From Verrucomicrobiota bacterium (lineage in GTDB: Bacteria > Verrucomicrobiota > Verrucomicrobiia > Opitutales > Puniceicoccaceae), in the NCBI GenBank assembly GCA_038744685.1, contig JBCDMB010000004.1, positions 62,001 through 126,000 of the forward strand: a stretch of DNA of 64,000 nucleotides, given 5' to 3'. Each line of letters opens with the position of its first letter. Within the stretch, counting starts at the first letter, position 1. The position numbers and the translations under genes are program-made. The notes below the pieces were generated by a model. The model did not search any database. It was not told the origin of the DNA and saw only the letters and a program-made list of their open reading frames with translations. Below, in pieces: positions 1 to 64,000 of the stretch.

Positions 1-773
1 CGCTGTTGGTCTGGCTGGCACTGGGTAATGTCATCTTGATCGGCATCATTACGATGGCGCAGCGCGATCTAAAACAGATGGTGGGATATAGCTCGGTCAT
101 GCATATGGGATACTGCTTTCTTGGGTTGGTCACCTTCGATGTAATTGGTGTGGGCGGAGCAGTGATTCTGATGTTCGGGCATGGTCTTTCAGTCGCCTTA
201 CTCTTTGTGCTTTCTACCGCGGTGTTTCACCGGACCCAGACTTACGACATGAAAGAGATGGGGGGGCTGGCTTCCCGCACTCCGATTCTGGCTGGTATGT
301 TTGTTGCGGTATCGTTTGCGAGTATTGGTCTACCTGGGTTTGCCAACTTTTGGGGGGAGTTCGCGATCTTCGTTTCGCTCTGGCACTTCAACCCTTGGGT
401 GTTAGTGGGTGCGGCTACGGGTATTGTCATCTCTGCGATCTATGGTTTGCGGGCAGTGGCGTGGATTTTTTTCGGGGAACCGTCAAAGACTCTGCAAGAG
501 TATTGGAAGGAGAACAAACCGTTCGACCTTCGTCTTGGCGAACGGCTGACAGCTACTCTTCTATTTGTGGGTCTGGCAGTTGTCGGATTCTACCCAAAAA
601 TCTTTTCGGATTTTGTAGATGCAGATCTGTCCAAGATGTATCGAACGGATATCCCGGGATCTGGGAGTATCATCCAGGAGGAGTTGGTCGGGAGAGATCA
701 GAGAATCGAGAACGTTGGATTTAGAACAGATCCCCTCCCATTGGTTTCCGCTTACGAGGAGGAGGTAAAATGA
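1..773 (+). CDS. nuoM: NADH-quinone oxidoreductase subunit M, 3' part
   Basis: This is a membrane antiporter-like subunit of respiratory complex I, which couples NADH oxidation to proton or sodium translocation. The reading frame is open at the left edge, so the N-terminal part lies outside the window. The visible 257 residues carry the NuoM signature QRDLKQMVGYSSVMHMGY, followed by several hydrophobic helices and a typical GLPGFANFWGE segment. The C-terminal 70 residues are hydrophilic. The stop overlaps the nuoN start as ATGA (770-773), so the two genes are probably translationally coupled in a nuo operon. NuoM is preferred over NuoL and NuoN because of the helix signature and because nuoN follows directly. 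Confidence 0.93.
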   Translation, partial: LLVWLALGNVILIGIITMAQRDLKQMVGYSSVMHMGYCFLGLVTFDVIGVGGAVILMFGHGLSVALLFVLSTAVFHRTQTYDMKEMGGLASRTPILAGMFVAVSFASIGLPGFANFWGEFAIFVSLWHFNPWVLVGAATGIVISAIYGLRAVAWIFFGEPSKTLQEYWKENKPFDLRLGERLTATLLFVGLAVVGFYPKIFSDFVDADLSKMYRTDIPGSGSIIQEELVGRDQRIENVGFRTDPLPLVSAYEEEVK

Positions 774-2296
774 GTCTGGAGGCATACCGTCAGTTTGCCG
801 AGACCAACGTTTGGTCTATGCTTCTTCCCGAGATCTACCTAGTAGCGCTAGCGCTGGTTCTTCTTGTTTTCGAGATGATCTTCCGCAAGCAGGATCTTCT
901 ACTTGTTATCCGAGTCGGGTTGTGGGGCCAGGTTTTACTTCTGGTTTTGATGGGACTGAGTTACCTGGAAGGATTTCCATCTGAGAAAGCCGAAGCGTTT
1001 GCAGGACTGATTGTACAGACTCCGGTTTCGGAACTGATGCGAGTCTTCTTCGTGACGTCTTCTATTTTGGTCAGTTATCTGGCAACCACTTATCTCAAAC
1101 GTCAGGATCTTCCACGGACCGAGTTTCTTACAATTACCATACTCATTACGGTGGGCTTGATGATTCTCGTCCAGAGTGGGCAGTTTCTCCTGTTTTTTGT
1201 GGCACTCGAAACGGTTACAGTCGGGTTTTACGTTCTTGTAGCTTATTGCCGAAGGAGCCCGTTTTCCTTGGAGGCGGGGCTGAAGTATCTGGTTCTCGGT
1301 GCACTGAGTTCGGCGATTCTCCTGTTTGGTATTGTTCTCCTTTACGGAGTTGCAGGTAGTCCCGCCTTGCCTGGAAGGGTAGAGGATCCTTTCAACTTCC
1401 TCGCACTTGGGTCCTTCATTACCATGAATCCAGGGCATCCAATGGTTCTGGTGGGGGCCTCACTCGTCTTGGCAGGAGTCGCCTTCAAGGTGGGGGCGTT
1501 TCCATTTCAGATATGGATACCGGATGTTTATCATGGTGCGCCTACACCGGTGACCGCATTCCTTGCAGTGGCCTCCAAGGCAGCAGGAGTATTCGTCCTC
1601 TTTCTTTTGGTCACAGGTCCATTCGCGGCACTCGATAGATTCCTGGTCCCACTTCTTTCAACGGTAGCTGTTTTGACGATATTGTTTGGAAATCTAACCG
1701 CGTTGCCGCAGCGAAATGTAAAGCGTTTGATGGGATTGTCTGGTATTGCCCACGCCGGCTATCTGTTGGTGGGCATTGTTGCCGCAATGACGGTAGACTG
1801 GGCGATCTACGCGATCATTTTCTATCTCATCACTTACCTTTTAGCCTCTTTTGCTGTTTTTGGTGTGATGGTCCATTTGTCTAACGATGATGATGCGGAT
1901 CAGGAGCTCGACCATTACGAAGACCTGAGTCGACGTCAGCCGTTTCTCGCAGGGGTTCTCACCATCGGTCTGTCCAGCCTCGCGGGTATCCCACCGCTCG
2001 GAGGTTTTATCGGAAAACTTTTGATCTTTTTGGCAGCTTTTCAGGCCGGACTCTATGGCTTGTTGGTTGTCTCTGTGATCGGAGTGGTGATTTCTATCTA
2101 CTATTACTTCGGATGGATTCGGGAAGCGGTGTTTCGTGTTTGGAGAAGTCCGGAAGGCGATGGATCTCTTTCCCGGCCGGAATCGGCGCCTATTTCGGTT
2201 CCGACTCTTGACTCAGTGACCCTCGGCGGAATCTCTGCACTTTCAATTGCAATTGGGCTGTTCCCCGCTCTTGTCGAACTATTGATGGTGCTGTGA
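770..2296 (+). CDS. nuoN: NADH-quinone oxidoreductase subunit N
   Basis: This is the third antiporter-like membrane subunit of complex I, 508 residues and of normal length, with about 14 predicted transmembrane helices. Family hallmarks are the segment PFQIWIPDVYHGAPTPVTAF, which carries the conserved Pro-rich turn, and QRNVKRLMGLSGIAHAGY. A short charged loop (NDDDADQELDHYEDL) precedes the last helices, as in many NuoN proteins. The ATG shares four bases with the nuoM stop and a GGAGG sits just upstream. It appears to be the last gene of the nuo operon, because a 71-bp gap and a weak hairpin (ACCTTA/TAAGGT, 2305-2327) separate it from mpl. Confidence 0.95.
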   Translation: MSLEAYRQFAETNVWSMLLPEIYLVALALVLLVFEMIFRKQDLLLVIRVGLWGQVLLLVLMGLSYLEGFPSEKAEAFAGLIVQTPVSELMRVFFVTSSILVSYLATTYLKRQDLPRTEFLTITILITVGLMILVQSGQFLLFFVALETVTVGFYVLVAYCRRSPFSLEAGLKYLVLGALSSAILLFGIVLLYGVAGSPALPGRVEDPFNFLALGSFITMNPGHPMVLVGASLVLAGVAFKVGAFPFQIWIPDVYHGAPTPVTAFLAVASKAAGVFVLFLLVTGPFAALDRFLVPLLSTVAVLTILFGNLTALPQRNVKRLMGLSGIAHAGYLLVGIVAAMTVDWAIYAIIFYLITYLLASFAVFGVMVHLSNDDDADQELDHYEDLSRRQPFLAGVLTIGLSSLAGIPPLGGFIGKLLIFLAAFQAGLYGLLVVSVIGVVISIYYYFGWIREAVFRVWRSPEGDGSLSRPESAPISVPTLDSVTLGGISALSIAIGLFPALVELLMVL

Positions 2297-2367
2297 TTAG
2301 TCTTACCTTAACTGATCGCCGTAAGGTTCGCCCTTTGGCTTTTGCCACCCTGGCAGACTCCTTTTAG

Positions 2368-3804
2368 GTGCCTGTGAGGCTTCCTAAGAGAGTTTTTCTC
2401 ATCGGCATCGGTGGAACTGCGATGGGAAACCTGGCAGTCTGCTTAAACAAAGCAGGAGTCGAGGTTTCGGGATCTGATGCCGGCGTTTATCCTCCGATCT
2501 CGGATCTCCTTAGCGAGAACCGTATTTCTTTTTCCCCGACAGAGGATCTCGGAGCGATCGAGGAGATGTCGGATGGAATTGTAATTGTTGGCAATGCGGT
2601 TTCACGGGGCCATCCGCAGGTGGAGTGGCTGATGGAAAATCCAAGTGTCACCCGCATGTCTTTTCCTGAGTTTCTAGGCTCGTTTCTGGTAAATCGAACA
2701 AGAAACCTGGTGGTTGCTGGCACTCACGGGAAATCAACGACTACTGCCGCAGCATCTCATATTCTTCGAAATCAACAGGCAGATTGCGGATGGTTCGTAG
2801 GGGGGGTTATGGCAGATACCTCTCCTGCTTTTTCATGGTCCCCTGATAATGAGTTTTTTGCGATTGAGGGAGATGAGTACGATTCAGCCTTTTTCGACAA
2901 ACGCTCCAAGTTCGTTCATTATCGGCCGTGGGTTCTGGTTTTGAACAACCTTGAGTTTGACCACGCGGATATTTTTCGAGACACGGCTGATGTTCAGCGG
3001 TCGTTTCGTCAGTGTATCTCGCTAGTTCCGTCCTCTGGAACAATCTTGTTTAATGGAGACGATGAACGCTTGCAGGCTCTCCTACCCGTGAATTGGACAA
3101 ACTGTCGATCTTTTGGTTTCGGAGAGAACAACGACTACAGGATTTCACGAATTGTCGAAGGTGATGTCTCTAGAATACGGGTAACCGAACGGGCTTCTAG
3201 GCGAGTCAAGGTTGAGCTGACATCAAGACTTATTGGGAGTTTCAATGCGCAAAACCTGGCAGCCGCTGCTTTGGGGGTAGGGTTTTTGACAAATTTTGTT
3301 TTTGAGAATGCGCCCGTTTTGGACCTTTCGGCCTTTGGGGGTCTGAAGCGGAGGCAGGAAATTCGATTCGAGACCGAACGCAGAATTCTAATTGAAGACT
3401 TCGGCCACCATCCAACTGCTCTGAGTCTTGCGCTTACGGCGCTCCGGGAATTCTATCCCGGTTGGCATATCCATGCTATGGTGGAGCCCCGAAGTAACAC
3501 GATGCGGACCAATTGCCTCGAAAAGGAGCTGACATCCGCTCTTTTGAAGGCGGATTCCGTAACCTTAGCACCTATTCATCGGAAGGAGTTGATTTCGGCT
3601 GAAGAAATGTTGGATCCTGCACGCGTTGCAGGGACCCTGTGGGAAAGTTCGATTGAGTGCACGGTCTGTGAAAAGGATTCAGATCTTCTCGATGCGTTTC
3701 ACTCGCGGTTGGGTAGTCAAAAGACACTTACAGTCATTTTTTCCAACGGTGCTTTTGGAGGGTGGCTAGGAGAATTTGAGAAGCTCCTTGAGACAGGTGT
3801 CTAA
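2368..3804 (+). CDS. mpl: UDP-N-acetylmuramate:L-alanyl-gamma-D-glutamyl-meso-DAP ligase
   Basis: Mpl is a cytoplasmic murein-recycling ligase that joins a recovered tripeptide to UDP-MurNAc using ATP. The 478-residue protein has the Mur-ligase N-terminal dinucleotide fold (FLIGIGGTAMGNLAVCL), the ATP loop GTHGKSTTT near residue 117, the central motif NNLEFDHADIF, and the C-terminal region EDFGHHPTALSLAL followed by EPRSNTMRTN. The last motif distinguishes Mpl from MurC. The start is a GTG without a strong Shine-Dalgarno; another in-frame GTG lies two codons later. The 3' end overlaps the next gene by 29 bases. Confidence 0.92.
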   Translation: MPVRLPKRVFLIGIGGTAMGNLAVCLNKAGVEVSGSDAGVYPPISDLLSENRISFSPTEDLGAIEEMSDGIVIVGNAVSRGHPQVEWLMENPSVTRMSFPEFLGSFLVNRTRNLVVAGTHGKSTTTAAASHILRNQQADCGWFVGGVMADTSPAFSWSPDNEFFAIEGDEYDSAFFDKRSKFVHYRPWVLVLNNLEFDHADIFRDTADVQRSFRQCISLVPSSGTILFNGDDERLQALLPVNWTNCRSFGFGENNDYRISRIVEGDVSRIRVTERASRRVKVELTSRLIGSFNAQNLAAAALGVGFLTNFVFENAPVLDLSAFGGLKRRQEIRFETERRILIEDFGHHPTALSLALTALREFYPGWHIHAMVEPRSNTMRTNCLEKELTSALLKADSVTLAPIHRKELISAEEMLDPARVAGTLWESSIECTVCEKDSDLLDAFHSRLGSQKTLTVIFSNGAFGGWLGEFEKLLETGV

Positions 3805-4510
3805 AGATGGTCTCCCAGAGATCTTGTTTTTTAGGCGGAGGGGACTAAAACGCCTAAAAATGTCATTCGACTACCACAATCGTTTGGTGGTCAGCGTTCC
3901 TTGGAACGTATCGACGCGTAAAGCGGAGGCTTTTGTGGCCTCTAGTCGGGATTGGATACGGAAGCAAATGCTGGGTTTGTCACCCGTTCTCGGTTTGAAG
4001 CAGTATTTTGATCGCGAACCTTGGATAGCAATAGACGGGAGAAAAATTTCTGTAGGCATCCGTTTTGCGTCCTCCGGTCGAAATTATTGGATTTACCAAG
4101 AGAGGCACCAGCAAGGACTGTTTCAGATAAACGATCGAAGCGACCCCGCGATATCTCTGATTCGATTGGTGCGAGACGTTGCGAAGGATTTCCTTGAGAA
4201 ACGGACGAGGTATTGGTCAGAGGCCTACTCTCTTTCGGTGGGAAGAGTCTGTGTGCGCAATCAGAGCACTCGTTGGGGGTCCTGTTCTCAAAGTGGATGT
4301 ATTTCACTGAATTGGCGGCTTCTACTTCTCTCTCCAGGTGCACAGGACTATGTAATTCTTCACGAACTCGCTCACTTGGTTCATCTCAATCATTCCGCCG
4401 AATTTCACAACTTTCTGTCGTCTCTGGATCCGAAGCGGTCCGAGCATGAAGCTGAATTAGAGGAGCGTGGTCCGCTTCTTATGCGAGTGGGGCGGGGACT
4501 TGCCACGTGA
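3776..4510 (+). CDS. YgjP/DUF45-type zinc metallopeptidase
   Basis: This protein of up to 244 residues belongs to the YgjP-like M48 metallopeptidase family. The zinc site HELAHLVHLNHSAEFH (HExxH plus a downstream His) and the preceding family motif STRWGSCSQSGCISLNWRL are both intact. The N-terminal half matches the family's beta-rich region. The annotated TTG start lies inside mpl, with AGGAGA three bases upstream. In-frame alternatives are TTG 3788, GTG 3797 and ATG 3860, but ATG 3860 would remove a family-like strand. No signal peptide is visible, so it should act in the cytoplasm. Its substrate is unknown. The overlap with mpl suggests cotranscription. Confidence 0.85.
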   Translation: MRSSLRQVSKDGLPEILFFRRRGLKRLKMSFDYHNRLVVSVPWNVSTRKAEAFVASSRDWIRKQMLGLSPVLGLKQYFDREPWIAIDGRKISVGIRFASSGRNYWIYQERHQQGLFQINDRSDPAISLIRLVRDVAKDFLEKRTRYWSEAYSLSVGRVCVRNQSTRWGSCSQSGCISLNWRLLLLSPGAQDYVILHELAHLVHLNHSAEFHNFLSSLDPKRSEHEAELEERGPLLMRVGRGLAT

Positions 4511-4534
4511 GGCAATCCCGCTGTAGGTTCCGGT

Positions 4535-5527
4535 ATGAGTGAGCGATCTAGTGTTGCCCTGGTGTACGAGGAACACGGTAGGCCGGAGGAAGTTCTCAAG
4601 ATCAAGAAGCTCGAGTTGCCTCCTTTGCGTGACGGAGAGGTGAAAATAAAAATGGAAGCGGCGGCAATTCATCCCTCGGATCTGGGGATGATCGGGGGAA
4701 GTTATGGTCGCCTAAGAGATCTTCCTGCCGTAGGGGGTAGAGAGGGGGTAGGGCAAGTCGTCGAAACTGGACCTGGAGTAGCCGCTACCTGGGAAAGTAC
4801 GCGGGTCAGAATCCCAGAACACGTAGGAGTTTGGCAATCGGAGCAAATCGCGTCAGTAGAAGGATTGGCTCGGATTCCGGAAGGGGTTTCCTCGGTTCAG
4901 GCGGCTCTTGCTGCGGTCAATCCGACGACAGCGATTCGGCTACTCGAGGATTTTGAGCCGCTCCAGCCTGGCGATTGGGTGGTTCAGAATGCGGGAAACT
5001 CCGCAGTTGGAGTGGCAGTAATCCAATTGGCGAAATCCAAAGGTTTGCTAACGGCCTCTTTGGTTAGAAGAGGTGAACTGTTTGAGCCGTTGAAGAGACT
5101 GGGAGCCAATCTTGTAGTCCTTGATGAACGATCTGCCCCTGAGCGGATTCGAGAGGCACGGGGCGACTCCCGCATGCCGCTTGGGTTAAACTCTATAGGT
5201 GGATCCAGTCTGCTCAACTTGGCGCAATCGGTAAGTGACGGTGGGACCGTCGTGACGTTTGGAGGGATGACAGGGGAGAAGATCCGTTTTCCAACGCGTC
5301 AGTTGATTTTCAATGATATCGGTTTCAGGGGTTTTTGGATGGATCGCTGGAATCGGGAGCACAGTTCGGAAGAAGTTTCTGGTCTTCTAGATGAGGTTTA
5401 CAAATTAATCCGTGATGAAGTGATTGTAACTCCGGTAGCGGCTGTCTATTCACTTGCCGACTATCGCGAAGCTTTGCAGCAGGCTCAGTCTTACCGGATG
5501 GGTAAAGTGTTGTTTGGTAATGTCTAA
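4535..5527 (+). CDS. MECR/Etr1-like zinc-independent enoyl thioester reductase
   Basis: This is a 330-residue medium-chain reductase (MDR) without the structural or catalytic zinc cysteines of alcohol dehydrogenases. It resembles trans-2-enoyl-CoA/ACP reductases of the MECR type. An N-terminal GroES-like barrel (HPSDLGMIGGSYG) is followed by a Rossmann nucleotide-binding segment (QNAGNSAVGVAVIQLAKSKG, about residues 150-169) and the family motif GFRGFWMDRW. The expected reaction is NADPH-dependent reduction of 2-enoyl thioesters in fatty-acid metabolism. It could instead be a quinone oxidoreductase of the same superfamily. The last eight bases overlap recR. Confidence 0.75.
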   Translation: MSERSSVALVYEEHGRPEEVLKIKKLELPPLRDGEVKIKMEAAAIHPSDLGMIGGSYGRLRDLPAVGGREGVGQVVETGPGVAATWESTRVRIPEHVGVWQSEQIASVEGLARIPEGVSSVQAALAAVNPTTAIRLLEDFEPLQPGDWVVQNAGNSAVGVAVIQLAKSKGLLTASLVRRGELFEPLKRLGANLVVLDERSAPERIREARGDSRMPLGLNSIGGSSLLNLAQSVSDGGTVVTFGGMTGEKIRFPTRQLIFNDIGFRGFWMDRWNREHSSEEVSGLLDEVYKLIRDEVIVTPVAAVYSLADYREALQQAQSYRMGKVLFGNV

Positions 5528-6128
5528 CTCGTTCGATAATCTGGTAGCGGCATTGAAAAAACTCCCGGGTCTGGGTAAGCGGTCGGCGGAACGGATTGCC
5601 ATCGATCTTCTAGTGGGTAAACGGGAGTCCCTCGATAACCTTACTCGTGCTCTCACTGTTGCGGGGCAAGAAATCACTCTCTGCCCTGAGTGTGGGAATC
5701 TTTCTGAATCTGGGCGGGTTTGTAGTTTATGCGAAGACCCGAATAGAAATCGGGAATCACTCTGTATTGTTGAGAAAATTCAAGACCTTGTCGCTATGGA
5801 GGAGGCGGGAACTTGGCGCGGGTTGTATCATGTCCTGCACGGAAAATTGTCTCCATTGCAGAATCGTGGTCCGGAAGATGTGAATCTGAGCGGATTGAAA
5901 GACCGGATCTCCCGATTGGGAACGAAGGAGATCGTTTTTGCGCTCTCAAACGACATTGAGGGAGAAGCTACTTGCCACTATATTCTTGAGAGCGTTCTAC
6001 CGCCAAACCATGGGATTGCGATTACCCGAATTGGCTTTGGCCTTCCCAGCGGGGGTGATTTGACCTACGCGGATTCCGTCACTCTTCGAAGCGCGATGGA
6101 CTCGAGGCGGGAGTTTGGACTCCACTAG
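5520..6128 (+). CDS. recR: Recombination mediator protein RecR
   Basis: RecR works with RecF and RecO in loading RecA at gaps. The product is 202 residues, the usual size. It begins with a helix-hairpin-helix segment (LKKLPGLGKRSAERIA), then a C4 zinc finger (CPECGN...CSLC, about residues 57-72), then a Toprim domain, and ends with the conserved GLPSGGDLTYAD region. The ATG at 5520 is chosen because RecR homologues start just before the HhH. The open frame extends upstream to 5454, but that part is out of frame with the overlapping reductase and has no RecR similarity. Coupling to the upstream gene through the 8-base overlap is likely. Confidence 0.95.
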   Translation: MSNSFDNLVAALKKLPGLGKRSAERIAIDLLVGKRESLDNLTRALTVAGQEITLCPECGNLSESGRVCSLCEDPNRNRESLCIVEKIQDLVAMEEAGTWRGLYHVLHGKLSPLQNRGPEDVNLSGLKDRISRLGTKEIVFALSNDIEGEATCHYILESVLPPNHGIAITRIGFGLPSGGDLTYADSVTLRSAMDSRREFGLH

Positions 6129-6163
6129 TCAGAGATTGAGCCTAGGGGAAAAGTAGCAACGCG

Positions 6164-6880
6164 ATGGCTGACGATCTAATTCGAGCAACGAAAAAGCTAT
6201 CGGATTCCGTTAATCGATTGCGTTTCTCTGCGCCAACGACTCACGTATATAATCCGCTGGCCTATGCGTGGGAGTCTCACGAAATCTATCTTCGACGCTT
6301 TGGTCTTGGGAAAAAGAAGACAATTTTCCTCGGAATGAATCCGGGACCATGGGGAATGGCACAGGTTGGTGTTCCTTTTGGTGAAGTGAGTCTCGTGAGA
6401 GACTGGATGAAAATTGAGTGTTCTGTGAAGAAGCCAGACAAAGAGCACCCCAAGAGGCCAATTGAAGGTTTTGCGTGCAAGCGCTCGGAGGTGAGTGGCC
6501 GGCGCCTTTGGGGTTTTTTCCGCGATCGCTTTGGAGCTCCAGAAAAGTTCTTTGCCGATCACTTTGTCCTAAACTACTGTCCGCTGGTCTTTATGGAGGA
6601 AAGTGGACGGAACCGGACCCCCGACAAATTGCCCGCAGAGCAGCGAAGGCCACTTGAGGGTGCCTGCGACGATTTCCTGAAAAATGCCTTGGAGATTCTT
6701 GAACCAGAGCACGTAGTGGGCGTTGGTGGTTTTGCTGAACAGTGTCTTCTCAGAAACTCTTCGGGCGGCACCATCTCCCGCATTTTGCACCCGAGTCCCG
6801 CGAGTCCGGCTGCCAATCGTGATTGGGCAGGAGCTGCTGAGAGAGCACTAGTGAGAAGCGGCATTTGGCCTAAGAGATAA
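6164..6880 (+). CDS. SMUG1-type uracil-DNA glycosylase
   Basis: This 238-residue protein matches the single-strand-selective monofunctional uracil-DNA glycosylase family (UDG family 3). Motif A appears as GMNPGPWGMAQVGVPFGE, with the Asn that activates water and the glycine-rich loop. Motif B appears near the C-terminus as HPSPASPAANRDW, with the His that contacts uracil O2. The middle segment (NYCPLVFMEESGRNRTPDKL) is also typical. It would excise uracil and oxidised pyrimidines in base-excision repair in the cytoplasm. It follows recR by 35 bases, so a small DNA-repair transcription unit is plausible. Bacterial SMUG1 genes are less common than UngA. Confidence 0.88.
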   Translation: MADDLIRATKKLSDSVNRLRFSAPTTHVYNPLAYAWESHEIYLRRFGLGKKKTIFLGMNPGPWGMAQVGVPFGEVSLVRDWMKIECSVKKPDKEHPKRPIEGFACKRSEVSGRRLWGFFRDRFGAPEKFFADHFVLNYCPLVFMEESGRNRTPDKLPAEQRRPLEGACDDFLKNALEILEPEHVVGVGGFAEQCLLRNSSGGTISRILHPSPASPAANRDWAGAAERALVRSGIWPKR

Positions 6881-7142
6881 TCTGTTTTTTCTCGAAACCT
6901 GTTTCCAAAGATAGGGTAGGCGAATAGACTAGGTGCGGTCGGCTCTGGAATTGAAGCGTTAGGCTGTTCTATAATGCAAGGACAACGTAAAACCACTTCC
7001 CTTTCATCAAGCTAGAAGAATGGGAGCTCAGGATGGAAATTTGGTATTGAAGCTCAAAGAAACGGAAGGAGACAAATTCCTTGCCACTTTTAGGTTCCGG
7101 AACGATCCTCAAACGACTGGTTTGAGACGAGGCCCCAAGTCC

Positions 7143-10100
7143 ATGAAACAAATCTTTAAGCGTAGACCATCCCTTGTTCTCCTCTTCGCGATTGGAATTC
7201 TTTTTTCCGTCTACAGTGCCCACGGGAAAGAGCTTTCGGCTCGTGCTCTCATGGAAGCCTGTCGTTTAGGGGATCTGGAAACAGTAAAAGCGGAATTGGA
7301 AAAAGGCGTCGATCTAGAGGCGCAAGATGGGAGCAACTGGACTTCTCTCTTTCATGCCCTCGATGCTGGACAGGGCGAGGTAGCGCGCTTTCTCATCGAC
7401 CGTGGCGCAGACTTCACCCAGATGCTCCCCTCTTACGAATATCCCTTGAATCTCGCGATTCGGGGATCAAAAAATGATACGGTTGCATACCTTATCCTGA
7501 AGGGAGCACCTCTCCATCCCGAGGAATATGAAGACAGCCGTGGAAGAAGCCCCTTGTTCTCAGCATTGGTCTGGGGTGATTCGGAGCTCCTTCAGATCCT
7601 TGAGGAAAACGGTGCCGATTGGCTGGATTGGGAACACGATGATGTGGATGCACTCTCCTTGGCGGCAAAATTTAACAACTCTGAGGCGGTCCGCTACCTT
7701 ATTGATCTCGGGGCTGACGTAAATCAGCGAGCTCCTGACGGCAATTTCCCTTTGGCTCTCGCCGCCTTCGAAGGCCATCTTGCGATGGTCAAACTGCTTC
7801 TTGCGAATGGTGCCGAGATTAACGCCATAAGTCGTGGGTCGATGAACGTAGATGGAAATCGAGCAGAACCGCACACGGCCCTCGTTGGAGCAGTGCGGGA
7901 CAACAATCTGGGCGTTGTTAATGTTCTCTTATCAGCCGGAGCCGATCCTGCACAGATCGACAATCTTGCGATAAAGTATGCTGATTTTGCGGGCAATCTT
8001 GCGATCTACGACCGATTGCTGGAAGCGGGTGTTCCTGAGCCCGAACCCTACAGTTTTACCAAGATCAACCGATTCGAACACATCTGGCGTCAGCAGGATG
8101 TCGCAATGGACAGCGAAGATGGAGTTGAATGGATAGACCTCTCCATCCTAAACAATCCCTCCCAGAAAACAGCAGAAGAATCCCCGGTATACAACGGTCC
8201 GCCAGTGACTGTCGCGGTCATTCCAAGTAGAGCCGAGGTTGAGTCCGCTGAAATCTTGGTGACCGCCGAATTGACCGAAGAACCGAGTTTCAAGCTTCTC
8301 GAAAGAGCTCAATTGCAGCAGGCCTTGAAAGAAATCTCTCTCCAGCGGGCCGGTTTGGTCTCAGCCGAAAGCTCAATTCAAGCAGGGCAACTATTAGGAG
8401 CTGATTGTCTGATTTTGCTTGATCAGGAGGGCGACACCCTCGAAGCGCGGATTATCTCGACCGCCACCGGATTGGTTTTGCGGGTTCTAGTTGGAGACAC
8501 GGAGACAATGGGTGAATGGGTTGGCCAAATACGTCGAACTTTGACGACCAAGGCTCCGCTCCTGCACAGTGGAACCGAAGGCCTGACCTTGGTCTCGATT
8601 CCTCGAATTACTTCTATCCAAGGTGGACCAAATGCAATTGATCAGGAACGCATCCTCTCACGGGCGTTAGCCATTTACCTCGGCTCTCTTGATAACATTT
8701 TTGTGTTGGATCGCCAGAACATGCTCCAACTAGCCGGAGAAAAAATCCTTACTGAGGATGTGCGGCGCTTTTACTCCAGCGGCTGGCTGATCGATGGAGG
8801 CTTTGATCAAGTCGGTGATAACCTTTCGATTACTCTCCGTTTGCGACAACCCGAGACCAGCGAGGAGGTGGTCCTGACAGCTGGCGGGAAGGCAAGCCAG
8901 CCAAGGGAGATTTTACAATCCCTGCGAGATCAGGTCGGAGAGGCTTTGGAAATCTCAGTTACTGAATCAGAGGAAAGTGTTAACGAGGCAGAACTCTATC
9001 TTACTGAGGCCCGAAAGGCGTATCGCGTTCGCCAGTTCGAGAGTGCACAGCATGCTGCTGATGCGGCTTGGGCCTTGGGTAACGGGTTCGAGGAAGCAAC
9101 AAGTCTACGACTATTGTCGCGTCTTAGGAGGCTTGGTCTTGCAGAAAATTTGATCAAAGGAAGAGCTGAGGAAATTCGCTGGGGAGGCCCGATACAAGTT
9201 ATCGCCTACCGCACCCCGTTTCTGCTGGCAAGGCAGGATCCACGCGAGCTGACAGCGAGGCAGTTTATTACTCTTAGTCAGGACATCATGGACATCTACC
9301 GACCGCTAGCTGCTAGAAAAAGCGGATTTAGTGCTTTGGAAAAAGACCTCCTTATGTATTTTTCCGAGGCAATCAAAGGTGCGATTCTGCCTCTGAAATT
9401 TCTCAACACTGTTTCTGACCAAAAGTTCTATCGGAAAGAACTCGAGACTCTTCGAGAAGGAGTATTGCGGACATCTTTAGATCTTCTGGAGATCGCGGAG
9501 AAGAATCAGTATCCTCATCTTCGACAGACCATCTTAAACAGTTATCTGTTCGCGCTTCCCTATCTACTCCGAGACGAAAACGAGCTGTATTGCGAGCTTG
9601 AGGAACGAATGAACGAGGCATCTGCCATGAAAGCTCCGCTTAGTAAGCATAACACGTTTGCGGCACTCCTTAGAATTGCCGAGGAGCAAATGAATACTGT
9701 TGGTGGCCAGCCTGGAACTGCTTGGCAGCGCATGGCCCTCCGTATGATCGATAGTGACAATCCAGACGCTCGCTATCTCGGACACGCTTTAATGCGCAGA
9801 GACCGCCACGATTATCAAGGCAGAGTCGCCGATTGCGAAGCGATGGTGCCTCTCTATTTCCAGCTCGTGACTGACGACGACTCGCTCTGGGGAATTTCTG
9901 CCAACAACTTTGACCCGGAAATTAATACGGGCTTACAACTGAAAAACTCCTTCCGAGTCTACCCCGAGTACGCGATGAGTATGTGGTATCCGAGTCCATA
10001 CGAACTAAGCCTCTCTCTTTCAAACAGTCACGGCCCGTATAGGATTTCATGGATGCCTCCTGGGGAAGTAAGCAGCGTTCTGTCACCGGATTATGCAAGA

Positions 10101-11489
10101 GCGGCCTATCAGATGAATTTGGCGAGAATACAGAGTGCTTCAAAAACCGGATCAGCGGCTGTTGATTATGGTTTTCCGCTCAATGGTATCGATCTCGACC
10201 AGTTGAAAATCTTGAAGGAACTTTCGGAGGATTCGTTAGAGCAATTGAAGATTCGTTCCGAAGACAAAGACTACATGGAGAAAACTGTCTATCGCTTTAA
10301 CAGCTATGTTGTAAGGCCTATAGAGGAAGCTTACGTTAGAGCCCTACAGGATCAAAAACTTCGTTTTCTTGAGAGAGATAAATCTCCAAAGATCTACACT
10401 TCTCAGTTTCAAACACCGCTCTTCGCGCGCGAATTTTTGAACCAGAAGAACGAACGCGCGCGAAGAAGTCTTCAGGAATTCCTCTTCTTCCATGGTTCAA
10501 CGTGCGTAACTTCAAGGGAACTCTGGATTTTAGATAGGAATCACGGTGTCTTTCGGTACAACGTGGAGCAAGATACGATCAGTGAAGCTATTTTTTTTCC
10601 AATTGGAAAAAGGTTAAGGGTTTCGAGCGATTTCATGGGCGAGAAGTTGTTCTCAGGTTCATTTATCGAATATCCAAACCTTTCCAGAGAGAAAGAGTCA
10701 GCTGGAATTGGTATCTTTCATCGGGGTAACGGAAAATGGGATTTTATCAATCCGGAACGAGTGGATCCCGACATCCAAAGGAGCTATGAGGGAATTCAGA
10801 ATACCGTGATCATTGGCCAAGAATTGTTTTATTCTTTCCTCAACTTAGCGCCGAATGCTGCCGGAGCTCGATTTGAGGTTTTAAAGGATACAAGAACATC
10901 AAGTGGTGTCTCGCGCATAGACCTCGAATCGGGTAGAGAAATTTTGCTGGCGAGTTCAAATCGAACGCCTGCGAAAAGTCCTTTGGACAACGTTCGTCCA
11001 GATAGTTTTAATTTCTATGAAATTGGGCCAATCTCAGGGAATCTTCTACGAGTCAACAAACACGTATACAACCCGGTAACAGATGAATGGAGACGTAAGA
11101 AACGGCGTGACGAACTTGAAACCCGACAGTCGAAAGACTCTGGCTCCTTTCACAAGCTAGCCAATGAAATGCTCTTACGAAGGGCAGACTACGACCCAAA
11201 AGAAAGGGTTCTGAAAGCGCTTATTGAAGTTTACCAAGACCGGGAACGAAAGATTTCATTTGAAATTGATGTTCCGCTCGAATTGACCGGCTGGTTAGAG
11301 ATCGAAATTCCGAACGAGCTCCCGGAGGCTGCTCGTTACTATGAGAAAAATCTGGATGAGCCTGACTTTTCTGTTTCGGCTGCGGGTGAAGGGTTGATTC
11401 TTTCAAACAGTCTCGGGTTTTACTTTATCCACTTCGACCAGTTATACCCGATTTTTGAAGATCGGATGAGATTTTTAATCGGTGACTAA
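7143..11489 (+). CDS. Giant secreted ankyrin-repeat protein with tandem CsgG-like domains
   Basis: A 1448-residue exported protein of unknown function. The ATG at 7143 is chosen because it begins a clear signal peptide (MKQIFKRRPSLVLLFAIGIL); the frame itself is open from 7020. Residues about 30-315 form roughly seven to eight ankyrin repeats (for example GDLETVKAELEKGVDLEAQD and GHLAMVKLLLANGAEINA). Residues about 352-465 resemble the N-terminal CsgG/TolB-type fold (VTVAVIPSR, FKLLERAQLQQALKE, LLGADCLILLD). Residues about 479-610 look like a second, more divergent copy (FVLDRQNMLQLAGEKIL). A helical TPR-like stretch follows near 620-660, and the last 330 residues look beta-rich. It is followed by a second exported protein and a true CsgG-family protein, which suggests one periplasmic or outer-membrane assembly. 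Its function is not known. Confidence 0.8.
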   Translation: MKQIFKRRPSLVLLFAIGILFSVYSAHGKELSARALMEACRLGDLETVKAELEKGVDLEAQDGSNWTSLFHALDAGQGEVARFLIDRGADFTQMLPSYEYPLNLAIRGSKNDTVAYLILKGAPLHPEEYEDSRGRSPLFSALVWGDSELLQILEENGADWLDWEHDDVDALSLAAKFNNSEAVRYLIDLGADVNQRAPDGNFPLALAAFEGHLAMVKLLLANGAEINAISRGSMNVDGNRAEPHTALVGAVRDNNLGVVNVLLSAGADPAQIDNLAIKYADFAGNLAIYDRLLEAGVPEPEPYSFTKINRFEHIWRQQDVAMDSEDGVEWIDLSILNNPSQKTAEESPVYNGPPVTVAVIPSRAEVESAEILVTAELTEEPSFKLLERAQLQQALKEISLQRAGLVSAESSIQAGQLLGADCLILLDQEGDTLEARIISTATGLVLRVLVGDTETMGEWVGQIRRTLTTKAPLLHSGTEGLTLVSIPRITSIQGGPNAIDQERILSRALAIYLGSLDNIFVLDRQNMLQLAGEKILTEDVRRFYSSGWLIDGGFDQVGDNLSITLRLRQPETSEEVVLTAGGKASQPREILQSLRDQVGEALEISVTESEESVNEAELYLTEARKAYRVRQFESAQHAADAAWALGNGFEEATSLRLLSRLRRLGLAENLIKGRAEEIRWGGPIQVIAYRTPFLLARQDPRELTARQFITLSQDIMDIYRPLAARKSGFSALEKDLLMYFSEAIKGAILPLKFLNTVSDQKFYRKELETLREGVLRTSLDLLEIAEKNQYPHLRQTILNSYLFALPYLLRDENELYCELEERMNEASAMKAPLSKHNTFAALLRIAEEQMNTVGGQPGTAWQRMALRMIDSDNPDARYLGHALMRRDRHDYQGRVADCEAMVPLYFQLVTDDDSLWGISANNFDPEINTGLQLKNSFRVYPEYAMSMWYPSPYELSLSLSNSHGPYRISWMPPGEVSSVLSPDYARAAYQMNLARIQSASKTGSAAVDYGFPLNGIDLDQLKILKELSEDSLEQLKIRSEDKDYMEKTVYRFNSYVVRPIEEAYVRALQDQKLRFLERDKSPKIYTSQFQTPLFAREFLNQKNERARRSLQEFLFFHGSTCVTSRELWILDRNHGVFRYNVEQDTISEAIFFPIGKRLRVSSDFMGEKLFSGSFIEYPNLSREKESAGIGIFHRGNGKWDFINPERVDPDIQRSYEGIQNTVIIGQELFYSFLNLAPNAAGARFEVLKDTRTSSGVSRIDLESGREILLASSNRTPAKSPLDNVRPDSFNFYEIGPISGNLLRVNKHVYNPVTDEWRRKKRRDELETRQSKDSGSFHKLANEMLLRRADYDPKERVLKALIEVYQDRERKISFEIDVPLELTGWLEIEIPNELPEAARYYEKNLDEPDFSVSAAGEGLILSNSLGFYFIHFDQLYPIFEDRMRFLIGD

Positions 11490-11509
11490 GCTTCCTCTTT
11501 TGCATCCTT

Positions 11510-12340
11510 ATGACTCGTTTCTTTCCACTTTTCTTCACAGCTATGAAGGGTTCTCTTCTCAATCTCGTTTTCTTGTTTTCGGCACTATCTGCAAAGGCTG
11601 ATCCCGCAGAATTCTTCTCTGCCTCGTTCAACGGTCAATCCCTCGGTCAGGCTGTTTCTTTCTACGATGACGATGAGGGTGACCTGATCCTTCGCTTCGC
11701 AACAGAACAAGAGGTCGAGGTCAATCAAGTGCGGTGGAGCCTCGTTGTTGGTGATTTGGTTGCACCTTTGGGTCAACCAGTGAAACCGAATGGGATTGAA
11801 TGGAAATCTCCGTTTACCGAAATTTCCGTTGAGATTTCTGCCCGAGAAATTCCAGCTCAGCAGACGCAGCTTCTCGAATTGTTCGCTGGAGGGGTTCGGA
11901 TTGGTCCACCCCTTTCCATCCAAGTCTTCCCAGCCGAAGAACGGAGGTCTTTGATCAAAAGACTTTCTGAGAACCGGTTGTTTTTGGATAGTCGACTCGA
12001 ATCGATCAGTGACCTATTCGACCGTTACCGTCTACGCTATCAGGACTTCATAGCGAGCCGCTCAATCAGAACAGCAAGCTCGGGTCTTACTTTTCTCCTT
12101 GAAGAGGGGGCTCCTCCTTCCGGACCAACCAGCCGGGTTTTTATCTTTGCTCCTCGTTCGACCGGCATCCCGGTTCTGAGAGTTGAGGGAAATAGAGCCC
12201 GTTTTTCTTATATGGATGCTCTTTCCTTAACCGGTAATGCAGCTATGGAAATGCTCATTTTTCAAACCGCAGTCGACTTGAACAACACCGTCCCAAACCA
12301 AAATCAACCAAACATCAGAAATGAAGAACCTCTTTTTTAA
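11510..12340 (+). CDS. Exported protein of unknown function in the CsgG cluster
   Basis: I do not recognise this 276-residue protein. It starts with a hydrophobic leader, and the second in-frame ATG at 11543 gives an equally good signal peptide ending near SALSAKA, so either start is possible. The mature part opens with a beta-rich segment, continues with a charged helical stretch (about residues 145-185) and ends with a mixed region. The C-terminus is rich in Asn and Gln. It lies 20 bases after the ankyrin/CsgG-like gene, and its last 20 bases overlap the start of the CsgG-family gene, so the three genes are probably one operon acting outside the cytoplasmic membrane. Confidence 0.7.
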   Translation: MTRFFPLFFTAMKGSLLNLVFLFSALSAKADPAEFFSASFNGQSLGQAVSFYDDDEGDLILRFATEQEVEVNQVRWSLVVGDLVAPLGQPVKPNGIEWKSPFTEISVEISAREIPAQQTQLLELFAGGVRIGPPLSIQVFPAEERRSLIKRLSENRLFLDSRLESISDLFDRYRLRYQDFIASRSIRTASSGLTFLLEEGAPPSGPTSRVFIFAPRSTGIPVLRVEGNRARFSYMDALSLTGNAAMEMLIFQTAVDLNNTVPNQNQPNIRNEEPLF

Positions 12341-13271
12341 TCCTCAGACCGCTATCGCCCTCGTTGGCTTCTTGGGTCTCTCTTTCTCCTTACTGGCAAA
12401 TCCTGTTAGCGTTGCGGTTCTTGACTTCGAGACTGATAACGAGGTCAACGCGGAATATGGACGTGATCTTGCGACCCTGCTTGCCGTCGACCTCAGCTTT
12501 GATGACCAACTCGCAGTTGTAGAAAGAGCAGACCTCGCCAAGATCCTGAGCGAACAGGAGATTGGACTTTCCGGTGCCGTCGACCCCGCCACAGCAGCAC
12601 AAATCGGCAACCTCACCGGAGCCCAAGTCATTATTATGGGGAGGATTCTGGACGTTAGCGACACAACCTATCTTGTCGCCAAGGCTTTTAGCACCGAAAC
12701 ATCAAGGGTCTTTGGCTCCAAATCAAAAATGCAACGCGGCGATAATCCAGACGAAATCGTAGCAACTCTAGCGAAGGATCTGACTAGCGTTATTACCGAC
12801 AACCGGGAGTCTCTTGTGGTCGACTCAACCGGTTCGGATGAACTCATTTCAGAGCTTCGGGCCCTAACTGAGGGGCGCACTCTCCCAAGTGTAAACGTGT
12901 ATATACCCGAAGAACATATCGGTCGTCGCATTCCCGACCCCGCAGCTCAAACCGAGCTCATAAGACTTCTCAAGGCGAGCGGATTCACGGTTCTTTCCGA
13001 CCAATCCAAGAACGAGGCTGATGTTCTGATCACGGGTGAAGCGTTCAGTGAATTTGGAATGCGTTTCAGGAATCTTCTTTCTTGCACCGCACGAGTCGAG
13101 ATTCAGGTCACCGATCCTAAGACGGGAGAGATCATTCTTGCTGATGCAAGGAACGGGGTCGCTCTCGACATTGCCGAGAATGTTGCTGGCAAAACCGCTC
13201 TTCAAAACGGTGCCACTTTGCTTACCCCTGAGGTGGTGAAGGCACTTGTGAACTACTCCTCAAAAAAGTGA
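12321..13271 (+). CDS. CsgG/HfaB-family secretory protein
   Basis: This 316-residue exported protein belongs to the CsgG/HfaB family. Known members form outer-membrane channels for curli or holdfast proteins, or act as periplasmic assembly factors. After a signal peptide (residues 1-27, without a lipobox Cys) comes the characteristic fold VSVAVLDFETDNEVNAEYG, LLAVDLSFDDQLAVVERADL and TGAQVIIMGRILDV. A second related half starts near residue 180 (VNVYIPEEHIGRR, LLKASGFTVLSD, EADVLITGEAF). Because the lipidation Cys is missing, it may be a soluble periplasmic relative rather than a pore. It closes the operon, 144 bases before the converging flavoprotein gene. Confidence 0.8.
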   Translation: MKNLFFNPQTAIALVGFLGLSFSLLANPVSVAVLDFETDNEVNAEYGRDLATLLAVDLSFDDQLAVVERADLAKILSEQEIGLSGAVDPATAAQIGNLTGAQVIIMGRILDVSDTTYLVAKAFSTETSRVFGSKSKMQRGDNPDEIVATLAKDLTSVITDNRESLVVDSTGSDELISELRALTEGRTLPSVNVYIPEEHIGRRIPDPAAQTELIRLLKASGFTVLSDQSKNEADVLITGEAFSEFGMRFRNLLSCTARVEIQVTDPKTGEIILADARNGVALDIAENVAGKTALQNGATLLTPEVVKALVNYSSKK

Positions 13272-13415
13272 GTGGGTACGAATGCGGAAGGCTCGTATTA
13301 AACGACCGATTACGGTACTTTCGCCTAAGGCTCTTGCGGAACGAAGCCCTGCTCTGTTGAGTCCGCAACGTTAGCGAGTTCTCTCCTTCTCGGAAGGGCA
13401 ACGTGCTCTTGAAGG

Positions 13416-14795
13416 TCAGCCTGCCAGATCTTCCAGTGGATAGGTCCAGATCTCTGATAGGGTCGGGTGATACCAAGGTGCTTCCAGTGTTTCCTGAACG
13501 GTAGCACCCGTGCCAATAGCAACTGCCATTGAATGAATCAGTTCGCCGGCATCTTTTCCAACGCACTCGGCTCGCACGATCTTACCATCTTCTTTGTTAC
13601 TGTATAGTCGCACATAACCCCGCTTAGCTTCCATTAGAATAGAGCGCCCGTGGTCGGAGAAAGGATAATCGGCAACTGCAAGAGAGTCTCCGAATTTCTT
13701 TTCGAGGTCTTTTTTTGGTGGACCAATGGATGCCACCTGAGGGTCCGTGAAGATCACTGAAAGGATCTTGTCGTAATCAACTGGCCTAGGCTCAAGACCG
13801 AGAGAATGGCGAACCGCAACCTCTGCCTGCTGAATGGCAACATGAACGAGTTCATGCGGTCCTGTGCAGTCGCCCGCAGCGTAAACGGAATCCAACGAAG
13901 TCATCTGGCATTCGTTGGTTTGAATGTGCCCACTGTCGCGAAGAACAATTCCTTGTGTTTCAAACCCGAGGCCACTTGTTCTTGGCTTGCGCCCTAGCGC
14001 ATTGAACAGCGAGTCCGCCTGCACAACCTCGACACGACCGCCGAACAAGAACTGGACGGAAACTCTCTTCTCTTTGGACTCAATGTTAACGATCTTTGTG
14101 TCTGTAAAAAGATCGATACCTTCGTCGATTAGGCTTTCTTCCAAAACCGTTGCCATATCCGGCTCCACATCCGAAAGAATGTGCGGGCTCCTTTGAATCA
14201 TGGTCACTTTCGTGCCGATTCTGTTGAGAAACTGAGCTAACTCGCAGGCAACAATACCACCCCCGAGGACAATTACAGATTCAGGGACCGAATCGAGCTC
14301 CAGAATATCGTCACTCGTTAGAGTCGGTGTTTCCGCCAGTCCGGGAACCCCGGGAACGGCAATCTCCGAACCCGTCGAGAGGAGAATCCGGTCTGCTCGA
14401 ATGGTCTTTCCGTCATCCAATAAGATTGTCCGATCAGGCCCCAACCGACCATTCTGCCTAAAAAGGCTGAAGCGGTCAGATTCGATCTGGGACCTTCGGT
14501 AGCTCGCGAACTCCCCGATGATCTGCTTCTTCCTGTTGTGAAGTGCCTTCATGTCCACTTGTGGGTCCGGGATGTTGAGCCCGAATTTATGCCCTTCACT
14601 CGCGAGATGCAGCACGTCTGCCGCATACAAAAGCGTTTTTGAGGGCATACATCCCCGCAGGATACAGAGGCCGCCCAGCTCTTCGCTGCCATCTACGATC
14701 GCTACCTTCGGCAGGTGCTTTCTCGCCAATGCTGCAGCGTTATATCCAGCACTCCCACCGCCTAGAACAAGAAAATCAAAATGCTCAATGCTCAT
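13416..14795 (-). CDS. Dihydrolipoamide dehydrogenase-like FAD disulfide oxidoreductase
   Basis: This 459-residue class I pyridine-nucleotide disulfide oxidoreductase is close to dihydrolipoyl dehydrogenase and mercuric reductase. It shows the FAD-binding GGGSAGYNAA, the redox-active disulfide GGLCILRGCMPSK, an NAD-binding GGGIVACELAQ, the second FAD motif YAAGDCTG, and the dimerisation domain ending in HPTLSEIW, which supplies the catalytic His-Glu pair of the other subunit. No acyltransferase or E1 gene lies nearby, so assignment to a particular 2-oxoacid complex is not supported. It could serve lipoyl complexes encoded elsewhere or reduce a small disulfide. Confidence 0.85.
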   Translation of the reverse strand: MSIEHFDFLVLGGGSAGYNAAALARKHLPKVAIVDGSEELGGLCILRGCMPSKTLLYAADVLHLASEGHKFGLNIPDPQVDMKALHNRKKQIIGEFASYRRSQIESDRFSLFRQNGRLGPDRTILLDDGKTIRADRILLSTGSEIAVPGVPGLAETPTLTSDDILELDSVPESVIVLGGGIVACELAQFLNRIGTKVTMIQRSPHILSDVEPDMATVLEESLIDEGIDLFTDTKIVNIESKEKRVSVQFLFGGRVEVVQADSLFNALGRKPRTSGLGFETQGIVLRDSGHIQTNECQMTSLDSVYAAGDCTGPHELVHVAIQQAEVAVRHSLGLEPRPVDYDKILSVIFTDPQVASIGPPKKDLEKKFGDSLAVADYPFSDHGRSILMEAKRGYVRLYSNKEDGKIVRAECVGKDAGELIHSMAVAIGTGATVQETLEAPWYHPTLSEIWTYPLEDLAG

Positions 14796-14911
14796 CCCAA
14801 ACAGCGGAGGATTGACCCAATTAGAGTCTTTGGCAAGTCGGAGAGCTTTCGAGTAGGATAGGGGTGCAATTATTATTTCGCTGCTTAAATAGAACCTACT
14901 CGGGATTCGAT

Positions 14912-14970
14912 ATCGGGATCGAAATCGGGTCTCGAGAGCATTCGATAGCGATACCGATTTCGATTTCGAT
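14912..14970. repeat. REP-like ATCGAAATC hairpin
   Basis: The arms ATCGGGATCGAAATCGG (14912-14928) and CCGATTTCGATTTCGAT (14954-14970) pair over 17 positions with two G-T wobbles, around a 25-base loop. The same words recur at 29783-29894, so I read this as one member of a dispersed extragenic repeat family. It sits in the 434-bp space between the oxidoreductase gene and the DJ-1 gene. Confidence 0.6.
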
Positions 14971-15041
14971 TCTTGCGATCATGCTTTGTGTGCAGCGCGG
15001 TTTCATAAAGCCACGGGGTAAGCTCATTAGTATTTCGGGAG

Positions 15042-15115
15042 GGACCACCTCCGCGTGGTCCGCGCGCTGGAGTGGTAGCCCAGCCAAAACGATTTGGACG
15101 GGACAGAACCCGTCC
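15042..15115. repeat. Pair of perfect 7-bp-stem hairpins
   Basis: Two short inverted repeats lie 34 bases apart: GGACCAC/GTGGTCC (15042-15061) and GGACGGG/CCCGTCC (15096-15115), each with a 6-base loop. Neither is followed by a clear T-run. They share the intergenic space with the ATCGAAATC hairpin and look like part of the same composite extragenic element rather than terminators. The rest of 14796-15229 shows no supported gene. Confidence 0.5.
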
Positions 15116-15229
15116 CTCTCCCCCCTAATACCCCGCATAAAAAATTGGACCTAGGATAGGGATTGAGACGGTCGCTCTGCCCCATACCTGTTCTTCAAAT
15201 TGGCAACGGTCGGTATGGTCTAAAACCGA

Positions 15230-15784
15230 TCAATTTTCATTTGCCGAAAAGCAGATGGAGTCAGCGATCTCGTTTCTCTTCTCCTGTCCGAGAAGGGAGC
15301 GGATTATGGTGAGTCCGAACTCCACAGCCGTTCCAGCCCCTTGAGAGGTAATCAAATTACGGTCTACGACTACAGCATCCTTACTAGCGGAAGGAAGTTC
15401 ATCCAAAGTTGATGGGTGAGCAGTGAATGACCGATCAGAAAGGACCCCGGCGTCTTTCAAGATAAGCGATGCTGCACAAATAGCGGCGATCAAAAGTTCA
15501 TTCTCGTGGAAAGATCGAACCAACTCCAAAATTTTAGGGTTCGTTCGCAGCTTTTGAACGGCGGGACCTCCCGGGAGAAAGAGAATTTCATAATCATTCG
15601 TGTCACAGTCTCGCAAGAGCCGTTCGGCTTGAACGCAAACTCCCGTTTTTCCCTTTACGGTGAGAACCTCTCCTACGGATACCAAATTCACTTCGACTCC
15701 CGCTCGGCGCAGAAGATCAACAGGGGTAATCGCTTCAATTTCTTCGAACCCAGATTCGAGAATCGTCATCACTTTTGTCGCCAT
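15230..15784 (-). CDS. DJ-1/PfpI family protein
   Basis: This 184-residue protein is of the DJ-1/ThiJ/PfpI superfamily. It starts with the family's first strand (MATKVMTILESGFEEIEAIT, containing the conserved Glu) and carries the nucleophilic elbow IAAICAASLILKDAG, where the Cys is the catalytic residue. Members act as glyoxalase or deglycase-type enzymes, chaperones or peptidases, and the exact activity cannot be read here. The start at 15784 is chosen because the fold begins there; the frame is open to 15931, but the added residues do not resemble the family. The gene is divergent from uvrB with about 110 bp between starts. Confidence 0.87.
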   Translation of the reverse strand: MATKVMTILESGFEEIEAITPVDLLRRAGVEVNLVSVGEVLTVKGKTGVCVQAERLLRDCDTNDYEILFLPGGPAVQKLRTNPKILELVRSFHENELLIAAICAASLILKDAGVLSDRSFTAHPSTLDELPSASKDAVVVDRNLITSQGAGTAVEFGLTIIRSLLGQEKRNEIADSICFSANEN

Positions 15785-15894
15785 TCTTCTTGGATATCCT
15801 CTTGAGCACTGGTGATCAAGGAGACTTCGGAAAACGATGTGGAAGTGGTCCGGAGCCGATTGACCATAGTCGCAAATCAAGCATGATCCTGGTG

Positions 15895-17940
15895 ATGGAA
15901 AACTTCCGCCTACATTCCGACTACGAGCCAACTGGAGATCAGCCAGTCGCTATCGGAAAGCTGGAAGAATCCATCCGAAAGGGGAATCGCTATCAGACTT
16001 TGGTGGGGGTGACGGGATCTGGAAAAACCTTCACGATGGCGAATCTTATCCAGCGGCTGAATCGGCCGACCCTTGTGATTTCGCACAACAAAACCCTCGC
16101 TGCTCAGCTCTACTCGGAGTTTAAGGGTTTTTTTCCGGAAAACGCGGTCGAATATTTTGTGAGCTATTACGATTACTATCAACCGGAGGCTTACGTTCCA
16201 CAGACCGACACCTACATTGAAAAAGACTCGTCGATCAACGAGGATATTGAAAGGCTCCGGATCTCGACTACGAGTGCTCTTCTAAGCCGTCGAGATGTGG
16301 TTGTCGTTGCCAGTGTATCCTGTATCTACGGCCTCGGAAGTCCGGAAGATTTCAGGGAGATGATGATAGAAATCAGAACCGGAGATGAGCTGGGGCGCGA
16401 TGCATTTCTTGAGCGGCTCGTCGAGAACCTTTACGAGCGGAATGACATTGAACTGACCCGAGGAAAGTTCCGTGCGAGGGGAGAGATTGTCGACGTTTTT
16501 CCTGCCTATCTCGAGAGTGCGATCAGGGTCGAATTTTGGGGCGACGAGGTGGAATCGGTTCGTCCGCTGGATCCTTTGACAGGAGAAACGGGTGAACCCT
16601 ACGGCTATTTTTACCTGTATCCTGCAAATCAATACATCACGCCCCGCAACAAACTGAAAGATGCAGTAAAGGGAATACGGGAAGAGCTGGATGACCGGGT
16701 GGATGAATTTGAGAAGGAGCAGCGACTTCTTGAGGCACAGCGTGTCAGGATGCGGACTGAGTATGATTTGGAAATGCTGGAGGAGATTGGGTTTTGCAGT
16801 GGAATCGAGAATTACTCCCGCCACCTGAGTGGCCGAAAACCGGGAGAAAGGCCTTTTTGCCTCATCGACTTCTTTCCGGATGATTTTCTTCTGATCCTGG
16901 ACGAGAGTCACGTGACCATGCCTCAAATTGGTGCCATGTATAACGGTGACCGCTCGAGAAAAAGCCGGCTCGTTGATTTTGGATTTAGGTTGCCCTCTGC
17001 TCTCGATAATCGGCCGTTGCAGCCAGAGGAGTTCAGGAATGTGACCGGACAAACTCTCTTTGTTTCAGCTACTCCGGCATCCTACGAACTTGAAGTATCC
17101 GAAGTGATCGCAGAGCAGGTGATTCGCCCTACCGGACTGGTGGATCCGATCATGGAAATCCGTCCACTCAAGGGACAGGTAGAAGATACGATGGCAGAGA
17201 TCCGCAAAACCAAAGAGGCTGGAGACCGGACTCTGGTGACAACTCTCACCAAGCGAATGTCTGAGGACATTGCCTCGTTCATAGCGGAGGATGGAATCGC
17301 TGTAGAATACCTTCACTCTGATATTGATGCGATTGAGCGAGTGGAGATTCTCCGACGTCTACGAGCAGGAGATTTTGACGTTCTTGTGGGAGTCAACCTT
17401 CTACGGGAAGGCTTGGACCTACCGGAGGTGGCGTTGGTCGTGATTCTGGATGCGGACAAGGAGGGTTTTCTTAGAAGCGAAACCAGCTTAATCCAGACTG
17501 CCGGGAGGGCGGCTAGGCATGAGAAAGGGCGTGTCATTCTCTATGCCGATGCTCTTACAGGTTCTCTGGAGAGGGCGGTAGAGGTGACCCGGTATCGACG
17601 GGAGAAGCAATTGGCCCACAATAAAGAGCATAACATCACGCCCAAGGGCGTTCGCCGAAACGATCAGTCCAGTCTTTTGCGGAACGGCGGGACTACAAAG
17701 GATGAATCCTTCGCGCTGGCGGTTGGCGAAGGGAGCGATGATCGGGAAGTTGCTGCAGTAATTGCTGAGCTGGAGGAAGATATGAATCAAGCCTCACTCG
17801 ATCTCGAATTTGAGAGAGCGGCCGTTTTGAGAGACCAGATCAAGGCTCTGAGGGAGGGAGAGGTGAGTTTATCGGATGGCCCAACCAGGAGAGGCGGCTT
17901 GAAAAAGCGGAGGAAGAAATACCGAAAACACCGTCGATGA
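15895..17940 (+). CDS. uvrB: Excinuclease ABC subunit B
   Basis: UvrB is the damage-verifying helicase-like subunit of nucleotide excision repair. The 681-residue product has the typical start [19 protein letters not shown], Walker [11 protein letters not shown], the beta-hairpin [20 protein letters not shown] that inserts into DNA, the DESH box ([12 protein letters not shown]), helicase motif [15 protein letters not shown], and a C-terminal UVR domain ([20 protein letters not shown]) for UvrC contact. ATG 15895 matches the family start; ATG 15883 is four codons upstream, and the frame runs open to 15775. A GC-rich hairpin follows the gene. Confidence 0.96.
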
Positions 17941-17964
17941 GTCCTTTCAAAAGGATAAAAAGAA

Positions 17965-17994
17965 GGGGCGCGGTCTACCCCAAAACCGCGCCCC
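17965..17994. terminator. GC-rich hairpin after uvrB
   Basis: A perfect 10-bp stem, GGGGCGCGGT with ACCGCGCCCC, has a 10-base loop and begins 24 bases after the uvrB stop. The run AAAAAGAAG precedes it, so the T-tract lies on the reverse strand, while on the forward strand only TATTAG follows. It is a likely transcript end for uvrB with an imperfect U-tract. Confidence 0.6.
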
Positions 17995-18161
17995 TATTAG
18001 CTTTCTGCTTTATTGTTACCCCAATCTCTCTTTACGAGAGAAAGTTTGTTATGACGGAGAGAAAAGTGTTCTTAGGGTCAGTTTGCAAGTGAAAATTTAA
18101 AAAATTGTGATTTTTCCAGTATTTTCCCGGATTCGGCTCTTTTTTAGCTGCTTAGAGTCGA

Positions 18162-18689
18162 TTGACAGGCTTCATCAGATCGACGAAATTGCAGGCTGTG
18201 GCGGATAATACTACAGAATCATCAAATCTCCCGAAGATCTACCTGACGAAAATCATTGGCGGAAAAGTCTTTTCCTCCACTTTGGAGAAGAGCGACCCTG
18301 GTGCTTCGGTCCTCAAGGATTCTGGTTATTCTTTGATCCCTGATGGTGAAAGTTTGGGCCGGGTGAAAAATCGCATATCGATCGAGTGCCCCGATTGCGG
18401 TTGTTCCAAGGAAAAGTTTGAGGAAACAGGACGTTTTGGCTGTCCTGGGTGTTACGCCGCTTTCGGACCGTTTCTTCCGGGTCTCCTGCGAAAAATGCAC
18501 AAAGGGGAAAGACACGTGGGAAAGGTTCCTTCCGGACTACTGACCGACGAGCTTATGAGGGAGCGGATCGATTTACTTTCGTCTGAACTCAATCAGGCCA
18601 TAAAGACCGAGGATTTTGAGGAAGCCGCCCGTTTGAGGGACGAGATCCGGTTGTTGAAGGAGAGTCTCCCGGTTTCTGGTGAATCGTAA
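18162..18689 (+). CDS. McsA-like UVR-domain zinc protein
   Basis: This protein of up to 175 residues resembles McsA, the activator of the protein-arginine kinase McsB. A zinc ribbon (ECPDCGC...GCPGCY, about residues 74-97) is followed by the family segment FLPGLLRKMHKGERHVGKVP and a C-terminal UVR motif (LNQAIKTEDFEEAARLRDEI) like the one in UvrB. No kinase gene lies next to it, although one may exist elsewhere. The TTG start at 18162 is weak; GTG 18198, preceded by AGG, would give 163 residues. The next gene starts inside its 3' end (18679), which indicates coupling. Confidence 0.75.
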   Translation: MTGFIRSTKLQAVADNTTESSNLPKIYLTKIIGGKVFSSTLEKSDPGASVLKDSGYSLIPDGESLGRVKNRISIECPDCGCSKEKFEETGRFGCPGCYAAFGPFLPGLLRKMHKGERHVGKVPSGLLTDELMRERIDLLSSELNQAIKTEDFEEAARLRDEIRLLKESLPVSGES

Positions 18690-19401
18690 GCTGAGAACGG
18701 CCGCATTGCTGGCGGCGGCTCTCGTTTGTGCGATCGGGCTAGTTCTGCTCCTACTGCCTTCTGCGGCGGTCGACGGTGCTTTAACGGTCCTAGAGGATTT
18801 GTCGGACAAGCTGGGAGAACATCCGGTCATCCTTTACGGGGCTATGGTTGTTTTGCCGGCCTTTTTTGTTCCTCAAAGTCCGATGCTCGTCCTAGCAGGG
18901 CTGGTCTACGCTGAGCCAATGGGAGAGGTGATGGGTGCGCTCGTCGCTTCCAGTGCTGTAGCCTTGAATATTTTGTGGTGTTACTTTCTCACGGTTGGGC
19001 CCCTCCATCGTGTGGCGAATTTCTTTCTCTCCAAATTCGGATTCTCTCTACCGAAGATTCCCTCGCAAGATCACTTAAAGTTTTCGTTTTTAGTCCGAGT
19101 GACTCCCGTCCTGCCGTTATGCATCCAAAACTATACTCTGGGGCTGTTGCGGGTCCCTCTTCGTTACTACCTGATCGCCAGTTGGACGACGCAGGTTCCT
19201 ATTGCCTTTGGAATCGCATTTACCGCAGGAGCGATTCTTGAAGGAAACTTCGTGATCATTCTGATAGCAGTCTTTGTCCTTCTTCTCTTCCTTTTTGGCG
19301 TTAAGTGGCTTCGAAGGAAATTGCAGACTGATCCTGACCTGGTTGAGGTTTCTAAAGAATTCGCGGCCGAAGGAGGGTCGGACTCTTTACCGTCCGAATG
19401 A
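18679..19401 (+). CDS. TVP38/TMEM64 (SNARE-associated, DedA-superfamily) membrane protein
   Basis: This 240-residue inner-membrane protein has about five to six hydrophobic helices. It carries the family's central pattern of a re-entrant loop (VVLPAFFVPQSPMLVLAGLV), a following small-residue helix and the segment FLVRVTPVLPLCIQNYTLG, which corresponds to the conserved RxxPxxP/N stretch of TVP38 proteins. Family members are implicated in lipid scrambling or membrane homeostasis; a specific substrate cannot be inferred. The GTG start overlaps mcsA-like by 11 bases and the stop overlaps the ATGATG of xseA, so the three genes form one tight unit. Confidence 0.78.
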   Translation: MNRKLRTAALLAAALVCAIGLVLLLLPSAAVDGALTVLEDLSDKLGEHPVILYGAMVVLPAFFVPQSPMLVLAGLVYAEPMGEVMGALVASSAVALNILWCYFLTVGPLHRVANFFLSKFGFSLPKIPSQDHLKFSFLVRVTPVLPLCIQNYTLGLLRVPLRYYLIASWTTQVPIAFGIAFTAGAILEGNFVIILIAVFVLLLFLFGVKWLRRKLQTDPDLVEVSKEFAAEGGSDSLPSE

Positions 19402-20750
19402 TGATGGGACCGGAGAACGCTATCTCGGTTTCAGACCTGAACCGGCAAATTAAAGAGGTGGTGGAGAGGAGTTTTCCTACAGTCTGGGTGAGGGGAGAAA
19501 TTTCGAATCTTAGGCGGCAACCGAGCGGACACTGTTATTTCTCCCTCAAAGATGAGGGTGGCCAGATCTCATCGGTTCTTTTCCGGGGCAACGCTCTTCG
19601 GGTCGAGTGTGAACCTGCCGACGGAAAGCAGGTGGTAGCGTTCGGCGAGGTTTCTGTTTACGAGCCCCGAGGTTCTTATCAGGTCATCGTGCGAGAACTT
19701 TTGGAGGATGGAGTTGGTCGTCTACAGCGGGAATTTGAAGCACTCAAGGAAAGACTGCGAAAGGAGGGACTTTTTGAAGAAGCACGAAAGAAATCCCTTC
19801 CGGAATATCCTCTGACTGTAGGCGTGATCACCTCTCCAAGTGGCGCGGCGATCCGTGATATGATCAGCGTTTTCGAGCGAATGGAATGGAGAGGGAACCT
19901 TCGCATCTTTCCTTCCGCGGTCCAAGGCAATGCCGCCATTCCAAAACTGATTCGCCAAATCGAGAGGGCAGGTTCCATGGAGGAACTCGATCTTTTGGTC
20001 TTAGCTAGAGGCGGGGGTAGTCTTGAGGACCTTTGGTGTTTCAATGACGAGAAGATCGCTAGGGCTCTGGCGGCTTGTCCTGTCGCTACTATTTCCGCAA
20101 TCGGGCACGAAACTGATGTGGTACTGACCGACTTTGTCGCCGATCTGCGTCGGGAAACTCCCACTGGAGCCGCAGAATGGATTAGTAGCTTGATTTCCGT
20201 TTTCAATCGTCGTTTGAGCCAGTCTGGTCAACTGCTTCTTCGCGCGACACGGCATTCCATCCAGAAGCGGACTACAGCGGTCGGCCAAATAGAGGAGCGG
20301 CTTAGTCTGAGACCCCTGGTCAGGCGATTGGAATCCAACAGCCAGCGGCTTGATGATTTTCGGGACCGATTGGTGCGAGCAGTTGACGGGAAGTTGCAGT
20401 ATTCCTGGGTGTCTTTGGCGCAGGCTCGAAAGCAGCTTGCCATTTATGATCCAACTAAGATTTTGGGAGTGCGGCAGAAAGAGAAAGAGGAGATTCAGCG
20501 CCGTTTAAAGCTCATCGTTCAGCGCCGATTTGAGTCCAAAAAGGAAGCGTTGTCCGTGCAGCTCAGGTCACTGCGAAGCGGTGGTTTGGCCCATAACCTG
20601 AAGAGAGGCTTCGTGATCGTGCGGGACTCTTCTGGAAAACCGATCACCAGAAGCGAGCATTGTCGGAGTGAGCGACAGGTTTCCCTTCAGTTTCATGATG
20701 GGACCATCGGTGCCACCGTCGAAGGGGATGGAGGAAGAGGAACTGATTGA
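19398..20750 (+). CDS. xseA: Exodeoxyribonuclease VII large subunit
   Basis: XseA is the catalytic subunit of exonuclease VII, which degrades single-stranded DNA in both directions. The 450-residue product has the N-terminal OB-fold (AISVSDLNRQIKEVVE, VWVRGEISNLRR, HCYFSLKDE), the catalytic region GVITSPSGAAIRDMISV and the motif ARGGGSLEDLWCFNDE, then a long coiled-coil C-terminus. The length is normal. The start overlaps the preceding membrane-protein gene by four bases. No xseB reading frame is visible in the 54 bases before the next gene, so the small subunit must be encoded elsewhere. Confidence 0.94.
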   Translation: MMMGPENAISVSDLNRQIKEVVERSFPTVWVRGEISNLRRQPSGHCYFSLKDEGGQISSVLFRGNALRVECEPADGKQVVAFGEVSVYEPRGSYQVIVRELLEDGVGRLQREFEALKERLRKEGLFEEARKKSLPEYPLTVGVITSPSGAAIRDMISVFERMEWRGNLRIFPSAVQGNAAIPKLIRQIERAGSMEELDLLVLARGGGSLEDLWCFNDEKIARALAACPVATISAIGHETDVVLTDFVADLRRETPTGAAEWISSLISVFNRRLSQSGQLLLRATRHSIQKRTTAVGQIEERLSLRPLVRRLESNSQRLDDFRDRLVRAVDGKLQYSWVSLAQARKQLAIYDPTKILGVRQKEKEEIQRRLKLIVQRRFESKKEALSVQLRSLRSGGLAHNLKRGFVIVRDSSGKPITRSEHCRSERQVSLQFHDGTIGATVEGDGGRGTD

Positions 20751-20804
20751 TGGACTCCTTCTTCCACACTTGCGCTGTCACGGTTTGATAGTTGGTTTTC
20801 TTGG

Positions 20805-22259
20805 ATGCCTCTGGATCGGTTAAAAGGAATTAAGGACGAATACGATGTCATCGTGATCGGCAGCGGACTTGGCGGTTTGACTGCCGCTAACACACTGGCG
20901 AAGGCTGGGCATTCGGTTTTAGTCTTGGAGCATCATTACCAGCTGGGTGGCCTCGCTACTTGGTTTAAACGTCCCAGAGGTCACATCTTCGACATTTCGC
21001 TTCATGGCTTTCCTCACGGGATGCTGAAGTCCTGCCGTAAATATTGGACCAAGGAGATCGCGGATTCGATCGTCCAGCTAAGGGACGTGAGGTTTATTAA
21101 TCCCCAGTTTGACGTCTGGACAACGTTTGCCCGGGACGACTTCAGTCGAATTCTGGAAGAGGAGTTCAAGATTTCCCGATCTACGGTTGAGGCTTTCTTT
21201 GAGCACCTGAGGGCGATGAACTTTTATGATCAGGACAATCGGACTACCGGCGAGTTGTTTGAGGAATTTTTCCCAGGGCGTTCAGATGTAAAACGTTTGC
21301 TGATGGAACCGATTGCCTATGCGAACGGTTCTTCGGAAGAAGATCCGGCGATTACTTTTGGAATCGTTTTCTCGAATTTCATGAGTAAAGGGGTGTTTAC
21401 CTTTCAAGGTGGCACCGACGTTCTTGTTGGAAAGATGGAAGAGGAGCTTAAGGCCAATGGCGTTGATATTCGGAAGAAGGTTTTAGTTGAGAAAATTGAA
21501 GTAGAGGAAGTAGCCGGGAAGCCTGTTGTCAGGGGTGTGACTGCAAACGGTAGATTCATTCCAGCAAAAGCCGTTGTTTCCAATGCCAACGTCAAGAACA
21601 CCACGCTGCGTTTGGTGGGGGATGAGTATCTGGATGACGAATACGCGGATGCGGTTCGCGGAGTCCGGGTCAACACGAGTTCCTGTCAGGTCTACATGGG
21701 CTTACGGAAGGGCGAATCTATTGAGAACATCGGGGACCTTGTTTTCACCTCCGAAGCTGAAAAGTTTTCGAGCGATGAACTGACGGATATCAACACGACT
21801 AGTCGGACTTTCTCAGTCTATTATCCGGACATGCGTCCACATTTGGATCCTCCTCGCTATTCGGTGGTTGCCTCTCTCAATGCAAAGTGGTCGGATTGGT
21901 CAGATCTCGACGAGAAAGCCTACCAAATCGAGAAGGACCGTTTGTGCGAGGAGTCCATCCTGTCTTTGGAAAAGTATCTTCCGGGAATCCGGGATAAGCT
22001 GGACCATGTGGAGGCGGCAACCCCTCGAACCGTGAACCATTACACCCGACATATCGGAGGCACCTCCTTTGGCACAAAATTTGAAGGACTTCAGGTATCA
22101 ATGGACCTCCCTGAGAAAGTGCCTGGCCTGTATCATGCCGGAAGCGTCGGAATCATCATGTCCGGTTGGCTCGGAACCATCAATTACGGGGTGATCGTGT
22201 CGAGTAAGGTCGATCGATTCTTGGGAAGTAACTCAAAACCTGCAGTCGTGGCTAAATAG
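20805..22259 (+). CDS. Carotenoid isomerase/phytoene dehydrogenase-like flavoprotein
   Basis: This 484-residue FAD-dependent oxidoreductase belongs to the CrtI/CrtISO/retinol-saturase group. It has an N-terminal dinucleotide fold ([19 protein letters not shown]), the GLATWF segment after the FAD ribose-binding Glu, a mid-protein [14 protein letters not shown], and the C-terminal [20 protein letters not shown], which closes the FAD site. Carotenoid or polyprenoid desaturation or isomerisation is possible, but no other pigment-synthesis gene lies nearby, so the substrate is unknown. The gene stands alone between xseA and a converging ATPase. Confidence 0.75.
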
Positions 22260-22353
22260 CGTAAAAGGCTTTGATCGAAGTTTCGCGCTGCTTACAAGAT
22301 CAAGGACGAATTTTTCAAGCGATTTAGACTACAGAGCCGATTCAGCAGCAATC

Positions 22354-23514
22354 TTATGGGAGTGATCCAATGTCTTTAAAATGGATCGCTTCAATGGACT
22401 CACTGAGTTGATGGGCCTTGCCTGAGTAGATTAAGTAGCTTGAACAGACTTTGTCTGTGAGATCCTTAAATCTACTGATTCCTTTGAGGTGCTCTATTTT
22501 GAATGTAGCTGCAGCTTTGATCTCGATTGCCTGAAGGGATCGGCCTAATTGAATTAAGAGATCGACTTCATTGCCATTGCTATCTCTGAAGTAGTAAAGC
22601 CCGGCTACCCGGCCTTTGTTGTAATGGTTTTTCAGATAATCAATGACAGCCATGTTCTCAAAGATTTGGCCAACCAACGGGTCGCGTGTCACCTGTTGGG
22701 GCTCGCGTATGCCTAATAGGTAGCAGAGCAAGCCAACATCCGTAAAAAAATACTTCGGACTTTTGATTATCCGTTTCCCGAAGTTCTCAAAGTACGGCGG
22801 TAGCTTAAAGAGGATGAACGAAGCTTCGAGGATAGAGGTCCAGTTCCGTATTGTCTTTGCATCGACACCCACATCGTTGGCCAGGGAGCTGTAGTCAAAG
22901 ATCTGACCCGTTCTTCCAGCAAGTAACTTTAGTGTTTTTTCAAAGAGGCTGGCATCCTTGAGATTGATCAGCTGACGGACGTCACGTTCGACATAAGTCT
23001 GATAGTAGTTCGCGTAGGCTGTGCTCGGTCGCTGTTTTTTCTCATAAATGCGCGGCATAAAGCCAGTGAAACAGTAGTCTTCGAAGCGTTCGAATTCGAT
23101 TCCATCACTGCGTAGTTCATTGATAGAAAAAGGCAGTAGATTCAGGATGGCGGTTCGACCGGCAAGTGACTGCGAAATCGCCTCCCGCAGGCTGAGTTGA
23201 TGTGAACCCGTAAGAACGAAACGGCCATTTTCCGATACGGAATCGACTTCAACTTGAATGTAACTCAGTAACTCTGGAGCACGCTGGATTTCGTCAATAA
23301 TGACTTTCTCTGAAAATTGCTTCAGATAGGCTTTAGGGTCGTTTCGAGCGATTTCACGGGTTTCTGGGTCTTCCAAATTAGAATATGGGTAATCTTCGAG
23401 TGCTGTTCTAACCAGAGTAGTCTTTCCCGCCTGTCGTGGCCCAAGAACGGTTACTACAGGATACTCTTCGAGCACCCTTCGCAGTTCCTCTTCTATTTGC
23501 CGCCGAATCAGCAT
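22354..23514 (-). CDS. AAA ATPase with DUF4143
   Basis: This 386-residue ATPase is of the AAA_14 plus DUF4143 type, common in bacteria and often on mobile or variable segments. It shows Walker A GPRQAGKTT (residues 25-33), Walker B KVIIDEIQRAP, the sensor-like FVLTGSHQLSL, and a C-terminal DUF4143 region ending in a nuclease-fold-like stretch (GNEVDLLIQLGRSLQAIEIK). That last segment has the D...ExK arrangement of restriction-endonuclease folds. The biological role of the family is not established. No antitoxin-like partner is adjacent. The tRNA-Gln gene lies 160 bases beyond its start. Confidence 0.85.
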   Translation of the reverse strand: MLIRRQIEEELRRVLEEYPVVTVLGPRQAGKTTLVRTALEDYPYSNLEDPETREIARNDPKAYLKQFSEKVIIDEIQRAPELLSYIQVEVDSVSENGRFVLTGSHQLSLREAISQSLAGRTAILNLLPFSINELRSDGIEFERFEDYCFTGFMPRIYEKKQRPSTAYANYYQTYVERDVRQLINLKDASLFEKTLKLLAGRTGQIFDYSSLANDVGVDAKTIRNWTSILEASFILFKLPPYFENFGKRIIKSPKYFFTDVGLLCYLLGIREPQQVTRDPLVGQIFENMAVIDYLKNHYNKGRVAGLYYFRDSNGNEVDLLIQLGRSLQAIEIKAAATFKIEHLKGISRFKDLTDKVCSSYLIYSGKAHQLSESIEAIHFKDIGSLP

Positions 23515-23674
23515 AAGTATACATTATTTATGTAAAACAGGAATTCAAGTCATAATTTGAATAATTCAAAGTTTTGATACTGTTTGTCGCTTCGATAGTC
23601 TTTCGCGTAGCTAGTAAGCGGATTGCCGGCTTGACCCTACAACCAAAAGTGAGTCTCGTTGGGGTTGAGCTGCA

Positions 23675-23748
23675 GGCCCGTGGTGTAATGGTAGCACCGC
23701 AGTTTTTGGTACTGCTTGTCGGGGTTCGAATCCCTGCGGGCCTGCCAC
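23675..23748 (+). tRNA. tRNA-Gln (anticodon UUG)
   Basis: A complete 74-base cloverleaf including the encoded CCA. The acceptor stem AGGCCCG pairs with CGGGCCT. The D arm is GTGTAATGGTAGCAC. The anticodon stem GCAGT/ACTGC encloses the loop TTTTGGT, whose anticodon is TTG. The T arm is CGGGGTTCGAATCCCTG. The discriminator is G, followed by CCA. It reads glutamine CAA and, by wobble, CAG. Confidence 0.95.
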
Positions 23749-23766
23749 TCATGAAGCCGTCTGGTC

Positions 23767-24645
23767 CTACCGTTCAGTCAATCGGCGAAGGTGTATTTGG
23801 ACTCGCTCCTTGTCTTCTGGATAGGTTACGCCGAACCATTGACTATTACTTTCAAGGACAGGGCATTGAACCAGGCCTGAACGGATCCAACGATCCACAG
23901 CTTCTGGCAGATACCATTCCGATTTGGGGTCCTTCGATCTTTCGGTTAGAAAATCCTTAAAATCCTGCTCAAGGAGTGGGAACACAGCCGGGGTGAATCC
24001 CCAAAAATTCAGGGAGACAGAAGCGTTTTCATCCAGTTCTATTCGCGGTTGATGGGGTGGGGTTCCCCGGAGAATTTGGTCCTCGTCCCGACTGATTTCT
24101 TCGAACTCCTCAATTCGTTGAAGAAGATGATGTTCAACGGAGCAAATCCCACGATTGACGACCCCAAAGTCTGAGAGAGTGTTGCCGAGAGGGTAGGAGA
24201 CCATCGCGGCTGCGATCTGGCCGGGATCTTGTTCGATGAGCCAGTCGGCGAGCGTCTGGTAGGCTTCCCTCCCGTAAAAATCATCAGCGTTGATCACGGC
24301 GAAAGGCTCATTGATGAGGGAGCGCGCGGCTCGGACCGCATGGGCCGTTCCCCATGGCTTCACCCGGTCCTTCGGGACGGAAAAATCAGGGGGAAGATCG
24401 CCTAGATCCTGGAACACATATTCAACCTCTACCTGAGAGAGAAAACGATCTCCGACAACTTCGCGGAAAGCCGATTCAATGTCCCTTCGGATAACAAAGA
24501 CAACTTTGCGGAAACCAGCGGCTGAGGCGTCGGTTACGGAATAGTCGAGCATGATCTCGCCACTGGGACCCATTGCGTCGATTTGTTTGAGTCCACCATA
24601 GCGGCTTCCCATTCCAGCCGCGAGAATGACAAGAGTCGGTTTCAC
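23767..24645 (-). CDS. Sugar-phosphate nucleotidyltransferase
   Basis: This 292-residue protein has the nucleotidyltransferase (GT-A-like) fold. The N-terminal LAAGMGSRYGGLKQIDAMG is the NTP-binding signature, here with the RYGGLKQ variant. FAVINADDFYG carries the metal-binding Asp pair. WGTAHAVRAARSL is the base and sugar-binding segment. The likely reaction is NTP plus sugar-1-phosphate to NDP-sugar and pyrophosphate. The exact sugar (glucose, mannose or other) is not determined. It is divergent from the ion-channel gene and ends 19 bases after the tRNA on the opposite strand. Confidence 0.8.
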   Translation of the reverse strand: MKPTLVILAAGMGSRYGGLKQIDAMGPSGEIMLDYSVTDASAAGFRKVVFVIRRDIESAFREVVGDRFLSQVEVEYVFQDLGDLPPDFSVPKDRVKPWGTAHAVRAARSLINEPFAVINADDFYGREAYQTLADWLIEQDPGQIAAAMVSYPLGNTLSDFGVVNRGICSVEHHLLQRIEEFEEISRDEDQILRGTPPHQPRIELDENASVSLNFWGFTPAVFPLLEQDFKDFLTERSKDPKSEWYLPEAVDRWIRSGLVQCPVLESNSQWFGVTYPEDKERVQIHLRRLTER

Positions 24646-24786
24646 TTCCGAAGGCTCCGCGATGACCAGCTTGGAGGCAAGCCTATGGTCGATCGACGGG
24701 GTTTTATTCCCCCCTGAGGTCGTTTCGTTTCTGGTTCTGGCCTTTCGTAATGAGGGTTGGTCCGCAATACTGGTGTTTGAGTTTTT

Positions 24787-24812
24787 GATCCCATCTGGGA
24801 TCTTTTCTCTTT
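24787..24812 (+). terminator. Terminator-like hairpin in the leader of the ion-channel gene
   Basis: GATCCC ATCT GGGATC forms a 6-bp stem with a tetraloop and is followed directly by TTTTCTCTTT. It points forward but no forward gene ends upstream for several hundred bases, and the channel gene begins 59 bases later. It may be a leader attenuator or a barrier to read-through; this is an inference. Confidence 0.4.
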
Positions 24813-24870
24813 GCTCCTAAGTGATACTAGTGAGAACAGTGGGGGTGCTCCTTCAATGACAGTTGGATAG

Positions 24871-25908
24871 ATGAAACCAAAAACACTCTTGCAGGCTCTC
24901 TTTGTAGGGCTTTTCGCGATTGCCAACTCCTCTGTCTCTGAGTCGACAGAATTGCCAGATAGTGGTCAGTCAGCGACTGAGGTTTCAATTGCAGTAACAC
25001 TTCTCGACCTTCTGGAAGTCAATGAACCAAGCCAAAGCTTTCGGGCTCGTGGTTTTCTTTCGCTTCGTTGGATCGATCCGGATATCCGTCTGGAGAATGT
25101 GGATCAGCCGGTGGAGCAGACGCTTTTGGGTTCACAAGCTCTGGCAAAATTGGAGAACATTTGGTGGCCTCAAGTTGAATTCATTAATGCGATTGGCGCG
25201 CGGACAGTGGAGAATCGAGAGCTGATTCTCAAGACTTCCGGAGAGAGAGAATACCGGGAGATCTTTGATGCGAGCTTCCAGAGCAGTTACGACCTTCGTA
25301 AATTTCCACGGGATTCCCAGCAATTGAAGATTGCAATCGAATCGTTCGCCCACCCAGAGGACCAGCTAGTTTGGGCCATCAATCGGGAACAGAGTGTGGT
25401 GGATGCTGCAGTAATAGATCATGTTGTCGAGTGGGAGGTAGTCGACCATTCCGCGGAGGTATTACACCGGAAGGAAGTCCGAGAAGAAACGGTTTTCTCT
25501 GAAGCAGTCTTCACGTATGACGTGGAACGAAAGATGTTTTTCTACTTCACCCGGATTTTCCTACCTTTTTCGTTTTTTCTTCTTCTTTCGACCTGTGTGT
25601 TCTGGATGGAGAATGACGCGTTGGATCGCCGGGTTAGTATCGTTTTCTCAGCAAATCTGACGGCGGTCGCCTTTAGTTTTTTCGTCTCGAGACAACTCCC
25701 AAGAGTTCCTTACCTGACCTTGATGGATCAGTTGATCATCTCCGGTTACCTGATGACAGGAATTTGCGTCGCCACCGTCATTGCTTTCGAAAGGGCCAAG
25801 ATCAATGGGAACGAAAGGCTTTGGAAGTCAGGGAATTTTTTGGCGCGGTTTCTAATGCCGAGCCTTTACGTAATCGTTTGGGCTTCGATTTTAGTGGTCA
25901 GTTTGTAA
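24871..25908 (+). CDS. Prokaryotic pentameric ligand-gated ion channel
   Basis: This 345-residue protein has the architecture of the Cys-loop receptor superfamily, as in the bacterial channels GLIC and ELIC. A signal peptide (about 1-26) precedes a beta-sandwich extracellular domain of about 190 residues. That domain has IWWPQVEFINA (97-107), equivalent to the WxPD region, and YDLRKFPRDSQQLKIAIES (140-158). Four helices follow: M1 about 222-246 with the conserved Pro (RIFLPFSFFLLL), M2 about 253-275 lining the pore, the M2-M3 loop LPRVPYLTLMD, M3 about 286-306 and M4 about 323-344. As in other bacterial members, the disulfide-loop cysteines are absent. The ligand and ion selectivity cannot be read. 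Confidence 0.85.
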   Translation: MKPKTLLQALFVGLFAIANSSVSESTELPDSGQSATEVSIAVTLLDLLEVNEPSQSFRARGFLSLRWIDPDIRLENVDQPVEQTLLGSQALAKLENIWWPQVEFINAIGARTVENRELILKTSGEREYREIFDASFQSSYDLRKFPRDSQQLKIAIESFAHPEDQLVWAINREQSVVDAAVIDHVVEWEVVDHSAEVLHRKEVREETVFSEAVFTYDVERKMFFYFTRIFLPFSFFLLLSTCVFWMENDALDRRVSIVFSANLTAVAFSFFVSRQLPRVPYLTLMDQLIISGYLMTGICVATVIAFERAKINGNERLWKSGNFLARFLMPSLYVIVWASILVVSL

Positions 25909-26033
25909 GGACGGCCCGTTTTCATGTTTGCTCGTTAAAGCGCAGCTACAGCCTCTCAGCACGATTCAGGGGTAAAGGAAATTGCACCCGACCTTGCACC
26001 GAGCGTCTTGTATTTGGCTAAAATCGCTCCCGG

Positions 26034-27326
26034 TCAGGACGATCCGCCGTAGGGCAGCGGAAAGCGGCTGCAAAGTTCCAGAGCAATCTCTTTGGCCTCC
26101 CTGACCGCGTCGCTGCTGTCAGGTGCTCGGAGGACTGTGTCGATCGCGCCCCCGATCGCTATCATTTCCTCTTCACCCATTCCTCGACTGGTCACGGCAG
26201 GTGTCCCCAGCCGTAGCCCGCTGGTCTGAAAAGGACTCCGAGTCTCACCGGGAACCGTATTTCGGTTGGTGGTGATGTTGGCCTCGTCCAAACGGTTTTG
26301 AGCAATCTTTCCCGTTAGTTCCGGGTCGGTCCCTCTCAGGTCGATCAGGCAAAGGTGATTGTCCGTTCCGCCGCTCACGAGAGTATGCCCATTATCCGCC
26401 AGAAAGGCCGCAAGAGTTTTAGCGTTTGCTTTCACCTCCGCTTGATAAGCCTTGAATTCGTCTTTCATGGCTTCGCCAAAGCAGACCGCCTTCGCCGCGA
26501 TCACGTGCATGAGCGGTCCGCCTTGAGTACCTGGAAAAACAGCCGAGTCGATTTTCTTTGCCCATTCTTCTTTGCAGAGAATGAGACCCCCCCGCGGTCC
26601 ACGCAGTGTTTTGTGAGTCGTGGTCGTCACGAAATCTGCGTGGGGGACTGGGGATGGATGTTCCCCCGCAGCCACAAGACCTGCGATGTGCGCGATGTCG
26701 GCAAGAAGCAACGCTCCGTTCTCCCTTGCGATTTCTCCCATCCGGCCAAAATCGATTTCGCGCGCATAGGCAGAGGCACCCACGGTGATCATTTTTGGCT
26801 GAAACTCCTTCGCGCGAGCAGCTACCTTATCATAGTCTATGCGACCGGTCTCCGGCTCTACACCATAGTTTTCGACGGTATAAAGCTTTCCACTGAAGTT
26901 CATAGGATGACCATGGGTAAGGTGCCCACCGTCTGAGAGGTTCATCGTTAAGATCCGATCTCCAGCGTCGAGGGAAGCCAAATAGACCGCTGCATTCGCC
27001 TGACTACCCGCATGGGGCTGCACATTTGCATGATCCGCTCCAAACAGTTTCTTGGCTCTTTCGATAGCGAAGGTCTCCGCGCGGTCCACCACATCGCAAC
27101 CGCCGTAGTAGCGCCTTCCGGGATAGCCCTCCGCGTATTTGTTCGTGAGAACGCTTCCGGTCGCCTCGATTACCGCCGGCAGAGTAAAGTTTTCTGATGC
27201 AATTAGCTCAATGTGGCACTGTTGCCGCTCACGTTCCTCTACGAGGACGTGGTAAAGCTCTGGGTCCAGGTTTGCCAGCGACTCAGACGATAGAGTGGGA
27301 ATAGAAGTGTCGGTATCTCTGCTCAT
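26034..27326 (-). CDS. glyA: Serine hydroxymethyltransferase
   Basis: GlyA interconverts serine and glycine with tetrahydrofolate and supplies one-carbon units. The 430-residue protein is of normal length. Visible motifs are [54 protein letters not shown], and the PLP-lysine region [13 protein letters not shown]. All core substrate- and cofactor-binding segments appear intact. It is the downstream end of a reverse-strand run that includes the phosphatase at 27366, which is 39 bases away. Confidence 0.97.
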
Positions 27327-27365
27327 TTAGTTAAAAAAACGACTATGCGGGGAGACGTGGAATTT

Positions 27366-27857
27366 TCAACCTCCTCTTTGTGGGAAGACCTCTTGGTAAA
27401 GAAAGCGAAGCATACCGGGAATGGCATCCAGCAAACTATCGCGACACTTCACATATTCGTCGAGGTCTCCTCCGAACGGGTCGGGAACTTCCTTACTTCC
27501 AGACGAGGCATACTCGCGAAAGAGGCGTAGTTGGCCGTTGTGAGTGGGAAAAAGAGCCTCTATCATGCGGAGGTGCGCGGAAGTCATACAAAAGACAGCT
27601 GCAGATTGGGTGATTTGCTCGGGGGTCAATTGAGAGCTCTTGTGCTTAGAGAGGTCGATTCCTACCTTTTTCATGGCGATAATCGAGTTCTCCGAGGCTT
27701 TCGTTCCAGGCTGAGAAGCGATGCCAGCTGAGTCTACCCGGAAGGGCGGCTTGTTGTCCTCACCATCAAGTGCGTGGCGGAGAAGCCCGGCGGCCATTGG
27801 ACTACGGCAAGTGTTCGCAGTGCAAACAACAGTAATAATGGATGGCTCCTCCGTCAC
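27366..27857 (-). CDS. Low-molecular-weight protein-tyrosine phosphatase family protein
   Basis: This 163-residue cytoplasmic protein has the P-loop CTANTCRS (CX5R, residues 12-19) of the LMW phosphatase and arsenate-reductase fold. The general-acid Asp lies in the motif VPDPFGGDLDEY near residue 128. Homologues dephosphorylate tyrosine or, in Gram-positive cell-wall systems, arginine-phosphate (YwlE type). An mcsA-like gene exists at 18162, so an arginine phosphatase is possible, but the Thr in CTANTCRS that favours arginine over tyrosine is suggestive only. It sits between rnhB and glyA on the same strand. Confidence 0.82.
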   Translation of the reverse strand: MTEEPSIITVVCTANTCRSPMAAGLLRHALDGEDNKPPFRVDSAGIASQPGTKASENSIIAMKKVGIDLSKHKSSQLTPEQITQSAAVFCMTSAHLRMIEALFPTHNGQLRLFREYASSGSKEVPDPFGGDLDEYVKCRDSLLDAIPGMLRFLYQEVFPQRGG

Positions 27858-27960
27858 TTGCGGGAGAAAAACCCAGAAACTTCAGGCCGTCAACTGGAGA
27901 GCGGTTCGATTGGATTTGTTCCTTCCAACTGATACGCGGTTCGAAGTGCGGCACCGTTGG

Positions 27961-28647
27961 TCACTGCTCTTGAAGAATCTTTCTTAGAAAGAGTCTTCTG
28001 TGCTGCGGGGATGGTCCGTGTTCCAGCAGGGCTCGGCGATGCACTGCGGTTCCATATCCTTTGTTCCGCTCCCACCCGTACTGAGGGTAAGACTTGCTGG
28101 CCTGAGACATCCAGCGGTCCCGTCCAACTTTTGCAACTACAGAGGCTAAAGCGATGGCTAGTGATCGGCTATCACCTTTGACGAGTGCTTCATGAGAAAA
28201 AGGGAACTTTTTCAGCGGTCGTCCATCAACAAGAATGGATGGGTAGGTATGAGCGGTTCTTTCGAACAGAGATTGCTCTTCGGCTTGAAGTGGAACCGAG
28301 AGCGCTTTGAGGGCTTTGCTCATTGCTAGTGTAGTTGCTCCAAGAATGTTGTGCTCTTCTATCTCAGCGACAGTGGAGACTCCCACCGATGAGAGAATTC
28401 CCAGAGATGCTCCTTGATTCGATAAATAGTCGCGAGCGACTCCCCGCTCTTTCTCAGAGAGCTTTTTTGAATCGTCGACGTGTGGAGCGGCAAGTGCCGT
28501 CCACGGCATGGAAAAGAGTGATTCGGGTAGGTAGACGGCCGCAGCAAACACCGGGCCGGCCAAGCAACCTCGGCCCGCTTCATCGACGCCGATTAACCCT
28601 CCACCCGTCCTCTTCCAAGAAAGATCGTGTTGCCATAGAATCTCCAT
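27961..28647 (-). CDS. rnhB: Ribonuclease HII
   Basis: RNase HII cuts RNA in RNA-DNA hybrids, including single ribonucleotides in DNA. The 228-residue protein begins with the catalytic GVDEAGRGCLAGPVFAAAV, followed by HVDDSKKLSEKER and a later SILVDGR segment that supplies further acidic residues. The C-terminal part contains VVAKVGRDRWM and QYGWERNKGYGT, which fit family patterns. It starts seven bases after the secreted-nuclease gene ends, so they may be cotranscribed. Confidence 0.94.
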   Translation of the reverse strand: MEILWQHDLSWKRTGGGLIGVDEAGRGCLAGPVFAAAVYLPESLFSMPWTALAAPHVDDSKKLSEKERGVARDYLSNQGASLGILSSVGVSTVAEIEEHNILGATTLAMSKALKALSVPLQAEEQSLFERTAHTYPSILVDGRPLKKFPFSHEALVKGDSRSLAIALASVVAKVGRDRWMSQASKSYPQYGWERNKGYGTAVHRRALLEHGPSPQHRRLFLRKILQEQ

Positions 28648-28653
28648 TCCGAC

Positions 28654-29793
28654 CTATGGATAGATCACGAGGATCAGCTCGCCTTCGTAGTCCCGCAGCC
28701 AGGCACGAATCTCGAGTGGTGTTGCCGACTGAGAAAATCTTTGCACCGCAAATTTCATATTCTGTGTGGGGGCAAAAAGGCGCATCTTACCCCCTCTCGT
28801 TCCTTCGCCGATTGTATAGGCATCTGCTACTGAAAATCCTTCCGGTGCCGCATCTTTTAGGGGATCCAGTCGCTCGACCTGAACCCGGATCGAAGAATCC
28901 AAATAGAATCGTGCGTTTTCGCGAAGGTAATTTGCCGTGTTGGGGATGAGCGGGGGTGGAATTACGATGACTAAGGGCCTAAGATCCTCGATGGTGCCAA
29001 ACGAGATCCCTGAGACATACTCAAGCTCTTCGAGGCTAAAGAAGGGACGCATCGATATGATCCTTGAAGCGAGAACAGGTCCTATTCTTGGTAAGGCTTC
29101 AAGAGCGTCCTGATCAGCAGAATTGATGTCAACCAACCCGTTCGGATTCGTGAGATCTCGATCCTCACCTATCGCTGGTTTTGCTTGTTCAGACCATCCA
29201 CCAACTCCTCTTCGTTTGGCTTGTCGTTCCATTTCCTCCAATTCAGAACGGTATTCCCAAACGGTTCCGCTGAGACCGGGCCATGGCGTATCCGGCACAA
29301 AACCGGAAGCTCGCGCCAGACCTCGCTGAACCAGTTCTTCAGCAAGGTTTTTCCCATCTTTCTCAACGATTGCACGATAGCGTGTGGTGGCCCCCCAGCC
29401 GTCGCTCCAATCGGTGTAAACCGTAAATGATCCAGAAAGGAAATCCTGTACGAAATCAGCCGCTTCTTCTCCCAATTCCATAGCCTTTCTGGATGAAATT
29501 GAAAAGTAGCGGGCCTGTCCCTGCACTCGTTCCGGATAGCGATCATTTGTCTCCGGAGTATCTACGTAAAAGAGCCGGAAGGTATACTCTTCCCCGTCGT
29601 AGCGCACCCGGAAAGAGTCTCCATCAGCGAAAGAACCTCGATCCAAGCGGACCCCTTCCAAGGTTTCCCAATCCGCAGCAGAGGCCACGCAAGGAAGTAG
29701 TGAAAGAAACAGTCCTGCAAATGCTGAACGAAGGACCGTGGTCAGGACCGATGAGAGACGCCTATGAAGTTGAATGGCCAAATCGAAATCCAA
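28654..29793 (-). CDS. Exported SNase-like nuclease with helix-hairpin-helix domain
   Basis: This 379-residue protein has a signal-like hydrophobic stretch (residues about 20-40, ending SLLPCVASA). A staphylococcal-nuclease domain follows (DGDSFRVRY, FRLFYVDTPE, AEELVQRGLARA), and then a ComEA-like helix-hairpin-helix region (LVDINSADQDALEALPRIGP, about 220-270). The C-terminal 100 residues are unassigned. It should be an extracytoplasmic nuclease, perhaps for nutrient DNA or DNA uptake. The ATG at 29793 lies inside a REP-like repeat, so the natural start could be the in-frame TTG at 29781. Confidence 0.78.
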   Translation of the reverse strand: MDFDLAIQLHRRLSSVLTTVLRSAFAGLFLSLLPCVASAADWETLEGVRLDRGSFADGDSFRVRYDGEEYTFRLFYVDTPETNDRYPERVQGQARYFSISSRKAMELGEEAADFVQDFLSGSFTVYTDWSDGWGATTRYRAIVEKDGKNLAEELVQRGLARASGFVPDTPWPGLSGTVWEYRSELEEMERQAKRRGVGGWSEQAKPAIGEDRDLTNPNGLVDINSADQDALEALPRIGPVLASRIISMRPFFSLEELEYVSGISFGTIEDLRPLVIVIPPPLIPNTANYLRENARFYLDSSIRVQVERLDPLKDAAPEGFSVADAYTIGEGTRGGKMRLFAPTQNMKFAVQRFSQSATPLEIRAWLRDYEGELILVIYP

Positions 29794-29894
29794 ATCGCTT
29801 TCGAAATCGAAGATTCCTCAACACGCTACAGAACGTGGCCCAAATACCTGCGGTAAAAAAGCGACTTCGATTGTCATCCCGATTTGGATTTCGA
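29783..29894. repeat. REP-like bipartite inverted repeat between nuclease and purA genes
   Basis: TCGAAATCCAAATCG (29783-29797) is the perfect reverse complement of CGATTTGGATTTCGA (29880-29894). Just inside, AATCGAAG (29805-29812) pairs with CTTCGATT (29865-29872). The words match the hairpin at 14912-14970. The left arm overlaps the first codons of the nuclease gene. Confidence 0.65.
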
Positions 29895-29913
29895 AGAAAA
29901 TTCCCACCAAAAG

Positions 29914-31488
29914 TCACTGCTGAATCGAAACCGCATTCTTTTCTGGAAGCATCTTAATGACTTCCGTTGTTTCGGGGATTTCCTTGATGATCTCGTCTGG
30001 GTTGGGACCGACCCCGATATAACGCAAGTTGGGTAAGTCCTTGGGCCATTCTTCATCTCCGTAGGCGCAAGAAAGGGTGTAGTAGACCATTGCGGCGACG
30101 TAGATTTGTGCGTTGACAGGTAAATCCTGAAACGTTCGAACTGATCGGATATCCTCGTCCCAAGGCTCCATATCCTCGAAAACGGGTGTGCTCTCGCGGC
30201 GCACTACCTCATCTCTTGGAACTCTGCCGACTATCTCTCCATCAGGTCTCTTGTAGGAGGTGCAGATTCGGAGGGATCCTTCCCAAGAGCCATCACAAGT
30301 AAGGGCATCGAGCTTGTTGATCACCAGATCGTCGAAACCATTGTAGCGGAGGGTCGTTCCTTTCTCGACGGCGTCGAACCATCCTACCATTCGTTGTCGC
30401 CCGGTCGACGTTCCAAACTCGATCTTGCAGAGCTTCTCGGATAACGAGTGGTCGGCTGGAATCCGGGTGAGGAAATCGTGAGTGCCCACTTTCGTGTCGT
30501 AGGCTTTGCAAACTCCAAAAGTGTGTAAGGGCTGGACGGGTACGCCAGCGGACTGGAAGAACTCGGGAGTGGTGGTGTGCGAAGCGGTCACGTTCGGAGT
30601 AAATCCGTGCCGCTTGTCCAGCCAGTAGGCTTGACCAAACTCGCCGATGACGCTCCGGCCATCGTTTACAGCACTGAGAACCACTTCTCGAATGTCGCAG
30701 ATCGCGTCGCGGAACTGGATACCGGTTGCCCAGTAGGTGTCGAAAAGAGATTTGTTGAGGGTAAACGGCTCCGATCCACAGAACTCGTTAAAGTCGACCT
30801 CTTCTTCGGAGAGAATCCCTTCGGCGATTCCAGCACTGTTCGCCCGTTTTTCCGCGTTGGTTAGTTTACTAAAAAATTCGAACCACTCGTCCTCAGTCAC
30901 TTTGCAAACGTTCTTGATGGTGTCGATCGCCCGCTCGAGACGGGAAGCAAAACGTTTCCGAAGGCGATCGGGGTTGCCCAAAAAGTCAGCGTAGTAGACT
31001 TGCCACTGGCCGACCTCGTCGAGATAGGCTGGCGTGATTCCCCGTCCGGTTGAGCCCCTTGCCGGAAGTTTGAGTTGATTCTCTCGGTAAGATTCCCAAG
31101 CAAGATCGAGAAGTCGGTGTCCGAGGTCACTCACCATCGTTCTTTCGTCAATCTTCAGGCGGGAGAAAACCTCAAATCCGCGGGATTCAGTAGTCCGGCA
31201 TTCCCATAATAGCTTCCGAGGGTCGGCAACTACCCCTGATCCAAGCCCAAGGATACTTACGCTCGACTCGATCACTCCGCCAGGAAGAAGGTTGAGCTTG
31301 AGGCCACCCGCGGTGTGGCCGGAATTGGCCCCGCCATTTACTTTAAGCACAACGCGAACCGGATCATTCAAACCGGTTGAGGTCTGCAGCTCTCGAATGA
31401 CTTCGGAAATCAAGCGGCCTTTACCCTCATCTCCGAAGCTAATTCCAATGTCTGCAATGAGCGGACTACGAAAGGGGAGGAGAGCCAT
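29914..31488 (-). CDS. purA: Adenylosuccinate synthetase, long divergent form
   Basis: PurA joins IMP and aspartate using GTP in AMP synthesis. The product has 524 residues, about 90 more than the common bacterial enzyme. Conserved points are the GTP loop DIGISFGDEGKGRLIS with its Asp, GANSGHTAGG with the catalytic His, ARGSTGRGITPAY, and STGRQRMVGWFDAVE. The usual EGAQGTLLD is replaced by GEFGQAYWLD, and the usual QWGDEGKGK by SFGDEGKGR. The catalytic Asp is present, so the PurZ family (2-aminoadenylosuccinate synthetase), which lacks it, is not favoured. It starts one base after guaB ends, which indicates an operon for both branches from IMP. Confidence 0.85.
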   Translation of the reverse strand: MALLPFRSPLIADIGISFGDEGKGRLISEVIRELQTSTGLNDPVRVVLKVNGGANSGHTAGGLKLNLLPGGVIESSVSILGLGSGVVADPRKLLWECRTTESRGFEVFSRLKIDERTMVSDLGHRLLDLAWESYRENQLKLPARGSTGRGITPAYLDEVGQWQVYYADFLGNPDRLRKRFASRLERAIDTIKNVCKVTEDEWFEFFSKLTNAEKRANSAGIAEGILSEEEVDFNEFCGSEPFTLNKSLFDTYWATGIQFRDAICDIREVVLSAVNDGRSVIGEFGQAYWLDKRHGFTPNVTASHTTTPEFFQSAGVPVQPLHTFGVCKAYDTKVGTHDFLTRIPADHSLSEKLCKIEFGTSTGRQRMVGWFDAVEKGTTLRYNGFDDLVINKLDALTCDGSWEGSLRICTSYKRPDGEIVGRVPRDEVVRRESTPVFEDMEPWDEDIRSVRTFQDLPVNAQIYVAAMVYYTLSCAYGDEEWPKDLPNLRYIGVGPNPDEIIKEIPETTEVIKMLPEKNAVSIQQ

Positions 31489-31489
31489 T

Positions 31490-33046
31490 CTAGTTTTCCT
31501 CCGGGGATTCCGTCTTTACGACAATCACATCGTGGGGGGAAGCTTCGCGCTGGCCGGCGGGTGAGACTCGCACATAGAGCGCATTCTTCTTGAGAGCCTC
31601 GAGATTAGCTGCGCCCAAATAACCCATCCCACTGCGAAGCCCTCCCGCAAGTCCTGAAATCACTTCTTCGACAGACCCAGAAATCTCTTTGAGTGCCTCA
31701 ATTCCTTCAGCGGCAACCTTTCGGGTCACATCTTTTTTCTGATGGCCGTATCGCGCCGCAGAGCCCGCTTTCATTGCAGACTCGCTGCCCATGCCGCGGT
31801 ATTGTTTGTAGAGCTTTCCTTTGATCTCAAGGATCGTCCCGGGAGCTTCTTTACAGCCCGCAAGCAAACCTCCGCACATGACCGCGTCTGCCAGAGTGAG
31901 CGCTTTTACCATATCCCCCGACTTTGTAATTCCGCCATCTGCGAGCACCCGCACTCCCGATTTGCGAGCCGCACGCGAGCAGACGTGAAGAGCAGTGAGT
32001 TGAGGAATCCCAACCCCAGCAATCTGTCTCGTGGTGCAGATTGAGCCCGGACCCTGACCGACCTTCACCACATCGGCTCCAGCCTCAGCAAGAAACTCAA
32101 CTCCATCGCCACTCGTGACGTTACCGGCCACAATCGTCAGATCTTTGAATTCGGACCGGAGCAAGCGGACGGATTCTCCTACACCCTCGCTAAATCCGTG
32201 GGCGGTGGATACGGCGACCACGTCGAGGCCTTCTTCGACCATTTCACTGACGTGGCTAAGAATTCGGTCCCGGTCAAGGGACCCGTCCTCCCGGCGAACA
32301 GTGCTGATGGCGGCCCCACAAAGTAAACGGAATCTCTCGTCGCGCGACGGGCGAAGATTCGACTGTGCCTCTTCGATAATTCGTTCGATATCACTCAGGG
32401 TGAAGAGTCCTTTTAGGCGATCTTCGCTGTCGACCACCAGCAGCTTATGGATGCCCAGCTGGCTGCTGAAAAACTTGTCTGCCGTTTCAACGGGATTATC
32501 TCCTAGTTCCGTATCGAGGATGGTGTGGACCTCGTCCCGAGAATGCATGGCTACCCGCACATCGTAGTCCCGGTAGCGATTCTTGACGACTCTACCCGGA
32601 ACAAGGCCGACCAGCCGTTCGTTTTCATCAACCACGGGAAAAGTGCGAAACTTCACGTTCTTCCGTTCCACCAGCTCGAGAACATCGCCGATCTTTTGGT
32701 CAAGATGAGCAACGAAGGGTTCCTGAATCAGACCGTTTACGTGGTTCTTGACGCGCGCCACCTCCCCGACCTGTTGCTTCTCGCTCATGTTGTAGTGGAT
32801 GATTCCGAGCCCACCCTGCAGCGCCATTGCAATTGCCATCTGATTCTCGGTCACCGTATCCATATCTGAAGAGACCATGGGCAGATGAAGCGCGATACCC
32901 TCGGAGAGCTGGAGATTCAGGTTCGCACTTTTAGGCAAGACTTCGGAGTAGCGGGTCGCCAGCGAAACGTCGTCAAAGGTGAGCCCAGTAGGCAGGTTAG
33001 CCGCGAAAAACTCGTCTGCAGCTTGGTAGGGAGAGGAATTGCTCAT
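31490..33046 (-). CDS. guaB: IMP dehydrogenase (GuaB-type)
   Basis: GuaB oxidises IMP to XMP with NAD+ in GMP synthesis. The 518-residue protein has the N-terminal [17 protein letters not shown], two CBS domains (about 105-225), the active-site loop [15 protein letters not shown] with the catalytic Cys, [15 protein letters not shown], and the mobile flap [10 protein letters not shown]. One oddity is the segment [13 protein letters not shown], where most IMP dehydrogenases have an Asp before the S/T-x-H/Q-G loop (IDSSHG or DTAHG). Here a Ser occupies that position. GMP reductase is less likely because of the CBS domains and flap. It forms a tandem pair with purA. Confidence 0.9.
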
Positions 33047-33661
33047 GAATAGAAGACTTGGCAGAACCTTTCATCCCTTCGGAACCGGAGCAAGAAAAAC
33101 AGAAGGAGATAGGATGGAAGTTTATCAATTCGTTGCCTATGCACTCCTGGGAAGTCTGCGTACCACTCAATGTTCTCCGCTCCGTCAGTCATCGGAGTCT
33201 AGCGTCTAAAATCGGAGGCTTACGGGACCTACCATGAGGAAATGGCAACGTGCAGTGAGGAACGAGGTTATCACTGCAAGGGTTCATTGCTACGGCTGCA
33301 TTCGATCTGAGTTGCGCCTCCGTGGACGAAAAACCATGTTCCCCCAGAGTGAAAGAGTCCCACGATCGAAGAGTTGGTTCGGGACGCTCGAGAAGTTGTA
33401 GCGGAGGCCGCCGAGACACGTGAATCAAGGTGGTAGCGAGCGTCCGGGAACTGCTAGAAGTACCCGATTCTAACGGAGGGCAGGTGAAATCCCGTCCAAA
33501 AACCGTGCTGCGGAAAGTAGCATTGCGCCGAGACCCATTCTCCACTATCACATCTCCAACTTGTGCTGTCAGCATGCTCGTTGAATCAATGAGAAATCGT
33601 TACTTTTTGCATTTGACCTCTGCTATGGGAGGCCCGATCCCGAGTGGAGGCTGCTGAAAAC
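33047..33661. other. Gene-poor 615-bp interval upstream of guaB
   Basis: No supported coding sequence is visible. Short open frames on both strands (such as the reverse one at 33189-33575) have compositions unlike proteins. I looked for RNase P RNA, tmRNA, cobalamin and group II intron signatures and did not find convincing ones. The region must contain the guaB promoter near 33047-33120. The motif TTTGACCTCTGC occurs at 33612, with relatives at 39090 and 53115. Confidence 0.4.
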
Positions 33662-33726
33662 ATGAAGACTTGGACTCACCCCATTTTCGCCTCCTTCAGA
33701 ATAATGAGATTCAGTATAATAATGAG
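33662..33726 (+). repeat. MKTWTDP repeat, copy 1
   Basis: ATGAAGACTTGGACTCACCC and the next 45 bases align without gaps to the copy at 36433, including a shared TTCAGTAT about 47 bases in. It encodes the opening peptide of the small AT-rich gene. Confidence 0.6.
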
Positions 33727-34078
33727 TTTTATTTTGGTGTTCTCAATTTGTGCAGATGATTTGTCTGAAAATTATTATGAACACTTGAAGGAAGTAGAAT
33801 TTGTTCCTGGGAAGGTAGAAAACTTTTCTCTTGTAGAAGCTGGAGAAATATTATTAGAATACTTGAATGGTTCAATTGATAAAGAAAAGTGGGAAATCTC
33901 TTTTAGACTAGAAAATCCCAAAAGAGAAATTCCAGATTGGTATCTAGAACGAAAGAGTATATCATTTAAAATTACAACTGAGATAAGTGCATACGACTAC
34001 CTCCGCACAATCTGTGCTATCGATGATGTGAATTTTTTGTTACGCGATAGGACTATAGTCTTCTTTTGGGGACTTTGA
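33662..34078 (+). CDS. Small AT-rich exported protein with STN-like segment
   Basis: This is a protein of up to 138 residues. ATG 33662 opens the repeated peptide MKTWTHPIF, while ATG 33704 gives a clean signal peptide (MRFSIIMSFILVFSICA), so the true start is unsettled. The mature part contains EFVPGKVENFSLVEAGEILL and, near the end, SFKITTEISAYDYLRTICAI followed by a short strand. This resembles the STN-type (secretin/TonB short N-terminal) alpha-beta unit found in other Verrucomicrobia exported proteins. The DNA is visibly AT-richer than its neighbours, which suggests transfer. It ends 27 bases before the RHS fragment. Its function is unknown. Confidence 0.5.
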   Translation: MKTWTHPIFASFRIMRFSIIMSFILVFSICADDLSENYYEHLKEVEFVPGKVENFSLVEAGEILLEYLNGSIDKEKWEISFRLENPKREIPDWYLERKSISFKITTEISAYDYLRTICAIDDVNFLLRDRTIVFFWGL

Positions 34079-34105
34079 AGATAATCGGTAGGTTGGAGGA
34101 ATCAA

Positions 34106-34981
34106 TTGGCGTTGGACAACAGCTCCTTGACTCTGGACAAACCCGTTCTGGTTCCGATACCCGAATGTCCGTCTCTTTCGGCCGATCCGATTCTCTCGCT
34201 GGGTCTTGATCCTCAACCTCCACAGCCGATCGTCCCGATCCTCGGGCAGGAAGGCGTTCTCGAGGTAGAGTATATTCGTGGATCTGACTACGGCGGCGGA
34301 GTAGGGGGCATCCTCTACACTCTCCGCGGGGGAGCACCTTCCTACAAGCATTACAATAGTCGGGGTGATGTGGTTGCGGCGACGGATTCGTCGGGATCAT
34401 TGACTTACCAGGCCGCCTACGAAGCCTTCGGCACTCACGGCAATTCAGCGGGCAGTCGTGAATGGGACGACGGCTCGGTAGAGAACGACCGACAGAGAGC
34501 GAACACCAAGGATGAAGATCCCACCGGACTGCTCAATGAAGGCTTCCGCTACCGCGACCTCCAAACGGGCACCTTCATCACTCGAGATCCCCTGGGCCAC
34601 GTGGACGGCCCAAATGTCTACACATACGTCACTCAGAACCCGTGGACCTTCTTCGATCCCTTAGGGCTGTATGATGATGAAACTCTTGAGGATTTGGCAA
34701 AAGGAGTGATTGGAAAAATCCAAGAGATAATTGAACCACCAGAGAGAGATTCAAACGAGCGAGAAGGTGAGAATAGCGTAGCAAAATTTGTGAACGAATC
34801 TCAGAGAATTCAAAAACTTACTTCTGAGTTATCGACACAAATCAATGACTATCTTGAGCAAAAACAGATAAGAGAACTGATCGACAGCCAGATTAATTCC
34901 TCCGGTTTGAGTGATTTTCAGAAACATTTGGCAACACGAATGGTGGCAAGGTCTCCAGAGAGCTGGTATCTTAAATATTAG
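34106..34981 (+). CDS. Orphan RHS core with variable C-terminal tip
   Basis: This 291-residue protein matches only the C-terminal end of RHS/YD-repeat proteins. Residues about 57-107 carry IRGSDYGGGVGGILYTLRGG and YNSRGDVVAATDSSGSLTY. Residues about 146-188 contain the RHS core GFRYRDLQTGTFITRDPLG and NPWTFFDPLGLYD. From residue 190 the sequence becomes a charged, helical, AT-rich tip with no recognised toxin motif. The thousands of upstream residues of a normal RHS protein and any signal peptide are absent. A GGAGGA lies 5 bases before the TTG start, so expression is possible, but a displaced tip cassette or truncated gene is the more natural reading. An ORF cut by an IS follows. Confidence 0.7.
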   Translation: MALDNSSLTLDKPVLVPIPECPSLSADPILSLGLDPQPPQPIVPILGQEGVLEVEYIRGSDYGGGVGGILYTLRGGAPSYKHYNSRGDVVAATDSSGSLTYQAAYEAFGTHGNSAGSREWDDGSVENDRQRANTKDEDPTGLLNEGFRYRDLQTGTFITRDPLGHVDGPNVYTYVTQNPWTFFDPLGLYDDETLEDLAKGVIGKIQEIIEPPERDSNEREGENSVAKFVNESQRIQKLTSELSTQINDYLEQKQIRELIDSQINSSGLSDFQKHLATRMVARSPESWYLKY

Positions 34982-35008
34982 GCTTTGAGAGAATCATTTT
35001 TTCAAAAA

Positions 35009-35101
35009 ATGACTAATGGATACGGAACGAAAGAAATGCCAATAGTATTGACTTTCGATGACATTACAACTGACCTGACCCCCGCAAACTGGACCGCTTG
35101 A
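35009..35101 (+). pseudogene. Short ORF truncated by IS insertion
   Basis: ATG 35009 begins MTNGYGTKEMPIVLTFDD and runs into the left end of the IS3-family element at about 35077, stopping at 35101. Its position 28 bases after the RHS tip is where an immunity gene is usually found. The remainder is not recognisable on the far side of the IS. That it is an immunity remnant is inference from position only. Confidence 0.35.
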
Positions 35102-35139
35102 AATGTTAGTCTGGCTTCCCCAGAAAGGAAGACAGACCA

Positions 35140-35406
35140 ATGAAGAAGAAACGGCACAGCCTGGAATCAATCATGCGTATACTGCGCGCCTCGGAGACGG
35201 GGACGCCGGTCAGTGATCTATGCCGCGAGCACGAGATCACCGAACAGACGTTTTACCGCTGGAGGCGCAAATACGCGGACATGGAGCTATCGGATGCGCG
35301 CAAGCTCAAGGAGCTCCAGGAGGAGAACCGCCGCCTGAAAGCCCTGGTAGCTGACCAAGCACTGAACATAGAGGTATTGAAGGAGGTAAACTCAAAAAAA
35401 TGGTAA
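35140..35406 (+). CDS. IS3-family transposase OrfA
   Basis: This 88-residue DNA-binding subunit has a helix-turn-helix (SLESIMRILRASETGTPVSD, EHEITEQTFYRWRRKYA) followed by a leucine-zipper-like helix (LKELQEENRRLKALVADQAL). The 3' end contains the heptamer A AAA AAA (35394-35400) in the zero frame, preceded by AGGAGG at 35381-35386. These are classic signals for programmed -1 frameshifting into orfB, which lies in the -1 frame. The same AGGAGG may also serve as the ribosome-binding site for orfB ATG 35400. Confidence 0.92.
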   Translation: MKKKRHSLESIMRILRASETGTPVSDLCREHEITEQTFYRWRRKYADMELSDARKLKELQEENRRLKALVADQALNIEVLKEVNSKKW

Positions 35407-36311
35407 GCCCGGAGCACAAACGCCGTGCAGTCGCCTCAGTGGTAGAGACGAGCCTGTGTTCTTTGCGCCGGGCTTGTCGCTATCTTGGGTTGGGCCGATC
35501 AAGCTACTACTACAGAGCTCTGGCAAAAGAGGATTATGAGCGACAGTTGGTGAACAGGGTCAAGGAGCTCTCGAAGGAGAACCCCACCTACGGCTACCGC
35601 TTCATCACGGTCCTTTTGCGCCGTGAAGGCTGGCGGGTAAATCGAAAGAAAGTCCAACGTCTTCGTCGAGCCGAAGGTCTGCGTGGTCATATTGCGGTGA
35701 AGAAGAAGACTTTGCGGGGAGCTTCGAGTGCTCCAAGGCCTGTTGAGGCTCATAAGCCCAACGACGTATGGAGCTGGGACTTCATCTTCGATACGACCGA
35801 GGAGGGCCGAAGCATCAAGATCCTTAGCGTTGTTGATGAAGCCACACGCTTCTGTGTGGATCTGAACGTCAATCGAACGATCAATGCGAAGCAGGTAAGA
35901 ACGGCAATGGACCAAGCCTGCCTGCGCTACGGACAGCCCAGATGCATCCGTAGCGACAACGGTCCCGAGTTCATTGCCTCAGCTATCCGTGAATGGATTG
36001 AGAGCCGCAAAATCGACTGTATCTTCATCGAACCGGGCTCACCGTGGCAGAATCCCTACGTGGAAAGCTTCCACAGCCGCTTCCGCAACGACTGCTTGAA
36101 TCGCGAATGGTTTATCAACGAGCTTGATGCCAGAGTATCAATTGCGGACTGGCGGGAGAAATACAACGAACGGCGTCCACACAGTGGGATCGACTACAAG
36201 TCACCAGCCGAGCTTTACCTTGGCAAGGGCTCCGGCTCCGGTCAGGCTACGCCTTCCCTCCACCGGAGCCCTTGCCAAAATCCAAACCAATCCCTAACCA
36301 TCAAAATATAA
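35400..36311 (+). CDS. IS3-family transposase OrfB (rve/DDE integrase)
   Basis: This 303-residue catalytic part of the transposase has an N-terminal HTH_21-like region (NPTYGYRFITVLLRREGW). The integrase core follows with WSWDFIFDTT (first Asp), IRSDNGPEFIA (second Asp) and PYVESFHSRFRND (catalytic Glu). YNERRPHSGIDYKSPAEL lies at the end. All three DDE residues are present, so the enzyme looks functional. It can be made alone from ATG 35400 or fused to OrfA by -1 frameshifting at the overlapping A7 run. Confidence 0.93.
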   Translation: MVSPEHKRRAVASVVETSLCSLRRACRYLGLGRSSYYYRALAKEDYERQLVNRVKELSKENPTYGYRFITVLLRREGWRVNRKKVQRLRRAEGLRGHIAVKKKTLRGASSAPRPVEAHKPNDVWSWDFIFDTTEEGRSIKILSVVDEATRFCVDLNVNRTINAKQVRTAMDQACLRYGQPRCIRSDNGPEFIASAIREWIESRKIDCIFIEPGSPWQNPYVESFHSRFRNDCLNREWFINELDARVSIADWREKYNERRPHSGIDYKSPAELYLGKGSGSGQATPSLHRSPCQNPNQSLTIKI

Positions 36312-36362
36312 CTGACAAGACTAACACTCAAACTGGTCCAGTTGCAGGGGTCTTCTCATTTT

Positions 36363-36500
36363 GGGCAGCTTTCTATGACCGGCTGGGCGATTGGCTGATC
36401 GAAATACTTCTATCGCTCAGGTGAGCACAAGCATGAAAACTTGGACTGACCCCTTTGGTTCCCCTCTTCGTTCACTGCGGTTCAGTATGATACAGCAATG
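36363..36500 (+). repeat. MKTWTDP repeat, copy 2
   Basis: The copy begins GGGCAGCTTTCTATGACCGG and continues through ATG 36433, which opens MKTWTDPFGSPLRSLRFSM in a 50-codon frame that ends at 36585. It aligns with copy 3 upstream and downstream of the ATG, apart from a 12-base gap, and with copy 1 downstream of it. The following codons show no protein family, so this looks like a decayed gene start. It directly follows the IS right end. Confidence 0.6.
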
Positions 36501-36681
36501 CAGCAACAGCTCTGAAGTCTACTTTGAATTAAGCTACAGAAGAAAAAATAGACAAATCACTATTTCTAGTTGCTTTGTCCAATAATCGTAGCTTCAACCA
36601 ACAAACAGCTCAAACTAATCACGGCAAAGTAGACTCGGAATTAAAGATTCAACGTGGTCCGTCATCACAAAGAGCAGTGTA

Positions 36682-37659
36682 ATGAAACTTCGACTCACAA
36701 CTTTCATCCTTTTATTCGTAGCTTCTGTAAAGCTTCAAGCGCATGTAGTCTATTGGTCTGAAACCAATTCGGATGCTGTCTTTGGCGCAAACGCCAACGA
36801 TGGCTCGGATCAAAGCAAGATCCGTGACCTTGATGATACCGGCCGCGGAGAGAGAGTCTACGGCATCAACGGCATTACATTTGCTGACGACCTCCTCTAT
36901 TTCACAGCTGCCAATCAAGATCGCATCTACTACGCAAGCACACTCGGCACTACACCAAGAGGCCAGTTCATCAATCTCGACAATACATTTGGTAGCGCAG
37001 ATTACCGGCCGCAGGACATAACGGCAAATAGCGACCATGTGTATTGGACCGACCGTTCAAATAACATTATCTATCGGGCGGATGCCGGGCCTGCCTTAAA
37101 CCGCACCGGGGCGCAGGAACTGATTTCGACCAGCGGTGCTCCTCGAGGCATCACAGTATTTGGCGACGATCTCTACTGGACCGACACCAGCCAAGACGCA
37201 ATTTTTCGAAGCGACCTTGACGGAAACGATGTCACCCAAATCATTGACCTCGAAGCATCATTCAGTGGTAGCACTTTCAACCCGGGCACGCTCACAGCGA
37301 CTGACCAATACCTATTCTGGTCTGACACTGAAACAGATATCATTTACCGCTCGGACCGGAACGGTGGCCAACTGACCGAGTTGATCGATACCGATATACC
37401 TTCTTCTGACGGCCCACTTGGCCTGACCACCGATGGCATCTTTCTGTATTGGACCACCTTTCTCAACAACGGCATCAATGTCGCGACACTCGACGGCATT
37501 ATTCTGGACGAACCTCGCTTTACGCCGTCGCCCGACCCTACAGCTTCGGGCTTCAATGTGAACGCATTAGCGATAGAATATCTACCAGAACCATCATATG
37601 TTTTGCTTTCTCTGGCAGTCGGCCTTGCAGTGTTGCTTCGCCGTCGCGTCCGTCAGTAA
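36682..37659 (+). CDS. PEP-CTERM protein with YWTD-type beta-propeller repeats
   Basis: This is a 325-residue exported protein. A signal peptide (MKLRLTTFILLFVASVKLQA) precedes about six LDL-receptor class B-like repeats with VYWTDRSNN, LYWTDTSQD, LFWSDTETD and LYWTTFLNN cores, each followed by an IYRAD/IFRSDLDG-type strand. This pattern folds as a six-bladed propeller. The C-terminus is a PEP-CTERM signal: PEP, a hydrophobic helix and RRR. An exosortase elsewhere in the genome would be expected to process and anchor it. The ligand is unknown. Confidence 0.82.
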   Translation: MKLRLTTFILLFVASVKLQAHVVYWSETNSDAVFGANANDGSDQSKIRDLDDTGRGERVYGINGITFADDLLYFTAANQDRIYYASTLGTTPRGQFINLDNTFGSADYRPQDITANSDHVYWTDRSNNIIYRADAGPALNRTGAQELISTSGAPRGITVFGDDLYWTDTSQDAIFRSDLDGNDVTQIIDLEASFSGSTFNPGTLTATDQYLFWSDTETDIIYRSDRNGGQLTELIDTDIPSSDGPLGLTTDGIFLYWTTFLNNGINVATLDGIILDEPRFTPSPDPTASGFNVNALAIEYLPEPSYVLLSLAVGLAVLLRRRVRQ

Positions 37660-37865
37660 GCGCTTACGCCTTCTCGGCGTGAAACATGATGCCCCTCCTC
37701 TAATTGATTCTTCGCTTCAATCCACCGGCTCATGTATACCGTGCTGGGGTGTCGGTGATGCCGGAGCATGCGACCAATAAAACGTAGTTGACGGTCCTTG
37801 GTGTGGAGTGACTCCATACGCTCGATCAGAAGGAGGGACCGAAGAAGACGTCGTGCCTTGACTCT
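37653..37865 (-). pseudogene. Possible YjgA/DUF615-like fragment
   Basis: An open reverse frame of about 70 codons contains DRQLRFIGRMLRHHRHP, which resembles the RRQLQYIGKLMR core of YjgA (DUF615) ribosome-biogenesis proteins. Only ATG 37817 is available as a start (54 residues) and a stop at 37866 cuts the frame upstream. No further matching part was seen. A degraded remnant is the simplest reading, and chance is possible. Confidence 0.3.
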
Positions 37866-37952
37866 TCACAGGTAGCAAAGCGTGTCGCAAAACTAGAATT
37901 TTGATCAAAGAAATACGTCTCTCCGGAAGGGGAGGAGTCTTTTTGTGTATTC

Positions 37953-38070
37953 AGGCAACTTTATATGACCGCCTGATTAAAGTGCGTTTATTGCTCACTT
38001 GAGCAGAAGCATGAGAACTTGGACTGACCTCTTTGGTTTCCCCATTCTTTATATTTTGCATTTCACCCCT
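37953..38070 (+). repeat. MKTWTDP repeat, copy 3
   Basis: AGGCAACTTTATATGACCGC through ATG 38011 matches copy 2. The ATG opens MRTWTDLFGFPILYILHF. No gene follows in frame for long: the reverse-strand SDR ends at 38129. The rest of 37660-38128 carries only the YjgA-like fragment described separately. Confidence 0.6.
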
Positions 38071-38128
38071 CCATTTTTTGGTGTCTTCGACTGCCAAATC
38101 AGGACGTTTCGCAAAAAAAGAGAATCGG

Positions 38129-38842
38129 TCACATCGTTGACCGGGTCGGCGTCACCACCAGATCACGAATGCAGAGATGGGCGGGTGCCTCGTAGCAATA
38201 GCGAACGATCTCCGCAAACTCTTCCGCCGTCATAAAATCCGGATCGCCGACAAGCTTTTTGTATTCGTCAAAAGTAATCCCCATTCCGGCGTGGATGTTG
38301 GTGCGGATAAAAGCCGGGGCCAAGTTGATGACGCGGACCCCGTGCGGAGCACCGGCTTCCCGCAGTGATTCCGACATGCTGCGCATCCCAAACTTGCTCG
38401 CCGTGTAGCCCACGGCGACTGAAACCGTTTTCCGGTCTGAAATCGAGCTGACGTTGATGATGGTGCCACGCTTGCGTCCGACCATTCCATCGAAAACCGC
38501 CTTGGCGCCGTTCATGGCTCCAATCAAGTTTGTCCGGATCTCGCGCTCGAAGTCATTCGGATCCACTTGATCGAATGGCCGGCAATCAGCCACTCCCGCG
38601 TTGTTGATCATGCAGTCAACGGGTCCAAACTCCGCTTCAGCGTCATCAATTGCCCGTTTGAGGGTGTCGTAATCCGCCACATCGGCGGAAACGCAATGAG
38701 TTCGAGGAAAGTCGAGCGGCGGCATCTTGCGCGCGACCAAAAGCAGGGCGTGGCCTTTACCCGTAAATAATTCGGCCAATGCGCGGCCAATTCCAGCGCT
38801 GGCACCGGTGATCACGATCAAGGGTCGCGAAGACTCGGACAT
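38129..38842 (-). CDS. Short-chain dehydrogenase/reductase
   Basis: This 237-residue classical SDR has the cofactor motif TGASAGIGRALAE, the NNAG motif (MINNAGVADCRPF), the catalytic Ser in INVSSISDRKT, and YTASK with the Tyr and Lys. The lack of an acidic residue after the second strand (LLVARK) suggests NADP(H) preference. The substrate is unknown. It stands alone among accessory genes; the upstream 38843-39149 interval contains no supported gene. Confidence 0.88.
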   Translation of the reverse strand: MSESSRPLIVITGASAGIGRALAELFTGKGHALLLVARKMPPLDFPRTHCVSADVADYDTLKRAIDDAEAEFGPVDCMINNAGVADCRPFDQVDPNDFEREIRTNLIGAMNGAKAVFDGMVGRKRGTIINVSSISDRKTVSVAVGYTASKFGMRSMSESLREAGAPHGVRVINLAPAFIRTNIHAGMGITFDEYKKLVGDPDFMTAEEFAEIVRYCYEAPAHLCIRDLVVTPTRSTM

Positions 38843-39149
38843 GTCATTTGAACGCTAGGCGGCGTGGTCCGGATGTCAATGGTTGGGCAGGGCGCCGCAT
38901 TAGGTCATTGGCCTTGCCGAAGCGGTTTGTAGCGTGAGTGCTTCTTCCATAACGGCATTTGCCACCAAAAGCGAATGTCTGACCCGCGCCTTTTGAACTT
39001 TGCGTTTAACCCATTTTTGGCGGTCTAGTGAGAACTGGAAGAATGGAAACAGGCTACCTCTTCGCCTAAACAGCCTTTGGATTTTACAGTTTGACCCCTG
39101 CTTTTTTTGCTTTGCGGAAAAAGCAAGCACTCGGAGGCTGAATTTTGTG
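38843..39149. other. 307-bp intergenic interval
   Basis: I see no supported gene here. It contains the SDR promoter region. It also holds TTTGACCCCTGC at 39090 and a weak hairpin TTGCTTT/AAAGCAA (about 39108-39127) downstream of the PEP-CTERM gene that ends at 39150. Confidence 0.4.
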
Positions 39150-39959
39150 TCAACGAAGCGGACGCCGGCGAAGCAGCACGAGGCCCAACGCGCCTGCCCC
39201 AAAGATCATTGCGTAGGTCGAGGGCTCGGGGATCGGGATGAATTCGTACTGCAGGGTGGCCTCCCCAGCGACAATCTCAACAGTGATTGTGAGCGAGGGT
39301 TCTCCGTGGTTATCCAGAGTGGCCATTTCGTTCAACTCCACAAAGGAATCCAGCGAGAGGGTGGTCACTTCGCCGCTGCCGACGAAATCCGATTCTACAA
39401 ACTCGTCGTCCGTGGAAAAGATAACTCCTTCCGAGGGCAGACCTTCGATCCCAAAGGCGCCGTAACTGTCGAAGGCTTCGTCGGTGAAGAAGAAAAAGTC
39501 GTCTTCGATGAAGTTCTGCGGATCCTCGTCAAAGGCACCCAGCACTGGCACATCGTTCAGGTCAAAGGTAACCGCGAAGCCGCTGAAACCATCATTGGGC
39601 CGATAAATCACGCTAGTCTGCACCAAGTCGTTGAAACCCGGCTCGTAGCCTGCTGTGAAGGGCTCGTCGACGTCGAAAACGTCCGAAGCTTCAAAAAGGT
39701 AGCTCACCTCCACCGAAACCTGCGCCGTCAGCAGCACCTGCTTTAGCGTCCCGAGGCTAGGGTCGAACTTTTGGAAGCCGGTAAAGGGGCTCGACGTGTC
39801 GACGGAGATCTGGCTGTCGTCAATGCTGACAAAGGTGTCGTTGATCGACCCCCCAAAGTTGATCGTCTGCACGGGCGTCAAGAGAGAGGCTGAAGCCAGA
39901 GTGGCTGACAGGGCGAAAACCGTGGAGCTGGCCAGAAGTGTTTTGAGAGGGGTATGCAT
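39150..39959 (-). CDS. PEP-CTERM exported protein, choice-of-anchor E-like
   Basis: This is a 269-residue exported protein. ATG 39959 is chosen because it starts a proper signal peptide (MHTPLKTLLASSTVFALSAT) and has AGG upstream; the frame is open to 40088. The mature part is acidic and beta-rich, opening with TPVQTINFGGSINDTF and followed by a FQKFDPSLGTLKQVLLTAQ segment as in choice-of-anchor E domains. It ends with IPEPSTYAMIFGAGALGL and RRR, a PEP-CTERM sorting signal. It is expected at the cell surface. Its function is unknown. Confidence 0.8.
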   Translation of the reverse strand: MHTPLKTLLASSTVFALSATLASASLLTPVQTINFGGSINDTFVSIDDSQISVDTSSPFTGFQKFDPSLGTLKQVLLTAQVSVEVSYLFEASDVFDVDEPFTAGYEPGFNDLVQTSVIYRPNDGFSGFAVTFDLNDVPVLGAFDEDPQNFIEDDFFFFTDEAFDSYGAFGIEGLPSEGVIFSTDDEFVESDFVGSGEVTTLSLDSFVELNEMATLDNHGEPSLTITVEIVAGEATLQYEFIPIPEPSTYAMIFGAGALGLVLLRRRPLR

Positions 39960-40167
39960 GGGGCCTTTTGACATGACGCCAAGGGCAGCTGAATTCGTGC
40001 CAAAAGACACATCCTTCGCCAAGAAAAATAAGCATGAGCCTGCGTTTCTCTCGAAAGCCTCGCGATCAACGAAAGAATGGACACTCAATTAGGGTTTTTA
40101 ACCCTCGATTCATTTTCTAAGCTTATTCGATGCATAAGAGTCTGCCGTTTTCTCATCTGGCGGTAGA

Positions 40168-40995
40168 TTATTGTCCTGCTTCGAGTGGAAGAGAGAGTTC
40201 ACTTCTTGGTATCGCTGGTAGATTAGTTTTTCGAACACTTACATTGTCCAGATACCACTCGTGTTCTTCGTGGGTTAGCATGAATCCAAAAGTAACTCTG
40301 TCACCTGAAATTTCGGAAAGGTCTGCAACCCACTCGAAGTGATGCCATTCTCCGGGATTCAGAATCTCTTTATAGGTAGAAGGAAATGAGTAACCAGAGC
40401 CTTCTACATAACGAAGATTCGGGTCCGTCGCACGCATGCTTAAAGCCCGAAAACCTCTCTCATCTGTTCCGCTATACAAGGCGTCAATACTCACCAGGAC
40501 CCTCGCAGGTTTTTCCTTGAAACTTACAGTTTGAGTTACGTAGGGGGGACCGTCCCGGTGATACTTATCGTTTTCTGTAGGACGAACCTTGAGAACTCGA
40601 GATCCAAGATCAGGACTGTTTGAATAGTCCTCAACAATCTTTGAAGAAGCCCTTCGAAACGCCTTTTCTTGATTCGGAAATGACCACGTTTTAGAGGATT
40701 TCTCGAAATCACCAGCAACAATGAAATTCGTTTCGAATTCGTCTCCAGAGCTGTCCGATAGGATCGCATTTATTGAGGAAACGTAAAGTTGATCGGCCTC
40801 TGAAAGTTCATCGATCTCCAACTCAAACACTCTATTGTCCGAGCTTCTCAGGACAGAAACCGAATTCTCATCGAACGATATCATCGTTCCACGTAACGTC
40901 CTACCTTGGTGGTCTGTCCAAACTCTGAACCCATATGGAGAGGGGGCAAATGCAGTCACCAAAGCAAGGAAAGTCAGGATCAAAATAGACCTCAT
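40168..40995 (-). CDS. Exported protein with SLA1-homology (SHD1) domain
   Basis: This 275-residue protein begins with the signal peptide MRSILILTFLALVTAFA. ATG 40995 is preferred to the longer frame from 41055. Directly after it comes an SHD1-like domain, RVWTDHQGRTLRGTMISF through IDELSEADQLYV, a fold frequent in exported proteins of Verrucomicrobia and Planctomycetes. The C-terminal 180 residues look like a carbohydrate-binding-module-like jelly roll (GEWHHFEWVADLSEISGDRV, EWYLDNVSV). Function and ligand are not known. Confidence 0.72.
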   Translation of the reverse strand: MRSILILTFLALVTAFAPSPYGFRVWTDHQGRTLRGTMISFDENSVSVLRSSDNRVFELEIDELSEADQLYVSSINAILSDSSGDEFETNFIVAGDFEKSSKTWSFPNQEKAFRRASSKIVEDYSNSPDLGSRVLKVRPTENDKYHRDGPPYVTQTVSFKEKPARVLVSIDALYSGTDERGFRALSMRATDPNLRYVEGSGYSFPSTYKEILNPGEWHHFEWVADLSEISGDRVTFGFMLTHEEHEWYLDNVSVRKTNLPAIPRSELSLPLEAGQ

Positions 40996-41329
40996 TTGAT
41001 TTAAAAAAACATAGGAAGGGGAAAAAGGGGTCGTAGCGCAGGGTAAGCACGTCAAATTATTTCGAGTTCACGGAGATTTTATCCAGGTCGCCCGTGTTCT
41101 TCACGGTGCGATGGACTTCAGCCGCCATCTGCATAAGGATGACCTCTTTTTCTAGAAGAGGTCGCCTTCGAAAGGAAACAACGGCAAAGATTCGTTGGAC
41201 CGTGGAGCGATCTAGCGAGAGCACTCGCGCTTCTTTGGGAACTTGCCTAGTCATCTTTCAACAAACAAGACCCGAGATCGTTTTGTATTCCCCGGTTTGA
41301 AACCTGGGGGAAGGACTTCGGCGGAAATC

Positions 41330-41560
41330 TCATTTCCGTTTGGAGAGGGCCTCTCTCTTCGCAAAGGCCGCTTCGACAACGCAGCAGATGCCCGCGTTGA
41401 CAAGGACCAATCCCGCTGTGCCCCAGGCTATCCAACTCAGATAGGTATCGGGTGGTGCGGTACTCTTGAGAAGAATGGCGTGACCGGTGAGGCTAAGCCC
41501 GGAGCCGACGAGAAGGAGTCCGCCGACTGCGAGCAAGAGGTGTTTCGAAACGAGATTCAT
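41330..41560 (-). CDS. Small two-helix membrane protein
   Basis: This 76-residue protein has two hydrophobic helices (LLLAVGGLLLVGSGLSLTG, about 8-30, and WIAWGTAGLVLVNAGICCVV, about 43-62) and a basic C-terminus (KREALSKRK). I do not recognise the family. Its composition and strong amphipathic ends look like a real membrane peptide. A further short reverse frame at 41057-41254 lies downstream but has no convincing features. Confidence 0.5.
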   Translation of the reverse strand: MNLVSKHLLLAVGGLLLVGSGLSLTGHAILLKSTAPPDTYLSWIAWGTAGLVLVNAGICCVVEAAFAKREALSKRK

Positions 41561-41725
41561 GGGGCAGAGATCGTCTGGAAAAGCACCGGATCTTCAAACA
41601 TTCTCCGACCGTGATTCCTTCCGTCTTCCGATGGCAGGTAACAACACAGCGGTTTTATCGAGGGTTGAATCTGTAGTGGGTTTCCGAATCATTGGACATT
41701 TGTCATCAATCCCTCGACCCACTTT

Positions 41726-44700
41726 ATGCTAAAAGTTTTCCTACCGCTACTGGCAACTGGCTGCTTACTGGCTAGCGATCCCTTGGTTTGGACGAATGAC
41801 GCTGAGCTCAACGGCAATCCTGATACTTCCTTTCTTTCCGCAGACAACTGGGATTCGGATACGGTCCCAACGGCAACCGACGACGTTCAACTCCTTTCGC
41901 ACAGCGACCCGGTCAATCCGGTCAATCTACCCAGCTCCTCGGAGGTAAAATCGATCATCAGCCGGGTGCCCTTCGATATCGATGACACACTCACCGTATC
42001 GGCCGCATCGATCTTCGAAAACTCGATCCAGTCTGCGAGCAGCGGAAGACTGCGAGCCAACGGCCCCATCACCTTCGAAGGGAACAATTTTCTTCAGGGG
42101 ATGGTCCTCGACGGCTCTTCCGACTTCACCAATGAGGGAACGATTCTCATTGGCTCGCGCGGCGTCTCCGCAAACTTTACCAACAAGAGTTCCGGCGAGG
42201 TTATCATGACTTCCGGCATCACGCGTTTTAGCTTTTTCGTCAACGAGGGTATCCTCAACCTTGGTGGGAGCGGCAGCATCGACTCCTCCAGCATCTTACT
42301 CAACGAGGGCACCGTCAAAAAAGCGATCACTCCCCAGAATCCCGCTGCCATCAGCGGGGACTACACGCAAACGGGAGACGCGATTCTTGAGGTCGCCACA
42401 GGACACACGCTTTCTCTCAATGGTCCAGTCCAGAGCTTTCTCGGAGGCACCATCCAAGCCGATGGCACCCTCAATTTGGCAATCGGAGGGAGCGGCACCA
42501 CGAATCGTAAATTTGATGGAATCTCTAGCATCTCTGGTGATGGCACGATCAATCAGGTCGCTGTTTATACCCTTGAGAAATCCACTCAGGTAAACTTGCC
42601 CAACGAGCCAGGCTTCCAAATCGGCAACCTCTTCTTTGGCGACTCCGACAACGGGACAGCGGCCACCTTCATCAACAACGGCTATCTTACCTTTGGAGGC
42701 TCGGAGCTGCTCGCCTCCTCCATCACCGAAGAAGACGGGGGAAACCTTTTCCTCAACCAGCCCAATGCCACGGTCGAACAAACCATCACCTCAAACCCAA
42801 CCTTTGAGATTGAGGTCCAAAATGCCGGCACGTGGCTCGCGAACTCGATGCGTCTAGCCAAGTTCACCAACAACAAGACGATGACTTTGCTCAGTGGCTC
42901 CGAACGGATTCAACCGCTGATCGGGAGCAGCACGGGCGAGTTCAAAAACAACGGGAGGGTGAACTTCGACGAATCGACCACCGCCAGCAGCTACGACGTG
43001 ACCGTGAAATACGATCAGCCGCTTGGAGGTTCAACAACCATACGGGAGGGTTCTCTAATCCTAAACGGGGGCTCTGATACGCTATCCGGCCTTTTCGAGA
43101 TCGAGGCCACCGGCACGTTAAGCCTTCGTTTGGGAGATTTCGACCTATCCATCTCGGAGGAAAACCCGAGTGGTTACCTTGAGATGAAAGGCGCGGGTCT
43201 GGCGATCATCGGTGACGGAAATCTAAACCCGAATCTGCAGGATTCCAATCGAGACTCGATCTCCGACCAATCAGAAATCGACAACAAGCTGGGACTCTTT
43301 GAAGGAGGCGCGATCAACAGTGAGGGCGGACTTCGTTTCCGATCGGGAACCCTAAGCCCGATCGTTGAGAATACCGGACTCTTCATCTGGAACGGTGGGA
43401 CAATCAGAGGTAGGCTCTTCACCAACAAGAGGGCACTGGAAATCAGACCCGGCTCCCGCCCGAGAGTCCTCGAAGGCGCGATTTTCAATGAAGCTAGCGC
43501 CAGTGATCCCGTGATTCAATCAACCTCGATCACCATTTCGGAATTTGGAAACTTCAATAACGAACCCGGTGCAAGGCACGAATTGTTTTCCGGTGCCTCC
43601 ATCTCGGGAGACGGTGACTATGAAAACAAAGGGACATTGGTTTGCACCTCCGGCACTGGAGCAACGGTTTCAGTGCCCTTTACTAACGACGGCACGATCG
43701 AAGTTCAGGGCACGGGTCAGCTGAACCTCCCGTTTCTAACCAACATTGGCGTATCTGGAGAGGTTATTGTCGGAGGGACTTACATTGTCGGACCGAGCGC
43801 AAAGATCATCATACCCGAAATAATCAGGGAGCTTTTCGATGCCGACTGGTCCGGACCGGGAACTGAACACGTCGTGATCATAAACGGGCGCGATGCACGA
43901 CTTCACAAAACAACCTCCGATACGCACAACGAAACGCTGTCGGTAGAAAACGGCGCGACTCTGGACCTCGGTGCCGGCACGACCACCACCGCTCCGACCA
44001 TTGAAGTGAAAGACTTCGGAATCATCAAAGGATCGGGCGGATGCGATGCCGATGTCGACTTAACTGATTTTGGCATCATCGGACCGGGAAGCTCCCCTGG
44101 CACGCTCGCCATTACAGGTGCCGCAACTTTTTCTTCCTCCTCCACCTACGAGTGGGAAGCTGCCTCTGCCTCATCCTCGGACACGATCACCGGGGACACC
44201 GTGACCCTTGCCGGAACGCTCAAGGTGTTCCTCCTGGATGATTACCTCCCCGTCAACGGGCAGTCCTTTACCATCATCACCGGAACATCGATCACGGGCG
44301 GCTTCGACTTCATCGACTTGTCTGAAATTCCGGCTGGATATTCCGTGATGCCGACCTACAACCCAACCTCGGTCACGATCACCTTTACAGAGAACACACC
44401 CTACAGCTATGACGACTGGGCTGCTGGACGATTCACTCCGGCCGAATTGCTTGACCTGACCATCTCCGGCACCGACGGGGATCCCGATAAGGATCGACTC
44501 AAGAACATTCAAGAGTTCGGATTCGGACTCAATCCGAAGGAATTCTCCAAGAATCCGTTCGAGCTAATCGCGACGACCCCGACCTCGATGGACTTTCGGT
44601 TTACCTGGGCCGACGACTCCAATGCGACCTACAGGATACTCACCTCGAATACCGTAGGCAGTTTCTCTCCTGCACCGACCCATGTCCTTTCAACAACAGC

Positions 44701-44797
44701 CGATGTCTCTCCGGGCATTGATGAGATCACCATCCGGTCAACCCACACCGAGTCCGACACCCAATTCGGCGTGCTTGAGATTTTAACTCCGGATTAG
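41726..44797 (+). CDS. Giant exported beta-helix-like surface protein
   Basis: This 1023-residue protein has the signal peptide MLKVFLPLLATGCLLA and then SADNWDSDTVPTATDDVQLL, the opening typical of bacterial PATR-type and pectate-lyase-like beta-helix proteins. Residues about 75-860 consist of many short imperfect strands of the type FTNEGTILIGSRG and GDYENKGTLVCTSG. The region GTLAITGAATFSSSSTYEWE (near 800) matches the late autotransporter-like segment. Near 910-935 comes an acidic loop DGDPDKDRLKNIQEFGFGLN, like a calcium-binding dockerin or thrombospondin-3 unit, followed by a terminal beta domain. It has no PEP-CTERM motif and no obvious translocator barrel, so anchoring is unclear. Confidence 0.75.
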   Translation: MLKVFLPLLATGCLLASDPLVWTNDAELNGNPDTSFLSADNWDSDTVPTATDDVQLLSHSDPVNPVNLPSSSEVKSIISRVPFDIDDTLTVSAASIFENSIQSASSGRLRANGPITFEGNNFLQGMVLDGSSDFTNEGTILIGSRGVSANFTNKSSGEVIMTSGITRFSFFVNEGILNLGGSGSIDSSSILLNEGTVKKAITPQNPAAISGDYTQTGDAILEVATGHTLSLNGPVQSFLGGTIQADGTLNLAIGGSGTTNRKFDGISSISGDGTINQVAVYTLEKSTQVNLPNEPGFQIGNLFFGDSDNGTAATFINNGYLTFGGSELLASSITEEDGGNLFLNQPNATVEQTITSNPTFEIEVQNAGTWLANSMRLAKFTNNKTMTLLSGSERIQPLIGSSTGEFKNNGRVNFDESTTASSYDVTVKYDQPLGGSTTIREGSLILNGGSDTLSGLFEIEATGTLSLRLGDFDLSISEENPSGYLEMKGAGLAIIGDGNLNPNLQDSNRDSISDQSEIDNKLGLFEGGAINSEGGLRFRSGTLSPIVENTGLFIWNGGTIRGRLFTNKRALEIRPGSRPRVLEGAIFNEASASDPVIQSTSITISEFGNFNNEPGARHELFSGASISGDGDYENKGTLVCTSGTGATVSVPFTNDGTIEVQGTGQLNLPFLTNIGVSGEVIVGGTYIVGPSAKIIIPEIIRELFDADWSGPGTEHVVIINGRDARLHKTTSDTHNETLSVENGATLDLGAGTTTTAPTIEVKDFGIIKGSGGCDADVDLTDFGIIGPGSSPGTLAITGAATFSSSSTYEWEAASASSSDTITGDTVTLAGTLKVFLLDDYLPVNGQSFTIITGTSITGGFDFIDLSEIPAGYSVMPTYNPTSVTITFTENTPYSYDDWAAGRFTPAELLDLTISGTDGDPDKDRLKNIQEFGFGLNPKEFSKNPFELIATTPTSMDFRFTWADDSNATYRILTSNTVGSFSPAPTHVLSTTADVSPGIDEITIRSTHTESDTQFGVLEILTPD

Positions 44798-45114
44798 GTA
44801 CTGAAAGAGAGGACTCTCTAATTACGGTATTCCACTCTCGCGCCGCGGAGGCAGCGAGTAAAAGAGTTAACGTCAGAATCGAACCAATTGTTAGTGCGAT
44901 TCGTAGTTCTTCCTTTCGCACAAGCAATGGGTGATTTCAGGACCTTATCTGAAATTGAGATAGCCGTTGGAGATGGCATAGTAGGAATTGTCAGGAGCGA
45001 GTAATTGTAGAATGGCTCCCCTTGCAATGGAATCTCTCGCGAGCGTGATTTTTGTTAGCGGCTCTTTACGGCCAGAGTTCGGCCAAGCGGCGATTGCGGT
45101 TCAGTCCCTTATGC
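44798..45114. other. 317-bp convergent intergenic interval
   Basis: The interval separates two converging surface-protein genes. AGAGAG GA CTCTCT (about 44805-44818) is a small palindrome just after the first stop and may help end transcription. Nothing else is supported. Confidence 0.35.
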
Positions 45115-47238
45115 CTATCGCTTGCGAATCTTTTGGATGATGACAGCAATGCGTTTGCGTTCGCGCCAGCCAATCAGCGAGGCCAAGCCGAAAGTGGCGG
45201 CGACTGCGGCTGGCTCGGGTACGGGAACGACTTCACCGCTAGGCAGTAGTCGCGCACCATAAGTACCTGGGGCAAAGCCTGCAGGATTCTGGAAACGAAT
45301 TTGGCTAACTTGGCCAGAGGTTAGTCCCGCAAGACTATTGCCGAATAGGATCTGATCGCTACCACCGCCCGCTCCGTCGCCCTGCCAATTGGTAATAAGG
45401 AGGATGCCACCACTCCAGATCTCGCCTCCGCTGCCATCGAACTGAAGAACGCTTCCACCGGAATTCAGATCGATGGTCGAGTTGCTACTGAGTGTGAGCG
45501 TCCCGAGTACCTCGTTATTTCCACCAGTGTTTAGAGTGCCCCCGTCAAGGGTCATGTTTGAGCTGTCATTGATCTGGTCGTTCTCCGCGAGGAGTAGGGT
45601 GCCGCCGTTGATGAGGATGTCCCCGACGATGGCGGTGGCGCCGGATTTATCCAGTGCCAGGGTGCCGTCACTGACCGTTGTCGCTCCTGTGTAGGTGTTA
45701 CTGTCCGATCCGGAAAAAGTCAGGGTGCCCGAACCCGTCTTGGTAACCGAGCCACCCGTTCCGGCGATGACCGACTCCACTGTGGTATCGTTGCTGCCGA
45801 TGAAGACTGCATTGACTCCGCCCGTATCGCTCAGATCAATGGTTCCGTCCGGGCCAAAGGCAAATGAGCCACCGGGCGTCGAGCCGGAGTCGATAATTAA
45901 GGTGCTGCCCTTGGCGTTGATATCAAAATTTAGGTTCTGGGCGGCAGAGGAATTGTTCACGATGGTGGCACCGTCCTCGAAATTGAGGCTGCCGGGACCG
46001 CCCGGTGTCACGTTCGCATTGATCGTATAGGCTGTGCTGCCTGCAAACGTAATCCCTGCAAGGTCCGGCGTGTAATCTTGTGTGACGTAGCTGGTGGTGA
46101 CGCCGCTGCCCATATCGTTGAAGACTAGAGTATCGCCGTTCTGCAAATTGCGGTCGTTACCATCCCAGCGCTCCCAGTTCGCATTGGTTGTCCACAAGCC
46201 GGAGGCATCTTGCCCATCCCACGTGATGTCGATGTTCCGGCGGGTGAGGGTTGCGTCAAAAGCCTCTGAGAAAACCGCGATACTGGCCCGCTCGGTGGTA
46301 TGACTGCGCTCAGGGTCATTGAACGTATCTTCATCAATCAACAGGCCAATGCCGGTGGCGGTCCGGCCATCCGTCCTCAACCAACCGCCATTGGGTCCGT
46401 CGCGCGTGGCCTTGCTGGCACCGACGATTGGAGTCGAGCTGTAAGTCGAATTGTAGCTGATCGTAGTCGACCCTTCATCCCAGCCCACGATGACATCGGG
46501 CGAGATAAAGGCTTCCCAGTCGATGGGGTTGGATCCGTTGTCGAGGAAGGAACCCGTGGTATCCTGCAAGGCCAGATAGCCGAGAGTCTCGTTTGTCGAA
46601 ACAACCGCTCCGTTATCGACCTCCGAACGTTCCATCGAGATATCAAAGTTGTTGGTGCCCTGATTGACAACAGACGTCGTCAACCAAGGCGAGCTGGGCT
46701 GGAGGGGCACATTGTTTTGCTCGTTGTTCATCGTCTGAATGTCGCCCAGAATGGCGGGGCCTGAGGCGAAATCCTGACGGTACTCCACGTTATCGAAACC
46801 TCCTGGACTGGCGAACGGCGGTGAACTCTGAATGGTCGTTGTCGTATCTCGGACACCCGCATCTATAAAGATGCCAGGCTGTATTTCGTAAAGTCCAGGC
46901 TGGATGGCTATATAACTCACGTTGGTCATGGCGACGTGAGGTCCATCATTGTTGGGAGGTTCGGTCTGTAGTGCCCTGAATCCTGTGGTGGTGACGTCTT
47001 TGATGCGAATGGCACTTGGATCACCGCCTTGGGTGGTCGCCAACAGGAAGACTACTGGCACCCGGTCGAAGGTCTGACGGAAAGTAACGGCTGTGAAATC
47101 CGGTGTGATAAACGTGTCCTGTAAGGTCACCGTATCGACTTCGAAATTGGCCTCGACCTTCCCTGGCAACAGCAAGGTGGCAATCAAAGCAGATCGCATC
47201 ACCCGTGCTCTTGCTACGCTATTCTCTTTGGCTCTCAT
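45115..47238 (-). CDS. PEP-CTERM protein with autotransporter-associated beta-strand repeats
   Basis: This 707-residue exported protein is probably initiated at 47238 or at the in-frame ATG 47199, which gives a cleaner signal peptide (MRSALIATLLLPGKVEA). The N-terminal 350 residues are beta-rich, with VTFRQTFDRVPVVFLLATTQ and PHVAMTNVSYIAIQPGLYE units. The middle contains ITWDGQDASGLWTTNANWE and PATR repeats such as VTKTGSGTLTFSGSDSNTYT and ATTVSDGTLALDKSG. The C-terminus has PVPEP, a hydrophobic helix and basic residues, a PEP-CTERM signal. Its length and repeats suggest a surface fibre or adhesin. Confidence 0.85.
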   Translation of the reverse strand: MRAKENSVARARVMRSALIATLLLPGKVEANFEVDTVTLQDTFITPDFTAVTFRQTFDRVPVVFLLATTQGGDPSAIRIKDVTTTGFRALQTEPPNNDGPHVAMTNVSYIAIQPGLYEIQPGIFIDAGVRDTTTTIQSSPPFASPGGFDNVEYRQDFASGPAILGDIQTMNNEQNNVPLQPSSPWLTTSVVNQGTNNFDISMERSEVDNGAVVSTNETLGYLALQDTTGSFLDNGSNPIDWEAFISPDVIVGWDEGSTTISYNSTYSSTPIVGASKATRDGPNGGWLRTDGRTATGIGLLIDEDTFNDPERSHTTERASIAVFSEAFDATLTRRNIDITWDGQDASGLWTTNANWERWDGNDRNLQNGDTLVFNDMGSGVTTSYVTQDYTPDLAGITFAGSTAYTINANVTPGGPGSLNFEDGATIVNNSSAAQNLNFDINAKGSTLIIDSGSTPGGSFAFGPDGTIDLSDTGGVNAVFIGSNDTTVESVIAGTGGSVTKTGSGTLTFSGSDSNTYTGATTVSDGTLALDKSGATAIVGDILINGGTLLLAENDQINDSSNMTLDGGTLNTGGNNEVLGTLTLSSNSTIDLNSGGSVLQFDGSGGEIWSGGILLITNWQGDGAGGGSDQILFGNSLAGLTSGQVSQIRFQNPAGFAPGTYGARLLPSGEVVPVPEPAAVAATFGLASLIGWRERKRIAVIIQKIRKR

Positions 47239-47631
47239 ACAGCTAGCGCCCGTTTTCCTGACGCTCAGTTGTTAGCATTTGGTAAAATACCATCAGTTTA
47301 CAATGTCTTTATTTTGAGCTGTGCTAACGATTCGCCGAAGTGAATTGGTCCACTAAGGTGTAGTGACTTCGGTAATACCCAAGGACATGAACAACAGATA
47401 GCACAGGCACAACGTGCGCTTTGATGGCATGTGCGCTGTGGAATAATATCGATGATTTGAGAAAAAGAACGATTTTTTCTCTTGCTATGTGTGAGTCGTG
47501 TCACGCTGGGTAATCTTTGCTCTGATGCTGGGTTTAGCCGAAGGACGGGGCAAAAATATCCGCAGTGTTGAGCGAGCGAGGGCCGCGGGAGCAAAGTCGC
47601 CGCTTGTGAATTCCTTTGGAGAGAGAGTTGT
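47239..47631. other. 393-bp interval with no supported gene
   Basis: It lies between the start of the PATR protein and the end of the racemase gene on the reverse strand. A reverse frame at 47298-47858 overlaps the racemase and lacks protein-like character. The promoter of the PATR gene should be near 47240-47300. Confidence 0.4.
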
Positions 47632-48381
47632 TTAGTCATCCTTTCGCTCGATTCGCCTGGCGAGGATATCGGGCAGGCCGATACTTGATTTCGCTGGCGG
47701 CCTTGCGAAACTCCCTTCCTTGGCGATACCGAGGCGCAGACGAACAAGACCTTCTGCAAAGACGACGGCACTTGGAACTGGGTCAACGGCCGGGACCGGC
47801 AGGCGATGGCCGATCTTCGATGCGAGACCGGCGAGTGGTCCACCGGCGAGAACTGCAACGTCCGCTCCGTCGATACGCACGGCTTCCTCGACCAGTTCTA
47901 CGAGGCGGTCCTCCAGTTCTTCCCGCACGTTGTCGATTGATTGAAAACCCTCACTAGGCAGTCGCATGCCGGCGTAGCGACTTTCCAAACCGGTCCGAGT
48001 TACACAGTCATGGAAAAAGTCCGCTAGTTGGTGGGAGAATGTGACGATCGAAAAACGCCCTCCAAGTGCGCAGGCTGTGAGCATTGACGCCTCGGCAACG
48101 CCGATAACCGGAATATCGAATAGTTGGCGAGCGCCGATAATGCCGGGGTCTCCGAACGCCGAGATGATGACCGCATCCATATCGGCGTGGTGCTCCGCAA
48201 TCGTTTCGAAGATATGGGTGGCGCTGACTTCTGCTTCGACCCGACTAGACACGAGAGGAAACCCCACTCGGGCAGTCGTTGGAAAGATCTCAGTTCCAGG
48301 CGAAGCAACGCTGGATGCAGCGCTTGCCATGAGTGACGTCATGGATTCCGAAGTGTTGGGGTTTAGAAGGTGTAATCTCAT
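47632..48381 (-). CDS. Asp/Glu/hydantoin racemase-family protein
   Basis: This 249-residue cytoplasmic protein of the Asp/Glu racemase superfamily is closest in layout to hydantoin racemases. It opens with LHLLNPNTSESMTSLMA, typical of the hydantoin-racemase group. AVIISAFGDPGIIGARQLF and VAVLAGGPLAGLASKIG occupy the positions of the two catalytic cysteines of the superfamily, yet neither shows Cys: the first has FGDPG and the second AGGPL. Racemisation therefore may not occur by the two-base mechanism. The gene is divergent from gltS, which makes an amino-acid-related role plausible. Confidence 0.75.
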   Translation of the reverse strand: MRLHLLNPNTSESMTSLMASAASSVASPGTEIFPTTARVGFPLVSSRVEAEVSATHIFETIAEHHADMDAVIISAFGDPGIIGARQLFDIPVIGVAEASMLTACALGGRFSIVTFSHQLADFFHDCVTRTGLESRYAGMRLPSEGFQSIDNVREELEDRLVELVEEAVRIDGADVAVLAGGPLAGLASKIGHRLPVPAVDPVPSAVVFAEGLVRLRLGIAKEGSFARPPAKSSIGLPDILARRIERKDD

Positions 48382-48767
48382 GTTTTGCGCTTAGCGGGTG
48401 ATCGGGAGACTATGAGTGGAAGAATACATCTCTACGGTTTGTCCTTGATAAAGTCCAGATCGCCCTATTCCTCGCCAGATAAACATTCATCGGGAGAATT
48501 CAAAAAGATGATCTGGTTTGAAAAGTCATCTTGCGATTCCTCGGTCCGGACAACTCCACTAAAGCTATCTTTAATGGCCGCTCGACCCGTACACGACCCT
48601 TTTGGTTGCAAGTGGAAAAGACGGGATCTGAGCCTTGAGTTAAGGATTTCGGTGGACTCAGTTCTGTCCAGACTTGGAAGGGAAAATGCTACGGTGGTAA
48701 GAAATGCACCGTCCAAAAACGGATCATGGAAAACCCGAAATTAAACGTTTAATCTTTAGATCGATTC
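48382..48767. other. 386-bp divergent promoter region
   Basis: It lies between the racemase-like gene and gltS, which are transcribed away from each other, and must hold both promoters. A forward frame at 48385-48744 has no protein-like features. I could not identify a specific operator. Confidence 0.4.
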
Positions 48768-49997
48768 ATGGAATTTGTTAACGGAGTCTTACAATTCGAC
48801 CAGTTTATGGCCCTGACTTTAGGGATCGTGGTCCTCTTCATAGGGAAACGGATCAATGGTAGTGTCCGGTTCCTTCGCGAGTTTAGTATTCCAGAGCCTG
48901 TCACGGGAGGGCTTATTGCGTCGGTTTTACTGGGGATTCTATATGCGCTTACCGGGACAGTCGTGGAGTTTGATCTTTGGTTCAGAGATCTTTTGCTGGT
49001 CTACTTTTTTACGACTATCGGGATCAATGCGAGCCTACGCGATCTCGTAACTGGCGGGAAGCCGCTACTCATTCTTGTGGTCATTACAGTGGGTTACATG
49101 TTTGTGCAAAATCTGACCGGAGTTGGAGTCATGACACTTTTTGGGTTTCCTGCGCAATCCGGGGTGATTGCCGGGACCGTATCGTTAATTGGTGGTCACG
49201 GTACGGCGATTGCGTGGGCCCCCAAGCTTGCTGAGGATTACGGGATCTCAAACGCGATGGAAATGGGAGTCGCTTGTGCGACCTTCGGCCTCATTCTTGC
49301 GAGCCTTCAGGGCGGTCCGGTCGCCCGCTTCCTTATCAGTAGGCACAAACTAACGCCTGCAACGACTGAGCCTATCGACGTTGGCATAAGCGAGGAGCAA
49401 CCACAGGAAAAAATAGAGCCTTACGTCCTTCTTGATGCCATTCTTGCGGTCCATGTTTCGATGATTCTAGGCTACGGATTCAATGACTTTGTCATTAAAG
49501 GGATTATTGGAATCGACCTTCCTGCTTTCGTAGCCTGCCTTCTCGCGGGCATTTTTCTGACGAACATTCGGGTGCCGCCAAGGTTTCGCATTAGTGGCCG
49601 CGAATGGCCTACTCGAACTCCTTCGATCGCGCTGATAGCGGACATGTCGCTCGGAGCCTTTCTAGCGATGTCTTTGATGAGCATGCAGCTTGCGTCGATA
49701 GCCAGTCTTGCCGGGCCGGTTCTTGCTGTGCTTCTAGCTCAGGTATTCGTTGCTCTCGCAGTTAATCTTTTCATCGTTTTTCCAGCGATGGGAAGAAACT
49801 ACGATGCCGCCGTTGTCTGTGCGGGTTTCGGCGGAATCTCTCTTGGAGCGACTCCGACAGCCATGGCCAATATGTCTGCCGTAACACAGCGGTACGGTCC
49901 ATCCCATCTTGCCTTTATCGTCGTTCCGCTTGTTTGTGCGTTTTTTATAGATCTAGCGAATGCACTAATTATCCCGTTCTTTTTGAATGCGTTTTAA
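48768..49997 (+). CDS. gltS: Sodium/glutamate symporter
   Basis: This 409-residue inner-membrane transporter of the GltS family imports glutamate with sodium. It shows about ten helices in two inverted halves. The first half contains VSLIGGHGTAIAWAPKL, with the re-entrant GGHGT loop. The second half has VVCAGFGGISLGATPTAMAN, the equivalent re-entrant loop. IPEPVTGGLIASVLLG near the N-terminus is also typical. The neighbouring Asp/Glu racemase-like gene supports an amino-acid role. Confidence 0.92.
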   Translation: MEFVNGVLQFDQFMALTLGIVVLFIGKRINGSVRFLREFSIPEPVTGGLIASVLLGILYALTGTVVEFDLWFRDLLLVYFFTTIGINASLRDLVTGGKPLLILVVITVGYMFVQNLTGVGVMTLFGFPAQSGVIAGTVSLIGGHGTAIAWAPKLAEDYGISNAMEMGVACATFGLILASLQGGPVARFLISRHKLTPATTEPIDVGISEEQPQEKIEPYVLLDAILAVHVSMILGYGFNDFVIKGIIGIDLPAFVACLLAGIFLTNIRVPPRFRISGREWPTRTPSIALIADMSLGAFLAMSLMSMQLASIASLAGPVLAVLLAQVFVALAVNLFIVFPAMGRNYDAAVVCAGFGGISLGATPTAMANMSAVTQRYGPSHLAFIVVPLVCAFFIDLANALIIPFFLNAF

Positions 49998-50190
49998 TTT
50001 TGGCCACGGGTAGTCAAAAAGATGAACCATCGGGATATCGGTCCTGACAGCTTTAGGACTTACGCCGTCGGTTTCCGATGTGGCGGCACAGGTCGGTTAC
50101 ACTTTGATGTCGGCTATCCCGTAGAGAGACCGATAGAATGAGCGAAAGAGAACAACTGGTCATCGTGGCCTGATTGGGTCGTAGAGTGAG

Positions 50191-51921
50191 GTGAGCTTTC
50201 CGCAAGAGTTGGGATCCGTCGAGAAATTGGACATCGTAAACCGCAGGTGTTTGTGTTTTACCCTCGAGCCTTTCGTTACCGTGATTAGATCTGTTGGTTT
50301 TCTGCTGCTGTTTTGGGCGGTTCTTCCCCTATATTCCACCGCTGAAGTCAGCCCTCCGAACATTGTCCTCATCTTCAGTGATGAAATGCGGCCGGAGTAT
50401 CTTGGATGTTACGGTGGAAAGTATCCTACACCAAACATCGATCGACTTGCGGAGGAAGGCATCCTTTTTGAAAACGCTTACACTGCCGCCTCTGCTTGTA
50501 CGCCGAGCCGATACTCCGTCTTGACCGGACAATATCCGGGAAGATCTGCCGCGATGGCAGAGAAATTCGAAGTCAATGAGCCCTACAGCGTTGCGTGGGA
50601 CACCTTCATTGAAGGTGATCGCCTAACGATTCCGAAGATTTTACGCGGAGCGGGTTATGTGAGCGGGATGTTTGGAAAGAACCACGTAACTGCTTCAGCG
50701 ATTGAAAGACACCTCGGGTTACCGGATCTTCCAAAAGCTCAGCTTTCAGACCCAACTGTGAATTCGTGGCTTGAGGACCATCAAGCAAAGCTCGTCGAGA
50801 TTGTTACTTCAAAGATTGGTTTCGATCACGCTGGCGCAATTACGTATTCGAATAGCGAAAAAATCCCTCATCCCGAGCTGCGCCATCACAATATTCCTTG
50901 GATTAGTGCCGAGGCTTCCGACTTCTTTGGCAGGTATTCCGGCAAAGAACCGTTTTTTGCATTTCTAGCACCCACTGCGGTCCATGGTCCCTGGCACCCA
51001 GAGCAGTATGAAAACGACCTCCGCTATACCCCCGGTGGATTCCGCCCCGATGTGCCTCAATACCAGATTCCTAGTGCTGACATGCAAGCTCGGTTGGAGG
51101 GATTGAGTAGCGGAGAGAAACACCATACTGCAGGCCTCGCGGCTCTGGATCAACACGTTGGAGTGGTCTTCGATACGCTCGAGCGACTAGGATGTCTTGA
51201 TGACACATTGATTATTTTCACGGCTGACCATGGCGTGGAACCGGGGAAAAGTGGGGTTTACCGTTTTGGCAATCATGTGCCATTGATCATGAGGTGGCCG
51301 AGAGAGATTTCTCCCGGAACGGTCAGCCAGCAGTTGGTCGCTCAGGTGGATCTTCTGGCGACTTTGACGAGGATAGCAGGGCTTGATTTGCCGGAAGAGC
51401 AAGTCTTTGACGGAGTGGATCTAACCCCTCTCTTCAAAGACCCGAACGAAGCTGTTCGCGATACGATCTACACGGAGATGGGACATGTGCGTGCAGTTTT
51501 TGACGGGCGGTATCAATACGTTGCTTTTCGTTATCCGGAGAGGGTTTTGGATGGAATTCGAGAGGATCGATCTGTTCGAGCACCCAATCATATTGGGTAT
51601 CCGCAGGTGCATGCAGAGTTTACCGCGACCTTCTTCCCGGCCTATTTCAGTCCTGATCAGCTTTACGATTTGCGGACCGATCCGTATCAGCTGAAAAACC
51701 GATGGGATGACCCCGAACTTTCGACGGTTCGCAAACGACTGCAGAAGACTCTATTTGAACAAACGGATTCCTTTCCTCACGCCTTTCCGCAAGAGGCGGA
51801 TCCATTCTTTTCGTCGGAAAGGTACAAAGAATTGGTTGAGGCTTTTTTGAGTGAAGGCCCCCGCGAGACCGTTTGGGAGGCTCGTGACCTCGACGAGATC
51901 TCATGGCCACCGGTTCGATGA
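50191..51921 (+). CDS. Exported sulfatase (CTPSR type)
   Basis: This protein of up to 576 residues is of the type I sulfatase family. The motif CTPSRYSVLTGQYPG holds the Cys converted to formylglycine (residue 103 in the long form). It begins the fold with PPNIVLIFSDEMRPEYLGCY (metal-binding Asp and Glu) and later has FTADHGVEPGKSGVYRFGNH. A hydrophobic signal segment (VGFLLLFWAVLPLY) lies at 34-47, so GTG 50281 is a plausible alternative start that gives a short n-region. It should hydrolyse sulfate esters, perhaps algal polysaccharide, in the periplasm. No sulfatase-maturation enzyme lies in the window. Confidence 0.88.
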   Translation: MSFPQELGSVEKLDIVNRRCLCFTLEPFVTVIRSVGFLLLFWAVLPLYSTAEVSPPNIVLIFSDEMRPEYLGCYGGKYPTPNIDRLAEEGILFENAYTAASACTPSRYSVLTGQYPGRSAAMAEKFEVNEPYSVAWDTFIEGDRLTIPKILRGAGYVSGMFGKNHVTASAIERHLGLPDLPKAQLSDPTVNSWLEDHQAKLVEIVTSKIGFDHAGAITYSNSEKIPHPELRHHNIPWISAEASDFFGRYSGKEPFFAFLAPTAVHGPWHPEQYENDLRYTPGGFRPDVPQYQIPSADMQARLEGLSSGEKHHTAGLAALDQHVGVVFDTLERLGCLDDTLIIFTADHGVEPGKSGVYRFGNHVPLIMRWPREISPGTVSQQLVAQVDLLATLTRIAGLDLPEEQVFDGVDLTPLFKDPNEAVRDTIYTEMGHVRAVFDGRYQYVAFRYPERVLDGIREDRSVRAPNHIGYPQVHAEFTATFFPAYFSPDQLYDLRTDPYQLKNRWDDPELSTVRKRLQKTLFEQTDSFPHAFPQEADPFFSSERYKELVEAFLSEGPRETVWEARDLDEISWPPVR

Positions 51922-52145
51922 GCGGCTCCTTAGGTATCATTCTGAACGACATGCACTCAGGGTTCTCCTGTGTCTCATGGTGAATTACGGAGATAGGTTT
52001 CAATAAGAGTTCGGTGGGGTTCCTTTTTTCGTAGGGAAGCACGGGATCAGACTTCCACGGGAAAGGTAAAACTCACGTTTTTCGGTGACCTATCGATGGC
52101 GGTTATGCCGTTGATGAAGGCAGATCCAGGGAGTTATAAAGTTGC

Positions 52146-53063
52146 ATGAGGATCTGTGTTTTCGGAGCAGGCGGACTCGGCGGTTTTTTCGGCGGTTGGC
52201 TTGCTGCTAGTGGAGCGGACGTGACGTTTATCGCCCGTGGAAGGCACTTTGAGGCAATGGAGCAGCGCGGCCTTGATGTTCGGAGCGGTTTTGGCAACAA
52301 GATGATCTCTCCGGTGAAGGTAGTCGAGGATCCGAAACAAGTTGGGGGAATCGATATTCTGGTTTTCGCAGTAAAATCATTTGATCTGCCTGAAGCCGTT
52401 TCGCACTGCCAACCTCATATCGAGCCAGGAACCTTGATTGTCTCTCTTTTGAATGGGGTGGATTGGGTCGATACTTTGCGAGGAGCTTTTCCCGAATGCC
52501 CGCTCGCGGCCGGGATCACTATGGTGCCCTCCAACATCCTTTCACCCGGCATCATCCAGCACCAAGGTTCAAATAAATCTATCGTCTTGGGGGTGGTTGG
52601 CGGGGGGACTCCCGATTCACTCGTGACGTTTGGAGAATTAATGAACCAGGCTCATATCGACGCCCGGATCATTGAAAATCCTGAGGTTTCGCTATGGAGG
52701 GAGTTCATTGGCTGGTCAGCAGGCGCTGGGGTTACGAGCCTTTGCCGTCAACCTTTCGGAGTGATCCAGGAGGATTCGGCTCTGAAAAAAACGGTGAAGG
52801 CAGCAATGGAAGAGGTGGCGGCACTCGCGAGAGCTAAAAATATAGCGATTTCCGACGATACCGTTTCAGCAATGATGAATAGGTTTCTTAGCCTTCCGCC
52901 ATCGGCAAAGTCTTCGATGTTGGTTGACTTAGAGAAGGGGAAACCAATCGAGCTGGAAGCGGGTCCAGGAACAGTTGTCCGCCAGTCACAAAACAAGGGA
53001 ATCGATACTCCAGTCAATAGAGCCATCCTTGCGGCACTGGGACCGTTCGCGAACGGACAATGA
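52146..53063 (+). CDS. 2-dehydropantoate 2-reductase family protein
   Basis: This 305-residue cytoplasmic NADPH-dependent reductase is of the PanE/ApbA family. The N-terminal CVFGAGGLGGFFGGWLAASG is the dinucleotide fold. DILVFAVKSFDLPEAV and LLNGVDWVDTL are family motifs. The C-terminal helical domain contains SKSTNIE-like positions as PPSAKSSMLVDLEKGKPIEL, with the substrate-binding Ser-Ser-Met-Asp-like region. It is usually assigned to pantothenate synthesis, but Verrucomicrobia often carry several paralogues with other substrates. No pan gene is adjacent. Confidence 0.85.
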   Translation: MRICVFGAGGLGGFFGGWLAASGADVTFIARGRHFEAMEQRGLDVRSGFGNKMISPVKVVEDPKQVGGIDILVFAVKSFDLPEAVSHCQPHIEPGTLIVSLLNGVDWVDTLRGAFPECPLAAGITMVPSNILSPGIIQHQGSNKSIVLGVVGGGTPDSLVTFGELMNQAHIDARIIENPEVSLWREFIGWSAGAGVTSLCRQPFGVIQEDSALKKTVKAAMEEVAALARAKNIAISDDTVSAMMNRFLSLPPSAKSSMLVDLEKGKPIELEAGPGTVVRQSQNKGIDTPVNRAILAALGPFANGQ

Positions 53064-53156
53064 GTGATTCCCTATTTTGTGAATAGGTAGGCCCGCTATT
53101 CCTGTTTTTGGTCCTTTGACCTCTACTTTGCGGAAAGGATTCGGAATCGTACAGGG

Positions 53157-53684
53157 GTGCTCAGGAAGCCAACGTCACTCTTTATTTTTGCTACTGTGAC
53201 CCTTGCGGGAGTGGCTCAGGCAAACATCAACTGGACGTGGAGTTGGGTCGGGACTGCGGGAATAGAGGCCGGGTTTTTCGAGACCAATGGTAGCTTGAGC
53301 GGAGGAAGCGCTCCGGCGGCTACCTACACGCTTACCGATTTCGGTGTGACGCAGTCCGCCAATGGCTTTCCTTTAGGGTCGGTTAGTGGAGGCGATTATA
53401 CCATTGGGCAGCCCACTGCCGGATTTGTTTGGGATGGTTCCATGGTTACCCAGTGGTTTCGGCGTAGTGGCGGTTCTACCAACGGGACAAATCTCTTTCA
53501 AACGGCTGACAATGTCTTGTTCTATGCGTTCAACGTCGGCCAATACGAACTGAGGAATGCCTTAAGTGGCGTGCCAATCGACAGTGCTTCGACGCTTTCG
53601 CTCACCGCGGTACCCGAACCTGCCAACTTCGTCGCTATTCTTGGATTGGTCGCACTTGGTTTTGTTTCGAGGCGTAAACGGTAG
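53157..53684 (+). CDS. Small PEP-CTERM exported protein
   Basis: This 175-residue protein has a signal peptide (LFIFATVTLAGVAQA) and a beta-rich, Gly/Thr-rich mature part (WTWSWVGTAGIEAGFFETNG). The C-terminus VPEPANFVAILGLVALGF followed by RRKR is a PEP-CTERM sorting signal. The GTG start has GGGG before it. I do not recognise the mature domain. It stands after the ketopantoate-reductase-like gene with a 93-bp gap. Confidence 0.78.
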   Translation: MLRKPTSLFIFATVTLAGVAQANINWTWSWVGTAGIEAGFFETNGSLSGGSAPAATYTLTDFGVTQSANGFPLGSVSGGDYTIGQPTAGFVWDGSMVTQWFRRSGGSTNGTNLFQTADNVLFYAFNVGQYELRNALSGVPIDSASTLSLTAVPEPANFVAILGLVALGFVSRRKR

Positions 53685-53908
53685 CCCAGGCTAAGAGGTT
53701 TCTTAGGCCAGGAAAGGGCAGATTTTGAGGGGTAAAGAAACCCATTTATAGGAATGGCCGCTCTTGCGCTCCGACAGCGATACGGGGATAGGCAACGCAC
53801 TTCAACCCGCATGAACTTGTCCCGGGGGGAGTGCGCACCACGTCGCTCAGCTTCGTTGGAGGCACAGATTCAGGGTGCCCTAATGGTTTAACCTAAGAGC
53901 AAAGTGAT

Positions 53909-55201
53909 CTAGTCCGGCAGTTTTACCCCAAGTCGTTTCGCCATGTCCTTGGCACTGTGCCAACGAGGGGTTCGCTCTTTAAGAAGATTTGCTCCTATTG
54001 GGGGCGTGGTTTCGATCGAGATAGTTCGAATTTTCAGGTAAGTGATCATCTCCGGAAGATGCCCGCTAACGCGTAGGAAGAACCACTCTCCCGGAACCAG
54101 AGTAACCATTCCGTCAGATTTGTACTGGTCGTTTGTTGGTGCCTCAAGTGCGGCCTCAAAATCCGTCCCCGTCTCTGGATACACAACACCGAAAAAGCGA
54201 TTGTAACGATGCTTGCGCAGCGCGGGAGTTGTTCCCGTCTGCAAACTAGTGCGATCGCTGCCCGGGGCAGCGATCGTTTGGACAAACAAATAGTCGGAGC
54301 CGATGATCGAGTGTCGCCCGTTATGTGTAGCGGTCACTATTTCGCGCATGACGTCGCCACTCAACAGGTCCCTCTGTTGGACGCTGTTCCAGACGACTTC
54401 GAATGTGATATAGCGTTTCTTGTAGAGGACCAACGTGTTGCCACCCGAATGGCTGTTCGTTACGAACTCTCCATCCTTGTATGTTATGCTCAACCGTTGA
54501 GGAGCGTAGCCCTCTGCCTCAAGGTAGAGCGTGTAGTTGTCTGGCTCAAGATGGCTCAGGTCCATCCCCCAAGGACCAGGTGTGATCACCGCTAAATCAT
54601 AAGGGGTGCCATTTGGGCCATTCAATGTTGCAATAATTTCTACGGAGCGACCGTCTTCTGTCTCGATCGAGAAATCTTCCAGTGACTGCTGCTGAGTGGT
54701 CCGCAAAGCCGGGCTGGTGGAGGTGCGTTTTTCTGGACGGTCTCTCTCCACTTCAGTCTCGTCCTTTAAATGCCTGGCTGCTTGAAGTTCATTTTCGAGA
54801 CTCTTTCGTTTCAGATAACTGTCGGCGAAGCTTGTTTTTAATTCATCTACGCTTTCAAAAACGATAATCCTCTCGCCGTCGACAAGCCAATCTGCGCCAG
54901 CTGCCCTGATGAGGTGAGGCAGAGCCTTTGAGAAGGAATAGTTTCTAAGGCTGATGTTTAGGAGATTATCCTTCACGCTCGGAGCAATCAGAAGGGAATA
55001 TCCGCGTTCTTCGGCGAAGTTCGACAACTCTTCGAATCTGACGCTTCTAAAACTAAAGTCCTCTACGGGTTCCTCTTCAGTAACCGGTCGAATTGAATAT
55101 TGAAGAAGTTCCGATTCAAGTGCCGAGATCTCATTCTCTCCATTCAGCAACAATGGGGATGAGAAAAGTAAAGTGACAACAAGTAGTGAGCAGGATTTCA
55201 T
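53909..55201 (-). CDS. Exported protein with STN-like domain
   Basis: This 430-residue protein starts at ATG 55201, where AGGAAG lies 9 bases upstream and a signal peptide begins (MKSCSLLVVTLLFSSPLLL); the open frame continues to 55345. After it, SFRSVRFEELSNFAEERGYS through NISLRNYSFSKALPHLIRAAG forms an STN-like alpha-beta unit like those at the N-termini of secretins. A coiled-coil segment (about 125-155) and a PEGA-like beta part (LEPDNYTLYLEAEGYAPQRL) follow, then an unassigned C-terminus. The function is unknown. It may bind a partner at the outer membrane. Confidence 0.65.
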   Translation of the reverse strand: MKSCSLLVVTLLFSSPLLLNGENEISALESELLQYSIRPVTEEEPVEDFSFRSVRFEELSNFAEERGYSLLIAPSVKDNLLNISLRNYSFSKALPHLIRAAGADWLVDGERIIVFESVDELKTSFADSYLKRKSLENELQAARHLKDETEVERDRPEKRTSTSPALRTTQQQSLEDFSIETEDGRSVEIIATLNGPNGTPYDLAVITPGPWGMDLSHLEPDNYTLYLEAEGYAPQRLSITYKDGEFVTNSHSGGNTLVLYKKRYITFEVVWNSVQQRDLLSGDVMREIVTATHNGRHSIIGSDYLFVQTIAAPGSDRTSLQTGTTPALRKHRYNRFFGVVYPETGTDFEAALEAPTNDQYKSDGMVTLVPGEWFFLRVSGHLPEMITYLKIRTISIETTPPIGANLLKERTPRWHSAKDMAKRLGVKLPD

Positions 55202-55526
55202 TTCGACCATCTTCCTACGCTTTGACGAATAGCCAATAACGCCTACTGAAATGATCAAAGAGACTGCAGAAGAGTTCGAGCCAAATTTTCGTTGTGTGAG
55301 ATAGCAGTAATCAAGCACTACACCTCTTGACCCGTAGGCCGTCATGCTCTCAACAAACCTTTTCTACAGTTCGATGATCTCTTATTGCCTCTCCCACTGC
55401 TTCCGATTGCAGCTTCCGATTGTGTTTTCCTGCTTGTGTGGCTACCCGGACTGAGGGTGTTTAATAGGCAGCCTTAATTTCTTTCTAGACTATCCGGCCT
55501 TTTATGGGGAAGTAAGTAATATTGAG

Positions 55527-56375
55527 ATGCGGAAAGTAGTCATGACAGGCGTTACCTCTGGTCTAGGAGTTGAGTGGCTGTATGAACTAGACCGGACTTT
55601 GGAGGCTGAATTTTTCCTTCTAGCGAGGAGCGAAAACAAATTCCATGAGCTAATCTCGAATCGGCCCCTAGCGAATGAATTTCACTTGATCCGGTGTGAT
55701 TTTGCATCGTTCGAAGATATTGATCTGGCAGCCAAGATGATCGAAGAGACTACGGACTCTGTAGATATTTTGATCAATAACGCTGGCGTATGGGCACCTG
55801 AAACGATGCATAGAACTGTTGACGGCGTAGAGTTGACCTTCGCCGTTAACCACCTGGCTCCCTATATTCTTACGGGAAAATTGATTCTCCTGCTCAACAA
55901 GCAAAGAGGTGCAAGGATCATAAACACCGCTTCGTTCAGGCATAAGGATGCTGAAATCGATAAGGAGGATATACAAGCGGAGAAGGAATACGATGCGGAG
56001 CAGTCTTACTGTAACAGTAAGCTTTTCTCTGTCTTGTTTACCAGAAGCCTATCAAGATTATTGGATAATGGTAAGGTAACGGCAAACTGCTTTGATCCGG
56101 GAATAGTGGATACGCCAATGTTCTTCCAAGGGTTTCCCAAGTCAGTGAAGTTCTTGTATCCGGTAGTCCGAAAGATTATCTCAAGAACTCCATTGAAGGG
56201 CGCCGAGACCGGGGTTTTTCTCTCTACTTCCTCAAGCGTTGAGAGTAAGTCCGGGCGATATTATAAGAACTGTAAGGAAACCAAAAGTAGTAGGCTGTCC
56301 AATGACCCGGATATGGCCAAATGGCTCTGGACGGAAAGTGAAAAGCTGACTGGATTTTGTTACCCAAAGCTCTAA
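55527..56375 (+). CDS. Short-chain dehydrogenase, retinol-dehydrogenase-like
   Basis: This 282-residue SDR has TGVTSGLGVEWLYEL as cofactor loop (with Val replacing the usual Ala or Ser), the NNAG motif in VDILINNAGVWAPETM, a Ser at INTASFRH and the catalytic YCNSK. A leader-like MRKVVM precedes the fold without a signal peptide. The C-terminal extension fits SDRs acting on lipophilic ketones or alcohols, but the substrate is unknown. The first loop (TGVTSGLG) suggests it still binds NADP(H). The preceding 181 bases hold its promoter. Confidence 0.8.
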   Translation: MRKVVMTGVTSGLGVEWLYELDRTLEAEFFLLARSENKFHELISNRPLANEFHLIRCDFASFEDIDLAAKMIEETTDSVDILINNAGVWAPETMHRTVDGVELTFAVNHLAPYILTGKLILLLNKQRGARIINTASFRHKDAEIDKEDIQAEKEYDAEQSYCNSKLFSVLFTRSLSRLLDNGKVTANCFDPGIVDTPMFFQGFPKSVKFLYPVVRKIISRTPLKGAETGVFLSTSSSVESKSGRYYKNCKETKSSRLSNDPDMAKWLWTESEKLTGFCYPKL

Positions 56376-56639
56376 AAGAGTTCTTCGAGGAGGGTTCCTT
56401 GAGACAAGGACCACATTCGATGTGTAACGAATTGTGCGACTGTGAATAGGCATTGATGGCGGTTTCTCGATTTGGAGAGAGACCGAGGTGGTGAGCGAAA
56501 GATTACGAGTTGTGATCCTGATTTCCATGGGTGTGTGCTCTTGTTTACTTCAACGAGAGAGGGGTTGTGTCCTGACTTGATTCCTGATGTCTTCTCAGAC
56601 ACCTCTTGTTCCCAATTCACCCTAAATGGAGATTTCCCT

Positions 56640-57104
56640 ATGAAGCTGTTTTTCACTGTACTTTTCGCATCCGTATTTTTCCTTTCGGTTCACGCCGAAA
56701 CGGATCTCATCAAGATTTCGATACGAGTCGAGGAGGGGGGAGGGATCTTGAGCTCACCCAGGTTGACGATGAAGTCAGGAAAGGAAGGGCGAATGGAAGT
56801 CACGCAGGAATTTCATCAGGATGCTCAATTGAGTTTGCCTGTCGGAGTCATTGCCGACATGTTTGCGGTCCTGAAGGAGAATAAGATCTCCTATTCTGTG
56901 CTCCTTGTTTTACGTGAACATGTTTCGAGTGAAGGAAACGTGACGGAGCAGGCAGTCACTTCATTTAAGACCAGAGAGTTTATGTTGTCCGGTGTCACCC
57001 GTTCCGGAGACGAGGTGGAGGTAAGAGTTGATCCGGAGACTGTCGTAACGATGTATCTAGAGAAGGTTTCGCCTCCAGAAAAGAAGCCGCGAGTGGCTCA
57101 ATAG
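56640..57104 (+). CDS. Small exported secretin-like protein
   Basis: This 154-residue protein starts at ATG 56640, preceded by GGAG at a spacing of 8 and followed by the signal peptide MKLFFTVLFASVFFLSVHA; the frame extends upstream without support. The mature start GGILSSPRLTMKSGKEGRME resembles the N-terminal end of the secretin C-domain (LSSPRVTTLDGQEA-like), but the protein is far too short to be a secretin and lacks the membrane strands. It may be a detached secretin-like domain with another role. Its function is unknown. Confidence 0.6.
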   Translation: MKLFFTVLFASVFFLSVHAETDLIKISIRVEEGGGILSSPRLTMKSGKEGRMEVTQEFHQDAQLSLPVGVIADMFAVLKENKISYSVLLVLREHVSSEGNVTEQAVTSFKTREFMLSGVTRSGDEVEVRVDPETVVTMYLEKVSPPEKKPRVAQ

Positions 57105-57199
57105 TCTCGCTGCTTGGGATTTGCTGGGCTCTGCGTTTTGGAATGATTTAGAGCCTTGTTTTAGGCTAGTGTTTTCAACTCGGAAGATCCCGTCTCATC

Positions 57200-58369
57200 T
57201 TAGGGAGAAACCGTAACCAGAAGCCTACCGATCCAGGCGATTCCCACGGAAAAAAGTGCGGCGAAGAAAGCTTGTCGTCCTACCATGCGGATCGCGAATT
57301 TAGGGGTCATTTCCTTTGCGACCGTCACCACTGTTACGAGGCACGGTAAAAGAACGCCGGCGAGGTAGACCGCGGTGAGAATTTGCACGGAAGAATCCAA
57401 GGGAACTTTTAGCGAGTTCCAGTCTGCATCGAGAAGCCCAATCGCCAGACCATCTTTACGTACTGATCCGAGAACTACGGCAACCGCTGCCTGGGGCGGA
57501 AGGTTAAACAGTGCCATTACGGGGGCCAACAGTCGAGTGAACCACTCAAGGACGCCCGACCACTGCAGTAGACCGGCTGCGACACAGATTCCGATGAAAA
57601 TCGGTAGAGCTACAAAAGTAAAATCGCGAAAACACTGAATCGACTCGCCCGTCACGATTTTCCATTCCGGCCAGCGCAGCGGGCCGGACACTAGCGTGTG
57701 CGAGTTGCCGACTGCTTTCCGGACGACCGATGGTGTAGTAATGCGGAGATACACCAAGGTCGTAATGGCAAGGACAGCTAGATAGACTGGACCCATCCAG
57801 AGGTATCCCGAGGCCGCAAAAACGGCAAGGGTTGCAGGGAGCTGGTAGGAACAGGCAGATCCAAACGAGATCGCAGAGACGCAGGTGCCTCTCGAACAGC
57901 TCGAACAGGATCGGGTGGCGACTACTGCTGGGACATTGCAGCCAAAGCCCATGACGACCCGAACGAGATCATGCCCACTAAGCCCAAATGGTTGAAGCCA
58001 CCGCTGTAGAGCGAACGATAGTCGGTTGATCAGACCGGAGGATTTGTAGCACTCGATTAAAACGGTGAATATGATGATCGTTGGAAGGGCGTAAAGCACG
58101 AGGAAGGGCATCATTGCAACCACTCCGTAGTCGCCGGCAAGAACCGCTGCGATCGGTCCAGGAGCCGCGTTTAGCCAGACCAACAACGGCGAAACGGACG
58201 CTTCCACAACTCCATAGAAGCGGTCGGCGAGTGCATTTGCCTGCATGACCGCGAACCAGGCAGGTCCGAATAACAAGACGATACTGATCGGAGCAAACCC
58301 GAGGGCTCGTTCAAGCCAATGATTCCGTTGTGGGGTCTGGCGTGATTCTGTGCCAGACTCCGAGTTCAT
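57200..58369 (-). CDS. FeoB-like Gate-domain permease without GTPase domain
   Basis: This 389-residue polytopic membrane protein has two Gate (nucleoside-recognition) halves. The first has GFGCNVPAVVATRSCSSC (141-158), matching the FeoB pore motif GxGCxxPxxxATR, but with an unusual Cys-rich loop and SACSYQLPATLAVF where FeoB has SCSARLPVY. The second half ends SVRKDGLAIGLL, as in FeoB. The N-terminal G-domain of FeoB is completely absent. Iron or other metal transport is possible, as is a nucleoside role. The ATG overlaps the upstream flavoprotein stop by four bases. Confidence 0.75.
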   Translation of the reverse strand: MNSESGTESRQTPQRNHWLERALGFAPISIVLLFGPAWFAVMQANALADRFYGVVEASVSPLLVWLNAAPGPIAAVLAGDYGVVAMMPFLVLYALPTIIIFTVLIECYKSSGLINRLSFALQRWLQPFGLSGHDLVRVVMGFGCNVPAVVATRSCSSCSRGTCVSAISFGSACSYQLPATLAVFAASGYLWMGPVYLAVLAITTLVYLRITTPSVVRKAVGNSHTLVSGPLRWPEWKIVTGESIQCFRDFTFVALPIFIGICVAAGLLQWSGVLEWFTRLLAPVMALFNLPPQAAVAVVLGSVRKDGLAIGLLDADWNSLKVPLDSSVQILTAVYLAGVLLPCLVTVVTVAKEMTPKFAIRMVGRQAFFAALFSVGIAWIGRLLVTVSP

Positions 58370-59511
58370 GCATGGGACTCGACTGGTTTGGCTTCCGATT
58401 CAACCGCGCATTCGCAGTTTGTGCAGCATTCCAAATCGTCGACGAGAAAACCCCTCTTTTCATCGTCTGTCAGATCCGGCTCCGGGTAACCGAGTCGTCG
58501 GGCGATTGATCGGGCAACCACACCGAAACGAGCCCGGTATTTATAGATGAAGCAAAATTTCGAGTTCTTTTGGATCAATGAGGGGCCCGTGTAATAGAGA
58601 CCGGGATGCAGGGTGGATTCGTCTTCTTCTGTAAATAAAGGAGTTGAACCCTCCCATCCAAACAAATGCTTGATGGGAGTCAGGGCGGAATGAAATCCCA
58701 CTGCGGCGATCGGACGGTGTTTTGAATCAAAGACTTCGCCGTCTGTGGTTTCTACTACGTAGCGTCCGGAAAGGAGGGTTACGGAAGCCACCTCAGAATC
58801 CCCGCGAAGGATCATTTGGCCAGGATGCGCTTTCAGAGTCCTTACCAGGCGATCGCGTGTGTAGGGGCTTAAGACTTCGCTGGGGTCAGGGTCATCGACC
58901 TGCCATGGTTTCCCGCTTGAGAGGAGAATGACTTTTTTACCGAGCTCGACCAAATTGAAGGCCGCATCGATACCGCTTTCGTAACCCCCAATGATGAGAG
59001 CGGTTCCTCCCTGAAAATCTTCCCAGTTGCGGAATACACTGGAGTGCGCACAGTGCTCGGCACCTGGAAAGTCGGCGACTTTCGGATGTGAAAACTCACC
59101 CCCAGCCCAGACGACAACCTTCCCCCGATAAGTCCTGTTCTCGGTCTGGACGGCGAACGTTTCCTCCCCGGGCGTCAATCGAGAGACTTTTTCACCCTCT
59201 TGAACGTTCAGGTCGAAATGGCTGACAACCGCCGAGAGGTAGTTAGCATATTCTTCACCGCTCAAATGCTCTTTTTGAAAGTAGTCTGCGGGGCTTGTAT
59301 CAGGCGTAATCGAGTTCAAATCCGTCTGGAAAAACGGATTCCCGTGAAAGGAAGGAGTGATCAGCCGCATCTGCTCGGGCCAACGGCGAAAAGACGCACC
59401 GACCTCGTCCGCCTCGAGAACCAGGACTTGATCGACGCCGGCTCGCTGGAGAGCCAAGCCGCAGCCGACTCCTGCAGGTCCCGCACCGACAATAATCACC
59501 TCGAAATCCAT
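58366..59511 (-). CDS. Flavoprotein disulfide reductase-like with Cys-rich tail
   Basis: This 381-residue FAD/NAD(P)-binding protein resembles YpdA-type thioredoxin-reductase-like enzymes. FAD loop: VIIVGAGPAGVGCGLALQRA. NAD(P) loop: ALIIGGYESGIDAAFNLV. A later AAVGFHSALTPIKHLF closes the fold. The usual CxxC redox pair of thioredoxin reductase is not present. The C-terminus instead carries four Cys within seven residues (ECCTNCECA, Cys 362, 363, 366 and 368). It is translationally coupled to the FeoB-like permease gene, which suggests electron delivery to, or sensing by, the transporter. This partnership is an inference. Confidence 0.75.
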   Translation of the reverse strand: MDFEVIIVGAGPAGVGCGLALQRAGVDQVLVLEADEVGASFRRWPEQMRLITPSFHGNPFFQTDLNSITPDTSPADYFQKEHLSGEEYANYLSAVVSHFDLNVQEGEKVSRLTPGEETFAVQTENRTYRGKVVVWAGGEFSHPKVADFPGAEHCAHSSVFRNWEDFQGGTALIIGGYESGIDAAFNLVELGKKVILLSSGKPWQVDDPDPSEVLSPYTRDRLVRTLKAHPGQMILRGDSEVASVTLLSGRYVVETTDGEVFDSKHRPIAAVGFHSALTPIKHLFGWEGSTPLFTEEDESTLHPGLYYTGPSLIQKNSKFCFIYKYRARFGVVARSIARRLGYPEPDLTDDEKRGFLVDDLECCTNCECAVESEAKPVESHA

Positions 59512-59520
59512 GACTAACAG

Positions 59521-59537
59521 ATGAAAGTCACTATCAT
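59521..59537. promoter_or_regulatory. Palindromic operator-like site
   Basis: ATGAAAGTCACTATCAT is a 17-bp near-perfect palindrome: arms ATGAAAGT and ACTATCAT match 7 of 8 pairs around a central C. It ends 10 bases before the flavoprotein start codon on the reverse strand. The spacing fits an operator of a dimeric metal- or redox-responsive repressor, and the sequence is loosely similar to Fur/DtxR-type boxes. The regulator is not in the window. Confidence 0.45.
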
Positions 59538-59850
59538 TAAGTCAAGAAAGGAAGGGGTTTGGGCTGCAGATCCTCGGATGAATACGGAGTCAAAATCACA
59601 GCCATGATCAGAGATGGAAAAGTTGGATTGGTGGAGACCTCCCGGATATGGTCTTGTGAAGTAGGGCGCCTCTAACCGGGCATACTGCTCAACTATCTGC
59701 CCAATTTTTTGTCGATGGCTGACCATCCGAGATATAGAGGAGGGTACGAGAAATTGTTTTAGGAGAAGGCGCTGGGGCGCGCCAATTCTGAAAGCTAAGT
59801 TCTATCTTCACTCTCGCAATAAATTGGTTTTTGTTGTCTTTGAATAACCT
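59538..59850. other. 313-bp divergent region
   Basis: It lies between the flavoprotein gene (reverse) and the large TPR/DUF3857 gene (forward). No gene is supported; reverse frame 59514-59726 has no protein-like features. Promoters for both directions are expected here. Confidence 0.4.
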
Positions 59851-62800
59851 ATGAGTGGAGGAAGCTCACCGGAGGAGATCGGATTCTTGGTCGGACAGTT
59901 GGTTTGGCCTACAGTAGCGCTGTTTATTATTGGGTTTCAATTGTACCGATTTCGAGAGTCGGGAAGGAGCAAATTTGCGTCCTTGGGCTTGGTTTTTTGG
60001 GCAGGGGCTCTCCTAATTTTAAGCTGCATATCGATTTTTGAACGGTGGGTTTCCGGAAATGAACTTAGCATCGTTGCGATTCTCACCGGCTTCATTGCAA
60101 TCATTTTGGTCATTGGGAGCTGGGTGACAACTGGGATTGGCTATTTTGAAACGCTTCGAGCGGAGAATCGCCGGCGAGGCCTCAACCTTGCGGTCTGGTC
60201 TACGATTCTAAACCTAGGCGTTTTTGTGGTTATCGGGCTTGTGATTGTATCCCGATCTGGTGGGGTCGATTCTGGAAGGGGTGATCGTGCTTTTGGCCAG
60301 GCTTTTTATGCTGAAGTTCCCGACCTCAACTTTGCTGTGGAAATCGAGGAGCCGGGATGGATTAAGATTCCCCATGAGAAAGTGAATCCCGCACTTTCTT
60401 TGTTTGTGAGAAATAATCGCAAGCAGACCGGACTCATGGTAATCGCCGAACCGCTGGGAATGGAAATGGACGATCTGTCGATTTTCGAGGCTATGATCGA
60501 AGGAGGTGCAAAGGGTGCCATGCAAAACGTAAAGTTCTCTGATTTCAGCGACGAAGTAGTTGCAGGACGTGCAGTTCGGCAAGCTAAAGCATCTGCCATG
60601 CTTGGAATCAAGAAGATCGAGTACGTCTACCACCTTTTCTTTGAGAATGGGGTTCTTTACCAGGTAATTGTCGCTTCTGAGGGTCCGGAAGGCATTGAAG
60701 AGGGGAGTGCCGAGGTCGACGAATTGGTGGGCAGTTTTCGTATTTTGAATGACCGTTTTATTCCCGGGCTCGATGATGGTGATCTGGTCAGTTCGGTCGA
60801 AGTTCCAGCTTATGGAATTTCAATCCCTCTAAACGAGTTAGGATGGATTGGTGGAGCTGACTTTCTAGAAGATTCCCCGCATTGGGTTGGTGGTGCGGGG
60901 AATTTAGCCGGAAGTGTTTTAGGAGTAATGGCGATCCGCGATCTTCTCGAAAACGAGTCTCTAGAGGTAATCGCCTTTTCATTCTTTCATGCCATGGATT
61001 GGGATCTTGATACTCTCGACCACGAGCTGATTCGGGATGTTCGATTAGGGGAACTTCCAGCGCTCAAGTATCGTTTTTTAAGCGAAATTGACGGCTCGAT
61101 TTATCAGTGCGAGTTGGTTGTAGCAAGGTCGGGAAGTTCTGGGATCGGCGTGATCGGAAGTTGGCTGGAATCAGAGAATGGCACGAGTGTCATCAAGGCT
61201 CTCGAGAGCGTTGTAGTCGATTTGGATATCCTTGAATTGGGTTCTGAGAGAGGTGCTTTGTCTGAAGACGTGGAGGCAGACATGCTAAACGCAGCAGGAT
61301 TGGCGCACTACAACAACTCTCGATATGGAAAGGCAATGGTCTACTTTAAGTTGGCTTACGAGAAAGATCCAGAGATGCGGGTTGCGCTCCACAACGTCGC
61401 TCAGGCAGCGACTTACATGGGCGAACACGATGCTGCGATCGACTTTATCGAATCCCGAATTGACGCAGAAAAAGACTCTTTGGAGGTCCGCATTGCTTTT
61501 GTGCAGTTGCTTGCAAATGATAGCCGCTGGGATGATGCAGTATCACTTGCTCTACCCATTTATAGTGAGGGTTACGTAAACGATGACCTTCTCCTTACTT
61601 TGATCAATGGTCTGATAGAAATGGACGATTATGATCACGCAATTGAATTGAGTAAGGCAGCTGCCGAAGCGACGCCGGGTCTAAAACGGGAGACTTGGGT
61701 GGTTTCGGTTCTACGGTTATCTGGAGATCTGGAGTCAGCTGAGCTGTTGTTGAATGAACTGATGGAGAAGAACGGTCCAGATGCCCTGGTTTTGGAAGAA
61801 CAGGCGAATTTGTTGATTGCTCGAGGCGAGTTCGAGAATGCACTCGATTTGATCGACTTGTGGGTTGAAGAGCACGGTGAGTCTTATGATGCTTACGACG
61901 TAAAGATTACGGCACAAGTCGAGTTGAATTGGCTCGGGGATGCAAAGCAGACCGTATCCCTTGCTCTCGAAGCATTTCCAGGAGATGAGAATTTTCTAGA
62001 GTCGCAGCGCTGGCTTCTTGCGCAGGTTGGAGAGGATGATCTGAACTTAATCAATGATCCGATCGAACCGGTTGAGTTACTTCCACAAGTTGCTGAACTC
62101 ATGAAACTTGCAGTTAACCGGGAAGGTCGAGATCAATGGGATCAGGCAGATGCGGTCTACGATTACCGGGTAACCTCGTTTGCCTTCAACTTTGGGCAGC
62201 CATTACGTCGAACCGACCGATCCAGAGTGACCCTTCAGCAAAGGTCTGCGATGGAAGATTTCTCAACCCTGGAGTTCGAGTTCGATCGTTCTTACGAGAC
62301 CTTTTACGTGAACTACATCCGCGTTCTTGACGCAGACGGGGAAATGGTTTGGGAGCATAAGCGCGACTCTTTCTATGTCTCAGAGAATTCGGATGAGACT
62401 CTCGCTACCGATAGCGTTTCGGTGTATGCACCAGTTGGTTCGTTATCGGTCGGGTCAGTGTTGGAATGGGAAGCGACCTGGGAGTCGGACGAAAGTAGTT
62501 TCCCTTTCAGAGAGATCCTCTTTGCTTCTGGAAAACCAAGGAAAGAGCGGATTGTTTCTGTTTCAGGTGATATCGAACAGGTTTCGTTTGAATCTACCGC
62601 TGTTGATTCGATTGAGATGAAATCCAAGGAATCTCTCGCATGGCACCTATCGGATGCGGATGGATTTATATGGGAGAACGGGATGCCGGAACTCTCCAGT
62701 TTTATTCCGACGTTGCGTCTCTCCGCCGCTGGGGAAACCTGGGAATCACTCGTGAATGATTATTACGCAAAGATCGTGGACAAGCTCCTTCCCGATGAGA

Positions 62801-63927
62801 AAATCCAGCAGTTGGCTGTTTCGGAAGGTTTGTCGGGCGAGACGCCTATCGAAACCGTGAAGAGAGTGGTCGGAATGGCTCAGGATCGGGTAGTTTACAA
62901 GGCACTCGAGTTTGGAAGTCGCGGAATTATCCCAATGGACGCTCGAACAACTTGGGAGAATAGTTATGGAGACTGTAAGGATCAGACCGTTTTGTTGATT
63001 CAGATGTTAGAAGGTGCCGGTATTGAGGCGTTTCCTTTTCTCATCTCGACTGATAGCGCCTTCGTTTCGGAAATGCCATCTCTGGATCAATTCAATCACA
63101 TGATCCTCTATATTCCTGCACTCGGCGAACAGCCCTTCGTCGACGTGGTGGACACTCATTTTGACACAGGCTACGGACCACCCGCCGGTCTCGGCGGCCG
63201 TTTTGGAGTGCGGATTGATCCAGATGGAGGAGAGATTTTGAGGGTTCCGGATTACCCCCATTCGATCGAAGAACCAGTCGCTCTGGTCGAGGTAACTGTG
63301 GAAAAGCATGAAGAGTCCCCGGACACGCTCGTTTTTTCCGAAAAGCTCTCCCTTAATGGGTACTATGCGATTTGGACAAGGCGGGAGTTCATCGATTTGG
63401 GGCCCGATCACTATGAGTGGGAAGTCAAAGATCTGGTTAGCCGTTATCTTCCTGACGAAGCGACAATAAAGACAGGGAACATTTCAAATCTAAATGATCT
63501 ATCGAAGCCTTTTGAACTTTCGATTGATTATGAGATGCCGTTATCGGAGTCGGAGAACTTGGACTTCCGTCCTGCGTGGGAGCAGTATTACTTTGATCAC
63601 GAGCCATCATCCCGCAGGACAAAACCCTATGAGATCTACTATCCTTTTTCCCTCAGATCCTCTGTTTTAGTACAGGATCCGAATCTCGAACTTGGATTTG
63701 CTGAAAGTCTTGAATCCCGCAGATCACTCAACTCGGAGGTAGTCGAGCTTCAGTTTGAGACTGCCACCGAAGAAACCGAGTTGGCTCAGTCAGGTGCTTT
63801 TGGAAAGAACTCCTTCAGCCTTGGGTGGCCGTCGTTGGTCCTGTCTTCTGATCAATACCAGCGGTTCTACGACGACATTGATGCTGCAGAAAAGCTTGGT
63901 GTGCGGTCAATCCACTGGAAAAAATAG
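59851..63927 (+). CDS. Membrane-anchored TPR, DUF3857 and transglutaminase-like protein
   Basis: This 1358-residue protein has four N-terminal transmembrane helices (about 10-145) and then two alpha-beta segments (about 165-460). TPR-like helical repeats follow (about 475-735; YNNSRYGKAMVYFKLAYEKD, HDAAIDFIESRID). A DUF3857-type beta domain (about 770-940) precedes a transglutaminase core with NSYGDCKDQTVLLIQML. The nucleophile Cys is residue 1042, and FNHMILY and FVDVVDTHFDTGYG supply the following His and Asp region. The remaining 250 residues are beta-rich. Related Bacteroidota and Verrucomicrobia proteins have no settled function. The catalytic triad seems to be retained. Confidence 0.8.
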   Translation: MSGGSSPEEIGFLVGQLVWPTVALFIIGFQLYRFRESGRSKFASLGLVFWAGALLILSCISIFERWVSGNELSIVAILTGFIAIILVIGSWVTTGIGYFETLRAENRRRGLNLAVWSTILNLGVFVVIGLVIVSRSGGVDSGRGDRAFGQAFYAEVPDLNFAVEIEEPGWIKIPHEKVNPALSLFVRNNRKQTGLMVIAEPLGMEMDDLSIFEAMIEGGAKGAMQNVKFSDFSDEVVAGRAVRQAKASAMLGIKKIEYVYHLFFENGVLYQVIVASEGPEGIEEGSAEVDELVGSFRILNDRFIPGLDDGDLVSSVEVPAYGISIPLNELGWIGGADFLEDSPHWVGGAGNLAGSVLGVMAIRDLLENESLEVIAFSFFHAMDWDLDTLDHELIRDVRLGELPALKYRFLSEIDGSIYQCELVVARSGSSGIGVIGSWLESENGTSVIKALESVVVDLDILELGSERGALSEDVEADMLNAAGLAHYNNSRYGKAMVYFKLAYEKDPEMRVALHNVAQAATYMGEHDAAIDFIESRIDAEKDSLEVRIAFVQLLANDSRWDDAVSLALPIYSEGYVNDDLLLTLINGLIEMDDYDHAIELSKAAAEATPGLKRETWVVSVLRLSGDLESAELLLNELMEKNGPDALVLEEQANLLIARGEFENALDLIDLWVEEHGESYDAYDVKITAQVELNWLGDAKQTVSLALEAFPGDENFLESQRWLLAQVGEDDLNLINDPIEPVELLPQVAELMKLAVNREGRDQWDQADAVYDYRVTSFAFNFGQPLRRTDRSRVTLQQRSAMEDFSTLEFEFDRSYETFYVNYIRVLDADGEMVWEHKRDSFYVSENSDETLATDSVSVYAPVGSLSVGSVLEWEATWESDESSFPFREILFASGKPRKERIVSVSGDIEQVSFESTAVDSIEMKSKESLAWHLSDADGFIWENGMPELSSFIPTLRLSAAGETWESLVNDYYAKIVDKLLPDEKIQQLAVSEGLSGETPIETVKRVVGMAQDRVVYKALEFGSRGIIPMDARTTWENSYGDCKDQTVLLIQMLEGAGIEAFPFLISTDSAFVSEMPSLDQFNHMILYIPALGEQPFVDVVDTHFDTGYGPPAGLGGRFGVRIDPDGGEILRVPDYPHSIEEPVALVEVTVEKHEESPDTLVFSEKLSLNGYYAIWTRREFIDLGPDHYEWEVKDLVSRYLPDEATIKTGNISNLNDLSKPFELSIDYEMPLSESENLDFRPAWEQYYFDHEPSSRRTKPYEIYYPFSLRSSVLVQDPNLELGFAESLESRRSLNSEVVELQFETATEETELAQSGAFGKNSFSLGWPSLVLSSDQYQRFYDDIDAAEKLGVRSIHWKK

Positions 63928-63943
63928 GAAGGGGTCATAACAA

Positions 63944-64000
63944 ATGTCGGAGGGATTAGTATTCGAGCCGGAGACTGTGCAATTTATTCTGAGAAGTCGT
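63944..64000 (+). CDS. Partial CDS at right edge, 5' end only
   Basis: ATG 63944 begins MSEGLVFEPETVQFILRSR and stays open to the window end. GGAAGGGG lies about 10 bases upstream, and the start is only 16 bases after the DUF3857 gene, so cotranscription is likely. Nineteen residues are too few to identify the protein. Confidence 0.55.
   Translation, partial: MSEGLVFEPETVQFILRSR

Follow-up and report, generated by a model that had tools for sequence, protein, structure and literature searches.

A FeoB-like permease and a Cys-tailed flavoprotein as a probable zinc-limitation module of bacteria and archaea

Two coupled genes of a Verrucomicrobiota bacterium, coding for a FeoB-like permease and a flavoprotein with a Cys-rich tail, probably form a zinc-limitation module, in which a Zur-controlled, thiol-lined zinc importer is served by a partner NAD(P)H flavoprotein. 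The pair recurs among zinc-starvation genes across bacteria and archaea and is therefore probably an undescribed zinc-uptake system. Its tie to zinc limitation is well supported, and we infer zinc as the substrate, import as the direction, a reductase role for the flavoprotein and a hand-off of the metal.

The gene pair and its proteins

The genes lie on the minus strand of the window (the whole stretch of 64,000 nucleotides that was analysed) and are listed with the other features in Table 1. The open reading frames, ATGA overlap, Gate halves, missing G domain, motifs and Cys tail described in a sequence-only reading of this DNA were all confirmed with the ORF list and Pfam. The ATGA coupling of flavoprotein and permease was retained in three related species. 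The features of the pair are not due to chance, because 36 columns of the permease alignment do not vary among 44 homologues and the tail Cys residues of the flavoprotein are conserved. An assembly artefact or a pseudogene as the origin of the G-less permease was rejected, since G-less forms with coupled starts occur in several genomes. Divergent from the pair, positions 59851-63927 encode a 1358-aa protein (TPR, DUF3857 and transglutaminase-like) with no apparent link to metals.

Table 1. Coordinates of the features (window positions unless a contig or locus is given)
Feature	Position	Strand	Remarks
Permease gene	57200..58369	minus	FeoB-like Gate-Gate protein, 389 aa, without G domain; ORF and two Pfam Gate matches
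Flavoprotein gene	58366..59511	minus	FAD/NAD(P)-binding, 381 aa; Pyr_redox_3
ATGA overlap, 4 bases, flavoprotein stop/permease start	58366..58369	minus	Translational coupling
Pore-loop block GFGCNVPAVVATRSCSSCSRGTCVSAISFGSACSYQ, permease residues 141-176	57842..57949	minus	C144, C155, C158 and C173 invariant
RKDG signature of the second half, permease residues 304-307	57449..57460	minus	Invariant
PCLVT loop of the second half, with C343	57332..57346	minus	Cys invariant
CCxxCxC tail, flavoprotein residues 362-368 (within the end ECCTNCECA)	58408..58428	minus	Invariant in 12 aligned sequences; also in 3d1c
Candidate Zur-type 7-1-7 box TGATAGTGACTTTCA (plus strand TGAAAGTCACTATCA)	59522..59536	.	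10 bases before the flavoprotein ATG; sequence match
Fur-family gene, probable Zur of the window genome	G000:C24:34678-35028		Its box is TGCAAATGACTTGCA (C24:35157-35171); not linked to the pair
Gene of about 208 aa	L057:2630-3262, L053:5626-6252, L051:5153-5836, L091:8802-9428, L089:3095-3712, L068:7635-8279		

Two Gate (PF07670) stretches were found in the permease with Pfam (9e-24), and neither FeoB_N (PF02421) nor FeoB_C (PF07664) was matched in it. The feoB model TIGR00437 covers only its membrane part (1.7e-27, 96 bits), and the window permease and the relatives tested score 96-123 bits against a cut-off of 315.65. The protein carries the motifs GFGCNVPAVVATR and SCSSCSRGTC, and C144, C155, C158, C173 and C343 are among its invariant columns. 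The CxxC of the pore loop is absent from all 41 canonical FeoBs, yet present in every homologue of the window permease compared; the PC[ILV]AT Cys of the second half occurs in most canonical FeoBs too. In place of the FeoB filter signature SR..T....P..SCSARLP the window permease has CxxC...FGSACSYQ. An AlphaFold model of the permease alone (pLDDT 90.6, pTM 0.88) has its helix breaks at the Cys-bearing loops. In structural comparison the model came closest to CNT nucleoside transporters, with a probability of 1.0 although E was 2e-3 and TM was <0.5; a PDB sequence search returned no relative of the permease.

FeoA was not found in the window genome (control genomes were positive), nor was a second Gate protein. 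The permease might be a FeoB variant that carries ferrous iron, as the sole FeoB-like protein of this genome; its standing as the only Gate protein there and the fit of its Gate halves to the FeoB model would agree with this. The lack of FeoA, FeoB_N, FeoB_C and the FeoB filter, together with the zinc-regulon neighbours and Zur boxes of its relatives, makes such a function highly improbable.

The flavoprotein matches Pyr_redox_3 of Pfam along its full length (6e-97) and has the dinucleotide-binding motifs GAGPAG and GGYESG and the motif FCFIYKYRARF, which includes the conserved C320. Its tail Cys residues, invariant in the aligned set, were also present in 28 of another 29 homologues. The nearest solved relative is PDB 3d1c (2e-72 over residues 4-368), which shares the CC...CxC tail and which we take to be a putative flavin-containing monooxygenase of S. 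aureus. A flavoprotein match in Enterococcus carried no annotation. YpdA is a distant relative (TIGR04018, 2.4e-27, 95.6 bits against a cut-off of 339.9; NCBIfam), and similarity to 7a76 extends over the full length (8e-15, PDB search). The sequence-only reading had described a YpdA-like fold lacking the CxxC pair. The distant kinship stood, and no CxxC redox pair of the thioredoxin reductase type was present in the body of the protein by sequence and alignment, but YpdA itself runs its catalysis via Cys14 (GGGPC14G) and not via such a pair (PMC6591457). In the alignment the Cys14 position is Ala13 (GAGPAG) of the flavoprotein, and it is therefore Cys14 whose absence is telling.

Distribution, neighbours and Zur-type boxes

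Relatives of the permease were searched in plasmids, in the class, in the order and in 84,980 species genomes; in the last set 39 loci were found at E <= 1e-43, followed by a gap, with canonical FeoB starting at E >= 1e-19. The members belong to Verrucomicrobiota, Planctomycetota, Cyanobacteria, Chloroflexota, Bacillota, Enterobacterales, Pseudoalteromonas, Desulfobacterales, haloarchaea and Nitrosopumilus. The check for conserved synteny proposed with the sequence-only reading was run, and flavoprotein and permease genes stood together in 59 of 63 permease-homologue loci (a non-independent set with near copies among it) across Bacteria and Archaea, the flavoprotein gene being directly upstream on the same strand in about 54. 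Not one of the 41 canonical FeoB loci contained the flavoprotein. Present annotations name the genes of the pair 'nucleoside recognition domain-containing protein', 'ferrous iron transporter B' and 'NAD(P)/FAD-dependent oxidoreductase', so that the link between them stays hidden.

Some loci have features of their own. At the haloarchaeal loci L039-L040 and L061-L062 a gene for an S14-like ribosomal protein lies between flavoprotein and permease, and a DUF7124 protein follows the permease. The permease of L083 (a Leptolyngbyaceae MAG) is broken by an apparent frameshift, and L085 contains a long overlapping open frame. In Verrucomicrobiota and Chloroflexota a conserved gene of about 208 aa (motif MYYWGRDVLHPxGNLL.EHGF), matched by no Pfam family, adjoins the two genes or lies between them (Table 1) and is possibly a third component of the module.

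Zinc-limitation genes were present within about 10 kb in 46 of the 63 pair loci and in 1 of the 41 control FeoB loci, which are mostly Bacteroidota and not taxon-matched. On the same comparison a COG0523 neighbour occurred in 38/63 against 0/41 loci (p=7e-12), HisI in 16 against 0, CysS in 13 against 0 and Fur in 14 against 0. The neighbours are ZigA/COG0523 GTPases, Fur-family regulators and paralogues of HisI, CysS, DksA, FolE2 and S14. On plasmids of Klebsiella and Pantoea the pair is accompanied by folE2, dksA, COG0523, a Fur-family repressor, cysS or queD, ZigA and hisI; in Acaryochloris by ZigA and four Fur-type regulators; in Paenibacillus by COG0523, S14 and L33; and in haloarchaea by COG0523, S14 and hisI. 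The GTPase adjoining the pair in the relative L155 scored 599 bits on the ZigA model (cut-off 600). In the Klebsiella plasmids (about 500 records; L043) the pair lies inside a Zur-type zinc-limitation island.

The genes found beside the pair are the ones that Haas et al. (2009; PMC2770081) list as zinc-sparing. The Klebsiella pLVPK cluster is marked there as Zur-regulated, and FeoB, the permease and the flavoprotein go unmentioned in the main text. A review of Zur (PMC6103462) does not include a FeoB-like transporter type, and no description of FeoB-like zinc genes was found in the literature searched, of which subscription papers were not part.

In the window no zinc gene adjoins the pair. 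Elsewhere the genome contains a COG0523 gene and two ZnuA-type binding proteins, and owing to the latter another zinc route may exist; no clear Zur-type box was seen at the COG0523 gene or at the two ZnuA genes.

The pair could belong to the zinc-limitation response and yet import a substitute metal (Co2+, Fe2+ or Mn2+) for zinc-independent or metal-promiscuous paralogues. The permease descends from an iron transporter (TIGR00437), the neighbours FolE2 and HisI are isozyme replacements, and in starved Cupriavidus cobalt can stand in for some of the zinc and FolE_IB2 requires Fe, Mn or Co (PMC11340326). We regard this as unlikely, since the Cys pair that takes the place of the FeoB filter residues fits Zn2+ better than Mn2+ or Fe2+, and FeoA is absent from the window genome. 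Zinc is the likeliest metal, and it had not been put forward in the sequence-only reading.

Zur-type boxes in the pair loci were counted as matches within 2 mismatches of the clade-typical 7-1-7 consensus. For Gammaproteobacteria, Bacilli and Cyanobacteria the sequences that we take to be the Zur-box consensus were used, and that for Verrucomicrobiota was derived in the present analysis. The matches numbered 14 against 0.45 expected in Gammaproteobacteria (TGTTATANTATAACA), 18 against 0.20 in Bacilli (TCGTAATNATTACGA), 26 against 1.15 in Cyanobacteria (TGATAATNATTATCA) and 16 against 0.70 in Verrucomicrobiota (TGAAAGTNACTTTCA), and many of them stand before the flavoprotein gene. A perfect TGAAAGTNACTTTCA is found at the flavoprotein start of the near relatives L054, L155 and L157; the window box TGATAGTGACTTTCA has one mismatch to it.

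The family pattern TGMWARTNAYTWKCA was found at 2 places in the whole 3.64-Mb window genome (control, 0), one in the promoter of the flavoprotein and one in that of a Fur-family gene on contig 24. The pattern had been relaxed to some extent so as to accommodate both sites, and chance alone would give about 0.9 places, so the weight of the sites lies in their location. At five related loci Fur genes adjoin the pair; their products are 48-56% identical to the Fur protein of contig 24 and far less similar to the remaining four Fur proteins encoded in the window genome. On the NCBIfam models the contig 24 protein is nearer to Fur than to Zur, with all scores below cut-off. It is probably the Zur of this genome, an assignment made solely by orthology to the pair-linked Fur genes, and the promoter of the pair is a candidate member of its regulon.

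G-domain loss and a proposed mechanism

Most members of the permease family are 545-590 aa long and have a divergent G domain fused at the N terminus (P-loop GxESxGKS, DTPG; PF01926/PF02421; PDB matches to NFeoB and Der). A tree was built on 59 membrane domains of the family, 53 of which come from proteins with the fused domain. The G-less permeases, which are the window protein and those of L046, L047, L057, L160 and L162 (protein starts checked), fall at three places in the tree, all within Verrucomicrobiota and nested among G-bearing proteins. Well-supported branches require at least three changes in G-domain state and parsimony gives four. This is most simply read as secondary loss of the G domain, at least three times within Verrucomicrobiota.

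The search for a separate GTPase suggested by the sequence-only reading was also carried out. In a profile search with eight G domains the lost domain was encoded nowhere else in the window genome or in four other G-less genomes (positive controls, three genomes at 1e-84 to 1e-91). Weak matches in the G-less genomes are short stretches inside larger open frames, presumably of GTPases of the ribosomal or tRNA kind, for instance Der and MnmE. ZigA/COG0523 adjoins many permeases with or without a G domain, but is absent in the window; as a candidate to compensate for the loss ZigA was rejected, being adjacent in the G-less L046, L047, L160 and L162 and equally in the G-bearing L155-L161. The ORF of about 208 aa between flavoprotein and permease at L057 was likewise rejected as a substitute, since it also adjoins G-bearing permeases and has no Pfam match.

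In the sequence-only reading the pair was a redox-gated metal or thiol-metal importer in which the flavoprotein took over from GTP-dependent control once the G domain was lost. The translational coupling of the two genes, the Cys-richness of both proteins and the absence of a G domain elsewhere in the window genome speak for it. The flavoprotein, however, is equally constant with G-bearing permeases, which are by far the more numerous, enclose the G-less proteins in the tree and nearly all have the flavoprotein as well. It accompanies both kinds alike and is therefore not a GTP-control substitute, which leaves the proposal very unlikely; redox input may operate in all members, yet not as a replacement. 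What endures of it is a real two-gene module, syntenic in both domains, metal-linked and thiol-rich, whereas the loss of the G domain had been misread as its defining feature.

The G-less permease might instead be a decaying remnant and the pair have no transport role in the window bacterium. The end branches of the G-less proteins are longer (0.40-0.68 against about 0.1-0.33 in near G-bearing kin), and the pair is patchy across the order, with 15 of 373 genomes containing it and two congeners lacking it. Against decay, the ORF is intact, all invariant columns and pore residues are kept in the six G-less permeases, the ATGA coupling persists in three related species, the model is confident and the box is retained; there is hardly any likelihood that the pair is such a remnant.

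For a zinc-limitation module the following course is proposed. When zinc drops, Zur would leave the box before the flavoprotein gene and both genes would be translated in coupled fashion. The permease, judged from knowledge of its family, would be a FeoB-superfamily Gate transporter working by a CNT-like elevator mechanism, its filter loops bearing a Cys set in place of that of FeoB, and Zn2+ would enter along a thiolate-lined path of Cys144, Cys155, Cys158, Cys173 and Cys343. At the cytosolic side the flavoprotein would draw electrons from NAD(P)H via FAD and keep both the pore and its own CCxxCxC tail in the reduced state while their Cys ligands are empty. Thiolates with no metal bound oxidise easily in zinc starvation, and a co-operonic NAD(P)H flavoprotein could therefore protect them. 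The tail might then bind incoming zinc and hand it to an acceptor, for instance the metallochaperone ZigA, which is the least certain step. In most species the N-terminal G domain would add GTP-linked control; in the window bacterium and several relatives, where it is gone, the permease may be ungated or otherwise controlled. A bolder version, in which FeoB-fold zinc importers of both domains have zinc passage controlled by NAD(P)H electron flow through the Cys-tailed flavoprotein, with GTP control optional and repeatedly lost, is speculative and on balance doubtful.

Comparison with known systems

Zinc uptake in prokaryotes is commonly ascribed to ZnuABC-type ABC transporters and ZIP proteins, and a zinc-limitation transporter of the FeoB superfamily would, if real, be a further class. 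It would reach from haloarchaea, Nitrosopumilus, cyanobacteria, Chloroflexi, Planctomycetes, Verrucomicrobiota and Bacilli to Enterobacterales, with about 500 Klebsiella plasmid records. The natural G-less permeases offer a clean test of the old question of whether the G domain of FeoB serves transport or control only, and the constant flavoprotein partner points to possible redox chemistry in the handling of a redox-inert metal.

FeoB and the permease family have in common the two Gate halves, GxGC(N)VPA..(A/S)TR, the Cys-x-(A/V)-T loop of the second half and, in most permease relatives, an N-terminal G domain. The family differs from FeoB in having no GDI or FeoB_C match and no FeoA, in a G domain that is divergent and in the window absent, in CxxCxR...FGSACSYQ where the FeoB filter reads ...SR..TM...PFMSCSARLP, and in the RKDG of the second half and the zinc-regulon context.

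With the bacillithiol disulfide reductase YpdA/Bdr the flavoprotein shares a fold like that of low-Mr thioredoxin reductase and similarity over the full length; unlike it, the flavoprotein lacks Cys14, has the CCxxCxC tail and FCFIYKxRxRF, and occurs in organisms not known to us as bacillithiol makers. 3d1c belongs to the same family over its whole length, common tail included. ArsO and CzcO are further flavoproteins of Pyr_redox_3 type, and their genes neighbour those for metal transport. The ArsO model matched the window flavoprotein at 5e-19, but with 69 bits against a cut-off of 425, and both ArsO and CzcO are tied to resistance or efflux rather than to Zur regulons. The ZnuABC, ZupT and COG0523/ZigA systems share their regulon logic and neighbours with the pair. 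The fold is ordinary and the system is not: it is, apparently, a widespread and undescribed transporter module of zinc limitation, some members of which are naturally G-less.
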